Assembly (NCBI GenBank): GCA_902618975.1
Contig: CACNCN010000003.1
Coordinates: forward strand, 1 to 64,000
DNA length: 64,000 nt
DNA from: an uncultured Pelagibacteraceae bacterium
Lineage (GTDB): Bacteria; Pseudomonadota; Alphaproteobacteria; Pelagibacterales; Pelagibacteraceae
Direction of reading: 5' to 3'
In this document: positions 1-64,000 of the stretch, piece after piece
Layout of the letters: each line of letters starts with the position of its first letter
Numbering within the stretch: position 1 is the stretch's first letter
Program-made: the position numbers and the translations under genes
The notes under the pieces: model-generated
The model's input: the letters and a program-made list of their open reading frames with translations, nothing else
Database searches by the model: none
What the model was told of the DNA's origin: nothing

Positions 1-33
1 GGATCTGGTGGTTTTGGTTCAACTGGAAAATGA
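1..33 (+). CDS. dut: dUTP diphosphatase, C-terminal end only (window-truncated)
   Basis: Frame 1 reads GSGGFGSTGK*, the conserved C-terminal motif V of trimeric dUTPases; stop overlaps the next ATG. Confidence 0.75.
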   Translation, partial: GSGGFGSTGK

Positions 34-785
34 ATATTTTTTCAAATAAAAATTTGATTGAGAGATATTCAAGACAAATAGTTTTAAAAAAAATTGGTTT
101 CGAAGGACAAAAGAAAATTCTTTCTTCAAAAGTTTTTGTTGTCGGCGCTGGTGGATTAGGATGTACTGTAATTGATCAGCTAGCAAGAGCAGGGGTAGGG
201 GAAATTGCTGTAACAGATTTCGATAAAGTTACTTTATCTAATATACACCGACAAGTGTTATATAATTCACAAGATCTAAATAAGTATAAAGTAGATGTTT
301 TAAAAAAAAAAATCAAAAAGATTGATTCTAAAATAAAGTTAAAAATATATAAAAGCAAAATTAATAAAGAAAATATAAAAAAATTCCTTAAAAACTATCA
401 GATAATCGTAGATGGTTCTGATAATTTTGAAACCAAATTTTTGCTTAATAAATATTGTTTAAAATTGAGAAAGAGACTCATCGTAGGATCAATTAATAAA
501 TTTGATGGACATGTTTTTTCACTAAACTTTAAAAATAATAAATCTGCTTGTTTAAAATGCTTTTATCAAGAGATACCAAATAGCAATTTATTAAATTGTG
601 AAACTGAAGGGATTGTAGGCACTACAGCGAATATAGTTGGATCTATCCAAGCAAATGAAGTGCTGAAAATTATTTTAAATTTAAAGGAAAAATTATATAA
701 TTCTATTCTGATTATTAATATTCTAGATCTCAGCTTTAGAATTTCAAAATTTGGAAAAATAAAAAAATGTATATGTGGAAGATAA
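30..785 (+). CDS. HesA/MoeB/ThiF family adenylyltransferase
   Basis: GAGGLGC nucleotide-binding motif, GSDNFETKFLLNKYC, paired Cys (CLKC / CICG). Confidence 0.88.
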   Translation: MNIFSNKNLIERYSRQIVLKKIGFEGQKKILSSKVFVVGAGGLGCTVIDQLARAGVGEIAVTDFDKVTLSNIHRQVLYNSQDLNKYKVDVLKKKIKKIDSKIKLKIYKSKINKENIKKFLKNYQIIVDGSDNFETKFLLNKYCLKLRKRLIVGSINKFDGHVFSLNFKNNKSACLKCFYQEIPNSNLLNCETEGIVGTTANIVGSIQANEVLKIILNLKEKLYNSILIINILDLSFRISKFGKIKKCICGR

Positions 786-1207
786 TAATAATTTCGCTTT
801 TTTTTACTACATTTCTATACGCCTCAGAGGTACGTTTTCTTATGCTTAAAAATGATAAAGTAAATGTAAGATATGGACCAGGATTTAAATATCCCATAAA
901 ATTTATATATAAAAAAAGGTTTCTGCCAGTTAAGGTTATCGACAACAAAGAAAATTTTAGAAGAATAATTGATCATAAAGATAATAGTGGCTGGATACAT
1001 GTTTCTCAATTAAAAAAAGTAAATTCATTGATAGTTTCTGAGGATACAATTTTGTTTTCAAAAGCTTCTAAATTTTCTAAACCTTTGGCAAAATTAGAGA
1101 AGGGAAAATTATTAATAGTAAAGAAGTGTCAAGAAAACTGGTGTAAAGTCAGTGATGAAAATTATTTAGGGTGGATTAATACTAATAATGCTTGGGGTAA
1201 AAATTAA
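767..1207 (+). CDS. SH3-domain protein with signal peptide (bacterial SH3 / DUF1058-like)
   Basis: N-terminal hydrophobic signal; VNVRYGPGFKYPI and SGWIHVSQL, two SH3-like repeats. Confidence 0.75.
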   Translation: MYMWKIIIISLFFTTFLYASEVRFLMLKNDKVNVRYGPGFKYPIKFIYKKRFLPVKVIDNKENFRRIIDHKDNSGWIHVSQLKKVNSLIVSEDTILFSKASKFSKPLAKLEKGKLLIVKKCQENWCKVSDENYLGWINTNNAWGKN

Positions 1208-1209
1208 TT

Positions 1210-1455
1210 TTACTTCTTTGCAACTTTACTTGCCCAAAATTTATCTAACAAAAAGTACCAAACCGAATTAGCCAGGGGTTCAACGATTGCATCTGTAAGT
1301 GCTATCATAAATGAAACATCTGCTATAAGCATTAAACATATGATTGCTATTGCAAAATGCCCGATAGTATAAATAAGGGTTCTTAAAAGCGAACCTTTGT
1401 TATTTTTGAATATACCTTTACTTGTTTGTACTATTCCTTGAGTTAATTCTACCAT
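1210..1455 (-). CDS. DUF2061-like small membrane protein
   Basis: 81 aa with two hydrophobic segments; pattern RTLIYTIGHFAIA...EPLANSVWYFLLDKFW. Confidence 0.6.
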   Translation of the reverse strand: MVELTQGIVQTSKGIFKNNKGSLLRTLIYTIGHFAIAIICLMLIADVSFMIALTDAIVEPLANSVWYFLLDKFWASKVAKK

Positions 1456-1463
1456 AGTAAATC

Positions 1464-3677
1464 TTAGTTTATTTTTTTATCAAACCTATCAAGGTTCATG
1501 ACTTTTGACCAGACTTTGACAAAATCCTTAACAAATTTTTTATCTGATTCTTCAGAGGCATATACTTCAGAAATAGCTCTTAATTGAGAATTTGAGCCGA
1601 ATATTAAATCTACTCTCGAACCCTCCCAAATAATTTTATTTGTTTTTCGATTTTTTCCTTGGAAATATTGCTCTGCATCATCTTTTTCGCTCCAAGTAAT
1701 ATCCATATCTAGAAGATTTTTAAAATAATCATTTGTTAGTACTCCAGGCTTTTTGGTGAATACACCATAATGCGATCCATCAAAATTTGTACTTAAAACT
1801 CTCATGCCTCCAAAAAGAACAGTCATTTCCGGTCCAGTCAATTTCATTAATTGAGCTTTATCGATCAACATTTCCTCAGGTGATGTACTAGACTTACCTT
1901 TTTGGTAATTTACAAATCCATCAGCTTTTGGTTCTAATAAGTTAAATGAAAAAACATCCGTATGTTCCTGTTGAGCATCACCTCTTCCTTGTAAAAAGGG
2001 AACTTTAATTTTATGTCCAGCTTTCTTTGCGGCTTTTTCAATTGCAGTATTTCCTGCTAAAACAATTAGATCCGCTAATGAGACATTTTTTGTTTTACTA
2101 TCGAAGTTTTTCTTAATTTTTTCTAAAGCTTTTATTACTTTGTCAACTTTGGCTATTTTGTTTATATCCCAGTCTTTCTGTGGTTGTAGTCTTATTCTTG
2201 CACCATTTGCTCCACCTCTTTTGTCAGATCCTCTAAAAGTAGAACATGAAGCCCAAGCTGTTGACACTAACTGTGAAACAGACAACCCTGATTTTATAAT
2301 TTTGCTTTCAAGATAGTTAATATCCTTGGCTTTTAATTTATATTTTTGTTTTGGAACTGGATCTTGCCAAATAAGATCTTCTTTTGGGACTTCTGGTCCT
2401 AAATAACATACTTTCGGCCCCATGTCTCTATGAGTTAATTTAAACCAAGCTCTTGCAAAAGCATCATGAAATTCTTTTGGATTTTTATGAAAATGTTTAG
2501 TTATTGGTCCATAACTTGGATCTACTTTTAAAGAAATATCAGTAGTTTGCATCATAGGTGGATGTTTTTTATTTTTGTCGTGTGCATCAGGAACCATTTT
2601 AATGTGTTGTCCATTTCTTTTTGGTGTCCATTGGTGCGCGCCAGCTGGGCTTTTGGTTAGCTCCCATTCATGCCCATAAAGACAATCTAAATAGCCCATG
2701 TCCCATTTAATTGGGTTTTGAGTCCAAGCTCCTTCTATTCCACTGCTTATCGTATCAATTCCTTTACCACTTTTGTAATTACTGTTCCATCCAGTTGACT
2801 GTTCATGAATTTTGGAACCTTCGGGCTCCGGACCTTTATGAGACTCTGGTGCGGCTCCGTGAGATTTTCCAAAAGTATGTCCTCCGGCAACAAGTGCTGC
2901 GGTTTCGTAATCATTCATAGCCATTCTTCCGAATGTTTCTCTAATATCATGTGCTGCTAATAGTGGATCAGGATTCGCGTCTGGACCTTGTGGATTGACA
3001 TAAATCAAACCCATATGTGAAGCCCCTAGTGGTTGTTCTAAATCTCTTTTTCCACTGTATCTATTTACTCCAAGCCACTCTTTCTCTGATCCCCAATAAA
3101 TATCATCCTCTGGCTCCCAAATGTCTTCTCTGCCAGCTCCAAATCCAAAGGTTTTAAAACCCATTGAGTCTAAGGCAACATTACCTACCAAAATAAACAA
3201 GTCAGCCCATGAAATTTTGTCTCCATATTTTTTCTTAATTGGCCAAAGTAATAGTCTTGCTTTGTCCAAATTGACGTTGTCTGGCCAACTGTTTAACGGC
3301 GCAAACCTTTGATTACCTGTGCCTGCTCCACCTCTTCCATCAGCTGTTCTGTATGTACCTGCTGCGTGCCAAGCCAATCTTATAAATAATGGACCATAAT
3401 GACCATAATCTGCAGGCCACCATTCTTGCGAATCTGTCATTAGTTTTGTTAAATCTTTTTTGAGTTTTTTATAATTTAACTTCTTAAATTCTTTAGCGTA
3501 GCTGAATCTTTTATCCATTGGATTTACCAAATTTGAATGTTGACTCAATATTTTTAAGTTTAAGCTATTGGGCCACCAATCTCTATTGGAAGTACCTTTT
3601 CCGGTAGGATGTTTTGGAGGAGTTCCAGCTCCTGTAAATGGACATTTGGATTTTTCTTTTATAATTTCGCTACTCAT
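1464..3677 (-). CDS. katG: catalase-peroxidase
   Basis: 737 aa; [39 protein letters not shown] motifs. Confidence 0.98.
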
Positions 3678-3745
3678 ATCCAGATTATAACTATTCTAAA
3701 GTAATAATCAAGAGAGTTGCGTCAATAATTTTTAATTTGAAATAA

Positions 3746-4210
3746 CTAATTGTTTTGAACTTTTACTAAAACTTCTATGGATTTTATTTTTTTACCAGGT
3801 ATTTTTCTATTAATTTTTACCGGTTCAACTTCGTTATCATGTATATCTATTAGTTGGTTTTTGTCCTCATCATAAAAATGATGATGATCTGTAACATTTG
3901 TGTCATAATAACTTTGTTCGGAATTTACTGCAATTTGTTTTAAATACCCTTTTCCTAAAAAAGCATGGACTGTATTGTATATTGTTGCTAAAGAAATTTT
4001 TTCACTTGTTTTCTGCGATATAATTTTTGAAAGATCGTTTATTGAGAAATGAAATGTTTCTTTTGAACCAAACAATATTTCGCAAATTTTTATTCTTTGC
4101 TTTGTTGGTCTTAAGCCTGAATTTCTTAGTTTTGCAACAAAATCTAGGTTATTGCTCATTATTAGTTTATTAATCTTGGAGAAATTTATATTAAATTGTG
4201 CCATAATCAA
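3746..4210 (-). CDS. irr: Fur-family regulator, Irr-like
   Basis: LRNSGLRPTKQRIKICEILF, DHHHFYDEDKNQLIDI; next to fabA and katG. Confidence 0.8.
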   Translation of the reverse strand: MIMAQFNINFSKINKLIMSNNLDFVAKLRNSGLRPTKQRIKICEILFGSKETFHFSINDLSKIISQKTSEKISLATIYNTVHAFLGKGYLKQIAVNSEQSYYDTNVTDHHHFYDEDKNQLIDIHDNEVEPVKINRKIPGKKIKSIEVLVKVQNN

Positions 4211-4229
4211 GTACTAAGATATTTTGTTG

Positions 4230-4730
4230 ATGAAAAAAAATTCCTTTAATTACGAAGAGCTAATAAAGTGTGCAAATGGTAAGCTTTTTGGACCTGGAAA
4301 CGCAAAGCTTCCTTCCCCACCAATGCTGATGTTTGACAGAATTACAGAAATTAGCGAAGATACGGGTGAATTTAAAAAAGGTACTATTAAAGCAGAATTA
4401 GACATTAAGAATGATCTTTGGTTTTTTGACTGTCATTTTAAAGAGGACCCAGTAATGCCTGGTTGTCTAGGATTAGATGCGATGTGGCAACTTGTGGGTT
4501 TTTATTTAGGATGGTTAGGAAACCCAGGAAGAGGAAGGGCATTGGGCGTTAACAATGTTAAGTTCACTGGTGAAGTGCTAAAAAACTGTAAAATTGCATT
4601 TTATCAAATAGACATGAAAAGGATATTAATTAAAGAAGGTACAACTGTTGGCTTAGCAAATGGCATTTTGCTAGCCGATGGGAAAAAAATATACAGTGCT
4701 GAAAATTTAAAAGTAGGATTATTTAAGTAA
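4230..4730 (+). CDS. fabA: 3-hydroxydecanoyl-ACP dehydratase
   Basis: PPMLMFDRI...[24 protein letters not shown]; track start 4224 is TTG, in-frame ATG at 4230. Confidence 0.97.
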
Positions 4731-5941
4731 TGAAACGTGTTGTAATTACAGGAATTGGCGTAGTTTCGTGTTTAGGGAATAATCAAGACGAAGTTTATAA
4801 ATCTTTGCTAAATTCAAAATCAGGGATCACTTTTTCTGAGGAGTATAAAGAATATAATCTAAAAAGTAATGTTCATGGAAAACCAAATATTAAACTTGAA
4901 GATCATGTAGATAGAAAATTTATAAGGTTTATGGGTCCAGGCTCAGCTTATAATTACATTTCTATGGCAGAGGCGGTAAAAGATTCTGGACTAGAGGAAA
5001 ATGAAGTCAGCAATGTTTCAACAGGAATGATTATGGGATCAGGCGGTCCATCTATTGAAAATGTTATTTTAGCAGCAGATAAAACCAGAGCAAAAAGTCC
5101 AAAGAGAATGGGTCCATTTGTTGTTCCAAGAACTATGTCTAGTACAGCCTCAGCTACTCTTGCAGTCCCCTTTAAAATTAAAGGTGTTAATTATACGATA
5201 AGCTCAGCCTGTGCAACGAGTGGTCACTGCATTGGCAATGCTATGGAATTGATACAATTAGGTAAACAAAATATCATTTTTGCAGGAGGAAGCGATGAAG
5301 TTCATTTTGCAATGACTGCAATGTTTGATGCAATGACAGCGTTATCATCTAAATATAACGATACACCTGAAAAAGCATCAAGACCTTATGATAAAAATAG
5401 AGATGGATTTGTTATTTCTGGCGGTGGAGGCGTTTTAGTTCTTGAGGAGTATGATCATGCTAAAGCAAGAGGTGCTAAAATTTATGCAGAAATAACTGGC
5501 TATGGAGCTACCTCAGATGGTTATGATATGGTTGCTCCATCTGGCGAAGGAGCAGTAAGGTGTATGCAAATGGCTTTGAATACTGCAAAAAATAAAATTG
5601 ATTATATTAATACTCACGGAACATCAACGCCTGTTGGAGACATAACCGAATTAAAAGCAGTTGGAAAAGTGTTTAAAGATTATAAACCAAAAATTAGCTC
5701 TACTAAATCACTGGCTGGTCATTCACTTGGAGCTACTTCAGTTCATGAGGCTGTTTACAGTTTAATTATGATGAAAAATAATTTTATAGCAGCATCTGCC
5801 AATATTACAGATATGGATGACGAGGCAAAAAAATATCCTATTGTCACTAAGGTTGAGAATGATGCTAAAGTAAATTCTGTTATGTCTAATAGCTTCGGAT
5901 TTGGTGGAACAAACGCAACATTGGTATTCGAGAAAGTATAA
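4730..5941 (+). CDS. fabB: beta-ketoacyl-ACP synthase I
   Basis: Ketosynthase motifs [36 protein letters not shown]. Confidence 0.96.
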
Positions 5942-5944
5942 AGT

Positions 5945-6730
5945 ATGAGTTTAATGAAGGGAAAAAAAGGTCTTATTATGGGCGTTGCCAATGAAAGATC
6001 AATAGCTTGGGGAATTGCACAAAAACTTTCAGAGGCCGGAGCAGAACTGGCATTTACTTATCTTGGAGATGCTTTAAAAAAAAGAGTTATACCCTTAGCT
6101 GAAAAATTAAATTCAAAAGTAACTTTTAGCTGTGATGTTGAAAAAAAAGAGGAAGTGGTAAAATTATTTGAAGATATAAAATCTTCATGGGGAGAAATTG
6201 ATTTTGTAGTACATGCAATTGCATTCTCTGATAAATCTGAATTATCTGGTGAATATTTAAATACTACGCGAGAAAATTTTTTAAGAAGTATGTTAATTTC
6301 GTGCTTCTCTTTTACTGAAGTTGCAAAAGAGGCATCTACAGTAATGAAGGAAAATGGAAGTATGGTAACTCTAAGCTATGAGGCAAATAAAGCCATTCCT
6401 AACTATAATGTAATGGGTGTTTGTAAAGCGGCTTTAGAAGCAAGTGTAAAGTATCTAGCTAGAGATTTAGGATCAAAGGGGATAAGGGTAAATGCAATAA
6501 GCGCTGGTCCTATTAAAACACTAGCAGCTTCAGCAATAGGAGACGCGAAATTTTTGTATAAGTGGAATGCAGATCACTCATTTTTAAAAAGAAATGTAGA
6601 TAATTTGGATGTTGGTAATTCTGCATTATACTTACTAAGCGATATGGCTGGTGGAGTAACCGGTGAAATTCATTATGTAGATGCTGGATATAACAAAGTT
6701 GGAATGCCAGATCCTAAAAACATAACCTAG
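5945..6730 (+). CDS. fabI: enoyl-ACP reductase (NADH)
   Basis: KGLIMGVANERSIAWGIA, SYEANKAIPNYNVMGVCKAALEASVKYLA. Confidence 0.96.
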   Translation: MSLMKGKKGLIMGVANERSIAWGIAQKLSEAGAELAFTYLGDALKKRVIPLAEKLNSKVTFSCDVEKKEEVVKLFEDIKSSWGEIDFVVHAIAFSDKSELSGEYLNTTRENFLRSMLISCFSFTEVAKEASTVMKENGSMVTLSYEANKAIPNYNVMGVCKAALEASVKYLARDLGSKGIRVNAISAGPIKTLAASAIGDAKFLYKWNADHSFLKRNVDNLDVGNSALYLLSDMAGGVTGEIHYVDAGYNKVGMPDPKNIT

Positions 6731-6732
6731 TA

Positions 6733-6843
6733 ATGTCTAAAAGATACAGTGGAAAATCATTCAAAGACTCGAGTGTAATGAAAAAACCAAAACTTTCGCT
6801 TAAAGAAAAAAGACGTTTAAAAAAAGAAAAGAAAAAAAAGTAA
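6733..6843 (+). CDS. small lysine-rich protein (36 aa)
   Basis: Manual translation MSKRYSGKSFKDSSVMKKPKLSLKEKRRLKKEKKKK*; starts 2 nt after fabI stop; absent from the ORF track. Confidence 0.5.
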   Translation: MSKRYSGKSFKDSSVMKKPKLSLKEKRRLKKEKKKK

Positions 6844-6857
6844 AATTTGTTTAAATA

Positions 6858-9014
6858 CTAAAAGCTCTTAAGCAGTCTAAAGTCAAACGAATTTTCATGA
6901 CCTAATCCACTTTTATCTATTCTTGCAAATAGAATTTTAATATTCAAACCGTTGTAAAATACCCAATCAAATCCAGTTTCAAGCATAACCATATTATTAA
7001 AATCTTCTCCAATTTTCGTTGAATACTTGGTGCTATTACCAACAAGTCGTGCCTTGATTTCAGTTTGACCAGTCAAATCTTCTCTATAATCAATCTTTAA
7101 ATATGGAATTAGCACAGATCGCACAAAATTTATGTCATAATTAACAGAAGAACCGATTGAGAAAGATGCGGTATTCACATCTCTTTCGTCATAAAATAAT
7201 TTTGAATTACTGTTTCCTGTCTCTGCATATTCATTAAATCTTACAAATCCAAAATCATATCTTGAGTAATTATTAATATTAAAATTTTTAAAACTATCTG
7301 ATAAATTATATTTTAATGACCCAAAATATTGTTTTCCTTTAAGTTCTCCTTTTAAGGTATTTTCAAGATTTGATAAATCAACAATTCTTGTGACATCAAA
7401 GTCTGTTTCGCCATAACCAATAAAGAAGTCAAAGAAGTTCTTTTCTGATGGGTGCCAAGTATTGTAAAAAGAAATATTTTGTGATCTTGCTAGAAATCTA
7501 GTTCCATCGTTACCAATATCCTCCATGTCATCTTCTTGACGGAACGCAATTCCAAATAAAGATCTATCGTTGTAGCTTATATCGGCTCCAAGAGTGAAAC
7601 CTTCTGTTCTATTTTGACGACCTAGCTCACCATCAGAACCTAAATGAAATCTACCTTTTGAAATCGATCCAACGCTCCAAAATGCCCAATTATTTGTTTT
7701 TATATCAAATTTATCAATTAGATAACCAGATATAGTTAAATCACTAATATTGTTTTTTGCTAATAGAGCTTTTTTATATTCCTCCACATAATGATCAACT
7801 AGTTCTGGTGGAAAATTGTTTTCCTCATCCAACATCACAAGACGTAAATCGCTAATTCCAGTTGAAGTATTTTCTCCTGTTCTTCTGAATTGTTCCATTC
7901 TTCTCATGACTTGATTTGTTGTATTAAACATAAACCTCTTTGAATTAGCTAATTGACCTTTTGCAATACCCTTGACTTGTTTGTCATCAAATGGATCGAA
8001 CGTACTGCCGCTTGCCTCTACAGAATTGATTGTAAGGGTTGTTTGACCAGACACGGTTGCAGTTTCACCTTCCGTTCCACCAAACTCTACAACATAATAG
8101 TCTACTTTATTATGGGTGCACGGAAAGTCGTTCCATTTCCCATTGCTGGCGGAAGCCCCCTTGATATGACCACAATCTTCATCACCAGGGTTAGTAGAAT
8201 TGTAATCATTAGGTTCTGCTGTATCCCAATTGTTATATGTTGTATCCCCATGAACTGTACAATCTGCATGAGCCGCCATCGAATTTTGGAATCCTGCTAA
8301 TTGGCAATAAAAAGTTTTACCATTACTCGGTCCAGACACCCATTCCCAAGTACCCTCTGTTTGTGCATGAGAGTTTGAGGTATAAGTAGAACTGTCTGAT
8401 GCTCCAATCCAGGCATTTTGGCTTATTTTTGAAAATATAAATGCATTTTCTTCAGCACTTTCTATAGTCACCAAATATCCACTTAGACCGTTAAAAGTTT
8501 TTGATTCCGCCTGAGTTTTTGCATTTGCCCATCTTATGGCGTTTGAGTTGTAAACTTGATAATAATGGCCGTTACCAGAAAAATAACTACTTCCTGTTGG
8601 AGTAATTGAAACTGTAATTGTTGGTGAGCCTGTAGATCCGTCACCTTTAAAAGATATCGTTGCAAGAGCTGTATTTATATCCTCTTGAGATCCTCTAAAG
8701 CCAACTTCATCCAAGGAGTTACCAGTACAATCGGTTGGTTCAGAGGATGCATCGCTTGAGTAACCACAATAACCAGCAGCTTTTAATAAGTTTGTTGTGG
8801 TTGTAACTTTTACATTTCCAGCAGATGCAACAATTGTAACTAATAAAGTATCCGAAAATCCACTAATACTTGGAGTGGTTCCAGATGAAGATAACAGAAC
8901 AAAGTCGGATGTATCTGCAGTCAATGATGTTGGCATTGTTAATGTTTGTGAATTAACTTTCTGACTTGAAAATATAAAAACTATCACAAGACAAATTTTT
9001 AGAAAATTTCTCAT
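6858..9014 (-). CDS. secreted/outer-membrane protein: C-type lectin-like domain plus autotransporter-like C-terminal domain
   Basis: Signal peptide; CTLD pattern (YLVTIESAEENAFI, WIGASD, W.WVSG, NWDTAEPNDYN, DCGHI, WNDFPC); C-terminal barrel-like region ending in Phe (RLLKSF). Confidence 0.75.
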   Translation of the reverse strand: MRNFLKICLVIVFIFSSQKVNSQTLTMPTSLTADTSDFVLLSSSGTTPSISGFSDTLLVTIVASAGNVKVTTTTNLLKAAGYCGYSSDASSEPTDCTGNSLDEVGFRGSQEDINTALATISFKGDGSTGSPTITVSITPTGSSYFSGNGHYYQVYNSNAIRWANAKTQAESKTFNGLSGYLVTIESAEENAFIFSKISQNAWIGASDSSTYTSNSHAQTEGTWEWVSGPSNGKTFYCQLAGFQNSMAAHADCTVHGDTTYNNWDTAEPNDYNSTNPGDEDCGHIKGASASNGKWNDFPCTHNKVDYYVVEFGGTEGETATVSGQTTLTINSVEASGSTFDPFDDKQVKGIAKGQLANSKRFMFNTTNQVMRRMEQFRRTGENTSTGISDLRLVMLDEENNFPPELVDHYVEEYKKALLAKNNISDLTISGYLIDKFDIKTNNWAFWSVGSISKGRFHLGSDGELGRQNRTEGFTLGADISYNDRSLFGIAFRQEDDMEDIGNDGTRFLARSQNISFYNTWHPSEKNFFDFFIGYGETDFDVTRIVDLSNLENTLKGELKGKQYFGSLKYNLSDSFKNFNINNYSRYDFGFVRFNEYAETGNSNSKLFYDERDVNTASFSIGSSVNYDINFVRSVLIPYLKIDYREDLTGQTEIKARLVGNSTKYSTKIGEDFNNMVMLETGFDWVFYNGLNIKILFARIDKSGLGHENSFDFRLLKSF

Positions 9015-9064
9015 ACCAAGATTATCTTAGCAAAACTAAAAAACTCATAAAAGAAAAAAACTAC

Positions 9065-9310
9065 TTAACAACAAGTACAGCTTTTACTATCTTTTTTGAT
9101 TTTTTTAGTGGCTTTAGAAGCTTCCTCTAATTCTTTAATTTTTAAATCTTCTGCTGCTTTTTTTTTTAGTATTTTATCTTCGAAGTATTCATAAAGAGAT
9201 GAAAAACCCAATTTGGCTGCTTTTTTTTGCTCATAGTTTTTTCGACCTTTGAGGTTGTCTATTATTTTTATGATATCTTCATTCTGCATATTTTGATGTT
9301 TATTAACCAT
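9065..9310 (-). CDS. small charged protein with C-terminal Cys cluster (CTCC)
   Basis: 81 aa ORF tightly downstream of pnp, ends SKSCTCC. Confidence 0.65.
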   Translation of the reverse strand: MVNKHQNMQNEDIIKIIDNLKGRKNYEQKKAAKLGFSSLYEYFEDKILKKKAAEDLKIKELEEASKATKKIKKDSKSCTCC

Positions 9311-9312
9311 TA

Positions 9313-11385
9313 TTATAAAGTTGCTTGTTTAATCGATAGTTTTACTTTTCCTCTATCAAATCCAATAACTTTGACTTTTACTTCATCTCCCTCTTTGACG
9401 ACATCTGTTACTTTTGCAACTCTTTTATCTGCAAGTTCAGAAATATGGACAAGTCCATCTTGTTTTCCCAAAAAGTTAACAAATGCTCCAAACTCCATAA
9501 TCTTCATAACTTTACCGTTATAAATTTTATTTAGCTCAGCTTTTGCCGTTAAGTCTTTAATCATCTGCATTGCTTTGTTTCTTGAGTCCTCATCGGGTGC
9601 AGCGACAGTAACTTCACCGTCATCATTTACATCAACCTTAGCACCAGACTTTTCAACTATTTCCCTAATAGTTGCTCCTCCCTTGCCAATAACTGTTGCA
9701 ATATCTTTTTTATCGACAGTTATTTTTTCCATTTTAGGTGTATGTTTTCCAACATCATCTCTAGATTTAGATAAAGCCTTATTCATCTCGCCTAAAATAT
9801 GTACTCTTCCATCTTTTGCTTGTTTTAAAGCTTGTTCCATTATTTCAAAAGTAATTCCTGTTATTTTTATATCCATTTGAAGAGAAGTTATTCCATCTTT
9901 TGTACCGGCAACTTTAAAATCCATGTCACCTAAATGGTCTTCGTCTCCTAGAATATCCGATAAAACACTATAATCGTCACCTTCTTTAATTAGTCCCATT
10001 GCAATACCTGCAACCGGTTCTTTAATTGGAACGCCAGCATCCATTAAAGATAGAGAAGAGCCACAAACTGTTGCCATAGATGAAGACCCATTAGACTCAG
10101 TAATTTCGGATACTATTCTAAAAGTATATGGAAAACTTTCTTTCGGCGGTAACGAAGAATTGATTGCTCTCCAAGCTAACTTACCATGTCCAATTTCTCT
10201 TCTTCCAGTTCCAATTCTACCTGTTTCACCAACTGAAAATGGAGGAAAATTGTAATGAAGCATAAATCTCTCTTTTTGTAGACCCTCTAAACTCTCAATT
10301 TTCTGCTCGTCGTCAGATGTTCCAAGAGTAGTTGTAACTATCGCTTGGGTTTCCCCTCTTGTAAAAAGCGCTGATCCATGAACTCTTGGAAGAATTCCTA
10401 CCTCGCACATAATTGGCCTTACATCAGCTAAACCTCTACCGTCTATTCTATTTTTATTTTTTAAGATATCAGTTCTGACAATTCTTTTTTCAAGATTTTT
10501 TAGCTCTGAATTGACATCTAATTCTGTATAGTTTTCGTTTTCTTCAAAGATCTTTTTGGCTTTGTCAGAGATTTCAGAAATCATGTTTGATCTATCTTGT
10601 TTATCTCTTGTAGAAAAAGCTTTTTTTAGGTCATTAGTAAAATCAGACTCTAATCTTTTTTTAACTTCTGATAAATCTTTTTTCTCTACGACCCAATCTG
10701 GTTTTTTACATTCCTTGGCAAGTTCCTCTATCATTTCGATTACAGGAACGAATCCTTCATGGCCAAATTTAACAGCATTTAACATTTCTTCCTCTGTTAA
10801 TCCACTTGCCTCAGATTCAACCATCAAAACTGCATTTTTTGTTCCTGCAACAACTAAGTCTAATTTTGAGTCTTTTAGTTGCTCTTTAGATGGATTAAGA
10901 ATGTATTCACCTTTGATAAAACCTACTCTAGATGCACCCACAGGGCCCAAGAATGGCATTCCCGATATTGCTAACGCTGCTGATGATGCAATAATTGATA
11001 ATATATCAGCTTCATTCTCTTTATCATAGGAAATAACAGTTGGAAGTACTTGCACTTCATTTTTAAATTCTTCTGGGAACAATGGTCTTATGGGTCTATC
11101 AATTAATCTTGATGTTAGTGTTTCATTATCAGTCGGCCTTGCTTCTCTTTTGAAATAACCGCCCGGGATTTTACCTGCTGCATAATATTTTTCTTGGTAA
11201 TTTACTGAGAGTGGGAAATAATCTACATCAGGATTTACTTTTTTAGCTCCAACTGCTGTTGCTAATACTACAGTTTCACCACAACTTGCAATCACTGCTC
11301 CATCTGCTTGTCTTGCAATTTTTCCTGTTTCAATGGTAATTTTTTTTCCTGCTACATCAACTTCTTTTTTAGTAATTTTAAACAT
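9313..11385 (-). CDS. pnp: polyribonucleotide nucleotidyltransferase
   Basis: Two RNase PH domains, KH ([12 protein letters not shown]) and S1 domains. Confidence 0.98.
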
Positions 11386-11634
11386 TTATTTCCTCAAATT
11401 TAATTTTGATATGACATTCTTATAAGACTCCATCTTATTTTTCTTAAGATATTCTAATAATTTTTTTCTTCTACTAACCGCTTTTAGCAATCCTACCGAT
11501 GAATGTTTATCTTTTTTGTTAGCTTTAATGTGTTTGGACAAATTATCAATTTTATCAGTTAATTGAGCAATTTGTAATTCAGAAGAACCTGTATCTTTAT
11601 CATGTAAAGATAATTCTTTGTAACTTTCTTTCAT
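11386..11634 (-). CDS. rpsO: 30S ribosomal protein S15
   Basis: DTGSSELQIAQLTDKIDNLSKHIKANKKDKHSSVGLL. Confidence 0.96.
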   Translation of the reverse strand: MKESYKELSLHDKDTGSSELQIAQLTDKIDNLSKHIKANKKDKHSSVGLLKAVSRRKKLLEYLKKNKMESYKNVISKLNLRK

Positions 11635-11642
11635 TTTTTCCT

Positions 11643-12008
11643 TTATTTGTATGTTTGTTTTATTAATTTTTCAATTTTTTCAGCATAATCGAAAGACTCA
11701 TCTTGTACGAATAATATTTTTGGTAAAAATTTCATCGTTATTTTTTTTGATAAAGTTTTTCTTATTACAAATGAAAATTCTTTTAATTTTTCAACAGTTA
11801 ATGAAGCATCTTTACCGCCAAGAGGTAAAACAAATGCTTTTGCCGTTTTAAGATCTGGGCTCATTCTAACTTCTGTAACTGTAATTTCTCTTGTCTCTAA
11901 GTTTGGTAATTTAGCTTCACCTCTTATAAAAATCATACTTAGAGCTTGTTTGATCATTTCACCAACTCTTAATTGTCTCTGAGTAATTGTTTTTCCAGCT
12001 GATGTCAT
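11643..12008 (-). CDS. rbfA: ribosome-binding factor A
   Basis: RQLRVGEMIKQALSMIF, MKFLPKILFVQDESFDYAEKIEKL. Confidence 0.93.
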   Translation of the reverse strand: MTSAGKTITQRQLRVGEMIKQALSMIFIRGEAKLPNLETREITVTEVRMSPDLKTAKAFVLPLGGKDASLTVEKLKEFSFVIRKTLSKKITMKFLPKILFVQDESFDYAEKIEKLIKQTYK

Positions 12009-14209
12009 TATATTGATCTCTCTAAAGTTTTTGATTTATAGACTTCAATAATATCTTTTTTTTGAAAATCACTAAAATCTTTTAAAGTTATACCACACTC
12101 AAGGCCTGCAGAAACTTGTTTCGCTTGATTTTTTTCTCTAAATATTGAGCTAATTTTGCCATTAAATATAATGCTACCATCTCTGATAACTCTAGCGTTA
12201 GAGTCTTGTTGTATCTCACCATCCAATACTTTTGATCCAGCTACTTTGCCCACTTTTGATACTTTGAAAATTTCCAATATTTCTGCAGATCCAATTATAT
12301 TTTCCTCTACATCTGGTGTAAGCAAGCCAGACATTTTATTTTTTATGAAATCTAAAGCTTCATAAATTATATTAAAGTTATTAATTTGAATTTTTTCGTT
12401 CTCAGCAAGTTTTTTTGCCTCTTTTGTTGGTTTAACATTAAAAGCAACTAAAATTGCGTTAGTAGCTTTTGCAAGATTAACATCGGTCTCGGTTATCATT
12501 CCAATATCTGAAAGGATTATTTTTGGCTTAACCTCATCGTGTTTAATTAATGAGATTGTATTTTTTATTGCCTCGGATGAACCATGAACATCAGATTTTA
12601 TAATTATATTTAATTCTTCTATAGAATTATCTTTAAAAGCTAACTCTTTGTTTGCAAATGTAAGTGAATTTTTTCCCTCTTTCGACTCTTGAACTCTCTC
12701 CTGACTTATTGCTTTTGCTTCTTTTTCATTTTTAAGAACTACAAAGTCGTCTCCTGCTTTTGCAGCACCATTTATACCTAATATTTCTACTGGAGTTGAT
12801 GGAGTAGCTTTATCTAGTAATTCACCTTGATCATTCACGATCGCTCTTACTTTCCCCCATTTTAAGCCGCTAACAAAATAATCACCTTTTTTTAATGTAC
12901 CACTAGTAATTATTGCATTTAATATGGGTCCTCTGCCAATATCTATTTTGGATTCTATTATTGTTCCTTTAGCACTTGCATCATGATCAGTTTTAAGATC
13001 TAAAATTTCGGACTGAAGAAGGATTGACTCAATAAGTTTATCGATATTAAGATTTGTTTTGGTTGATATTTCTACCATTAGGGTATCACCTGACATATCC
13101 TCTGCTATAAGCTCATGCTCTAATAATTGATTTTTTACTTTCTGAACATCAGCATCTGGCAAATCACATTTATTTATAGCTACAACAATTGGTACATTTG
13201 CTGCTTTAGCATGTTTAATTGACTCTATGGTTTGTGGTTTCACTCCATCATCAGCAGCAACAACCAAAATTACAATATCAGTTAGTTTTGAACCTCTGGC
13301 CCTCATTTCGGTAAATGCTGCGTGGCCAGGAGTGTCTATGAAAGTTAATCTACTTTTTCCATATTTTATTTGATAAGCTCCAATGTGTTGAGTAATTCCT
13401 CCAAATTCATCTTCGGTAACATTTGTTTTTCTTAAAGTATCTAAAACTGAAGTCTTACCATGATCGACATGTCCCATCACAGTCACAATTGGAGGTCTTT
13501 CTGATAAATTTTCTGTTTTTGTTAGCTGTTCGTTTTTAATAATTTCATCAGCTTTTTGCTCTTTGATTGGAATATGACCAAATTCTTTTACAAGATACTC
13601 GGCTATATCTTCATCTATTGTATGATTTATTGTTACAGTTAATCCTATACCGATCAGATGTTTTAATATATTGCTAGATTGCTCGGCCATTCTATTTGCA
13701 AGTTCTCTTATAGTAATTAATTTTGGAATTTTAACCTCCCTTTTAATTGGCTTAATTTCTTCCTTTAAATTTTGACTCTTTGTATTTTCTTTTTGTTTTG
13801 CTCTTTTTAATGAAGCCATACTTCTAGATCTAGAGTCAATATCTCCATCACTTAATGCTCTTGAAAGGGTAAGTTTTAATTCTCGTCTTTTAAAACCATT
13901 CTTTCCTTTGTTGTCTCTAGATGGCGCTTCACCCTTTAATCTTTTTGTTGCTCTCTGTTCAGCTAATTTTCTTTTTTCAAAGTCTGATTTAGCAAAATTA
14001 TTAAAGTTTTTTTTATCTATAATTGGATTTGGTTGTCTCGCATTTATACTGGGTTTGTTAAACTTCTGAAAAGGTTGTTTTTTGTGAACTCTTCCAGGTT
14101 TTCTTTCAATTAAAACTGTATTTTTTGATTGAGATCTTGCTTGCTCTATACTATTAAATGTTCTCTTTGATTTTCCAGAAATTGATAATTTTAGTTTCTT
14201 TTTTTCCAT
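12008..14209 (-). CDS. infB: translation initiation factor IF-2
   Basis: [38 protein letters not shown]. Confidence 0.98.
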
Positions 14210-14219
14210 AAACCATACC

Positions 14220-15773
14220 TCAGTCTTTGTAAGCTATGCTTCTTGCAGACATAATTAATTCGTCAGCTTCTTGTTTAGACAGAGCAAAATCTTCTAAATA
14301 CCCTTTTATTTTAACTTTTTCCCCTTTAACGACATCAAAACCACCAGTTAGCTCATCTGATGCGAGATCAGCAAAATCATTTAAAGTCAAAATTTTTTTT
14401 TCTCCCAACGTAACTAACATTCCTGGCGTTAATCCTTTCAAATTAATAAGCTCTGTATCTAATCCTAACTCTTGTACTTTCTTTGATATTTCTTCTTGAT
14501 CTTTTAAATAAAATTCCTTTGCCCTATCAATCAATTCTTTAGCGGTATCCTCTTCGATACCTTCTATTTTTGCTAGATCATCTGTAGAGCTGTCTTTTAT
14601 TTCATCAATCGTAGAAAAGCCTTCAGCAACTAAAAGTTGTCCTAAAGTTTCATCAAGCTCAAGACTCTTTATTAAGTTTTCTGTTTTTTCTTTAAATTCA
14701 ATTTGTCTTCTCTCTGAGTCCTCTTGATCGGTCATTATATTTATTTCATAGTTTAATAATTTTGTAGCCAGCCTTACATTCTGTCCTCTTCGCCCTATAG
14801 CTTTGCTCAAATTTTCCTCATTAAGAATCACATCTAATTTTTTCATTTGATTGTCTACATTTACTCTTTGAACTTCTGCAGGTGAAAGAGCATTTGAAAC
14901 TACTATTGCAGGATCTTCTGACCAATTAACAATATCAATTTTTTCTCCCTGCAATTCATTCACTACAGCTTGAACTCTACTTCCACGCATACCCACACAA
15001 GCACCAACTGGATCAAGTGATGTGTCAATGGCTTTAACACATATTTTAGCTCTACTACCAGGATCTCTTGCAGAAGATTTTATTTCAATTAATCCATCAT
15101 AAATTTCTGGTACTTCTTGAATAAATAACTTTTCCATAAATTTTGGATGAGCTCTTGATAAAAAAATTTGCTGTCCTCTTGGTTCCCTTCTCACATCTAA
15201 ACAGTATGCTTTTACCCTATCGCCAGCTTTGATATTTTCTCTTGGTATCATCTCATTTTTTTGAATAATCGCCTCTGTACCCCCAAGATCAACAATTACA
15301 TTTCCAAATTCAAGTCTTTTAACAATTCCACTTAAGATGGTATCTTTTTTTTCTTTAAAATCATTATATTGCCTTTCTCTCTCGGCCTCTCTCACACTAT
15401 AGGTAATAACCTGTTTTGCAGTTTGAGCAGCAATTCTACCAAAATCGAATGATGGCAGAGGTTGAAGAATTTCATCGCCAATATTTTTTTCTTCAAATTC
15501 ATCACCTAATGAATGAGCTTTTTTTAAATCAATCTCAATGTTACTGTTGGTAACCTTATCTACAATAATTAATTTCCTATAAATCTCTATTTCACCACTT
15601 TCCCTGTTAATTTTAACAATTATTTCGTTTTCAGTACCAAATTTAGACTTGGCTGCTTTTGCTATACCATTTTCCATTGAGTCTATGATTAATTCTTTGT
15701 CTATAGATTTTTCAATTGCTACTGCTTCTGCAATTCTTAATAGTTCTAATTTATCCGCTCTTCTATTTAACAT
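14220..15773 (-). CDS. nusA: transcription termination/antitermination protein NusA
   Basis: S1/KH region, VGACVGMRGSRVQAVVNELQGEKIDIV. Confidence 0.97.
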   Translation of the reverse strand: MLNRRADKLELLRIAEAVAIEKSIDKELIIDSMENGIAKAAKSKFGTENEIIVKINRESGEIEIYRKLIIVDKVTNSNIEIDLKKAHSLGDEFEEKNIGDEILQPLPSFDFGRIAAQTAKQVITYSVREAERERQYNDFKEKKDTILSGIVKRLEFGNVIVDLGGTEAIIQKNEMIPRENIKAGDRVKAYCLDVRREPRGQQIFLSRAHPKFMEKLFIQEVPEIYDGLIEIKSSARDPGSRAKICVKAIDTSLDPVGACVGMRGSRVQAVVNELQGEKIDIVNWSEDPAIVVSNALSPAEVQRVNVDNQMKKLDVILNEENLSKAIGRRGQNVRLATKLLNYEINIMTDQEDSERRQIEFKEKTENLIKSLELDETLGQLLVAEGFSTIDEIKDSSTDDLAKIEGIEEDTAKELIDRAKEFYLKDQEEISKKVQELGLDTELINLKGLTPGMLVTLGEKKILTLNDFADLASDELTGGFDVVKGEKVKIKGYLEDFALSKQEADELIMSARSIAYKD

Positions 15774-15789
15774 TCTTTTTACCTAAAAA

Positions 15790-15812
15790 AAAATGGGCCG
15801 AAGCCCATTTTG
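15790..15812 (-). terminator. intrinsic terminator hairpin between metK and nusA, ending about 11 nt before the nusA ATG
   Basis: Minus strand reads AAAATGGGC-TTCG-GCCCATTTTTTTTT: stem of about 9 bp, TTCG loop, T-run. Confidence 0.85.
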
Positions 15813-15833
15813 AAATTTCAACAATGTAACAGG

Positions 15834-15861
15834 AATATATTTATTTTAATTTAATTTTCAA
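15834..15861 (-). promoter_or_regulatory. putative sigma70-type promoter for nusA
   Basis: Minus strand TTGAAA (15861-15856), 16-nt spacer, TATATT (15839-15834). Confidence 0.5.
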
Positions 15862-15867
15862 CAATAT

Positions 15868-17031
15868 TTAACTTTTAAATATCCCTGATTTATCTGTTTT
15901 TTCCCATGAAAATGACCCGTCTTTCTCTGAGTCTCTGCCAAAATGTCCGTATGCTGCTGTCTTTTCGTAAATTGGTTTATTTAAACCTAACATCTCTCTT
16001 ATGCCTCTAGGACTTAGATCAAAATTTTCATTTATCAATTTTTCCACATGTCTATTTTTTTCTTCATCATTATCAAATAAATCTACATATATGGACAATG
16101 GTTTTGATACTCCAATCGCATATGCTAATTGAATTAAACATTTATCGGCTATACCTGATGCAACTACATTTTTAGCTAAATATCTTGAGGCATATGCCGC
16201 TGATCTATCAACCTTTGTAGGATCTTTTCCAGAAAAAGCACCTCCTCCATGTGGAGCGGCTCCACCGTATGTATCAACTATTATTTTTCTTCCAGTAAGT
16301 CCGCTATCACCATCAGGTCCACCTATTACAAAATTTCCTGTGGGATTTACGTAAATTTCATTTTCGTCCAGGTCATTTAATAAATTTTTCGGAATTGACT
16401 TTTCAATATAAGGTTTTACTAGTTCTCTTACTTGCGATTGATTAACGTCAGCAGAATGCTGAGTTGATATCACAACTGACTTTACTTTTGACGGCTTACC
16501 ATCAATGTATTCGATGGTGATCTGACTTTTTGAATCTGGCTCGATATTTTTAAGCTTTCCAGATTTCCTATCTTGAGCCATTAATCTTAATATTTTGTGT
16601 GAATAATGTATAGGCGCTGGCATAAGAACATCAGTCTCAGTACAAGCATAACCAAACATTATACCTTGATCACCAGCTCCCTCATCTTTGTTGCCTGATG
16701 AATCTACACCCATAGCTATATCAGAAGATTGAGCGTGCAAATGACTCTCAATTTTAGTAGCTTCTTTCCAAGTAAATCCTTCTTGGTCATATCCAATATC
16801 TTTTATGCAGTTTCTTACCTTTTCAATTAAATCATTTTTTTTTATTTCTGGTCCTCTTACTTCTCCAGCCAAAACAACTTTATTTGTTGTTGTTAATGTT
16901 TCGCAAGCTACTCTTGATTGCGGTTCACTCTTTAGATATGAGTCAACTACCATATCAGATATTCTATCGCAAACTTTATCGGGGTGGCCTTCTGAAACTG
17001 ATTCACTAGTAAATAGATAGTTTTTTTTCAT
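15868..17031 (-). CDS. metK: S-adenosylmethionine synthetase
   Basis: [44 protein letters not shown]. Confidence 0.99.
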
Positions 17032-18570
17032 TTAATGACCTTTCTTTTTTAAGAAGAAAATTAAAGTAATATAAAATAACATTAAATAAAAGAAGATCTT
17101 ATTACCATGTTTAGAAAAAATTGTAGTATTAATAGATTTTACTGTATTAAATTCTATAACACCACTCTCAGTTGATTCAATTTTGTTTTCTATTAAGCCT
17201 ACAGGACTAATTAACGCGGAAATACCGTTGTTAGCTGATCTTATTAAATTTTTACCTTCCTCAATAGATCTTAATATTGAATGTGAGAAGTGCTGAAATG
17301 GGCCAATGCTATCTCCAAACCATCCGTCTTCAGAAATATTAACAATTACATCATAATAATTTTTATTTTTTGATAAATTGCCTGAGTAAATTATTTCATA
17401 ACAAATTAATGGTAAAATTGAAAAGTAATCTAATTCAATAATATTTCGAATATTGGATGGTGAGAAGGATTGATATCCTTGAGTAATTTTTTTTAGGCCA
17501 AACTTAGATAGAATTTTTTCTATTGGGAGATATTCACCAAAAGGAACAAGTTTGTTTTTTTTATATATATCAATGGGCTCTAATTCATTGTTAAATAAAA
17601 CTAAAGAATTATATACTTTAGAGTCTTCAACAATATTCATGCCAATTAATAATTTATGATTTGAAGAATATCTATTTTTAAATAAATAGCTTAGGTACTT
17701 TTGATTTTGAAGCGAAACACCAGTTAATATTCCTTCAGGGAATATAAATAATGTATTTAGATCTTTATTTGGATCGCTAATCTTGTATATTTCGTCAATT
17801 CTTACAATTGGATCTTCATTATTAAGGAATCTATTTAAATCAATTTTGGGAGAAATTATTTTTATTTGTGTATTTAAACTTTTTGTCTCATTTTTATTAT
17901 AATTATCTATTCTTAGATGACCATAAATGTAATTGAGTGTGAAAATTAATAAAAAAATTGAAAATACAGATATTTTAAATTTTAATTTTTTTTCAAATAA
18001 AATAACTAATGGTATTAAAAAAAAAGTAATGCATATTAAGTTTAAGCCATAAGTTCCTACCACAGAAAGTATTTGTATCAATTTTGTAAATTCTGTAAGA
18101 CTATATACGTTTAGGTTCCATGGAAAACCTGTTAAGATTATTCCTCTTAAAAACTCAATAAGTGAAAAACCAACTGAAAAAATCATTAAAGATGAAAGAT
18201 TTTTTTGGATATTAAAAAATGATAAAAATATTGTGATTAATCCATAAAATAGTGCAAGACACGCCGGTATTAAACATAAAGAAAATGGTATCAAAAATTT
18301 ATAATCCTCTAAAAAGGTTAATGAATTACTAATCCAATAAAGACTTGAAAAAAAATATCCAAACCCAAAAAACCAACCTATAAAAAAAGATTTTTTTTTA
18401 TATATTTTGTTTTTACATAAGATTAAAAAAAGTGCTGGAAAGCACAAAAAATTTAAGAAAAAATAATTATATGGAGGAAGACTAAAAGAATTTGCAATCC
18501 CTAAAAAAATAACAATTAAGTAATCAAAGTTAAATTTATTATGTCTTCTATGTGTAAAGTTTATGTTCAA
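17032..18570 (-). CDS. lnt: apolipoprotein N-acyltransferase
   Basis: Multi-TM N-terminus plus nitrilase domain: FPEG, KKNKLVPFGEYLP, ICYEIIYSG. Confidence 0.93.
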   Translation of the reverse strand: MNINFTHRRHNKFNFDYLIVIFLGIANSFSLPPYNYFFLNFLCFPALFLILCKNKIYKKKSFFIGWFFGFGYFFSSLYWISNSLTFLEDYKFLIPFSLCLIPACLALFYGLITIFLSFFNIQKNLSSLMIFSVGFSLIEFLRGIILTGFPWNLNVYSLTEFTKLIQILSVVGTYGLNLICITFFLIPLVILFEKKLKFKISVFSIFLLIFTLNYIYGHLRIDNYNKNETKSLNTQIKIISPKIDLNRFLNNEDPIVRIDEIYKISDPNKDLNTLFIFPEGILTGVSLQNQKYLSYLFKNRYSSNHKLLIGMNIVEDSKVYNSLVLFNNELEPIDIYKKNKLVPFGEYLPIEKILSKFGLKKITQGYQSFSPSNIRNIIELDYFSILPLICYEIIYSGNLSKNKNYYDVIVNISEDGWFGDSIGPFQHFSHSILRSIEEGKNLIRSANNGISALISPVGLIENKIESTESGVIEFNTVKSINTTIFSKHGNKIFFYLMLFYITLIFFLKKKGH

Positions 18571-19000
18571 AATATTTAAGTATTTTTAGCTCATTTAAAT
18601 GCATTTTTTTATAATCCTTATATACTATATGATTATAACCTAGCAAATGCAGATAACCATGTACCCACATTCTATCGAGCTCGTATTTAAAATCTGTTTT
18701 TATTGATCTCTTACTTACAAATTCAAAACTAATTGCTATATCGCCTAAGTAATTATTATCTAAAATATTTTTATTGTTTAGAGGAAAAGACAATACATCT
18801 GTTGATTTATTTTTCTTTCTAAATTTTTTATTAAGTGACTTCATGTTTTTATTGTCTGTAAGTAAAATTGAAAATGAGTGTTTTTTTTTTAGTATAGGCT
18901 TCTTCGATAGATGTTTAATATTTTTTTTTATATAATTAATTATTTTAAATTTTTTTTTCTTCCATTCAGGATTATCAATAATAATATTTACACTTATCAT
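18548..19000 (-). CDS. ybeY: endoribonuclease YbeY
   Basis: KSTDVLSFPL, LGDIAIS, WVHGYLHLLGYNH. Confidence 0.94.
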   Translation of the reverse strand: MISVNIIIDNPEWKKKKFKIINYIKKNIKHLSKKPILKKKHSFSILLTDNKNMKSLNKKFRKKNKSTDVLSFPLNNKNILDNNYLGDIAISFEFVSKRSIKTDFKYELDRMWVHGYLHLLGYNHIVYKDYKKMHLNELKILKYFEHKLYT

Positions 19001-20004
19001 TAATCATCTTTATTATCTGAATATGCTTTTACTATTTTGGATACTAAATGATGTCTTACAACATCATTATGATCAAAATCAATGGTAGTAATTTCTTTTA
19101 AATGGCCTAGTATTTTTTTTGATCTAATTAGTCCTGATAAAGACTTATTTGGTAAGTCAATTTGTGAGGGATCACCATTTATTACAATTTTAGAATTTTC
19201 ACCTATCCTAGTTAAAAACATTTTTATTTGCGTGTCTGTTGCATTTTGAGCTTCATCTAAAATTGCAAAAGAATTTTTTAAGGTTCTTCCCCTCATAAAA
19301 GCTAACGGAGCAATTTCAATATCGCCAACTTCAATTTTTTTTTGAATTTTTTCATAATCTAATAAATCATATAATGAGTCATAAAGTGGCCTTAGATATG
19401 GGTCTACTTTTTCTCTCATATCACCTGGCAAAAAACCAAGTCTTTCTCCTGCTTCGACTGCAGGTCGAGATAAAATTATTCTCTCAATTTTTTTTTCTAG
19501 CAACATAGTTAATGCTACTGCAACTGCTAAAAATGTTTTTCCTGTCCCAGCTGGTCCAGCAGATATTACTATATCGCTCTCATGTAATGCTTTTACATAG
19601 TTTTTTTGTTTTTCTGATCTTGGAATTACAGATTTTTTTGGCGTTTTAATTAAATATTGTATTTTATTGTTTTGATCTATTTTTTTATCTGTCATAAATT
19701 CATCAACTGATGAGTGTATATCTTTTTTCTCAAGTGATCCATTGATTAAATATCTCTCAGCAAGAAATACAATTGCACTTTTTATTTTTTCGTTATTTTT
19801 TTGATCTGTCTTGATTGAAATTGAATTACCTCTAGTATAGATATTTGTTTTTGTAATTTTCTCCAATTCTTTAATGTTATTGTTAAATTCTCCAAGGACA
19901 CCTGAAAAAAGCTCATTATTCTGAAAAATTATACTTAGTGTATCGTTTTCTGAGTAAACAAATTTAAGGTAACTATTAATATTTTTGTCTGCTAAATTTT
20001 TCAA
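19000..20004 (-). CDS. phoH: PhoH family ATPase
   Basis: SAGPAGTGKTFLAVAVAL, DEAQNATDTQIKMFLTRIG. Confidence 0.95.
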   Translation of the reverse strand: MKNLADKNINSYLKFVYSENDTLSIIFQNNELFSGVLGEFNNNIKELEKITKTNIYTRGNSISIKTDQKNNEKIKSAIVFLAERYLINGSLEKKDIHSSVDEFMTDKKIDQNNKIQYLIKTPKKSVIPRSEKQKNYVKALHESDIVISAGPAGTGKTFLAVAVALTMLLEKKIERIILSRPAVEAGERLGFLPGDMREKVDPYLRPLYDSLYDLLDYEKIQKKIEVGDIEIAPLAFMRGRTLKNSFAILDEAQNATDTQIKMFLTRIGENSKIVINGDPSQIDLPNKSLSGLIRSKKILGHLKEITTIDFDHNDVVRHHLVSKIVKAYSDNKDD

Positions 20005-21339
20005 TTATGCTGCTTCTGTTCTTGTGCCAATTATTTTTCCAAAAAGGGTATTTTGATTAAATTTTTCAATATAAACATCAACTTCTTTACCAATATTTTT
20101 CTCATCTCCATCCATTATTACAGAATTTATATACTTATTTCTACCAAAAAGCTTTGTTTGATTATCCATTTTATTTTCTACTAAAACTTTTATTTTTTTT
20201 CCATTAAAGCTTTTATTTGTATTAAGTTGATATGAAAAAAGAAGTTTTTGAATTTTTAGTAATTTAAGTTTTGATAAATCTTTGTCAATTGAGGTCATCT
20301 CTCCTGCTTTTGTTCCTGGTCTAGGACTAAAAATAAATGAAAAAGAATTTATAAACTTTATTTTTTTTACAAGATTTATAGTCTGCTCAAAATCTCGATC
20401 TTCTTCACCAGGATAAGAAATTATAAAATCACTTGAAAATTTTATATCAGGGTTAATTTTCATAAGTTTTTCATAAATATTTATATATTCTTCTACAGTA
20501 TGCTTTCTATTCATCAACTTGAGAACTTTGTTTGAACCACTTTGAATTGGTAAATGTACAAATGGCATGAGTTTTTTTGAAGTTTTATAACAATCAATTA
20601 AATCGTCTGTCATATCTATAGGATGTGAGGTTGTATATCTAATTCTTTTAAGTTCAGAATACTTTTCCAGTTCATTAATTAGATTGGATAATCTAAATTC
20701 TTTATTATTATTTTTAAAAGAATAAGCATTAACATTTTGACCCAACAAAGTAATTTCTTTAACTCCATTTTTTATTAATTGTTCTGCTTCTGCTAATATT
20801 TTATGAACCGGTCTTGAATACTCAGGACCTCTTGTAAAAGGTACTACGCAAAAATGACAGAATTTATCACATCCCTCTTGTATAGTTAAAAAAGATGAAA
20901 CGTTGTTACTACTGTTTTTAATTTTATCGAAATTTTCAAATTTATCGATTGTATCAATTTCTGTTTCTTCAAATTTTTCGTTAATTCTATAATTTGAAAT
21001 GACATTATTTATTTTATGATAAGATTGAGGTCCGATTACAATATCAATGTAAGGTTCACGTTTAAACATTTCATCATTTTCAGCTTGGGCCACACATCCT
21101 GCAACTATCATGATGGGTTTTTTCTTATTTTCATAAATTTTTTTTACTCTACCAACCTCATGATAAACTTTCTCTTTTGCTTTATCTCTGATATGACATG
21201 TATTTAATATGAAACAATCAGCATCATATTGATCATTGGTTTTTACGTAATTAATTTTTTTTATATTATCAAGAATTCTATTAGAGTCATATTCGTTCAT
21301 TTGACAACCAAATGTCTTTATGAAAACTTTTTTTGACAT
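20005..21339 (-). CDS. miaB: tRNA-2-methylthio-N6-dimethylallyladenosine synthase
   Basis: TFGCQMNEYDS, radical SAM EGCDKFCHFCVVPFTRGPEYSRP. Confidence 0.97.
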   Translation of the reverse strand: MSKKVFIKTFGCQMNEYDSNRILDNIKKINYVKTNDQYDADCFILNTCHIRDKAKEKVYHEVGRVKKIYENKKKPIMIVAGCVAQAENDEMFKREPYIDIVIGPQSYHKINNVISNYRINEKFEETEIDTIDKFENFDKIKNSSNNVSSFLTIQEGCDKFCHFCVVPFTRGPEYSRPVHKILAEAEQLIKNGVKEITLLGQNVNAYSFKNNNKEFRLSNLINELEKYSELKRIRYTTSHPIDMTDDLIDCYKTSKKLMPFVHLPIQSGSNKVLKLMNRKHTVEEYINIYEKLMKINPDIKFSSDFIISYPGEEDRDFEQTINLVKKIKFINSFSFIFSPRPGTKAGEMTSIDKDLSKLKLLKIQKLLFSYQLNTNKSFNGKKIKVLVENKMDNQTKLFGRNKYINSVIMDGDEKNIGKEVDVYIEKFNQNTLFGKIIGTRTEAA

Positions 21340-21345
21340 TAATAA

Positions 21346-21771
21346 TTATTTTTTTTTAACACCATAAAGCTCAAGTTTATGGTCAACTAAATCGTATCCG
21401 TATTTTTCTGCTATAGCCTTTTGAAGTTTATTAATTTCTGTGTCGCTAAATTCTATTATGTGTCCAGTCTTAACATCAATTAAGTGGTCATGGTGGCTCT
21501 CTCTTATTTCTTCATATCTAGCCTTACCTCCTTTAAAATCATGTTTAGTTAGGATGCCAGCTTCCTCAAATATTTTTACTGTTCTATAAACTGTAGCAAT
21601 GCTTATTTTTGGATCAATTTTTGATACTCTATTGTAAAGCTCATCTACATCGGGATGATCTGACTCCCCGTATGTTTCTTTTGACTCTGACATTACTCTA
21701 GCAATAACTTTTCTTTGGTCGGTTAATTTAATACCTTTGGATATACATTTTTCTTCAATTGTATCATTCAT
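21346..21771 (-). CDS. fur: Fur-family metal-responsive regulator (Fur/Mur)
   Basis: LTDQRKVIARVM, ISIATVYRTVKIFEEAGI, HHDHLIDVKTG. Confidence 0.9.
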   Translation of the reverse strand: MNDTIEEKCISKGIKLTDQRKVIARVMSESKETYGESDHPDVDELYNRVSKIDPKISIATVYRTVKIFEEAGILTKHDFKGGKARYEEIRESHHDHLIDVKTGHIIEFSDTEINKLQKAIAEKYGYDLVDHKLELYGVKKK

Positions 21772-21778
21772 AAAAAAA

Positions 21779-22150
21779 TTAGTAATGTGGTTTTATTATA
21801 TTCTTTATTAAAGCTCCTTTTTTAAATAAGTCTAGTACTTTATTGTAATTTTTTTTTTCAACCTGATTTGAATTAAATCCATATATATTTATATTATTTG
21901 AAAGGCTTAATGCTTTTACTGTTGAGATTGAAGATCTTATTCCTGAGAATACACCTGGACCTTGATTTATTAAAATATTTGTAATCTCTTCTATTTTAAT
22001 ATTATTTTTTTTTAAAAATTCAAAAATAATTAAACTAAATTTATCAAAATTTTCTCTACTGTTTATAAATTCGGTGGTATATGATTTATCATTTGTTATG
22101 ATTTTAAGAAAAATTATTTTATTAGCTGCATCAATTATTAAGTTTTTCAT
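21779..22150 (-). CDS. tsaB: short TsaB-like protein (123 aa)
   Basis: N-terminal LIIDAANK and NQGPGVFSGIRSSISTVKALS; lacks the usual C-terminal half. Confidence 0.65.
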   Translation of the reverse strand: MKNLIIDAANKIIFLKIITNDKSYTTEFINSRENFDKFSLIIFEFLKKNNIKIEEITNILINQGPGVFSGIRSSISTVKALSLSNNINIYGFNSNQVEKKNYNKVLDLFKKGALIKNIIKPHY

Positions 22151-23156
22151 TTTATTTATTTTTTTATCAAAATCTTATGCAAATGAAAATACAGAAAAAA
22201 AATTTGGTAACGATAAGGGTATTGTATCAATAATGTACCATAGATTTAATGAAAATAAATATCCTTCAACAAATATAGAAATGAAAGTTTTTGAAGAACA
22301 AATTAAAATTATAAAGGATAGCGGTTTTGATTTTTATGACCCAAACAATTTTGAGAAAAATTTTTCTCAAATTAAAAAAGACAAAAAGATATTATTGACA
22401 ATAGATGATGCTTTTAAATCGTTTTATGAATACGCGTGGCCATATTTGAAAAAAGAGAAAATACCATTTATTTTATTTGTATCAACTGAACCTACCAATA
22501 AGTATGGTTATATGTCTTGGGATCAAATAAGAGAAATTGAAAAAGAAAGTTTTGCTTATATTGGTAACCATTCACATAGTCACGAATATCTCATCAATTT
22601 TGAGCATGAAAATTTTATAAAGGATATTGATAAATCTATAAAAATTTTTGAAAAAGAACTAGGGTATAACCCCATTTTCTTTTCATATCCTTTCGGAGAA
22701 TACAGTTTAAAACAAAAAAAATATATTATGACTAAATTTAAATTTGCTTTTGGCCAGCATTCGGGGGTAATTGATTTAAATAAAGACAAATATGAATTAC
22801 CAAGATTTCCTATTAATGAAAAATATGGTGATCTTGAAAGATTTAAATTTTTAATAAATTTAAATCCTTTGGAATATAATTCTGTTTCGGTGGTTGATAA
22901 ATATATTCTTTTAAATAATAATCCTCCAAAGCTATCGATAAAATTTTTTAACGATCAAAAAAATATAAACAATATAAACTGCTATTCTAATGAAGGCGAC
23001 GGCTGGGATAAAACAAAGATAGAATATTCAGATAATACTCTTAACGTTTATTTTAAAGAAAAGTTTAAATTTAGGAGAGGGCGATTAAATTGTTCCCTTA
23101 AAGACGACATAGGATGGAGATGGTTAGGTTTACAATTTACAATACAAGTTAAATAA
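22098..23156 (+). CDS. polysaccharide deacetylase family protein with signal peptide
   Basis: LLTIDDAFKSFYEYAWP, GNHSHSH, FSYPFGEYS (NodB fold); likely ATG at 22098 (MILRKIILLAASI...), track start is 22074. Confidence 0.85.
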   Translation: MILRKIILLAASIIKFFILFIFLSKSYANENTEKKFGNDKGIVSIMYHRFNENKYPSTNIEMKVFEEQIKIIKDSGFDFYDPNNFEKNFSQIKKDKKILLTIDDAFKSFYEYAWPYLKKEKIPFILFVSTEPTNKYGYMSWDQIREIEKESFAYIGNHSHSHEYLINFEHENFIKDIDKSIKIFEKELGYNPIFFSYPFGEYSLKQKKYIMTKFKFAFGQHSGVIDLNKDKYELPRFPINEKYGDLERFKFLINLNPLEYNSVSVVDKYILLNNNPPKLSIKFFNDQKNINNINCYSNEGDGWDKTKIEYSDNTLNVYFKEKFKFRRGRLNCSLKDDIGWRWLGLQFTIQVK

Positions 23157-24279
23157 CATTTTTTTGCTCTTTACTCGTTGGTAAAATTTTAACGTTATCG
23201 AAATCTTTAAGGTTATTTTGATCTATAATTTTTTTTAAAATTTTTATATAATCACTTCCAGTCTCTGCATATTGATCAAGATAATTGGCTAGCTCTATAC
23301 TATTTAATTTCTCATCATTATCTCTTTGAATTGCTCTAGCCTTACGAAATTCTTTATAACTTGAGTGTGTATTCAAGTTTCTTTGATAAGCTCTAACTGA
23401 TGCTTTTAAAACATTAAAGGTCATAATCTTATGTTTGGTATCTTTATCAGCTGCTGCAGGCTTAATCCCTTCACCGGAGTAAGTCCATTGGCCAAATAAA
23501 GCATTACCCTCAATTGCAAATCTAGATGTACCCCAACCTGTCTCTTTAGCAGCTTGAGCTATAGCTAAAGATACTGGAATTTCATCCATTCTTATTTTAA
23601 GAGTAGTTATATCTTTTTTAACTACTCCGTATTGTCTAAATTTTTTATTTAACCAATCTTTTTCTGTTTTAGTATTGTTGCTTCTATTTAAAATTTTAAA
23701 TAGTGTATTTCTATCTCTTTTTATTCGGTTATTCTCGCTTAATATTAGTGGTAAGACAATTTTAATAAATAAATCTTTCCTCTGTTTAGAACTCTCCATC
23801 ATTTTAATTTCATTTGGCAACATGCCTACTTCGAAGGGTTTTACAATTTTATTTTTTCTAACAAAACTTAAATTATAATCTTTTTCCTCAAATATTTGGT
23901 TCAAGGTTGATGCTTCAATTCTTACAGATTTGGATGGACCTTCACTCAATTCAATATCATCTAATAAATATTTTTGGTTAATTTCGGTATCAACAGAATT
24001 GTCCGTGATTAAGCTCTCTCCAGATAAAACCTTTTCAAGATATTTTTTTGAATTATTTTCAACTGTGGTATTTTTAATAAAAGAATTATCTATAAATTTA
24101 AAAGTACCAGGTAGAATAGAAAAAATAAAAATTAATATTAAACTTAGGTATGAAGTTGTAATTATATTTTTATATTCTCCAAAATTTGACTTTTTTTTCA
24201 ATCTGGAAATTTTAAAACCTTTTTTTAAAAGAATTTTTTTTAATTCATTTATATTCATCGATTTATAATTTTTTATCAT
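23149..24279 (-). CDS. Bax-like glucosaminidase domain protein, membrane-anchored
   Basis: AIAQAAKETGWGTSRFAIEGNALFGQWTY; N-terminal TM segment. Confidence 0.85.
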   Translation of the reverse strand: MIKNYKSMNINELKKILLKKGFKISRLKKKSNFGEYKNIITTSYLSLILIFIFSILPGTFKFIDNSFIKNTTVENNSKKYLEKVLSGESLITDNSVDTEINQKYLLDDIELSEGPSKSVRIEASTLNQIFEEKDYNLSFVRKNKIVKPFEVGMLPNEIKMMESSKQRKDLFIKIVLPLILSENNRIKRDRNTLFKILNRSNNTKTEKDWLNKKFRQYGVVKKDITTLKIRMDEIPVSLAIAQAAKETGWGTSRFAIEGNALFGQWTYSGEGIKPAAADKDTKHKIMTFNVLKASVRAYQRNLNTHSSYKEFRKARAIQRDNDEKLNSIELANYLDQYAETGSDYIKILKKIIDQNNLKDFDNVKILPTSKEQKNVI

Positions 24280-24297
24280 ATTTTTTTATAAAATGCC

Positions 24298-24894
24298 TTA
24301 AATTGATTTAACTTGTTTTACTTCAGGAACATAATGGCCTAATAGATTTTCAACGCCTCTTTTTAACGTAATAGTTGAGCTGGGACAGCCTGAACAACTA
24401 CCTTTTAAGCTAACAGTTACAACTCCATTCTTAAATTCTTTAAATGTTATATCTCCTCCATCTCTAGCAACTGCAGGTCTTACTTTTGTTTCTAAAACAT
24501 GAACAATTTTTTTTTCAATTTCACTCAAATTTATTTCCTTTTTTGAGTTTATCTCACTAATTACATATTCATTCCCTTTAGAATAAAAATCATTTATGTA
24601 AGAAATAATTATATGCTTAATGTCCGACCACTCTACATTATTGGTTTTATTAACCGATAAAAAATCTTCATATAAGAAAATTCCTCTAACTCCATTTAAA
24701 GACAAAATCTCCTTTGCTAGCTCATTTGATGTATCTTTTTTGTCTAAAATTTCTATTGGTCCTATTTTAGAAACTTTTTTACCTGGCAAAAATTTTAAGG
24801 AATTAGGATTTGGAGTATTTTCAACTTGTACAAACATAGTGGTTATATAAAGATTATTTTGAAAATTTAAAGGATTTATTTTACTAGAAACCAA
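24298..24894 (-). CDS. NifU-family Fe-S scaffold/carrier protein
   Basis: Nfu N-domain [16 protein letters not shown] and [21 protein letters not shown]. Confidence 0.93.
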
Positions 24895-25885
24895 TTATAT
24901 TTTTTATATCTTTTATTTTTTTTGAAGCAATTTCAGAGGCTTTGTTTGTTCCCTCTTTTAAAATTTTGTCTGTAAAATTTTGGTCTTTTTTTAATTTATT
25001 CATTTCTTTAGATATAGGATAAATTTTTTCTATTACTATCTCTGAAAGTTTGTTTTTAAAATCTGAAAAATTTTTTCCTGAAAATTCTTCCATGGTTTTG
25101 CTTACATTCTGATTACTTAAAGACGAATAAATTCCAATAAGATTTTTTGCTTCTGGTCTATTCTCTAATTCTTTTTCATTGCCTGGTAAAGGTAATGTAT
25201 CTGTTTTTGCTTTCTTGATTTTGTTTACTATAGTATCTTTAGAGTCATTTAAATTAATTCTACTCATTTCAGATGGGTCTGACTTGCTCATTTTTTTTAC
25301 ACCATCTTTTAAACTCATGATTCTTGAAAAATTTTTTTGTATCATTGGCTCTGGTAATTTAAAAAAACTTGGAGAATTAAAATCTTGATTAAATTTTTGA
25401 GCAATATCTCTTGTTAATTCTAAATGTTGTTTTTGATCTTCTCCCACTGGCACATGCGTTGTGTCATAAAGTAAAATGTCTGAAGCCATTAACACTGGAT
25501 AAACATATAGACCAACACTAGCCTTTTCTTTATCCTTTCCTGCCTTTTCCTTAAATTGTGTCATTCTATTAAGCCAACCCATTCTTGCTGAACAACCTAA
25601 GATCCAAGCACCTTCTGAGTGCGCTGGAACCATTGACTGCTGAAAAATTATACTTTTGTTATAATCCAGTCCACTTGCTACAAATGCAGCTATTGTCTCT
25701 CTAACATTATTTTTCAACTCTGCAGGATTCTGCCTAACAGTTATTGCATGCAAATCTACCACACAGTATATACAAGTGGTATTTTCTTGGTTTTGAAAAT
25801 TAACAAAATTGTTAATTGCACCAATGTAATTTCCTATATGAAGATTTCCTGTAGGCTGTACTCCAGAAAATATTTTTTTACTCAT
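24884..25885 (-). CDS. trpS: tryptophanyl-tRNA synthetase
   Basis: [26 protein letters not shown]. Confidence 0.98.
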
Positions 25886-25888
25886 ATA

Positions 25889-27418
25889 TTAATACTTTAA
25901 TTTAATATCAGACAATTTGAAAGCTTTAGTAAAAATAGATATTAAAACGTAGAGGAATAAAGTTATTATAACCAATAATAACATATATATAAGTTTATAA
26001 TTACTTTCGTAGATTAGTCTTTGAGAATAATAATCCGTCATTAAATAAAAAAAATAAGAAGAAAGAATAACTGCACAAAATATCTTTAATAATTTAAATA
26101 TAATATCTAAATTCAATTTAAAATAATTTTTATCTTGTAGATAAAAAAATAACAATAATGCATTTATCCATGACGATATTGTTGTTGAAATAGGAATTAT
26201 GATAAAACCAAAATCTTTAAAAAAACTAACACTAATTATAATATTAACTACAACAGAAACTAGGGAAAAATAGAATGGTATTTTAGTATTTTGTCTAGCA
26301 AACAAAAAAGATGAAAAAATTTTTATAAGTGCAAATGCTGGGAGCCCAAAAGCAAAATAATATAATGCTTTAGCTGAATTTTTAACACTATTTTCGTTAA
26401 ACGAGCCATAACCAAATAAACTTGATGTTATCTCTTCAGACGCGATTAAGAGTGCGAACATTGCTGGCAAACTTAAAAATAGACTTAATTCAACTGATTT
26501 GCTTTGTATAAAATTTATTTTTTTTTTGTTCCCTGACTGAACATGCTTACTTAAATTTGGAAGCAAAACAGTACCTATTGCAATACCAGCAATTGCAAGA
26601 TTAATTTGATAAATTCTATCAGCATAATATAGATAAGAAACAGCATTTACCTCAAAAGACGCAATTATAGTTCCAACAAGTATATTGATTTGAGTGACAC
26701 CTGAAGAAAATATACTTGGGACAAGTTTTTTAAAAAAAATTTTTATTTTTTTAGTGATTTTTATTTTAAAGTCTATTTTTGGTAAATAGAATTTTTTAAC
26801 AAAAAACATTAACACTATTAATTGAATTAATCCTGCTAAAGAAATTCCATAAGATAGATAAATAACTATCAAATCATTTTCAAATTTTAAAAAAATTAAA
26901 ATTAAGATTAATATTATATTTAAAATAATTGGTGCGGCGGCTGCAACCCCAAATTTGTTGTATGAATTTAAAATAGCTGAAAAGAAAGAGGCTAAACTTA
27001 TGAAAAATAAAAAAGGAAATGTAATTCTTGTCAGGTAAGTTGTTAATAAAAACTTTTCATTATTTTCACTAAAACCAGGCGCAATTAAATTGACAAATAA
27101 AGGCATGAATAATTCAATAATTAAGGTAATTCCTAAAAGTGAAATTATTAGAAAATTTAAAACATTGTTTGAAAATTCATCTGCCTTTTTTTTTGATTTA
27201 ACAAGTTCTGATGAATAACTTGGAACAAAAGCAGCATTAAATGTTCCTTCCGAAAATAATCTTCTGAAAGTATTAGGTATTCTAAATGCAACAAAAAAAG
27301 CGTCCGTGATTGGTCCTGATCCCAAGTTAATAGCTATTAACAAATCTCTGATATATCCCAATATACGACTTAAAATAGTATAAAAACTGAATGTGCCAGT
27401 TGACTTAATTAGATTCAT
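25889..27418 (-). CDS. murJ: lipid II flippase MurJ/MviN
   Basis: Multi-TM; DLLIAINLGSGPITDAFFVAFRIPNTFRRLFSEGTFNAAFVP. Confidence 0.96.
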   Translation of the reverse strand: MNLIKSTGTFSFYTILSRILGYIRDLLIAINLGSGPITDAFFVAFRIPNTFRRLFSEGTFNAAFVPSYSSELVKSKKKADEFSNNVLNFLIISLLGITLIIELFMPLFVNLIAPGFSENNEKFLLTTYLTRITFPFLFFISLASFFSAILNSYNKFGVAAAAPIILNIILILILIFLKFENDLIVIYLSYGISLAGLIQLIVLMFFVKKFYLPKIDFKIKITKKIKIFFKKLVPSIFSSGVTQINILVGTIIASFEVNAVSYLYYADRIYQINLAIAGIAIGTVLLPNLSKHVQSGNKKKINFIQSKSVELSLFLSLPAMFALLIASEEITSSLFGYGSFNENSVKNSAKALYYFAFGLPAFALIKIFSSFLFARQNTKIPFYFSLVSVVVNIIISVSFFKDFGFIIIPISTTISSWINALLLFFYLQDKNYFKLNLDIIFKLLKIFCAVILSSYFFYLMTDYYSQRLIYESNYKLIYMLLLVIITLFLYVLISIFTKAFKLSDIKLKY

Positions 27419-27466
27419 AAATCATATTAGTGATAACTTAGTTCTATTTTTATATCTAATAAAAAA

Positions 27467-29755
27467 ATGAAGAAAAAAAAAATTGAGCATTATTCTGATA
27501 AAGAAGCACTAGATTTTCATAATAGCAATAAATCTGGCAAGATTGAGATAATATCTTCCAAGCCAATGACAACAAAAAGAGATTTGGCATTAGCTTATTC
27601 ACCTGGAGTAGCGGCTCCTGTAAAAGCTATTTCAAATAACCCTGAGCTAGCTTACGATTACACTACTAAAGGAAATCTTGTAGCTGTTATTAGTAATGGA
27701 TCTGCAATTCTTGGTCTGGGAAATCTTGGGGCAATTGCATCTAAACCAGTCATGGAGGGTAAGGCAGTCTTATTTAAAAGATTTGCTGACATTGACGCTA
27801 TTGACTTAGAAATAGATTCTAACGACCCAAACGAAATAATTAATTCAATAAAAAATTTTGCGAAAAGTTTTGGTGGTATAAATTTAGAAGACATTGCTGC
27901 CCCTTCGTGCTTCGTAATAGAGGACAAATTAAAAAAAATTCTTGATATTCCGGTTTTTCATGATGATCAACATGGAACTGCAATTATTACATATGCTGCT
28001 CTTATGAATGCTTTAGATATTCAGAAAAAGGATAAAAAAAAAGTAAAAATAGTAGTTAATGGTGCTGGTGCATCTGCAATGGCATGCACAAATTTACTTC
28101 TTAAATCGGGTGTAAAAAAATCCAATATATTAATGTTAGATAGCAAGGGTGTAATAAATAAAAAAAGAAAAGGACTTAACAAATGGAAACAATTTTTTGC
28201 ATCAAATACGAAAGCTAAAAATTTGAAAGAAGCAATTAAAGATGCAGACGTATTTTTGGGGTTATCTTCGGCTGGAGTCTTAAGTAAAGATAATGTTAAA
28301 AGCATGGCTAAGAACCCAATAATTTTTGCTTGCGCAAATCCTGATCCTGAAATTACACCTGAAGAAATAGAGGAAGTTAGAGATGACGCTATTGTAGCTA
28401 CCGGGAGATCAGATTATCCAAACCAAGTTAATAATTTAATTGGATTTCCGTATATATTTAGAGGTGCGCTAGATGTGAGAGCTAAAACTATTAATGATGA
28501 AATGAAACTCGCAGCAGCTAATGCAATTGCATCATTAGCAAGGGAAAGAGTTCCTGATGAGGTTGTTGCTGCAATGGGAGGTGAAAGACCAAAGTATGGT
28601 AAAGAATATATTATCCCATCTACTTTTGACCCAAGATTAATAAATGTAATTCCTGTAGCTGTAGCGAAGGCAGCAATTAAAACTGGGGTAGCAAGAAAAA
28701 AAATCGAAAACTTTGATTTATATTCTGATCAATTAAAACAGAGATTAGATCCATCTGTAACAATCATGCAAGGTATAAACTCACAAATTAAGAAAACCCA
28801 AAAAAGAGTTGTTTTTGCAGATGGAGAGGACGAGAACACTTTAAAAGCTGCAATAGCCTTTAAGAACAGTGGATTAGGGATCCCAATATTAGTCGCCAAA
28901 GATAAGGTTGTTAAATCCAGATTGAAAGAAATTGGCTACAGTGAAAATTTTGATATTGAAATAATTAATTCAACAAAAAAACAATTAAGAGAAAAATATT
29001 CAAAATTCATATTTAAAAAATTGCACAGATCTCAAGGTTTATTAGAGAGAGATTGTGATAGACTTATCAGAAATGATAGGGTTATTTGGGGTTCGTGTAT
29101 GGTAGCATGTGGAGATGCTGATGCTATGGTTACAGGAAACACAAGAAGATATGGGCAATCATTACAAAAAATCACAAAGGTAGTTGACCCTAGACCTGGT
29201 GAGATTATGTTTGGACTAAATATGGTAGTAAACAAAGGTAGAACCGTATTTATAGGAGATACAAGTGTACATGAATACCCCTCATCCAGGCAGTTAGCTG
29301 ATATAGCCATTTCTTCAGCGAGAGTAGTAAGGCTTTTTGGCTTCACGCCTAAAATTGCTTTTTTATCTCACTCAACATTTGGACAACCTATGACAAGTAG
29401 AACAAAACATATACGAGATGCTGTTGAAATTTTAAAAAAAATGAATGTAGACTTTAAATTTGATGGAGATATGCAGCCTGATGTAGCTTTAAACGAAGAA
29501 TATAAGGAATTATATCCAATGTCTGAAATAGTTGGCAATGCAAATGTTTTAATTATGCCAGGTCAGCATAGTGCGGCTATTTCTTATAAAGTTATGAAAT
29601 CAATGAGTAGTGCAAAAGTAATAGGTCCATTATTAATAGGTTTAGGTGCTGCAATTGAGATTGCTCCTCTTAGATGTTCAACTTCTGAAATTTTAAACTT
29701 AGCCTCTGTTGCGGCTTATTCAGCTGGTGTAATAGATTATAATTCTAAAAATTAG
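27467..29755 (+). CDS. maeB: NADP-dependent malic enzyme with phosphotransacetylase-like domain
   Basis: LALAYSPGVAAPV, VFHDDQHGTAII, C-terminal PTA-like domain (LIMPGQHSAAISYK). Confidence 0.96.
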   Translation: MKKKKIEHYSDKEALDFHNSNKSGKIEIISSKPMTTKRDLALAYSPGVAAPVKAISNNPELAYDYTTKGNLVAVISNGSAILGLGNLGAIASKPVMEGKAVLFKRFADIDAIDLEIDSNDPNEIINSIKNFAKSFGGINLEDIAAPSCFVIEDKLKKILDIPVFHDDQHGTAIITYAALMNALDIQKKDKKKVKIVVNGAGASAMACTNLLLKSGVKKSNILMLDSKGVINKKRKGLNKWKQFFASNTKAKNLKEAIKDADVFLGLSSAGVLSKDNVKSMAKNPIIFACANPDPEITPEEIEEVRDDAIVATGRSDYPNQVNNLIGFPYIFRGALDVRAKTINDEMKLAAANAIASLARERVPDEVVAAMGGERPKYGKEYIIPSTFDPRLINVIPVAVAKAAIKTGVARKKIENFDLYSDQLKQRLDPSVTIMQGINSQIKKTQKRVVFADGEDENTLKAAIAFKNSGLGIPILVAKDKVVKSRLKEIGYSENFDIEIINSTKKQLREKYSKFIFKKLHRSQGLLERDCDRLIRNDRVIWGSCMVACGDADAMVTGNTRRYGQSLQKITKVVDPRPGEIMFGLNMVVNKGRTVFIGDTSVHEYPSSRQLADIAISSARVVRLFGFTPKIAFLSHSTFGQPMTSRTKHIRDAVEILKKMNVDFKFDGDMQPDVALNEEYKELYPMSEIVGNANVLIMPGQHSAAISYKVMKSMSSAKVIGPLLIGLGAAIEIAPLRCSTSEILNLASVAAYSAGVIDYNSKN

Positions 29756-30345
29756 TCCTTCTTTACTCTTAAGTCATTTACTAAGAAAATACTTAGAATT
29801 ACGTCCTCAACATCTAATATTGATTTAGCTTCATTAAAAATTTCTTTCTTCTCCTCTTCAGAATGTGCTATTCCATAGACATATATTACTTTTTTATATG
29901 TATCTATATTGTAATTTACTGCTTTTATTTGTTTGTTAAAAATCATTGCTGATCTTAATTGAGATGTTATTAAAACATCTTTAGCTGATTGCTGAAAATT
30001 AAATTCCTCTTTAATTTTTAAGTCATTTTTAACTGATCTTGCTCCTTTTGTTTCCCACGCCAATTTGGTAATTTTCAATTTTTCCTCAGGGGTATCTACT
30101 GTTCCAGTAATAATTATTCTGCCATCTAAAACTTTTGTTTTTACATCTAAAAGATAATTTTTGTTAGTTGCTAGCAATTTAGCATCTAAACTTTTATCCA
30201 TAATCCCATCATCAATTTGTGTGCCTAATGATCTAGGATCTAGTGCTATAGATACTCCAGTACCAAATACACCAGAAGTAGAGGCACCTATACAACCACT
30301 TAAAAAAAATAATAAAATTAATTTAAATGTAAGACTATTTTTCAT
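29752..30345 (-). CDS. BON-domain lipoprotein (DolP-like)
   Basis: Lipobox LSGCIG; two BON-like repeats (VLDGRIIITGTVDTPEEK; VIYVYGIAHSEEEK). Confidence 0.8.
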   Translation of the reverse strand: MKNSLTFKLILLFFLSGCIGASTSGVFGTGVSIALDPRSLGTQIDDGIMDKSLDAKLLATNKNYLLDVKTKVLDGRIIITGTVDTPEEKLKITKLAWETKGARSVKNDLKIKEEFNFQQSAKDVLITSQLRSAMIFNKQIKAVNYNIDTYKKVIYVYGIAHSEEEKKEIFNEAKSILDVEDVILSIFLVNDLRVKKD

Positions 30346-31201
30346 TTTTAATTCTTAAGCAGTAATTATATATTGTCGATTTAGATACATTTGCCTCTTT
30401 TGAAAAAATTTCTACAATATTTTTAACGCTCATTTTGTTGATTAGTTTATTTATCTTTATTTTATCCGATTCGTTAATAATATTTAAATTTTTTTTATCT
30501 TCTTGTTTGTTTGAGATTACTACTGTTATTTCACCTTTAAAATAATATTCTTTTTTTAAATTCTTAATATCTTCTCTAATAAATTCTTCATAAAATTTAG
30601 TTATTTCTCTACATATAACAATTTTTCTTTCACTAAAATATTTTTTTAAAAGTGGTATAATCTTATTTATTTTCTTAGCAGATATAAAAAAGATTAAAGA
30701 TGTGTCGAGTTTCTCTGTTTCTTTGAATTTTTTTTCAATTTGGTTTATTTTTTCTGGTAAAAAACCTAAAAAATAAAAATTGTTTGAAAAACCACAGATT
30801 GATATTGCTGCTGTCACTGCTGATGGTCCAGGAACAGGTACTACATTTATTTTATTTTTAATGCAATTATTTAATAATAATTTTCCTGGATCCGATATTA
30901 GAGGTGTACCAGCATCTGAGATGAGGGAAATAATTTTTCCTTCTGTTAAAAGTTCTGAAATTTTTTTAGTATTTTTTTTTTCATTAAATTTATGATTTAA
31001 AATTAATTTAGATTTGATGTGATATCTCGTAAGTAATTTTTTAGCTACTCGAGTATCTTCACAGAATATATAATCAGAATTATTAAGTATTTCTATAGCT
31101 CTATAAGTAATATCAGATAAGTTGCCTATAGGCGTTGAAACAATATATAATCCTGATTCTAACTTATTTTTGTCCATTTCTTCGTGCATATTAACAATCA
31201 A
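30335..31201 (-). CDS. rsmI: 16S rRNA (cytidine1402-2'-O)-methyltransferase
   Basis: LYIVSTPIGNLSDITYRAIEIL, EDTRVAKKLL, SDAGTPLISDPG. Confidence 0.96.
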   Translation of the reverse strand: MIVNMHEEMDKNKLESGLYIVSTPIGNLSDITYRAIEILNNSDYIFCEDTRVAKKLLTRYHIKSKLILNHKFNEKKNTKKISELLTEGKIISLISDAGTPLISDPGKLLLNNCIKNKINVVPVPGPSAVTAAISICGFSNNFYFLGFLPEKINQIEKKFKETEKLDTSLIFFISAKKINKIIPLLKKYFSERKIVICREITKFYEEFIREDIKNLKKEYYFKGEITVVISNKQEDKKNLNIINESDKIKINKLINKMSVKNIVEIFSKEANVSKSTIYNYCLRIKNEK

Positions 31202-31218
31202 TATATTATTAAATATAA

Positions 31219-32370
31219 ATGAATGCTTTAATAAAATTATTCAATATTCTTATTTTTGTTATTATTTTTAATAACCAGGCTTTTTCTGAAGACAAAGTTA
31301 AAATTGGTTTGGTAGTTCCTTTATCTGGAGAATTTGAAGAAATTGGTTTGTCAATTGTAAATTCAATACGTTTGGCTTTAAATTCTATAGATGATGAAAA
31401 AATTGAGATACTGCCTAGAGACTCTAAAGGAGATCCTAAGTCTACGCTAAAAGTTTCAAAACAACTATTTGAGGATGAAAACATAAGGGTTATAATCGGA
31501 CCTGTTTTTAAAAGTAGCACTTTATATCTAAATGGATTACCGGAAGTTACGTTTCTCTCTTTTACTAATACTCTTGGAAATTTACACTCAAATGTAATTA
31601 GTTCTGGCGTGAATGCGATCTCACAATTACAAACAATTATAAAGTTTCAAGAAGAGGAACAATTAAAAAATACTTTAGTGCTGATACCGGACAACAAATT
31701 TAGAAATGAAATAGAGAATGCATTAAAAAAGAGTAAAATAAAAATTAAAGATAAATTTATATATAATACGGATCCAACTTTATTAACTTCACAAATTGAA
31801 AAAATAACGAGATATCCTCAAAGAAAACAGAATCTACTTGATGAAATAAGAAGAATAGAGAATTCCGATGATATTAATAAAGAAAGTAAAATTGAAAATT
31901 TAGAAAAGAAAGATACTTTAGGGGGGATAAATTTCGACTCTGTTATAATAGCTGACTTTGATGAAAATTTAAAAAGTGTTGCCACATCTTTACTATATAC
32001 AGATGTCTCATCAAAAAGAATAAAATATATAGCGTTTAATCAATGGTTTGATGATACTTTGTTGAAAGAGACCTCTCTTCAACCAATGTATTTTCCTTCA
32101 GTTAATATGGTAAATTATGAAAATTTTAAAAAAGAATATAAAAATATTTATGATAGAACGCCAAATCAGATTGCATTTTTGAGTTACGATTTAATGGGAC
32201 TAGTTTATTATCTTGCTAGAAGTAATAATTTTGAATTAAATAAAAATATTTTTTTAGGAAAAAGTAAATTTAAAGGTAAAATTGGAATATTTGAAATTAA
32301 TGAGAGCAAAATTACTCATGACCTAAATTTTTATGTTACCGAAAGTACCAAATTTAAAAAAATTTTTTAA
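31219..32370 (+). CDS. penicillin-binding protein activator / periplasmic-binding-protein-like (LpoA-type)
   Basis: Signal peptide; KIGLVVPLSGEFEEIGLSIVNSIRLAL; divergent to rsmI. Confidence 0.8.
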   Translation: MNALIKLFNILIFVIIFNNQAFSEDKVKIGLVVPLSGEFEEIGLSIVNSIRLALNSIDDEKIEILPRDSKGDPKSTLKVSKQLFEDENIRVIIGPVFKSSTLYLNGLPEVTFLSFTNTLGNLHSNVISSGVNAISQLQTIIKFQEEEQLKNTLVLIPDNKFRNEIENALKKSKIKIKDKFIYNTDPTLLTSQIEKITRYPQRKQNLLDEIRRIENSDDINKESKIENLEKKDTLGGINFDSVIIADFDENLKSVATSLLYTDVSSKRIKYIAFNQWFDDTLLKETSLQPMYFPSVNMVNYENFKKEYKNIYDRTPNQIAFLSYDLMGLVYYLARSNNFELNKNIFLGKSKFKGKIGIFEINESKITHDLNFYVTESTKFKKIF

Positions 32371-32956
32371 TTTTTTTAAAAGCTTTACTTCTGTGATCTA
32401 TCTTTAGTTTATTAGAATATTTCATTTGTCCAAAAGTTTTTCGTTTTCCATCTGGTATAAATATTGGGTCATAACCAAAACCATTTTTGCCAATTTTTTT
32501 TGGTGAGATTTTTCCTTTTATAATTCCAATTGACTGAATAGGTTTTTTTTTAAGCCCAAAAATTGTTAAAGCACAAATAAATCTCGCATCTATTTTTTTG
32601 CGATACCATTGTTTATCTATTTTTTTTAGTTTTAAATAAATCTTAGATATTGCTAAATCAAAGTTATTATTTTTTCCACCCCATCTTGCAGAATAAATAC
32701 CTGGTTGGTTATTTAAAGCTTTAATTTCTAGTCCGGAATCATCCGAGATACAAATTTTACCTGATTTCTTTGAAAAATATTTAGCTTTTATTAATGAATT
32801 TTCCAAGAAAGTTTTCCCATTTTCTTTAGGGCTTCTTAAACCATAATCTTTAGGGGAAGAAATAAGATAAAATTTGGGTAGTAAATCTTTAATTTCCTTT
32901 AATTTTCCCTCATTATTTGTTCCAATAATTATTTCGATTTTTTTTTTTTTCAACAT
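32354..32956 (-). CDS. rdgB: XTP/dITP diphosphatase (RdgB/HAM1)
   Basis: IIGTNNEGKLKEI, ISDDSGLEIKALNNQPGIYSARWGG, GFGYDPIFIP. Confidence 0.96.
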   Translation of the reverse strand: MLKKKKIEIIIGTNNEGKLKEIKDLLPKFYLISSPKDYGLRSPKENGKTFLENSLIKAKYFSKKSGKICISDDSGLEIKALNNQPGIYSARWGGKNNNFDLAISKIYLKLKKIDKQWYRKKIDARFICALTIFGLKKKPIQSIGIIKGKISPKKIGKNGFGYDPIFIPDGKRKTFGQMKYSNKLKIDHRSKAFKKIKKFF

Positions 32957-32992
32957 CTAGAAATTCTGGATTTTCTTACCATATAGTTAATA

Positions 32993-33634
32993 ATGGAAAA
33001 AGAAGAAACTAAGAATATTGATAAATCAGCTGAGGAAAAATTAAAAAAGACTGATAACGAGGAAGTTAATCTTGAAGATCATAAAAATGAAACAGAGGAA
33101 AAACAAATTGGTTTAGAGGAAGATGAGATTACTGTTTTAAAAGATAAGGTAGCAAGAGCTTATGCGGAGATGGAAAACCAAAGAAGAAGATTTGAAAAAG
33201 AAAAAGACGAGGCCTTTGAATATGGAGGTTTTGCTTTTGCTAAAGAGGCACTTAATCTAATAGATAACTTGGAAAGATCAAAAAATACTCTCGAAAACGA
33301 CGAAGCCTTAAAAGGATCGGAGGCATTAAATAAATTAATAGAACACTTAAATATCATAGACAAAGATATGTTAACGATTTTCAAAAAAAATAATATTGAA
33401 CCCATCAAAGCAATTGGTGAAAAATTAGATCCCAATCTTCATCAAGCAATGATGGAAATAGATGATAACTCAAAAGAGTCTGGAACTATAGTTCAGGAAA
33501 TACAAAAAGGTTTCACAATGAAAGACAGACTACTTAGACCATCTTTAGTGGCTGTGTCGAAGAAAAAAGATGTTAAAGATGAGCCAAAAATTAAAAAAAG
33601 TGAGGAAAATCAAGAAAAAAATGATGAAAATTAA
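32993..33634 (+). CDS. grpE: nucleotide exchange factor GrpE
   Basis: RAYAEMENQRRRFEKEK; GEKLDPNLHQAMMEID; upstream of dnaK. Confidence 0.95.
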   Translation: MEKEETKNIDKSAEEKLKKTDNEEVNLEDHKNETEEKQIGLEEDEITVLKDKVARAYAEMENQRRRFEKEKDEAFEYGGFAFAKEALNLIDNLERSKNTLENDEALKGSEALNKLIEHLNIIDKDMLTIFKKNNIEPIKAIGEKLDPNLHQAMMEIDDNSKESGTIVQEIQKGFTMKDRLLRPSLVAVSKKKDVKDEPKIKKSEENQEKNDEN

Positions 33635-33695
33635 TTTTTATATAAGGTTGTAGAAGTAAAATTAACACTTATATGAAATCAAGTTAGGAAAATTT

Positions 33696-35621
33696 ATGAG
33701 CAAAGTAATTGGAATTGATCTAGGTACGACAAATTCTTGTGTGGCTATAATGGAAGGTACACAAGCAAAAGTTTTAGAAAACGCTGAGGGTGCAAGAACA
33801 ACACCTTCGGTTGTAGCATTTACTGATAATGACGAGAAATTAATTGGTCAGCCCGCTAAAAGGCAAGCAGTAACAAACCCAGAAAACACAATTTTTGCAG
33901 TAAAAAGATTAATTGGAAGAAACTTTGATGATCCAACTGTTAAAAAAGATGTAGAAACAGCTCCATTTAAAATTGTAAATTCTGATAAAGGAGACGCTTG
34001 GATTGAAGCGAAAGGTCAAAAGTATTCTCCGTCACAAATATCAGCTTTTACACTTCAGAAAATGAAGGAAACTGCTGAAAAATATTTAGGGACTGAAGTC
34101 AAACAAGCTGTGATAACAGTTCCAGCTTATTTTAATGATGCACAAAGACAAGCAACCAAAGACGCAGGAAAAATTGCTGGCTTAGAAGTTTTAAGAATTA
34201 TTAATGAACCAACCGCTGCATCTCTTGCATATGGTTTAGATAAAAAAGCAAATAAAAAGATCGCTGTTTACGACTTAGGCGGTGGAACATTTGACGTATC
34301 TATTCTTGAGTTAGGTGATGGTGTATTTGAAGTTAAATCTACAAATGGTGATACATTCTTAGGTGGAGAGGATTTTGATAATTCTATAGTAGATTACCTT
34401 CTTTCAGAATTTAAAAAAGAAAATGGCATTGATTTAAAATCAGACAAACTTGCTTTACAGAGATTAAAAGAAGCTTCAGAAAAAGCTAAGATTGAACTAT
34501 CATCAGCAACACAAACTGAGATAAATCTACCATTTATTACCGCAGATAAAACAGGTCCAAAACATATTAACTTAAAAATGACTAGAGCAAAACTTGAAGC
34601 TTTAGTTGAAAATTTAATCACAAGAACAATACCACCATGCCAAACTGCATTAAAAGATGCAGGGTTAACTGCTGGAGAAATTGACGAAATTGTGCTTGTA
34701 GGTGGAATGACAAGGATGCCAAAAGTAATTGAAGAAGTAAAAAATTTTTTTGGTAAAGAGCCAAACAAATCTGTAAATCCCGATGAAGTAGTGGCTATGG
34801 GAGCTGCAATTCAAGCTGGTGTATTGCAAGGGGATGTAAAAGATGTTTTGTTGCTTGATGTTACTCCTCTTTCACTTGGAATTGAGACATTAGGAGGCGT
34901 ATCTACCAAATTGATAGATAAAAATACGACAATTCCGACTAAGAAAAGTCAGGTATTCTCAACTGCTGAAGATAATCAACCAGCAGTTTCTATAAGAGTG
35001 CTACAGGGCGAAAGAGAAATGGCATCAGATAACAAAATTTTAGGAAATTTTGAGCTAGTAGGTATTGCCCCGGCTCCTAGAGGTGTACCACAAATTGAGG
35101 TTACATTTGATATAGATGCAAATGGTATAGTTAACGTTTCCGCTAAAGATAAAGGAACTGGTAAAGAACAAAAAATTCAAATTCAGGCATCAGGAGGCTT
35201 AAGTGAAGATGAGATAAGTCAAATGGTAAAGGATGCCGAGTCAAACAAAGAAGCTGATAAGAAAAAAAGAGAGGCAGTTGATGCTAGAAATCAAGCTGAC
35301 ACATTACTTCATTCTACAGAAAAAAATTTAAAAGAGCATGGTAGCAAAGTTTCTGATGCCGATAAAAAAGCTATTGAGGATTCATCAGCAAATTTAAGAA
35401 ATGCTTTAAAAGGTACTGATATCGAGGAGATTAAAAAGAAAACACAAGATTTAGTTCAAGCGTCTATGAAATTAGGAGAAGCAATCTATAAATCACAACA
35501 AAGTTCAAAGCCTGAGAGTGGTGCTCCAAAGGATGCTAAGAAAGAAGATAAAAAAGACGAAAACGTTGTTGATGCAGATTTTGAGGAAGTAAAGGACGAT
35601 AATAAAGAAAAAAGCGCCTAA
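33696..35621 (+). CDS. dnaK: chaperone DnaK
   Basis: [32 protein letters not shown]. Confidence 0.99.
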
Positions 35622-35648
35622 AAATCAACAATTTGTCTATAACATGTT

Positions 35649-36776
35649 ATGGCAAAAAGAGATTATTACGATGTTTTGGGTGTTAATAAAAGCGCGTCAT
35701 CAGAACAAATTAAATCAGCCTACAGAAAGTTAGCGGTAAAATTCCATCCAGACAAAAATAAAGGTGATAAAGCTGCTGAGGAAAAATTTAAAGAGGCCTC
35801 TGAAGCTTATCATGTTTTATCAAACTCAGAGAGAAAGCAGAATTACGATAATTTTGGCCATGCAGCATTTGAAAATGGGGGTGGTGGAAAAGGTGGTTTT
35901 GGGAACTTTGACTTCTCTGGTAGTTTTTCAGATATTTTTGAAGATTTCTTTGGAGAAGGTTTTGGAGGTTCTGGACGAAGATCCAGGAAATCAAATTATA
36001 GAGGTTCTGATTTAAGATATGATCTAACTATCGATTTGGAGGATGCTTTTACAGGAAAAAAACAAGATATAAAATTTAATACTTCTGAAAAGTGTGAAAC
36101 TTGTAATGGGTCTGGATCTAAGCCTGGTTATAATGTTGGATCTTGTTCAATGTGTGCTGGTCATGGTCAAGTGAGATCTAGTCAAGGATTTTTTACAGTA
36201 CAACAAACGTGTCCCCAATGTTCTGGGTCAGGCGAGGAAATTACAAATCCATGTAATTCTTGTAGCGGCCAAGGTAAAACTCAAGCATCAAAAAGGCTCT
36301 CTGTTACTATTCCAAAGGGAGTAGACGACGGAACAAGAATAAGACTATCTGGCAAAGGAGAGGCAGGTTCAAGAGGTGCTAGTAGCGGAGATCTGTATTT
36401 ATTTATAAACGTGAATTCACACGAATTATTTAAAAGACAAGATGAGCATCTATTTTTTGAGTGTCCTATTTCTATTGCTGATGCTGCCTTAGGAACATCT
36501 ATAGAAATTCCAACTATCGATGGAGGAAAAGCTAAAATAAAAATTCCACCGGGAACACAAAGTGGGAAACAATTTAGATTAAGAGGTAAAGGAATGCCAA
36601 TTATGAGGGGTGGGAGCCTTGGAGATTTATATGTTCAAGTTAATACTGAGGTGCCAATTTCTTTAAATAAAGAACAAAAAGAATTGTTAGAAAAATTTAG
36701 GGATATAGAAAATGATAAGTCCAACCCTAGTATTAAAAAATTTTTCCAAAAAGCAAAAAATTTCTGGAAAAACTAA
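35649..36776 (+). CDS. dnaJ: chaperone DnaJ
   Basis: J domain HPDKNKGD, four CxxCxGxG zinc motifs. Confidence 0.98.
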   Translation: MAKRDYYDVLGVNKSASSEQIKSAYRKLAVKFHPDKNKGDKAAEEKFKEASEAYHVLSNSERKQNYDNFGHAAFENGGGGKGGFGNFDFSGSFSDIFEDFFGEGFGGSGRRSRKSNYRGSDLRYDLTIDLEDAFTGKKQDIKFNTSEKCETCNGSGSKPGYNVGSCSMCAGHGQVRSSQGFFTVQQTCPQCSGSGEEITNPCNSCSGQGKTQASKRLSVTIPKGVDDGTRIRLSGKGEAGSRGASSGDLYLFINVNSHELFKRQDEHLFFECPISIADAALGTSIEIPTIDGGKAKIKIPPGTQSGKQFRLRGKGMPIMRGGSLGDLYVQVNTEVPISLNKEQKELLEKFRDIENDKSNPSIKKFFQKAKNFWKN

Positions 36777-36779
36777 AAT

Positions 36780-36944
36780 ATGGGTTTAGGGGAAATAGTT
36801 CCTGCAATATTCTTAGTAGCTGTTTTTATACTTGTTCTTCCAAGTTTCATTAATTCAAATTTAAAAAAAAAGGTATTTTTTAAAAATTTAGGCATTTGGT
36901 GTATAATTATATCCACAGTTATGCTAATTTTATTTTTTATCTAA
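36780..36944 (+). CDS. small two-TM membrane protein (54 aa)
   Basis: Manual translation MGLGEIVPAIFLVAVFILVLPSFINSNLKKKVFFKNLGIWCIIISTVMLILFFI*; fills the dnaJ-dapB gap. Confidence 0.65.
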   Translation: MGLGEIVPAIFLVAVFILVLPSFINSNLKKKVFFKNLGIWCIIISTVMLILFFI

Positions 36945-36945
36945 A

Positions 36946-37719
36946 ATGAATAAACTTAACATCTCAATCACTGGCTGTATGGGTCGAATGGGTAGACAAC
37001 TAATTTTGTCCGCGAAAAAAGATAAATCAATTAAAATTATTTCTTTAACTGAAAATAAATTAATTAATAAAAAATTAGTAGGAATTTTACCGGAGCTTAA
37101 CACTGATAAAGCATTTAAAAAAACTAATGTGATAATAGATTTTACTATTCCAAAATGTACACTTGAAGTATTAAAAATTGCTACAAAATTAAAAAAGAGT
37201 GTCGTTATTGGCACGACTGGTTTTACTAAAAAACAAGAAAGTTTAATTCAAAAGCACTCAAAAAAAATACCTATTCTTAAAGCTGGCAATATGAGCCTTG
37301 GAATAAATTTACTAATGTTTCTTACGGAATTAACTTCAAAATCATTAGGAGATAAATTTTTAAGTAAGGTTTATGAAGTTCATCACAAGCACAAAAAAGA
37401 TCACCCTTCAGGGACTGCTTTGATGCTAGGAAAGGGTATAGCTACAGGAAAAAATAAAGATTTTTATAAATTGTTTGGTAAAAAATATTTTAATAAAAAA
37501 CATTTTCCTTATGGAAAAAAAATAAATTTTAATTCAATTAGAAAAGGTGCTGTGATAGGTGAGCATGAAGTTAAATTCTCAAGTGGCAAAGAAATTATAA
37601 CTTTAAATCATGAGGCATTTGACAGATCATTATATTCTGAGGGAGCCATAACAGCAGCTAAATGGTTAAATAAACAAAAACCAGGTCTCTATTCAATGAG
37701 AAATGTCCTTGAATTTTAA
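36946..37719 (+). CDS. dapB: 4-hydroxy-tetrahydrodipicolinate reductase
   Basis: ITGCMGRMGRQLI, IGTTGF, EVHHKHKKDHPSGTAL. Confidence 0.96.
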   Translation: MNKLNISITGCMGRMGRQLILSAKKDKSIKIISLTENKLINKKLVGILPELNTDKAFKKTNVIIDFTIPKCTLEVLKIATKLKKSVVIGTTGFTKKQESLIQKHSKKIPILKAGNMSLGINLLMFLTELTSKSLGDKFLSKVYEVHHKHKKDHPSGTALMLGKGIATGKNKDFYKLFGKKYFNKKHFPYGKKINFNSIRKGAVIGEHEVKFSSGKEIITLNHEAFDRSLYSEGAITAAKWLNKQKPGLYSMRNVLEF

Positions 37720-37722
37720 TTA

Positions 37723-38376
37723 ATGAATGAAGTTCAAAGAGCAAAAATTGTTTTAAATATTTTAAATAAAATTTATCCTAAAACACCTATTCCATTAAAG
37801 CATAAAAATATATTTACACTTTTAATTTCAGTGCTCCTTTCTGCGCAGTGTACCGATTTGAATGTAAATAATGTTACAAAAAATATTTATCCTAAATATA
37901 ATAAGCCTGAACATTTTGTTAAGCTTGGAAGAAAAAAAATTGAGAGATTAATTAGAAGTATTGGTATATTTAGAATTAAAGCTAAAAGTGTTTACAATCT
38001 CTCAAAAACTTTGAAGGAAAAATATAAAGGTAAAGTACCAAAAACTTTTGAACAATTAGAAGAATTACCTGGAGTTGGTCACAAGACCGCCAGTGTTGTC
38101 ATGTCTCAAGGTTTTGGTTATCCTGCGTTTCCGGTAGATACTCACATACACCGTTTGGCTCAAAGATGGGGTCTTACAAATGGCAAAAGTGTTATTCAGA
38201 CAGAAAAAGATTTAAAAAGATTATTTCCAAAAAAAAATTGGAACAAATTACACCTTCAGATCATTTACTATGGTAGAGAATATTGCAAGGCAAGAGAATG
38301 TTATGGTATTTCTTGTAAAATCTGTACCACTTGTTATCCTAATAGAAAAAAACCAATTTTAACAAAGAAGGCTTAA
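37723..38376 (+). CDS. nth: endonuclease III
   Basis: LSAQCTDLNVN, LEELPGVGHKTASVV, VDTHIHRLAQRWGL, Fe-S C-x6-C-x2-C-x5-C. Confidence 0.97.
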   Translation: MNEVQRAKIVLNILNKIYPKTPIPLKHKNIFTLLISVLLSAQCTDLNVNNVTKNIYPKYNKPEHFVKLGRKKIERLIRSIGIFRIKAKSVYNLSKTLKEKYKGKVPKTFEQLEELPGVGHKTASVVMSQGFGYPAFPVDTHIHRLAQRWGLTNGKSVIQTEKDLKRLFPKKNWNKLHLQIIYYGREYCKARECYGISCKICTTCYPNRKKPILTKKA

Positions 38377-38377
38377 T

Positions 38378-39307
38378 ATGAAAATTCTAGGCATAGGAAA
38401 CGCAATTGTTGACGTGATTTGCAAAGTTGAAGACGATTTTTTGATTAAAAATAATTTAACAAAAAGTACTATGAAATTAATTTTCGACGAGAAAGAATTT
38501 AAAGGCTTATTAACTAGTCTTAAAATAGAAAAGACTGTATCAGGAGGATCTGTTGCTAATTCTATAGTCGGTTTATCCCAATTAGGAAATGATGTTGGTT
38601 TCATTGGCAAAATTTCTAATGATGAACTTGGGGATAAATATGAAGAGGGATTGAAACAAGAAAATGTTAAGTATTTTTATTCTAAAAAAAAAGAGGAGCT
38701 ACCAACTGGAACTTGTTTAATATTGGTAACTCCTGACTCTGAAAGAACAATGTGTACTTTTTTAGGTACCGCAGGAAAGATAAATAAAGAAGACGTAAGT
38801 GCAGATGCAATTAAACAAAGTGAAATAATTCTATTAGAAGGATATTTATGGGATGAAGGTGATCCTAAAAAAGCTTTTGAAAAAGCTATTCAAAATGCAA
38901 ATAAGGTTGCAATGTCACTGTCTGATCAGTTTTGTGTTGATAGACATAAGCCTCATTTTCTAGAGTTAGTAAAAAATAAACTTGATATAACTTTTGCAAA
39001 TGAACAGGAAATAATATCGTTGATAGATGCAAAATCTTTTGATGAAGTAATAAATTTCTCAAAATCGCTCGGCAGAATGATAGTTTTAACAAGGGGTGAG
39101 AAGGGTGCGGTAGCAATAAATAAAGATGAAGTTGTTGAATGTGGGATAAATCAAGGTCTTAAGATTGTTGATTTAACTGGTGCGGGAGACCTTTTTGCGG
39201 CAGGTTTCTTACACGGTCATATTAATAACATGTCATTAAAAGAATGCCTGGATAAAGGGACCGAAATGTCTTCAAAAGTAATTCAACAAATAGGCGCTAG
39301 ACTTTAA
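38378..39307 (+). CDS. PfkB-family carbohydrate/adenosine kinase
   Basis: GGSVANSIVGLSQLG, DLTGAGDLFAAGFLHG. Confidence 0.92.
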   Translation: MKILGIGNAIVDVICKVEDDFLIKNNLTKSTMKLIFDEKEFKGLLTSLKIEKTVSGGSVANSIVGLSQLGNDVGFIGKISNDELGDKYEEGLKQENVKYFYSKKKEELPTGTCLILVTPDSERTMCTFLGTAGKINKEDVSADAIKQSEIILLEGYLWDEGDPKKAFEKAIQNANKVAMSLSDQFCVDRHKPHFLELVKNKLDITFANEQEIISLIDAKSFDEVINFSKSLGRMIVLTRGEKGAVAINKDEVVECGINQGLKIVDLTGAGDLFAAGFLHGHINNMSLKECLDKGTEMSSKVIQQIGARL

Positions 39308-39316
39308 AAACTAAAA

Positions 39317-39439
39317 TTATTTTTTTTTTCTTTTAAAACTTCCTTTGCCTTTTTTCGGTACAATGGTTTTAGGTTTAAATCTTTTTGAAAATAAATTTTT
39401 TGCAATAAAATTTTTTTTTTTAACTAATTTTGTAACCAT
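39317..39439 (-). CDS. 40-aa basic protein, possible alternative ribosome-rescue factor ArfA-like
   Basis: Manual translation MVTKLVKKKNFIAKNLFSKRFKPKTIVPKKGKGSFKRKKK*; KKGKGS(F/Y)xRK resembles E. coli ArfA KKGKGSYMRK; absent from the ORF track. Confidence 0.5.
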   Translation of the reverse strand: MVTKLVKKKNFIAKNLFSKRFKPKTIVPKKGKGSFKRKKK

Positions 39440-39989
39440 GGCTTACACTTTTAATAAAATTTTTATCTTTGAATATTTCTGAAACCTTTTTTCTAAGACG
39501 ATAAATATGTGTTTCAACCGTATGTGTCTCTAAATCGAAAGTATGACCCCAAACTTCTTTTTGTAATTCATTTACAGATTGAGGTTTGGATGAGTTTTTT
39601 AGAAAAAGAATTATTTCAGTTTCTTTTTGTGTTAACTTTAATTTCTCTGAATGTTTTATTAATTCTCTTGAATTTATATCTAAAGTATAATTATTAATTT
39701 TAATCTTTTCTTGATCAGAATACTTATTTTTAAGCAATAAAATGTTTATTTTATCAATTAGAGTATTCATTTTAAGTGGATAATTTTTAAGAATTAATAA
39801 ATTTAATTTATTATTTGTATTTGGTTTTTTATCGCAAATTAAAACATGGTTTAAGTTTATTTCTTTTAATTTATTAAGATCTTCTAAATCTGGAGAGTAA
39901 ATGATTTCAAAACTATTATTTTCTTTAATTTCATGCAAAATATCAAATAAACTTTTTAATTTAAATATTATTGTATATGAATTAATCAT
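39420..39989 (-). CDS. winged-helix (OmpR-type) regulator with degenerate receiver domain
   Basis: C-terminal LTQKETEIILFLKN...HTVETHIYRLRKKV...GYKIS; receiver lacks a clear phospho-Asp pattern; likely start MINSYTI at 39989 (track start 40031). Confidence 0.8.
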   Translation of the reverse strand: MINSYTIIFKLKSLFDILHEIKENNSFEIIYSPDLEDLNKLKEINLNHVLICDKKPNTNNKLNLLILKNYPLKMNTLIDKINILLLKNKYSDQEKIKINNYTLDINSRELIKHSEKLKLTQKETEIILFLKNSSKPQSVNELQKEVWGHTFDLETHTVETHIYRLRKKVSEIFKDKNFIKSVSHGYKIS

Positions 39990-40000
39990 TGTATCACAGT

Positions 40001-40492
40001 ATGATATTAGAAGTAAAAAATAAAGATACATTAGTTATTGGTGAATTTAAATTTAAATGCTCTGTTGGTAGAAACGGTATCACTAAGTCAAAAATAGAGG
40101 GAGATGGAAAAACACCTAGAGGTGTTTTTAGTTTAGGGACGATATACTGGAGAAAGGATAGAGTGAGAAAACCTATCACAAAATTAAATAAAAGTGTTTT
40201 AAGTAAAAATGATGCATGGTGTAATGATATAAAGAGTAGTCTGTATAACAAAAAAATATCTATTTTTAATAAAGTTAATAAAGAAAAGCTATTCAGAAAA
40301 GATAATAAATACGATTATTTAATTGTAATAAATTATAATACAAAAAGAATTGTTAAAAATATTGGTAGTGCAATATTTTTACATTTAACGAAAGATTATA
40401 AAAAAACTGCAGGCTGCGTGGCGGTTTCGTTGAAAGATTTTAAGATTATTTTAAAGCTTATAAAGAAAAATTCAAAAATAAAAATATATTAG
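40001..40492 (+). CDS. L,D-transpeptidase family (YkuD) protein
   Basis: DGKTPRGVFSLG ... AIFLHLTKDYKKTAGCVAVS; likely ATG at 40001 (track start 39989 is TTG). Confidence 0.85.
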   Translation: MILEVKNKDTLVIGEFKFKCSVGRNGITKSKIEGDGKTPRGVFSLGTIYWRKDRVRKPITKLNKSVLSKNDAWCNDIKSSLYNKKISIFNKVNKEKLFRKDNKYDYLIVINYNTKRIVKNIGSAIFLHLTKDYKKTAGCVAVSLKDFKIILKLIKKNSKIKIY

Positions 40493-41151
40493 TTTCTTTC
40501 TCCAAATATTTTTGAACCAATTCTTAAGAAAGTTGACTTATATTTTACAGCGGTTTCATAATCATGTGACATGCCCATGCTAATTTCTTTAAAGTTAAAC
40601 TGATTGTTTAAATTTTTTAATTCATCAAAATATGGGCTTGAGTCTTTTTCAAAAGGAGGCAAACACATTAGCCCAATTATTTTGAGTTTACTCTCGTTGC
40701 AGAAATTAACAAGTTCCAACAAGTTATTTTTATTAATTCCGGATTTTTGAGCCTCATTCCCAATATTGACCTGTAGAAATAAACTTAATTGTTTATTATA
40801 TTTTTTTTGTTCTTCCGATATTTTTTTTGCTAATTTCAAACTGTCAACTGAGTGAATATAATCAAAAATTCTGACTGCTAGTTTAACTTTATTAGTTTGC
40901 AATTTTCCTAACATATGAAGCTTTATAGAGCTGTCTCTTTTTTTAATTTCAGTCCACTTTTCTATTGTTTCTTGCACTTTGTTTTCGCCAAAATGCTTGT
41001 GGCCGAATTCAATTAAATGATTAATATGTTCAATTTTGAATGTTTTGGAGACTGCTACAATATTTGGGTAATAATTCTCATACATATATTCTTTTATTTT
41101 TTCTTTTATTGTAGAATTAATATCATTTAAGTTTTTAATAGTGCTATGCAT
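40489..41151 (-). CDS. yggS: YggS-family PLP-binding protein
   Basis: IVAVSKTFKIEHI, FGENKVQE, HMLGKLQTNK, GLMCLPP, SMGMSHDYETAV. Confidence 0.94.
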   Translation of the reverse strand: MHSTIKNLNDINSTIKEKIKEYMYENYYPNIVAVSKTFKIEHINHLIEFGHKHFGENKVQETIEKWTEIKKRDSSIKLHMLGKLQTNKVKLAVRIFDYIHSVDSLKLAKKISEEQKKYNKQLSLFLQVNIGNEAQKSGINKNNLLELVNFCNESKLKIIGLMCLPPFEKDSSPYFDELKNLNNQFNFKEISMGMSHDYETAVKYKSTFLRIGSKIFGERN

Positions 41152-41685
41152 AAATATTTATATAAACAGTATTATTTCATAGAAAAATTTGACAAAAATC
41201 ATCTAAAAAAAATAAATAAAAAAATAAATTTAATTTATAGGAACTATAGTAAAGTTCACGACGAAAGAACAATAAAAAATCTTGCAAGATTTTGTTCAAT
41301 TGAGAATAGGAAACTGTTCATAGCAAACGATTTTAAATTAGCCTTAAAAATGAATATTAATGGTGTTTATTTACCCTCTTTTAATAAAAGCATTTTACAT
41401 AATTGTTATAAATTTAAGAAAGATTTTAAAATTATTGGCTCTGCACACAACATATCAGAAATAAGAATAAAGATATTACAAAATGTTAAAGAAATTTTTT
41501 TGGCTCCGGTTTTTAAAGAAAAAAAAATTATTCTTGGAATTTATGGTTTTTTAAAGTTAAAAAAAATATTTAAAGGTAAAGCTATTGTCCTTGGAGGAGT
41601 TGCGGGTCATAATATAAAAAAATTGAGACTTTTAAATCCTGAGGGTTTTGCGGCAATAAAATATTATAAAAAAAAAGGCCCCTAA
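41146..41685 (+). CDS. divergent thiamine-phosphate synthase/TenI-like protein
   Basis: TIM-barrel-like NGVYLPS, IIGSAHNISEI, VFLAPVF-like, ALGG-like VLGGVAGHNIKKL. Confidence 0.65.
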   Translation: MHKYLYKQYYFIEKFDKNHLKKINKKINLIYRNYSKVHDERTIKNLARFCSIENRKLFIANDFKLALKMNINGVYLPSFNKSILHNCYKFKKDFKIIGSAHNISEIRIKILQNVKEIFLAPVFKEKKIILGIYGFLKLKKIFKGKAIVLGGVAGHNIKKLRLLNPEGFAAIKYYKKKGP

Positions 41686-41696
41686 AAAGGGGCCTT
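41675..41696 (-). terminator. intrinsic terminator for the porin gene, overlapping the 3' end of the ThiE-like gene
   Basis: AAGGCCCC-TAAAAA-GGGGCCTT perfect 8-bp stem; on the minus strand followed by a T9 run. Confidence 0.85.
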
Positions 41697-41720
41697 AAAT
41701 TTTCTTAAGCTAAACTAAAC

Positions 41721-42620
41721 TTAGAATGCAAAAGAAACAGATACTTCAGAAAATGTATCGTCAGATGCTGAAGATCCAGCAACGTTGTCAGTAGCATTTG
41801 ATACTGCAACGATAGTCATACTTCCCATTGTGTAAGAAGCAGAAATACCTGAAGACTCTTCATCAGTTCCTGTTCCCATATCAACATCCCACATACCGTA
41901 AGATACTGATAGGTTTTCGTTAACAGCTACACCAATTCCTAAACCAGTTGACTCTTCATTATTCGCACCTGAATTATCTCTTTCTGATTTTTGATATGCA
42001 ACTGTAACTGGACCCATTGAATACTTAACAAAAGCATTCTCTAAGTCTGTTGCTGCACCTTGCTCACCAGTACCATATCCAATTGATAAACCTTCCATTA
42101 AACCATCGTATGTTAACTGAACAGAGTTATCATTTGAACCACTAGCACCTTTTTGGTAAGCAGCACTGATACCAAAACCTGCAAATGAACCATTATAGTA
42201 AACTGCATTTGTATCACCGTGTTGTGCTAAACCATTGTCGTCAGTGTCTGTATCATCCCATACCTCTTCACCAGCTTTTGGTAAAACGTATCTGTATGCT
42301 CTAACACCAGCGCCACTAGCACCGTTTCCAAGACCAATTGAACCAGCATCTCCCATGTCAATCATAACATTTTGAGATGAGAAAGCAGCGTTTGTCATTG
42401 TGTATGAATATGACACACTCATACCATTGTCCAAATCACCACTACCTGAAAAGCCAATTGCTTTATTCATGCTGAAACTGTTTCCAGTTACTTCATCATC
42501 GTCTTGTGATTTATATTCTATCTTAGCTGTACCAGATACATCTAATGCACCTGCGTAAGCTGAAGAAGCTACTAAAGATCCTGCTACTGCAGTTAATCCT
42601 AGTTTTTTTAAATTGTTCAT
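41721..42620 (-). CDS. outer-membrane porin
   Basis: Signal peptide GSLVASSAYAG; Gram-negative porin beta-strand pattern; C-terminal EVSVSFAF. Confidence 0.85.
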   Translation of the reverse strand: MNNLKKLGLTAVAGSLVASSAYAGALDVSGTAKIEYKSQDDDEVTGNSFSMNKAIGFSGSGDLDNGMSVSYSYTMTNAAFSSQNVMIDMGDAGSIGLGNGASGAGVRAYRYVLPKAGEEVWDDTDTDDNGLAQHGDTNAVYYNGSFAGFGISAAYQKGASGSNDNSVQLTYDGLMEGLSIGYGTGEQGAATDLENAFVKYSMGPVTVAYQKSERDNSGANNEESTGLGIGVAVNENLSVSYGMWDVDMGTGTDEESSGISASYTMGSMTIVAVSNATDNVAGSSASDDTFSEVSVSFAF

Positions 42621-42647
42621 AAATTTACTCCTAATTGTTAATAATTA

Positions 42648-42653
42648 ATTATA
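42648..42653 (-). promoter_or_regulatory. porin gene -10 element
   Basis: Perfect TATAAT on minus strand upstream of an AGGAG ribosome-binding site and the porin ATG. Confidence 0.5.
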
Positions 42654-42837
42654 AACAAGGCTTTTTTAGCAAAAATGTGCAAAATTAGTTTTTTTTCTTA
42701 ATAATTACTTAATTATTTTATATTGTGTTGCAAAAATACATCATTCGAATACAGGCAAAATACGTGATTTTCTGTGTTTTTATGGAATAATTTGTTAAAT
42801 ATTCGAATTATTATTTAGACATCAGATTATTATAATT

Positions 42838-43380
42838 ATGAAAACTTATTTAAGGAATTGCTCAAGATTTTTTCTAATATTTTTTTTAATATATTTAAGC
42901 TCTTGCGGAGTATATCGACCAGTCGATGTAAATGAATATCCAGTCGAACCTGAAAAAAGAGTTCAAAAAAATATGGAAGAAGGCCGTGGTTTTAGATTGA
43001 TGGATGGTATTAATAAAAAAGGCGGAACTTTTGATTTTGCAAGTTCAAATGAGCTTTGGAGAGCTAGTCTAGATACAATAGATTTTATGCCGCTCGCATC
43101 CGCAAACTACAGCGGAGGTATAATTATAACTGATTGGTATAACGATGAAAACAGCTCGAGCGAATCTATTAAAATAACTATTCGTTTTCTTACAAATGAA
43201 ATTAGATCAGATGCGTTAGATGTCAAAATATTTAAAAAAAATTGCGGAGCTAATCAAAACTGTAAAATGTTTTTACAAGAGGGAGATTTGGTTAGAGAGA
43301 TCAAAAAAAGTATTTTAAAAAAAGCTGCTTTGTATAAAAAACAAAATAAAAAACCTTATAAAGGAACTAAGGCCCAATAA
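42838..43380 (+). CDS. DUF3576-family lipoprotein
   Basis: Lipobox LSSCG; LWRASLDTIDFMPLASANYSGGIIITDWY. Confidence 0.85.
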   Translation: MKTYLRNCSRFFLIFFLIYLSSCGVYRPVDVNEYPVEPEKRVQKNMEEGRGFRLMDGINKKGGTFDFASSNELWRASLDTIDFMPLASANYSGGIIITDWYNDENSSSESIKITIRFLTNEIRSDALDVKIFKKNCGANQNCKMFLQEGDLVREIKKSILKKAALYKKQNKKPYKGTKAQ

Positions 43381-43398
43381 CTGAGTCTTTAAAACCAA

Positions 43399-45945
43399 GT
43401 GATTAGATACAATTTCAAAGAAGTTGAGAGTAAATGGCAAAAAAACTGGGAAGATAATAAAGTCTTTAAATCCAAAAAAGATACAGATAAAAAAAAATTC
43501 TATTGTTTAGAAATGTTTCCTTATCCATCAGGAAAAATACATATGGGTCACGTTAGAAACTATACAATAGGAGATGTTTTATCGAGACATAAATTGCTTC
43601 AAGGCTATAATGTACTACATCCAATGGGCTGGGATTCATTTGGAATGCCCGCTGAAAATGCAGCTAGAGAAAATAATTTAGATCCAAAAGAATGGACTGA
43701 AAAAAATATTACAGTAATGAAATATCAGCTTAAAAAGTTAGGACTATCCATTGATTGGGACAGAGAAATTTCAACATGTTCAGAAGATTATTATAAACAT
43801 CAACAAAAATTTTTTTTAGAAATGTTTAAAAAAGGGTTAGTTTATAGGAAAGAAAACTACGTTAATTGGGATCCAGTAGACGAAACGGTTTTAGCGAATG
43901 AACAAGTTATAGATGGGAAAGGATGGAGATCAGGCGCAATTGTTGAGAGAAAAAAACTTAATCAGTGGTTTTTTAATATATCTAAATTTTCAAATGAATT
44001 ATTAAATGAGTTAGATGATCTAGATGAATGGCCAAATAAAGTTAAAACAATGCAAAAAAATTGGATTGGTAAATCTTTTGGTTGTGAAATTGATTTTAAG
44101 ATCGAAGGAAATCAAAACATTGATAAGATCAGATGCTTTACTACAAGACCTGATACCTTATTTGGTTTTTCTTTTTTAGCTTTATCAGTTGACCACCCAT
44201 TATCTAAATATTTTGATAAAGACCCAAAATTTTTAGAGTTTAAACATGAGTGTTCTAAGACTGGAACCACAGAAGAGTCCATAGCTCAAGGTGAAAAAAT
44301 TGGTTATAAAACAAATCTTTTAGCTATTAATCCCTTCAATGAAAGTGAAAAAGTGCCAGTTTATTTTGCAAATTTTGTTTTAATGGACTATGGATTTGGA
44401 GCAGTATTTGGCTGTCCAGCTCATGACCAAAGAGATTTTGATTTTGCAAAGAAATATAAATTAAAGATCAAAACTGTAGTTAGACCAAAAGAGGAAGAAG
44501 ATAATTTTATTGTATCTGATAAGGCATATGATGGGGATGGTATTATAATTAATTCTGATTTTTTAAATGGTTTAAAGGTTCCAGAACAATCTATACTTAA
44601 AACAATAGAGATCTTAGAGGAAAGAAAATTAGGTGAAAAAAAAGTTAACTTTAGGTTAAAAGATTGGGGTGTTTCGAGACAAAGATACTGGGGTTGTCCA
44701 ATTCCAATTGTTTATGACGATAAAGGTCAACCTAAACCTGTGCCAGACGATCAGTTACCAGTAAAATTACCCGAGAAGGTAAATTTAAATTCTAAAGGAA
44801 ATCCTTTAAACTCTTTAGAGGATTGGAAGAATGTCGTTATAAATGGAAAATCTTTCACTAGAGAAACTGATACCTTAGATACTTTTGTAGACTCATCTTG
44901 GTATTTTTTAAGATTTTGTTCACCTGAGGAAAGTAATTATGGCTTTAACTACGATTTAATTAATTATTGGATGCCAGTTGATCAATATATTGGCGGTGTT
45001 GAACATGCAATTTTACACTTATTATACTCAAGATTTTTTATGAGAGCCATTAGTGACAAAAACGAAAAATTTAAGTTTAATGAACCTTTTAAAGGCCTTT
45101 TTACACAAGGTATGGTTTGCCATGAAACTTACAAAGATGAAAAAGGTAAATGGTTTAATCCTGAGGAAGTTGAGACCAACGATGGCAAAAGCTACTATTT
45201 GAAATCTGACAGAAATAAAAAAATTGTAGTTGGCCCCTCAGAGTCAATGTCAAAATCAAAAAAAAATACTATAGATCCAGAAAATATAATCAAGAATTAT
45301 GGTGCTGACGCAGTCAGATTATTTATATTATCAGATAGTCCGCCAGAAAAAGATATTCAATGGTCTGAACAGGGTATGGTTGCGTCTTACAAATTCTTAC
45401 AAAAATTATGGAATTTAAACCAATTGGTATTAAATAAAATTCAGCTAAATATTCAAAATAAAGAAAATGAATTAATTTTAGAAAAGTTTGTGAATAATAC
45501 AATTGAAAAATATAATTATAATTTATCTAAATTTAACTATAATGTTTTAATTGCAAGTTTATACGAGACCTACAATTTTTTTTCAGAAATTATAAAAAAA
45601 GAAATTGGTGGAGAAGTTTTAAAAGCTAATTATATTAAAATATTAACAATTATTTCTCCCATTATTCCTCATTTCACAAGTGAATGTTTAGAGGATTTAA
45701 AAATAGAACAAAATATAAGTTGGCCAAGTGTTGATAAATCAAAAATTAAAACAGATAATGTTAATTATGTGGTACAATTAAATGGAAAGAAAAAAGGGAA
45801 CATTTTGACTAAAATCGATGTTGAAGAAAAAGACTTATTAAATCAAATTAAAAACAATCAAAAATTTGAAAAAATTTTACAAGATAAAAAAATTTTAAAA
45901 TGTTTTTTTGTAAAAAATAGATTAATAAATATACTATTAAAATGA
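43399..45945 (+). CDS. leuS: leucyl-tRNA synthetase (GTG start)
   Basis: [31 protein letters not shown]. Confidence 0.99.
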
Positions 45946-46382
45946 AGTTACGTTGGTTAATATTATTTTTGTTTATATTCTCTTGTGGTTACAGACCAAT
46001 TTTAGTTGAAAATAAAAATAATTTTAAATTTAATAATGTAAAGTTATTAGGTGATAAACAAATTTCAGAATTGATTTTGGATAATCTAGAAACACTTAGA
46101 GATACTAATAGTACTAACAAAATCGAGATAAATTCTTTTTTAAAAAGCTCGATATCGTCTAAAAATAAAAAAGGCGATCCAGAAATATTTACTTTAAATA
46201 TTAATTCTGATGTTACATTAATTAAAAAAGGTAAAACTTTAAAAGCCAATTTCTCGGATAGCATTACGTACAAAAATCGAGAAAGTAAATTTAAACTAAA
46301 AAAATACGAAGATAAGTTAAAATCTGACCTGATAAGTAAAGTGAGTGAAGATATAACATTATTTTTGCTATCAACAGACTAA
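45942..46382 (+). CDS. lptE: LPS-assembly lipoprotein LptE
   Basis: Lipobox FSCGYRPIL; position between leuS and holA. Confidence 0.8.
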
Positions 46383-47362
46383 TGATTTTAAAAAACTTTG
46401 AGTTGGAAAAAATAAAAAGTTCCAAATCAAGAATTTTTTTATTTTATGGTGAGAATGAAGGACTTAAAAAAGAGTTGATAAATAAAGCTTTTTTAGATGA
46501 TAATGACGCTTTAATAAGTAAATACAATGAGAAAGAAGTTTTATCAAATTCTGACGAGATTTTGTCAGGTATTTTTAATCAATCTTTCTTTGAACAAAAT
46601 AGAATTTTAATTTTAAATGAGGTTAGTGATAAATCGTTACAATTTATAGAGGAAATATTAGAAAAAAATCTAACGGATGTAAAAGTAATTCTTAATGCTG
46701 GTATATTAGAAAAAAAATCTAAAATTAGAAGTTATTTTGAAAAAAATAAGTCGGCGATCTGTGTGCCCTTTTATTCAGATGATGAAAAAGTATTATCTTC
46801 AATCACCAAAAAATTTTTTATAGAAAGAAAAATTAATATAAATCAAGAGATTATAAATCTTATAGTAGCGAGATGTAATGGTAGTAGAGGAAGTTTAATG
46901 AACGAATTAAATAAAATTTATTTATTTTCTAATGGGGAAAAAATTAACATTGACCAAGTTTTAAATATTACTAACTTGAATGAAAATTTTACTATAACGA
47001 AATTAGTTGATAATTGTTTGGCAAAAAATTTAAAAAATACAACTAAGATAATAAATGAGAATCATTATAATTCAGAAGATTGTTTGTTAATTTTGAGAAG
47101 TTTTTTATCAAAAGCTAAAAGATTAATGAATTTGAGATATAAACTCGATGGTAATGAAAATATTGACCAAGCAATTGAAAGTTCGAAACCGCCTATTTTT
47201 TGGAAAGATAAAGATATTGTTAGAAAACAAATTAAACTTTGGAATAAAAAAACAATTCACGAATTAATTACCAACATTAGTAAAATTGAATATTTAGTAA
47301 AAGTAAACTCCGAAAATTCATTAAATATTGTTTACGATTTTATTATTAGTACGTCTAAATAA
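46382..47362 (+). CDS. holA: DNA polymerase III subunit delta
   Basis: FLFYGENEGLKKELI, GSRGSLMNELNKIYL; neighbourhood. Confidence 0.88.
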   Translation: MILKNFELEKIKSSKSRIFLFYGENEGLKKELINKAFLDDNDALISKYNEKEVLSNSDEILSGIFNQSFFEQNRILILNEVSDKSLQFIEEILEKNLTDVKVILNAGILEKKSKIRSYFEKNKSAICVPFYSDDEKVLSSITKKFFIERKININQEIINLIVARCNGSRGSLMNELNKIYLFSNGEKINIDQVLNITNLNENFTITKLVDNCLAKNLKNTTKIINENHYNSEDCLLILRSFLSKAKRLMNLRYKLDGNENIDQAIESSKPPIFWKDKDIVRKQIKLWNKKTIHELITNISKIEYLVKVNSENSLNIVYDFIISTSK

Positions 47363-47363
47363 A

Positions 47364-48212
47364 CTAAAAATTTGTTTTGATCACTGTTATAAGTCTGTTT
47401 AATTGATCAAGGTCCATATACTCAAAAGATAATTTTCCAGTATTATTTTTTTTATTTGTAATGCTTACATTTATACCTGTTTTTTCTTTAACAGAATTTT
47501 CTAAACTAATAATGTTTGCATCTTTTTTGTCGTTTGAGTATTTTTTAATATTTTTAAAAGAACGAATTAGGCTCTCTGTTTGTCTTACAGAAAGTCTTTT
47601 TTGTAGAATTTTCTTTGCTAAATAAGAACCATTTTGTAAGCCAACAAGTATTTTTGCGTGGCCATGGCTAATTTTATTTTCTTTGATTAAATCTAAAATA
47701 TCTTCGCTTAATGATAATAATCTTAATGTATTGGTAACATGTGATCTACTTTTTCCAATAAATCTAGAAACTTTTTCTTGATCATATCCAAATTTCTCAA
47801 TTAAATTTTTATAACTCTCAGCTTCTTCTATCGGATTTAAGTCTTTTCTTTGAACATTTTCTATAATTGCTAGTTCTAGTGATTTTAAATCATCAGCGGA
47901 AATAACAACAACTGGCACCTCATGAAGTCCGGCAGTTTGAGCAGCTTGTAACCTTCTCTCCCCTGCTATTAATTCATATTTATTGTTCTCTATTTCTGAT
48001 TTTCTAACTATTAAGGGTTGGATTATTCCTCTCTCTTTTATAGAGTTTGTTAGATCCTCCAAAGCTTCTTTTTCAAAAGATTTTCTAGGCTGATTTTTAT
48101 TTGGAACAATCGAGCTAATAGAAATATTATTATTAGATTTGATGTTATTATCCCCTATTAATGAAGATAAACCCCTGCCAAGACCTTTTTTGTTTTTAAA
48201 AGGGTTCATCAA
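47364..48212 (-). CDS. parB: chromosome partitioning protein ParB
   Basis: GLGRGLSSLIGD, ELIAGERRLQAAQTAG, IENVQRKDLNPIEEA. Confidence 0.98.
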   Translation of the reverse strand: MMNPFKNKKGLGRGLSSLIGDNNIKSNNNISISSIVPNKNQPRKSFEKEALEDLTNSIKERGIIQPLIVRKSEIENNKYELIAGERRLQAAQTAGLHEVPVVVISADDLKSLELAIIENVQRKDLNPIEEAESYKNLIEKFGYDQEKVSRFIGKSRSHVTNTLRLLSLSEDILDLIKENKISHGHAKILVGLQNGSYLAKKILQKRLSVRQTESLIRSFKNIKKYSNDKKDANIISLENSVKEKTGINVSITNKKNNTGKLSFEYMDLDQLNRLITVIKTNF

Positions 48213-49012
48213 GCTGCACTCTCCTTTTTCTCCAAGTCTTGTTGCAAAAATTCATCCGCAAAGCTAAAGTATGCTTTACTACCAGGGCAGTTTTTGTCAT
48301 AAATAAGTACAGGAATTCCGTGTGATGGAGCCTCCGACAATCTCACATTTCTTGGTACTGCTATATTGTAAACTTTATTCTTAAAATAATTTCTAGCTTC
48401 TAATTCAACCTGGCTAGATAGCTTGTTTCGCTTGTCATACATTGTTAAAAGTATTCCTCTGATTTCTAAAGATGGATTTAAATTTGATTTTATCCTATCT
48501 ATTGTTTTCATTAATTGCGTTAAGCCTTCTAAAGCAAAAAATTCCGTCTGAAGAGGCACAATCAAAGCATCAGAGGCAACTAGTGCCATTATAGTTAGTA
48601 AACTAAGAGATGGTGGACAGTCGATTAATATATAATCATATGATAAGCTTGAATCATTTAAAATAGAGGTTAATTCATCCTTTAATTTAAATGCTCTGCG
48701 GCTGTCACCTGCTGTCTCAACTTCCAGACCAGATAAATCAACATTTGAAGTAATTAAATTTAGGTTTTCAAATGAAGTGGTCTTGATAACCTCAGATATT
48801 TTTTTCTCTCCATTCAGAACACTATAAATAGTTTGATCTGAGTCGGCTGTATTAGATAGACCAAGACCGGTCGTTGCATTTCCCTGTGGGTCAAGATCAA
48901 TAACTAATATTTTTTTTCCTTTCATAGCAAGACCTGCAGCAAGATTAATTACCGTTGTAGTTTTACCAACACCACCTTTTTGGTTTATTATCGAAATTAT
49001 TTTTTTATCCAT
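48209..49012 (-). CDS. parA: chromosome partitioning ATPase ParA
   Basis: NQKGGVGKTTTVINLAAGLA, LDPQGNATTGLG. Confidence 0.98.
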   Translation of the reverse strand: MDKKIISIINQKGGVGKTTTVINLAAGLAMKGKKILVIDLDPQGNATTGLGLSNTADSDQTIYSVLNGEKKISEVIKTTSFENLNLITSNVDLSGLEVETAGDSRRAFKLKDELTSILNDSSLSYDYILIDCPPSLSLLTIMALVASDALIVPLQTEFFALEGLTQLMKTIDRIKSNLNPSLEIRGILLTMYDKRNKLSSQVELEARNYFKNKVYNIAVPRNVRLSEAPSHGIPVLIYDKNCPGSKAYFSFADEFLQQDLEKKESAA

Positions 49013-49649
49013 TCTTTTTTTTTAAATTATAAATTTTGACAATCATTGACTCTTCGTTGGTTATGCTTTTTTTTTGCTCATAATCAAAGTTCCAAATTTT
49101 AAGTGCATCCTTTAAAATTTTTTTTCCACTCTTTCCTAAAAATAAAATAATGTATTTAAAATTTACAAAATTCTTGAAAGCGATTTCGAAAATGATTGGT
49201 AATGGCTTAAATGCACGAGATATTATTACATCTGTTTTTAAATTTGTTTCATTAAAAATATTTTTTTTACATATTTTTGAGTTTAATTTATATTTTTGTG
49301 CCATCTCCTTTATAAAGTTGCTTTTATGGTAGCTTTTTTCATAAAAAATCGTCTTAAATACTGGTTTTTTTGGCTTCATCAGAATTCCTAAAACTACACC
49401 TGGCAATCCTGCGCCTGAACCAATATCAGTACAAATTTTTATATCATTTTTATCAATAAAATCAATTGTTTGTGCGCTATCTACTATATGTCTAAAACTT
49501 ATCTCTTTTTCCGAACTTTTGCTTATTAAGTTAAATTCCTTATTTCTATCAAGTATATCGTTTTTATATTCTTCTAACTCCTCCATTGTTTCACGTGAAA
49601 CATTCATTGGAAAGTTATTATTAATTTTTAAAATATTCGAATCAATCAA
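49005..49649 (-). CDS. rsmG: 16S rRNA m7G527 methyltransferase
   Basis: [26 protein letters not shown]; between parA and mnmG. Confidence 0.96.
49587..49602. promoter_or_regulatory. parS centromere-like site
   Basis: TGTTTCACGTGAAACA, perfect 16-bp palindrome identical to the chromosomal parS consensus. Confidence 0.93.
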
Positions 49650-51526
49650 GCTATATGCTTAATAGACTTTCTTTTAACATGAGACAACAAAATATATACT
49701 GCTGCTGGAGTAATACCGTCTATTCTTAAGGCTTGCCCCATAGTTTTGGGCTTAATTTGCTTAAACTTAGATTTTACCTCGTTTGATAAGCCTGAGAAGT
49801 CGTCGTAATTTATATTATCAGGGATCTTGAGACTTTCGTCTCTTTTAAACGCTAAAATATCTGCCTTCTGCTTCTTTAGATAACCTTTGTAATGAGAGTT
49901 TATTTCTAATTGTTCATCAATTTCATGAGAAAAAAACTTTATTTGAGGCCAAATTTCTCGAATTTTGCTCATTTTAACTGATTTTTGACCTAAAATTTGT
50001 GTTGCAGATCGACTTATACCATCTTTAGCAATATTTACTCCATATTTAGAAATTTTTGAGGGAGTTATTCTTAATTTCTCCATCATATTCTCTGTAATTG
50101 AAAGTTTTTTTTGTTTATCTTTAAATTGATTGGCTCTTTCATTTTGAACGAGACCAATATCAATCCCTCTTTGAGTTAATCTTATATCTGCATTATCTGA
50201 CCTTAAAGATAGTCTATACTCTGCTCTAGAAGTAAACATTCTGTATGGCTCAGCTACACCCTTTGTAACAAGATCATCTATCATTACTCCTATATATGCC
50301 TCAGACCTGTCTAAAATTAGAGGCTCTTTTCTTAGAATAGCTAATGCTGCGTTTGCTCCTGCAATTAAACCTTGAGCAGCAGCCTCCTCATAACCCGTTG
50401 TGCCATTGATTTGTCCGGCTAGATAGAGATTGCCAATTTTTTTAGTCTCTAAGGTTAAAAAAAGTTCTCTTGGATCTACATAATCGTACTCAATAGCATA
50501 TCCAGGCCTAATTATTTTAACATTTTCTAAACCATTGATTTTATTACATATTTCTTGCTGTATATCAGCAGGTAACGATGTTGAAATTCCATTTGGATAG
50601 ATTGTATTATCATTTAAACCTTCCGGCTCTAAGAATATTTGATGTCTTTGCTTATCAGCAAATTTTTTTACTTTATCTTCGATAGATGGACAGTATCTTG
50701 GTCCGATACCTTTGATGCCGCCTGAGTACATGGCACTTTTTTTTAAATTATTAGAAATTATTTTATGGACCTCCGGGTTGGTGTAGGTCATCCGACAAGA
50801 AATTTGTTTGTTAAATTTTTCTTTTGTAAGAAAAGAAAAAAAATATGGATTATCATCAGCATGTTGTTCCTCTAGATTTTCAAAATTAATTGTTCGTGCA
50901 TCTAATCTGGGGGGAGTACCCGTTTTTAATCTTCCAATTTTAAAACTTAATTTCTCTAATTGTTCGCTAAGTCCAGTTGATGGTTTTTCATTATATCTCC
51001 CCGCTGGTGTTTTCTTTTCACCAATATGTATAAGACCATTCAAAAAAGTGCCCGTAGTGAGTATAGTCTTAGCAGATTTAATTTTTTTTCCAGACTGAGT
51101 AATAAAACCACTTATATGGTTTTTTTCAAATATAAACTCAATAACAGGATCAAAAAAAATACTTAAATTACAGTAGTTTACAAGTTTTTCACGCATATAT
51201 TTTTTATATAATAATCTATCACTTTGTGTTCTAGGGCCTCTTACAGCTGGTCCTCTGCTCCTATTTAGCAGCCTAAATTGAATACCAGATTTATCTGCGA
51301 CTTCACCCATGACACCATCTAATGCATCTATTTCCCTAACTAAATGTCCTTTACCTAATCCACCAATTGCTGGATTACATGACATCTCTCCAATAGTATT
51401 AATGTTGTGTGTAAATAGTGCAGTATTAACTCCTAATCTTGCAGATGCTGTAGCGGCTTCACAGCCTGCATGACCACCACCAATAACAACGACATCAAAT
51501 GAATAATCATTTTTCATAAATATCAA
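49646..51526 (-). CDS. mnmG: tRNA uridine-5-carboxymethylaminomethyl modification enzyme MnmG
   Basis: [42 protein letters not shown]. Confidence 0.99.
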
Positions 51527-51593
51527 TTTATGCTTGTTATTAAAATTTACAAGAAAACACTTTAGATTTTTACAATAGTCTGAATATTATAGA

Positions 51594-52928
51594 TTATTTT
51601 CCAATGCAAAAATCGTTAAAAATTGATCCTAAAATCTCTTCTACATCTACTTTGCCTACAATCATGCCAAGTTGCCTAGTGGCTAGTCTAAGATCTTCAG
51701 CTGCTTTGTCAAAATCTCCTGTATCATTTTTGTTTTCAAAATTTTCCAAATGCTCGACACACCTCATTAAATGTTGCCTGTGTCTCTCTCTTGTAATAAT
51801 TGTATCCTCTGTGGAGAGAAATTTATTTTTTAACTTATTTCTAATATTAAAAATTAAATTATTTAAGTTTGTTTCATTTTTAATTGAAATATAGATTGGA
51901 TTAAATCTTTTAAGCTCATTCTCAATTTCATCTGTTCCAAGCTCCGACTTATTTACTACGAGAATTGTCTTATCTGAATTTACCAAACCCCTCAAAACCC
52001 CAGTAAAATAGCCATTTTTAGGTTCAATAACCACTATATTTAAATCTGCATCTTCAGCCTTTTTTAAAGCCAATTTAATCCCCTTTTTTTCTATTTCATC
52101 TTTAGCATCTCTTATACCTGCCGTATCTGACATAATAACTGGATATCCATCGATATTGAGATGAGTCTCAATAACATCTCTGGTTGTTCCTGCTACTTCA
52201 GACACAATTGCAACTTCTCTTCTTGATAAATAATTTAGCAAAGATGATTTACCTGCGTTAGCTGGACCTAATATAGCAATTTTAAAACCCTCCCTAATTC
52301 TTTCTCCAACTCTTTGATCATCAAGAGTTTTAATAATCTCATTTTTCACATTAGAAGAACATTTCTTAATATCATCTAAAATGTTTATAGGAAGATCTTC
52401 CTCAGGAAAATCTATTTTGGCTTCAATATTTGATAATATTTTAATTAATTTTTCTCTCCAATTAGCATATTTTTTTCCATGATTGCCTGACATAATATCA
52501 ATTGCTTGCCTTCTTTGAATTTCAGTTTCTGCCGCAATTAGATCTCCGATACTTTCTGCTTTTAATAAATTTATTTTACTATTTTCAAGAGCAATTTTTG
52601 TAAATTCACCGGGTTCAGCAATTCTGCAACCATTTATTTTTGACAAAGTTTCTAAAATACAATTTATGACAGCCCTGCTCCCATGAACATGAAATTCTAA
52701 AACATCTTCACCTGTATAGCTTTTTGGTGAGGGAAACCAAATAATTATACCTTCATCAATGACTTCATTACTTTCTTGCTTATAAAACTTAGTTAATGTT
52801 GCTATTCTTGGAGTAGGATTAGAAATTTTAGCCATCTGGTTTAATATTTTTTTGCATTTATCGCCAGAAATTCTAATAACTGCTAATCCTGATAAACCTG
52901 GTCCCGATGAAAGTGCATAAATTGTCAT
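51594..52928 (-). CDS. mnmE: tRNA modification GTPase MnmE
   Basis: GPANAGKSSLLNYLSRREVAIVSEVAGTTRDV, C-terminal FCIGK. Confidence 0.98.
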   Translation of the reverse strand: MTIYALSSGPGLSGLAVIRISGDKCKKILNQMAKISNPTPRIATLTKFYKQESNEVIDEGIIIWFPSPKSYTGEDVLEFHVHGSRAVINCILETLSKINGCRIAEPGEFTKIALENSKINLLKAESIGDLIAAETEIQRRQAIDIMSGNHGKKYANWREKLIKILSNIEAKIDFPEEDLPINILDDIKKCSSNVKNEIIKTLDDQRVGERIREGFKIAILGPANAGKSSLLNYLSRREVAIVSEVAGTTRDVIETHLNIDGYPVIMSDTAGIRDAKDEIEKKGIKLALKKAEDADLNIVVIEPKNGYFTGVLRGLVNSDKTILVVNKSELGTDEIENELKRFNPIYISIKNETNLNNLIFNIRNKLKNKFLSTEDTIITRERHRQHLMRCVEHLENFENKNDTGDFDKAAEDLRLATRQLGMIVGKVDVEEILGSIFNDFCIGK

Positions 52929-52972
52929 GCGTAAGATTATATATATTTAGTCTACTTATTAAATGAGTTTAT

Positions 52973-54517
52973 TTAATTTTGACTTAATATTTTAAATAGT
53001 TTTTTTAAGCTATCTTTATAATATTTACTTTTATTAATAGAAGAGACATACAAGTCTTTTCTGGCTTGAAATGAACTTAAAGTTTTGATTGGGGATTTGT
53101 TATTTTTGTGATTTAAACAGGCATAATCCATATCTTCATCACAAAAATTAATTAATTTTTTGATCTCATTTTTTTTATCTTTTATAATATTCTCGTAATT
53201 TAACTCATAAATATTATTTCCTATTTTACTCTTCCAAAAATTCATTAAATCGCTATAAATTTTGATAAAGGATGCTATTTCCTCTTCGGTAAAGGACCAG
53301 CCTAAGTGATTAGCTTCAAACATATTTTTATAAATAGACAAAGATGTGTCATAAATATTCCGTGTGCAATGTATTATTTTCGAATTTGGAAAAAAAATCT
53401 TGATAAAACCTAACCATATAAAATTAAGTGGGGCTTTATCTATTATTACATTTTTTTGTAATTTATAATTAGAGATAATATTAAAATACTCCTCATTAAT
53501 TTTACTTTCTTTCAACAAATTTGAAAATAACTTTTTGTTAATTTCGTTTTTTGTAACAATATTTTCAAAAATTAATTTACGAATGTAAATCAATTCCCCC
53601 AAACCTTGAATGTTTTTATGTGATGATAAAATTTGCTCTGCTAATGAAGTTCCGGATCTTGGCAAACCAACAATAAAAATAATTTTTATTTCATGTTTAG
53701 ACTTCGAAAATTTATTAAACTTAAAATTTTCAAAACATTTTTTAATACTTGAAAAGAGTTTTTTATCTTTTGAAATATTGTATTCTAAATCTGATCTTTT
53801 AAGCATGTTTCCTTTTTGACAATAATCAAAAGACTTTTTGTAATCTCCTAAATCATCAAAACCTTTGCTTAAAGAAAAATATAAGTCAGCTTTTTGCCAG
53901 TTCTCTAGAGACCCATATTCTAAAAGTTTTTTAATTCTAGGAATAAGATTATTATCAGTTTTATAACTAATCATTGAGCTGATCAATCTATAAACACCAG
54001 TCAATTTAGGATTAATTTTCAAAATTTTATCAGTCACTTTCAAAGATTTACTTTTTTCACCCAAGTGTTGATAGCAGGTTGCTAGACCAAAAAGAGATCC
54101 AACATGATTAGGTTTATATTCTAAGGATTTTTGAAAAAATTTAATACTATTACTATAATCATTTAATATCTGTTTCAGTAATGCATAATTATACCAACAT
54201 TTTTGGTAATCACTTTTTTCAGCTAAAACTTCTAAATAAAGTTTCTCTGCCAAATGATATTTGAAAAGATTTTTGTAAGAGTTTGCTAAATTATACTTAG
54301 TATATATTAGATGAGAATCTATTTCTAAAGCTTTTTTAAAATAAAATATTGACTGTTTATAATCTCCAAGTTTTTGAAGTATCAAACCATAGAGATTGTA
54401 TGGATAACTTTTGTCTGGGTATTTTACTAGTATTTCTTTGCAAGCTTTTTTAGACTCTATAAAATTTTTTTTTTTAAACTCTAAATTTACAATCTCTAAA
54501 TCTTTTTGATATTCCAT
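52973..54517 (-). CDS. TPR-repeat sulfotransferase
   Basis: N-terminal TPRs; GLPRSGTSLAEQILSSH (5'-PSB) and IIHCTRNIYDTSLSIYKN (3'-PB). Confidence 0.88.
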   Translation of the reverse strand: MEYQKDLEIVNLEFKKKNFIESKKACKEILVKYPDKSYPYNLYGLILQKLGDYKQSIFYFKKALEIDSHLIYTKYNLANSYKNLFKYHLAEKLYLEVLAEKSDYQKCWYNYALLKQILNDYSNSIKFFQKSLEYKPNHVGSLFGLATCYQHLGEKSKSLKVTDKILKINPKLTGVYRLISSMISYKTDNNLIPRIKKLLEYGSLENWQKADLYFSLSKGFDDLGDYKKSFDYCQKGNMLKRSDLEYNISKDKKLFSSIKKCFENFKFNKFSKSKHEIKIIFIVGLPRSGTSLAEQILSSHKNIQGLGELIYIRKLIFENIVTKNEINKKLFSNLLKESKINEEYFNIISNYKLQKNVIIDKAPLNFIWLGFIKIFFPNSKIIHCTRNIYDTSLSIYKNMFEANHLGWSFTEEEIASFIKIYSDLMNFWKSKIGNNIYELNYENIIKDKKNEIKKLINFCDEDMDYACLNHKNNKSPIKTLSSFQARKDLYVSSINKSKYYKDSLKKLFKILSQN

Positions 54518-54531
54518 AGAAATTAAAATTT

Positions 54532-56091
54532 TTAATTATCTAAAAGACTAAACATATCATTCAGATTTTTTTCATAAAATTGATTTTTATTAATTGAGGA
54601 AGAATATATGGGTTTTCTAGCTTGAGTTACACTTACCGTTTTGATTGCGGTTTTTTTTGATCGATGATGATTTAAGCATTGTTGATCGAATTTTAGACCA
54701 CAAAAATCTAATAATTTTGTTATTTGCTCTTCTTTATTATTAACTAACTCCTCATAATTTAAATCATAGATATCATTAGGCATTTTGCTTTTCCAAAATT
54801 TGATAATTTTTTTATACAAATTGTAGTTTTTTGCGATGTCTGTTTCTGAATAAGTCCAATCTAGATCTGATGATGCAAAACTATTTTTATATAAGGAAGT
54901 ACAAATATCCTTTGCATTTCTATTACAATGAATAATCTTTGAGCCCGGAAAAAATATTTTAATAAACCCTAGCCATTTAAAATTTTGTGGTGCTTTATCA
55001 ACAATTATATCTTTCTCTATTTTATGAAATTTAAGCCAATTATAATAATCATCTGCCAATTTAGATCTAGCGCTATAAACATCTTCTTGTAAAAGTTTTT
55101 TATTTAAAAGGTCGTTTTCAAATTGATTATCCTTAATTGATTTTTGCAAATAAATTAATTCTCCCTGACCTTCTACTTCATTATGAGATGATAGAATTTG
55201 TTCTACTAAAGTTGTTCCTGACCTTGGCATGCCACAAACAAAAATTATTTTTTTAATACCTTTATTATTTATTAATTTAGTAAAATCTACTTCATCAAAA
55301 GCATTTATTAAACTATCTATTAAATTCTCTTCCTTTTTAATATCATAATTGACAGCTTTTTTTTTTAAATCGTTTGCAATTTTCAAGTATTTAAAAGACT
55401 CGTCATATTTAGAAATATCTTCATATGCCTTAGCTAAAGCAAATGAAATGTCAATTTTTTGTTCATTTGATAAGTCTTGTGACTTGGAAATCTCTTTCAT
55501 ATTCTCTAAATGTGAATTATTTTCAGCTTTATTATAATCATATATGCTACTTAATAATTTATGTGCTGACATAATATTATTATTTAACTTTAGTATTTTC
55601 TGTATTGTATTTTCTGCCAGTTTGAAATTCCCTACTGCATGATAACAGGCCGCAAGGCTCATTAAAATCATAAAGTTATTTTCATCACTTTTTAGAGCTT
55701 CCTCGTAAAGATTTATTGCTGCATCGTAATCATTTATCAGCTGTTTAAAATTACCGTAATTATTGAGACATTTTACATATTTTGGATCTATGGATAATGC
55801 CTCTTTATAAAGCTTTTCACATAATTCAAATTTACCTATTATTTTAAATGAATTTGCTAAATTATTTCTTGCAAAAATATTATTTGGTTCTAGAGAAATT
55901 GATTTTTCAAAGTAAGGTATTGCAGCTTGTATTCTTTTGTGTTGTTGAAGCGCTAGCCCACACAAGTTATATAAATATGAATTTTGTGGAAATTTTTTAA
56001 TAAGAATGTTGCATTGCGATATGGCTTTTTCATAATCTTTTTTTTTTAAGTTATAGTGGATTTTTTCTATTTCTTTTAATAATTCCATCAA
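54532..56091 (-). CDS. TPR-repeat sulfotransferase, paralogue of the adjacent gene
   Basis: N-terminal TPRs; GMPRSGTTLVEQILSSH and IIHCNRNAKDICTSLYKN. Confidence 0.88.
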   Translation of the reverse strand: MMELLKEIEKIHYNLKKKDYEKAISQCNILIKKFPQNSYLYNLCGLALQQHKRIQAAIPYFEKSISLEPNNIFARNNLANSFKIIGKFELCEKLYKEALSIDPKYVKCLNNYGNFKQLINDYDAAINLYEEALKSDENNFMILMSLAACYHAVGNFKLAENTIQKILKLNNNIMSAHKLLSSIYDYNKAENNSHLENMKEISKSQDLSNEQKIDISFALAKAYEDISKYDESFKYLKIANDLKKKAVNYDIKKEENLIDSLINAFDEVDFTKLINNKGIKKIIFVCGMPRSGTTLVEQILSSHNEVEGQGELIYLQKSIKDNQFENDLLNKKLLQEDVYSARSKLADDYYNWLKFHKIEKDIIVDKAPQNFKWLGFIKIFFPGSKIIHCNRNAKDICTSLYKNSFASSDLDWTYSETDIAKNYNLYKKIIKFWKSKMPNDIYDLNYEELVNNKEEQITKLLDFCGLKFDQQCLNHHRSKKTAIKTVSVTQARKPIYSSSINKNQFYEKNLNDMFSLLDN

Positions 56092-56113
56092 AAATTTATG
56101 TTTAAATAAAATA

Positions 56114-57385
56114 TTATACAGGTTTGTTCATAGAATTGAAAAACTCTGCATTATTTTTTGTATTTTTAAGCTTGGAATTAATAAAATCAATTGCATCCAT
56201 CGACCCCATTGGGGCAATTATTCTTCTTAAAACATTCATTTTTTGGAGGTCATTTTTACTAAATAAAAGTTCTTCTCTTCTTGTTCCTGATTTTGTTATA
56301 TCAATAGCTGGGTAAATTCTTTTTTCCGAAATTTTTCTATCAAGAATGGTTTCGCTATTGCCGGTCCCTTTAAATTCCTCAAATATAACTTCATCCATTC
56401 TACTTCCTGTATCAATTAACGCTGTAGCTATAATTGTTAATGATCCTCCTTCTTCAATGTTTCTTGCTGCACCGAAAAATCTTTTTGGTCTTTGAAGTGC
56501 ATTTGCATCCACACCGCCAGTTAAAACTTTCCCAGAACTTGGTACTACTGCATTGTAAGCTCTACCCAACCTGGTAATAGAATCTAACAGAATAACTACA
56601 TCCTTTTTGTGTTCAGTTAATCTTTTTGCTTTTTCTATAACCATTTCAGCTACAGCCACGTGTCTTTGTGCCGGTTCATCAAATGTAGAACTTATAACTT
56701 CTCCTTTAACAGTTCTTTGCATGTCGGTTACTTCCTCTGGCCTCTCATCAATTAGTAAGACCATTAGGTAACATTCTGGATAATTTGCTGTGATTGAATT
56801 TGCTATACTTTGTAAAATCATTGTTTTACCAGCTTTAGGTGGTGAAATAATTAGTGATCTTTGGCCTTTGCCTATTGGACTTACTAAGTCAATTAACCTT
56901 GGTGTAAGATCTGGTTTGCTTACTACTTTGTTTGTCTCGACCTCCATTGTCAGTTGTTTATTTGGATATAAAGGTGTTAAGTTATCAAATGCTATTTTGT
57001 GCTTGGTATTTTGAGGTTCGCCAAAATTAATGTTGTTTACCTGTAAAAGTGCAAAATATCTTTCTCCATCTTTTGGTGCTCTTATGGGTCCTTCAACTGT
57101 ATCACCAGTCCTAAGACCAAATCTTCTAATTTGACTAGGACTAACATATATATCGTCTGCTCCCGGTAAGTAATTCGACTCCATTGCTCTCAGAAACCCA
57201 AAACCATCTTGTAGTAATTGCAAAACTCCACCGCCTGTAATTTCTTCACCTTTTTCTGCAAGTTTTTTTAGTACAGCAAAATATATTTCTTGTCGTCTTA
57301 ATGTGCTTGCGTTTTCTATGCCTAGTTTTTCTGCATCGGAAATAAGGTTTTCTGAAGTTTTACTTTTTAATTCTTGTATATTCAT
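56114..57385 (-). CDS. rho: transcription termination factor Rho
   Basis: [42 protein letters not shown]. Confidence 0.99.
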
Positions 57386-57442
57386 ATTGTGGGGGTTTAG
57401 TTAGGTGTTATTAATATATATACAGTATTTAATTTTTCAAGT

Positions 57443-57874
57443 CTAGAAGGGCTTTAAAATGGCCAAAAAAACAATCAAAATTAGCAATATAGTGGGTATT
57501 TCATTAGTTATTCTGAAAAATTTTGAACTTTTAGAGTTATTATCATTTTTAAACTGCTTTAAACATGAACCCAAATAAAAATGGTAAACAGTTAGGAATA
57601 CAACAAGGGTTATTTTCATGTGCATCCACCCTGCCGAAATCAAAGATGAATTTTTATGTAACATAATCAAAGCAAATAACCAGGATAGTATCATAGCTGG
57701 ATACATAATAAAAAAATAAAGTTTTTTTTCCATTATTTTAAAAATTTCCGATATTGAATTAGTTTCATTATTTTCCGCATGATAGACAAAAATTCTCGGA
57801 AGATATAAAAGTCCAGCCATCCAAGATATTACAGCAATTAAATGTAATGATTTATAAATTAAATATGAATCCAT
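57443..57874 (-). CDS. hemJ: HemJ-type protoporphyrinogen oxidase
   Basis: LHLIAVISWMAGLLYLPRIFVYH; multi-TM; adjacent to hemH/hemE. Confidence 0.9.
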   Translation of the reverse strand: MDSYLIYKSLHLIAVISWMAGLLYLPRIFVYHAENNETNSISEIFKIMEKKLYFFIMYPAMILSWLFALIMLHKNSSLISAGWMHMKITLVVFLTVYHFYLGSCLKQFKNDNNSKSSKFFRITNEIPTILLILIVFLAILKPF

Positions 57875-57877
57875 AAT

Positions 57878-58873
57878 CTAAACGTATCTATTCACTAAAT
57901 GTGAAAATAAATCAATATGTTCCTCACTATCATTTAGACAAGGGATAAAATCGAAATTTTCTCCCCCTGCCTCCATAAAGCTTTTCTTTCCCTCTATTGA
58001 TATTTCCTCAAGTGTTTCAACACAATCCGAAGCAAAACCAGGGCATATTAAGAGTATATTTTTTTTGCCTTCTTTGGGTAATTTCTCCAGTGTTTTATCA
58101 GTGTAGGGTTGTAACCATTCTTGGGGACCAAACCTAGATTGAAAGGTAGTCATTATCGGTATGCTCGACTTGATTTTTTCAGTTATTAGCCTAGTAGTTT
58201 TGTGACAATAGCAATGATAAGGGTCGCCTTTCTCAAAATATTTTTTAGGAATTCCGTGGTATGAAGCCATGATTATATCTGGTTTCCAATTTATCTGACT
58301 AATTTTAGTTTCAATAGATTTACTAATTGCGTTTATATAAAGAGGTTCAGATTCATAATGAGGTATAATTTGTAGACTAGGCTGCCATCTCATTTTAATT
58401 AAAGATCTATAAACTTCGTCACAAACGGTAGCTGTCGTTGCGGCCGCGTACTGTGGATACAAAGGTAAGATAACTAGGTTTTCACAACCTTTTTCTTTTA
58501 GATCTTTAATTTTACTTTTTATGCTTGGTTGACCATATCTCATAGCGTAATCAACAATTAATTTATCATTGCCAATTTTTTTGTTTAATTTAAGAGATTG
58601 AACTTGTGTATAATATCTTAAGGGAGACATGTTTTTATCTCTCATCCATATTTTCTTATAAGCTTTCGCTGTTTTAGATGGTCTAAAAGTTAAAATAATT
58701 AAATTGAGAATTATTTTCCATAAAATTGGGTTGACTTCAATAACTCTTCTGTCTGATAAAAATTCTTTTAAATATCTTCTTATATCCAACCATTTAGTAG
58801 AGTCCGGAGTACCTAAATTTATTAATAACACACCAGTTTTGCCAAATTTTATTTTTGGGTGTTTTTTGTTCAT
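57878..58873 (-). CDS. hemH: ferrochelatase
   Basis: GVLLINLGTPDS, YPQYAAATTATV, SYHGIPKKYFEKGDPYHCYC. Confidence 0.97.
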   Translation of the reverse strand: MNKKHPKIKFGKTGVLLINLGTPDSTKWLDIRRYLKEFLSDRRVIEVNPILWKIILNLIILTFRPSKTAKAYKKIWMRDKNMSPLRYYTQVQSLKLNKKIGNDKLIVDYAMRYGQPSIKSKIKDLKEKGCENLVILPLYPQYAAATTATVCDEVYRSLIKMRWQPSLQIIPHYESEPLYINAISKSIETKISQINWKPDIIMASYHGIPKKYFEKGDPYHCYCHKTTRLITEKIKSSIPIMTTFQSRFGPQEWLQPYTDKTLEKLPKEGKKNILLICPGFASDCVETLEEISIEGKKSFMEAGGENFDFIPCLNDSEEHIDLFSHLVNRYV

Positions 58874-59874
58874 TGATTATCTCTTACAACTTTAACAAGT
58901 TTATCTACCATTTTTGGCTCTGTCTCTGGCAGAACTCCGTGACCTAAATTGAAGATGTATGGTTTATTTTTAAACACATTTAAAATCTCTTTTGTTTCTT
59001 TAATTAAGGTCTCTGAATTTGATAACAGTATTTTGGGATCTAAGCCACCCTGGATGGGTATTTCAACTTCTTCCGCTATTTTCCTTATGTTTACATTATA
59101 ATCTATACTGATTACATCTGGACTTACAGTTTTTACATATTTTGGATAGTCTTTTATTTCTCTCGGAAAACAAATAGCAGGTATTTTTAGACCTTGTGTA
59201 AATTGGACCACTTTTTTAGTTGGTTCGTAAATATATTTTTCTACATCTTTGTCTTTTACTAATCCTGCCCAGCTATCAAATATTTGTATTATAGTTGCAC
59301 CGCTTTTTACTTGTTCCTCTATATGTATTTTAATGTATTCGATTATTAGTTCTAATAAATTATCGATTTTTGATTTATCTAATAAAAAATTTTCAATTGA
59401 TGTTTTTTTGGGTGATTTCCGATTTAACATATATACTAGAAGTGTCCATGGTGCTCCCACAAAACCGATTAAAGATTTTTTTTTTCCTTTTAACTGATTG
59501 GATAAAGAGCTCATTGAATCATAAACAGGCTTAAGTTTTTTTTTGAATAACTCTTTTTCAATATTAGAACTTTCAAAATAATTAAATTCACCTAGTATTG
59601 GTCCATAATTTTTTTTAAACTCTACTCTTTGATTTAATCCATATGGAATCATTAATATATCGGAAAAAATAATAGCAGCATCGAAATCAAATCTTTTTAA
59701 AGGCTGTAATGTTATTTCTGGTACAAGCTTTGTATTTAAACATAGCTCAATGAAATTTTGGTTTTTAGACCTAATTTCTCGGAATTCAGGGAGATATCTT
59801 CCTGCCTGTCTCATTAACCAAATAGGTTTCACGTTTTTATCTTTGTTTATTATAACCTTATTTAAAGAGTCCAT
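58870..59874 (-). CDS. hemE: uroporphyrinogen decarboxylase
   Basis: PIWLMRQAGRYLPEFRE, FSDILMIPYGL, GFVGAPWTLLVY. Confidence 0.98.
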   Translation of the reverse strand: MDSLNKVIINKDKNVKPIWLMRQAGRYLPEFREIRSKNQNFIELCLNTKLVPEITLQPLKRFDFDAAIIFSDILMIPYGLNQRVEFKKNYGPILGEFNYFESSNIEKELFKKKLKPVYDSMSSLSNQLKGKKKSLIGFVGAPWTLLVYMLNRKSPKKTSIENFLLDKSKIDNLLELIIEYIKIHIEEQVKSGATIIQIFDSWAGLVKDKDVEKYIYEPTKKVVQFTQGLKIPAICFPREIKDYPKYVKTVSPDVISIDYNVNIRKIAEEVEIPIQGGLDPKILLSNSETLIKETKEILNVFKNKPYIFNLGHGVLPETEPKMVDKLVKVVRDNQ

Positions 59875-60143
59875 ATTATTTATATTATTTGTTTTATAGC
59901 CTGTGAATTAAGTTAATTATTTTATTCTAACAATTTATAAATATTTTATACATATCTAAATTGTCTTAAAATTATGAAAAATGGCTGATTTATAGCTTTA
60001 TAATTTTTTTTGTCACAGAATGTATAATAATTTTAGCCCTGTTTAATATTGTGCATTATTCCTTAGTTTTTAATTAATTTTTATATTTTAAATACAAGGT
60101 TATATTTTGACTTAATTAGTTCAAAATTTTATACATTTTATAC
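59875..60143. other. candidate chromosomal replication origin (oriC)
   Basis: 269-bp AT-rich gap between divergent hemE and ppsR; four TTATACAT motifs (59946-59954 +, 60019-60027 -, 60129-60137 +, 60138-60146 +); hemE-adjacent origin is known in Caulobacter and Rickettsia. Confidence 0.65.
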
Positions 60144-60968
60144 ATGAAAAATACATATGAAATATACCTAATTTCGGATTCCACAGGAGAAACAATTGAT
60201 AGAATATTTATTGCCTTAAAATCTCAATTTCCAGATTTCAAATATAACATTAATAATTTTTCCTTTACTAGAACACAAAATCAAATCAAAGAAATTTTAA
60301 AAAACATAAAAAATTTCGAAAATACAATTATATTATATACACTTGTAGACAAAGATATGTCAGAGTTTTTATTAAAGGAAGCTAAAAGATATAAAATACC
60401 ATGTTTTGGCGTTCTAGGCGAATTAATATCAAATTTCTCTATGCTTCTAAAACAAAAGTCATTAAACATTCCAAGTAGACAACATAAGTTAAACGATGAA
60501 TACTACGATAGAGTCGAGGCAATTCAGTTCACAATTAGACACGACGATGGAAACGAAACTGATGATATTGAAGATTCTGATATAATAATTTTGGGGGTAA
60601 GCAGAACTAGCAAAACACCAACATCAATATATCTTGCCAATAGAGGATACAAAACCTCTAATATTCCTTTGATTAATGAAAAATCAATACCAGAAAAAAT
60701 AAAAATGAATAAGAAAAAACTTTGTATTGTAGGCCTGACAACAGATCCTGAAAGACTGATCGACTTAAGGAAAAATCGAATGAGGTCACTTAAAGAGAGA
60801 GAGAACACTAATTACACTAATATAAAAATGATTTCAGCTGAAGTTAAGCTTGCCAGAAAAACATTTAAAAAATTTAATTGGCCCGTCATCGATGTTACAA
60901 GAAAATCAGTAGAAGAAACAGCAGCGGCAATTATAAAAATACATGAAATAATGAATAAAGATGGATAA
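60144..60968 (+). CDS. ppsR: pyruvate phosphate dikinase/PEP synthase regulatory protein (DUF299)
   Basis: YLISDSTGETIDRI, ILGVSRTSKTPTSIYLANRGYK. Confidence 0.93.
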   Translation: MKNTYEIYLISDSTGETIDRIFIALKSQFPDFKYNINNFSFTRTQNQIKEILKNIKNFENTIILYTLVDKDMSEFLLKEAKRYKIPCFGVLGELISNFSMLLKQKSLNIPSRQHKLNDEYYDRVEAIQFTIRHDDGNETDDIEDSDIIILGVSRTSKTPTSIYLANRGYKTSNIPLINEKSIPEKIKMNKKKLCIVGLTTDPERLIDLRKNRMRSLKERENTNYTNIKMISAEVKLARKTFKKFNWPVIDVTRKSVEETAAAIIKIHEIMNKDG

Positions 60969-61545
60969 AATTATTCTCGCGTCTAAAAGTGAAATAAGAA
61001 AAAAAATTTTAGAGGAAAATAATATAAAGTGTGAGGTTGTTCCTTCAAATTTAGACGAGGAGCCAATTAAAAGCCATTTAATAAAGGACGGAGCATCACC
61101 CGAACTAATATCTAAAAATCTTGCAGAGTTAAAAGCTAACAAAGTGAGCTTAAGCCAAGAAGATAAATTAGTTTTAGGAGCAGATAGTGTTATAAATCTA
61201 AATAAATGTATAATATCTAAACCAAAGAGCAGGGAAGAAGCGCTTAATATTTTAGAAAGGCTCAATGGCAAAAAACACGAATTAATTAGTTCAGTTTGTA
61301 TATCTAGAAATGGCAGTATGATGTGGAACTATTCTGATAAAGCAATTTTAGAAATGAAAAATTTCGACATTGAATACCTAAAAAATTATTTATCCAAGAT
61401 AACAGATAAGACACTTTATTCTTATAATGTTTACCAAATAGAGGGACCTGGTAAGGAATTATTTAAGAGTATAAATGGAGATTTAACAACTGTAATGGGG
61501 TTGCCAATTATAAAAATTAAAGATTATCTGGAGAAATTACAATGA
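60961..61545 (+). CDS. maf: Maf-family nucleotide pyrophosphatase
   Basis: IILASKSEIRKKIL, LVLGADSVI, KPKSREEALNILERLNGKKHELISS. Confidence 0.95.
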   Translation: MDKIILASKSEIRKKILEENNIKCEVVPSNLDEEPIKSHLIKDGASPELISKNLAELKANKVSLSQEDKLVLGADSVINLNKCIISKPKSREEALNILERLNGKKHELISSVCISRNGSMMWNYSDKAILEMKNFDIEYLKNYLSKITDKTLYSYNVYQIEGPGKELFKSINGDLTTVMGLPIIKIKDYLEKLQ

Positions 61546-61703
61546 TGATATTAGTTTGGTTTGTGGTTTGTATTATATTTTTTCTTGTTCAAATAATACT
61601 TGGCAATTCTGGTCACGCTTTAGAAGTTTTTGCTTTACTTACTGCGATTGCTTTATTTTTAATTAGTAAGTTGAAAAAAAAAATTAGGATTAGAAATGAA
61701 TAA
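61542..61703 (+). CDS. small membrane protein (53 aa)
   Basis: Manual translation MMILVWFVVCIIFFLVQIILGNSGHALEVFALLTAIALFLISKLKKKIRIRNE*; overlaps the maf stop and the aroE start. Confidence 0.55.
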   Translation: MMILVWFVVCIIFFLVQIILGNSGHALEVFALLTAIALFLISKLKKKIRIRNE

Positions 61704-62490
61704 ATATTTAGTAATAGGAAATCCAATTGATCATTCATTATCTCCAGAGTTGCATAATTTTTGGATAAATAAATTTAAAATAAATGCCACCTATTCAAAG
61801 CTACAAATCGATGAAAATCAACTTGAAGATATCATTACTCAAATTAGAAATGCCGAATTAAAAGGTATAAATATAACTGTGCCATTTAAAGAAAAAATTT
61901 TGAATCTAGTTGACAAATTAACACCAGAGGCAGAACACGCCCAATCAGTTAATACAGTTTATAAAGAAGGAAAAAAAGTTATTGGACACAATACAGACAT
62001 TGCGGGATTTGAATTATCTATTAGACACCATAAAGTAGATGTTAAAAATAAGAAAATTTTAATACTAGGCTCCGGGGGTGTTGTGCCATCTATAATAATC
62101 GCATTACAAAAATTGAATGTAGCCAAGATTTATATGATGAATAGAACAAGAGAAAAGGCAGAAAAATTAAGCAAGAGATTTAAAAATTTAACTGTTTTGA
62201 GCTGGGGTGAAAAATGTGATTTTGAATTAATAATTAACGCAACTAGTGTTGGTATAAATAAAAATGAAGATTTGAAGCTTGAATTTAATCATCTGCCACC
62301 AAATCGTATATTTTACGATGTAATTTATAATCCTGAGGAAACCTTATTTCTTAAAAACGCAAAAGCAAATTTGCATAGAATTATAAATGGTAAAATGATG
62401 TTTATTTATCAAGCCCATCAGTCTTTCACAATTTGGCACAAAGTAATGCCTAAAATAGATGATGATACTATTAATACAATTAAGATATGA
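61696..62490 (+). CDS. aroE: shikimate dehydrogenase
   Basis: VIGNPIDHSLSPELHNFWI, GINITVPFKEKI, GHNTDIAGFELSI. Confidence 0.97.
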   Translation: MNKYLVIGNPIDHSLSPELHNFWINKFKINATYSKLQIDENQLEDIITQIRNAELKGINITVPFKEKILNLVDKLTPEAEHAQSVNTVYKEGKKVIGHNTDIAGFELSIRHHKVDVKNKKILILGSGGVVPSIIIALQKLNVAKIYMMNRTREKAEKLSKRFKNLTVLSWGEKCDFELIINATSVGINKNEDLKLEFNHLPPNRIFYDVIYNPEETLFLKNAKANLHRIINGKMMFIYQAHQSFTIWHKVMPKIDDDTINTIKI

Positions 62491-63062
62491 AAACAATATC
62501 TATAATCGGTGAAATTGGTTCTGGAAAAACTTATGTAGCAAATAATTTTGGTTACGTAGTTTTTAATGCAGATAAAGAAATTAATAAAATTTACAAAAAT
62601 AATCGTAAATGTTTCAAATTATTGAAAAAGAAATTTCCCTATAACATATCAAAATTTCCAATCTCAAAGAAAGAACTTGCTAAGCTAATATTAATTAAAA
62701 AAAAAAATATTTTGTTAATCGGAAAAATTGTTCACCCCTTTGTAAGAAAAAATTTAAATATTTTCTTAAAAAAATATAAAAAGATAAATAAAGTTTTAGA
62801 CATCCCATTATTATTGGAAAATAAGATAAAAATTAAAGGAAATATTTTAATTTTTGTAAAATCGAAAAAGTATAATATTCAGAAATTTCTAAAAAAAAGA
62901 ATAAATTTTAATAAAAAATTATATGATATAATGAGAGAGAATCAGCTTAAATCAAATTATAAAGAGAAAAAAGCTGATTTTGTTATTAAAAATGACTTTA
63001 AAAAAACGACAATATTAAAACAAATTTTAAAAATAAAAAAAAAAATAAAATTAAATGATTGA
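62487..63062 (+). CDS. coaE: dephospho-CoA kinase
   Basis: ISIIGEIGSGKTYVANNFG P-loop; VFNADKEI; DIPLLLEN. Confidence 0.92.
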   Translation: MKTISIIGEIGSGKTYVANNFGYVVFNADKEINKIYKNNRKCFKLLKKKFPYNISKFPISKKELAKLILIKKKNILLIGKIVHPFVRKNLNIFLKKYKKINKVLDIPLLLENKIKIKGNILIFVKSKKYNIQKFLKKRINFNKKLYDIMRENQLKSNYKEKKADFVIKNDFKKTTILKQILKIKKKIKLND

Positions 63063-63729
63063 GATAATTTTAGATACAGAGACTACCGGTCTATCAGTAA
63101 AAGAGGGACACAGAATAGTAGAAATTGGATGTTTAGAAATTGAAAATCTTGTGCCAACCAAAAAAGTTTTTCATCAATATATAAACCCTGAGGGTAAAAA
63201 GGTTGACGAATCTGCTCTTAAAGTTCATGGGTACACTGATGAATTTTTAAAAGGAAAAAAAAAGTTTAAGGAAATAGCTACTGAATTCCTTAATTTTATA
63301 AAAGATAAAAGACTTGTAATACACAATGCAGATTTTGATATAACACATTTAAACAATGAATTATCTTTATTAGGGCTAGAAAAAATTAATCCTAAATATG
63401 TTGTGGATACTCTTGAAATAGCAAGAAATAAATTTCCTGGATCAAGTGCTAGCCTAGACGCTCTATGCAAAAGGTATAGGATAGACAACAGTAGAAGAAC
63501 TAAACATAGCGCTATTATAGATTGTGAATTATTGCACAAGGTTTATGTAAACTTATTAGATCAGAAAGAGCCATCATTAGATTTTAATGATAATTCTGAC
63601 ACAAACCATGAAATAATTAGTGAAAATGAAATTTCTAAATATTTAAAGCAAGTAATAAAACCTACTGAAAATGAGATTTCACAGCATAAAATATTTTTAA
63701 AGACTTACCTAAAAAAAAATAATTATTAA
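63055..63729 (+). CDS. dnaQ: DNA polymerase III epsilon subunit
   Basis: IILDTETTGLSVKEGHRIVEIGCLEI, HNADFDITHLN, HSAIIDCELLHKVY. Confidence 0.97.
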   Translation: MIEIILDTETTGLSVKEGHRIVEIGCLEIENLVPTKKVFHQYINPEGKKVDESALKVHGYTDEFLKGKKKFKEIATEFLNFIKDKRLVIHNADFDITHLNNELSLLGLEKINPKYVVDTLEIARNKFPGSSASLDALCKRYRIDNSRRTKHSAIIDCELLHKVYVNLLDQKEPSLDFNDNSDTNHEIISENEISKYLKQVIKPTENEISQHKIFLKTYLKKNNY

Positions 63730-64000
63730 TTAAGTCTGTCATTATATAACTTTTCGAAATCTACTTTTTTATCAAATTTTACTCCAGAAAAACCCGCGTC
63801 ATTTATTAATTTAACAAATATTGACTCTAATTTGGGATACATTTCTTTTTGAACTTCACATAAAAGAATTTTTTCTAATTGATTTTTGTCTTTTACACTT
63901 TCTTCAACCTGAACAATTGAGGCATAATCAATTTCAAAAAAAGATTTTTTGTCATTGTTATCTTTATCTTTAAAAGTTAATTTTGTTGATACTTCTATCA
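63726..64000 (-). CDS. secB: protein-export chaperone SecB (C-terminal part, window-truncated)
   Basis: Minus-strand translation ...FFEIDYASIVQVEES...KILLCEVQKEMYPKLESIFVKLINDAGFSGVKFDKKVDFEKLYNDRLN*; next to dnaQ. Confidence 0.75.
   Translation of the reverse strand, partial: IEVSTKLTFKDKDNNDKKSFFEIDYASIVQVEESVKDKNQLEKILLCEVQKEMYPKLESIFVKLINDAGFSGVKFDKKVDFEKLYNDRLN

Follow-up and report, generated by a model that had tools for sequence, protein, structure and literature searches.

The chromosomal origins of Caulobacter crescentus (Cori) and Rickettsia prowazekii (oriC) are bounded by the same two genes, hemE and a COG1806/DUF299 gene (i.e., ppsR), and consist of an AT-rich gap with several DnaA-box-like sites (PMC1914354). 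In Bacillus subtilis and many other bacteria, the basal unwinding system (BUS) consists of a DnaA box, a short spacer at which the CACA end of the box points, and a series of xAx triplets (PMC8287927). A stretch of 64,000 nucleotides from an uncultured SAR11 bacterium, hereafter the window, contains a gap between the same two genes, likewise AT-rich and with several box-like sites, and a box with the same orientation towards a spacer and triplets. From comparative sequence analysis, this hemE–ppsR gap is very probably the chromosomal oriC of this bacterium and the positional homologue of Cori. The support for this assignment comes from conserved synteny, gap size, AT-richness, the box-like sites, the module on the hemE side, and the agreement of skew and parS in a relative. 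The repeats from which a sequence-only reading had proposed an origin here account for only a small share of the features that mark it.

Few groups of ocean bacteria match SAR11 in abundance, and estimates of replication rates from ocean metagenomes hinge on the location of the SAR11 origin. A recent study aligned SAR11 genomes at dnaA (PMC12421898), a gene that lies about 62 kb from the gap in the complete relative G012. A full-text literature search of incomplete coverage returned no published description of a SAR11 origin and no published trios at hemE-type origins.

The gap and its box-like sites across SAR11

The contig that carries the window, C3, belongs to a 29-contig draft genome (867 kb, 70% complete). 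The named relatives nearest to it belong to the Pelagibacteraceae (SAR11). Its features are collected in Table 1. The genes from 47.4 to 63.7 kb lie first on the minus and then on the plus strand, as the sequence-only reading had described, and every element named in that reading was located in the sequence. The gap has a GC content of 16.7% vs. about 25–35% elsewhere along the window, and its AT content is thus above average.

Table 1. Features of the putative origin and its surroundings, in window coordinates
Feature	Position	Strand	Remarks
parB and parA, for chromosome partition, in the origin domain	47364-49012	-	gene calls, profile search
perfect parS TGTTTCACGTGAAACA inside rsmG	49587-49602		10.3 kb from the gap
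hemE (uroporphyrinogen decarboxylase), bounding the putative origin on the left	58870-59874	-	TIGR01464 above cut-off
putative oriC, hemE–ppsR intergenic region, 269 bp, 16.7% GC	59875-60143		size and synteny kept in 104 other SAR11 genomes
degenerate DnaA-trio array, 3'->5' from box 1: TAT TTT GTT TAT TAT; presumed unwinding start	59883-59897	+	(T/G)AT x5 in phase in relatives
4-nt spacer AGCC between trios and box 1	59898-59901		4-nt spacer conserved in relatives
candidate DnaA box 1, TAATTCACA, 1 mismatch to TTATTCACA	59902-59910	-	CACA end faces the trios; aligns with TGTGAATAA of relatives
tandem box array position 1, degenerate TTATTCTAACA	59922-59932	+	aligned with TTATTAACA-type sites of relatives
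tandem box array position 2, degenerate TTATAAATA	59935-59943	+	alignment, matrix scan
tandem box array position 3, TTATACATA	59946-59954	+	TTATACAT or TTATTAACA there in relatives
TTATACATT, weak DnaA site or TATAAT promoter element (plus strand)	60019-60027	-	same-place copies in few relatives
near-consensus DnaA box TAATGCACA	60050-60058	-	aligned with TGTTAATAA of relatives
TTATACATT, first copy of the tandem pair next to ppsR	60129-60137	+	TTATTAACA or TTATAAACA nearby in relatives
TTATACATG over the ppsR start codon	60138-60146	+	TTATACATG in 50/104, TTATTCATG in 20/104 relatives
ppsR (DUF299/COG1806), right boundary gene	60144-60968	+	NF003742 above cut-off; ATG at 60144

The gap was compared with those of 29 relatives and then of 75 further SAR11 loci. 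In all 104 of these other SAR11 gaps first compared, the order hemE (minus), gap, ppsR (plus) is kept, with a gap size of about 261–306 bp and a GC content of 12–21%, and hemE stands upstream of the gap in every SAR11 relative examined. At least one DnaA-box-like site, mostly TTATNAACA or TTATNCACA, is present in 103 of the 104 gaps. The family box class can be written as TTATNMACA (M = A or C), which occurs 84 times in the gaps of the 29 relatives against 5.9 expected, and TTATNCACA occurs there 23 times against 1.2 expected. The places of the boxes also align among relatives, i.e., one adjacent to hemE, a tandem array in steps of about 11 bp, two in the centre, and two where ppsR begins.

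The window gap is at the degenerate end of this family. No exact TTATNMACA is found in it, and on the matrix of the relatives, which is narrow and was built from exact TTATNMACA matches, it scores no better than its own shuffles, whereas the relatives have at least three matrix sites each at the lowest threshold. Clusters of consensus-type boxes are seen in the relatives as a set and in G012, while the window has only one-mismatch or TTATACAT sites. The six closest relatives sampled (72–78% ppsR identity) are intermediate, with zero to one TTATNMACA each. The top-scoring site in the window gap is box 1, TAATTCACA, a variant common to several relatives. It aligns with the most constant box of the relatives, reading TGTGAATTA in the window and usually TGTGAATAA in the relatives (TTATTCACA on the hemE strand). 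The distance from box 1 to the hemE start is 27 nt in the window and usually 37–46 nt in relatives. This box and its adjoining triplets were absent from the sequence-only reading. At the other end of the gap, 70 of 104 SAR11 genomes have an element TTAT(A/T)C across the start codon of ppsR.

The box, spacer and triplets beside hemE

The layout beside hemE consists of the conserved box and, on its hemE side, a 4-nt spacer and then about five in-phase triplets. In relatives, five (T/G)AT triplets follow the 4-nt spacer when read 3′ to 5′ from the box. Among 26 non-redundant relatives, the frequency of adenine is 0.69 at the middle position of the trios vs. 0.17 and 0.09 in the other phases, a contrast that 5000 phase-shifted sets never reached. 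Two thirds of the non-redundant relatives have a run of three or more xAx trios at spacer 4. In the window, the longest run is two and the phase is preserved: every A of the stretch falls in the trio-middle phase, and three of the five triplets keep it. TAATTCACA, a DnaA box with no more than two mismatches, stands 4 nt from the array, i.e., within 16 nt of the trios. Judging by this arrangement, the box, spacer and triplets probably constitute a DnaA-box plus DnaA-trio unwinding module (BUS), for which an opening activity is predicted.

Similar triplets are also found outside SAR11. Clean trios (CTACTACTACTA on the hemE strand) adjoin hemE in some members of the sister family f2 and in one Rhodospirillales genome. 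Ten of 30 diverse alphaproteobacterial hemE genes have a triplet score with p <= 0.05 in the 130 bp upstream, and several others look alike by eye only. These hemE-side trios suggest that the alphaproteobacterial hemE origins share one unwinding module.

The likely course of initiation can be pictured from the family as follows. DnaA would occupy box 1 together with the weaker sites in tandem, ATP-DnaA would form a filament reaching from box 1 along the trio strand, and the AT-rich duplex would melt beside hemE, where helicases would be loaded and bidirectional replication would begin. The TTATACAT copies at box positions may act as weak accessory DnaA sites. The start-codon element makes a link between DnaA binding and ppsR expression possible, in that the copy located there may tie ppsR expression to DnaA occupancy.

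Position of the gap in the genome

Since the window genome is a draft, the skew and density tests were run on G012, a complete SAR11 relative of 1,343,202 bp. No other 300 bp of that genome are as dense in TTATNMACA as its gap, and no other 300-bp stretch has two TTATNCACA. The cumulative GC skew is V-shaped, with a maximum at 616 kb and a minimum at 1,291 kb, and the raw skew minimum lies 29 kb from the gap. A fit of the origin to third-codon-position skew corrected for gene orientation gave a bootstrap 95% interval of 1.230–1.310 Mb (80 kb wide). The gap (1.262 Mb) falls within this interval, and dnaA (1.199 Mb) lies outside it. The sequence-only reading had named GC skew as its check, with an inflection elsewhere, for example beside dnaA, as the opposing outcome; in this relative, the interval spans the hemE–ppsR gap. 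In a further relative, G250, the first 800 kb show a skew maximum at 159 kb (the antipode of the gap being at 191 kb) and a minimum at 668 kb, with the gap at 910 kb, beyond that part.

A single parS-like site (at most two mismatches) is present in G012, at C1 1254719, 7.2 kb from the gap. It lies inside rsmG beside parAB, and the perfect copy in the window lies in the same gene. Two adjacent TPR-plus-sulfotransferase-like genes stand between mnmE and rho at 52973–56091 in the window; their best match in G012 is far off, at 43–44 kb, while mnmE and rho are near neighbours there.

Searches of the 29-contig draft (70% complete) for DnaA and DnaN gave no match. The empty DnaA search is explained by a cut in the assembly, because contig C21 begins within the 5′ end of dnaA, beside rpsT and mutM, and a loss of dnaA from the window genome was therefore rejected. 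On that side, the neighbours of dnaA are rpsT and mutM, not hemE.

The repeat, alternative readings and described origins

The sequence-only reading rested on four copies of TTATACAT, on direct repeats of TTTATAGC (59893–59900 and 59989–59996) and on a one-mismatch box (TAATGCACA, minus strand), all of which are present. The two TTTATAGC repeats were rejected as functional elements, being present in only 2 of 30 genomes and thus not conserved. The whole window has six copies of TTATACAT, vs. 5.7 in shuffles, and four of the six fall within the 272 bp of the gap, where shuffles have a mean of 0.10 and never more than two in 5000. However, some 8-mer is present at least four times in 28% of shuffled gaps and this one was picked after the fact, so the fourfold occurrence alone is weak evidence. 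Its conservation is likewise partial: the gap and its boxes are conserved in related gaps, whereas the only widely conserved copy of TTATACAT is the one over the ppsR start, TTATAC followed by ATG (50/104). Among the closest relatives (72–78% ppsR identity), TTATACAT is found in zero to three copies, mostly zero or one. One of them, L248 (72% ppsR identity), has three copies and no TTATNMACA, and most close relatives are without the fourfold repeat. The proposed chromosomal origin in a hemE-flanked gap finds strong support in synteny, boxes, trios, genome-wide density, skew and parS, while the accompanying proposal that TTATACAT is the diverged DnaA box of this lineage is weakly supported.

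The gap could also be read as no more than the promoters of two divergent genes, hemE and ppsR, with its low GC, the TATA-like repeats and the start-codon element as promoter signals and the origin elsewhere, e.g., near dnaA. The two genes do diverge from the gap, the copy at 60020–60027 reads TATAAT on the plus strand, and the published SAR11 alignments start at dnaA (PMC12421898). However, sigma-70-like sites were fewer than in shuffles in a promoter scan, promoters leave the 3-nt periodicity, the genome-wide maximum of DnaA boxes and the proximity of parS unexplained, and dnaA falls outside the skew interval, and we regard this reading as highly improbable. A narrower objection concerns the triplets beside box 1, which might arise as a by-product, either from AT-rich sequence or from an N-terminal hemE extension, and not be DnaA-trios. 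The window copy is degenerate, its conserved phase falling below the published minimum of three consecutive xAx, and many single sequences are non-significant alone; yet the phase contrast of the 26 non-redundant relatives is unmatched among the phase-shifted sets, and outgroups have cleaner trios at the corresponding position. The period-3 signal was rejected as an extension of the hemE coding sequence, since 79 of 88 cases have in-frame stops between box 1 and hemE. A by-product origin of the triplets is quite improbable.

The remaining alternative accepts the origin and holds that the window lineage has a changed DnaA specificity, with TTATACAT as its true DnaA box. The counts in the gaps favor it, since the window has no TTATNMACA and four TTATACAT, vs. 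at least one TTATNMACA and at most two TTATACAT in 103 of the 104 relatives, and L248 resembles the window in both respects. So does a change in the DnaA recognition region: in domain IV, the SAR11 genus has (S/A)NRDHTT vs. the signature GGRDHTT, i.e., (S/A)N replaces GG directly before RDHTT, and VRPRQ vs. ARPRQ, i.e., V replaces A before RPRQ, while the sister family f2 retains GG and A (dnaA loci L048–L061, L263–L274). A changed box specificity is possible on these substitutions. However, RPRQ and RDHTT, among which are the residues that contact bases in E. coli DnaA (structure 1J1V, the best match), are invariant in the DnaA of relatives, and the GG change is genus-wide and also found in genomes with canonical boxes. 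Relatives at 75–78% ppsR identity have zero to one TTATACAT and one TTATNMACA each, TAATTCACA, not TTATACAT, still ranks first among the boxes of the window, and the DNA-binding domain of the window's own DnaA falls outside the draft assembly. In our view TTATACAT is an improbable candidate for the true box. A related proposal, which we consider unlikely, is that the origin of this sub-lineage has lost all consensus DnaA boxes and functions with TTATACAT-type and one-mismatch sites; its DnaA specificity would then have shifted, or it would rely on the single module of box and trios by hemE.

With the gap read as oriC, several differences from the described systems can be stated. At about 270 bp, the gap is shorter than those of Caulobacter and Rickettsia (more than 400 bp), and its boxes are of the class TTATNMACA, which is degenerate in the window. 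Unlike those two origins, the window gap has no CtrA site of the form TTAA-N7-TTAA, and Pelagibacter is reported to be without ctrA (PMC2877005), so control by CtrA is unlikely. GANTC is also absent from the window gap and below expectation across relatives, and control through CtrA and GANTC was rejected. CtrA sites are absent from one Wolbachia origin too (PMC1914354), which, together with the reported absence of ctrA in Pelagibacter, indicates that they are inessential to the hemE-type class of oriC.

The Wolbachia, Ehrlichia and Anaplasma origins (COG1253-hemE) share the hemE boundary and several box-like sites, but there the COG1806 gene has moved off and a CBS-domain gene stands instead, while SAR11 keeps ppsR (PMC1914354). 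In the sister family f2 (L034–L045), none of the genomes searched yielded a ppsR, and opposite the trios at hemE, on the other side of the gap, stands what reads as a maf-like gene; the f2 origin has apparently retained hemE and had its other neighbour replaced. Compared with BUS, the first base of the trios is often T rather than G here, one strong box stands by the trios, and the window has A in only three of five triplets. Both the hemE–COG1806 origin (PMC1914354) and the unwinding module (PMC8287927) are of already known kinds.
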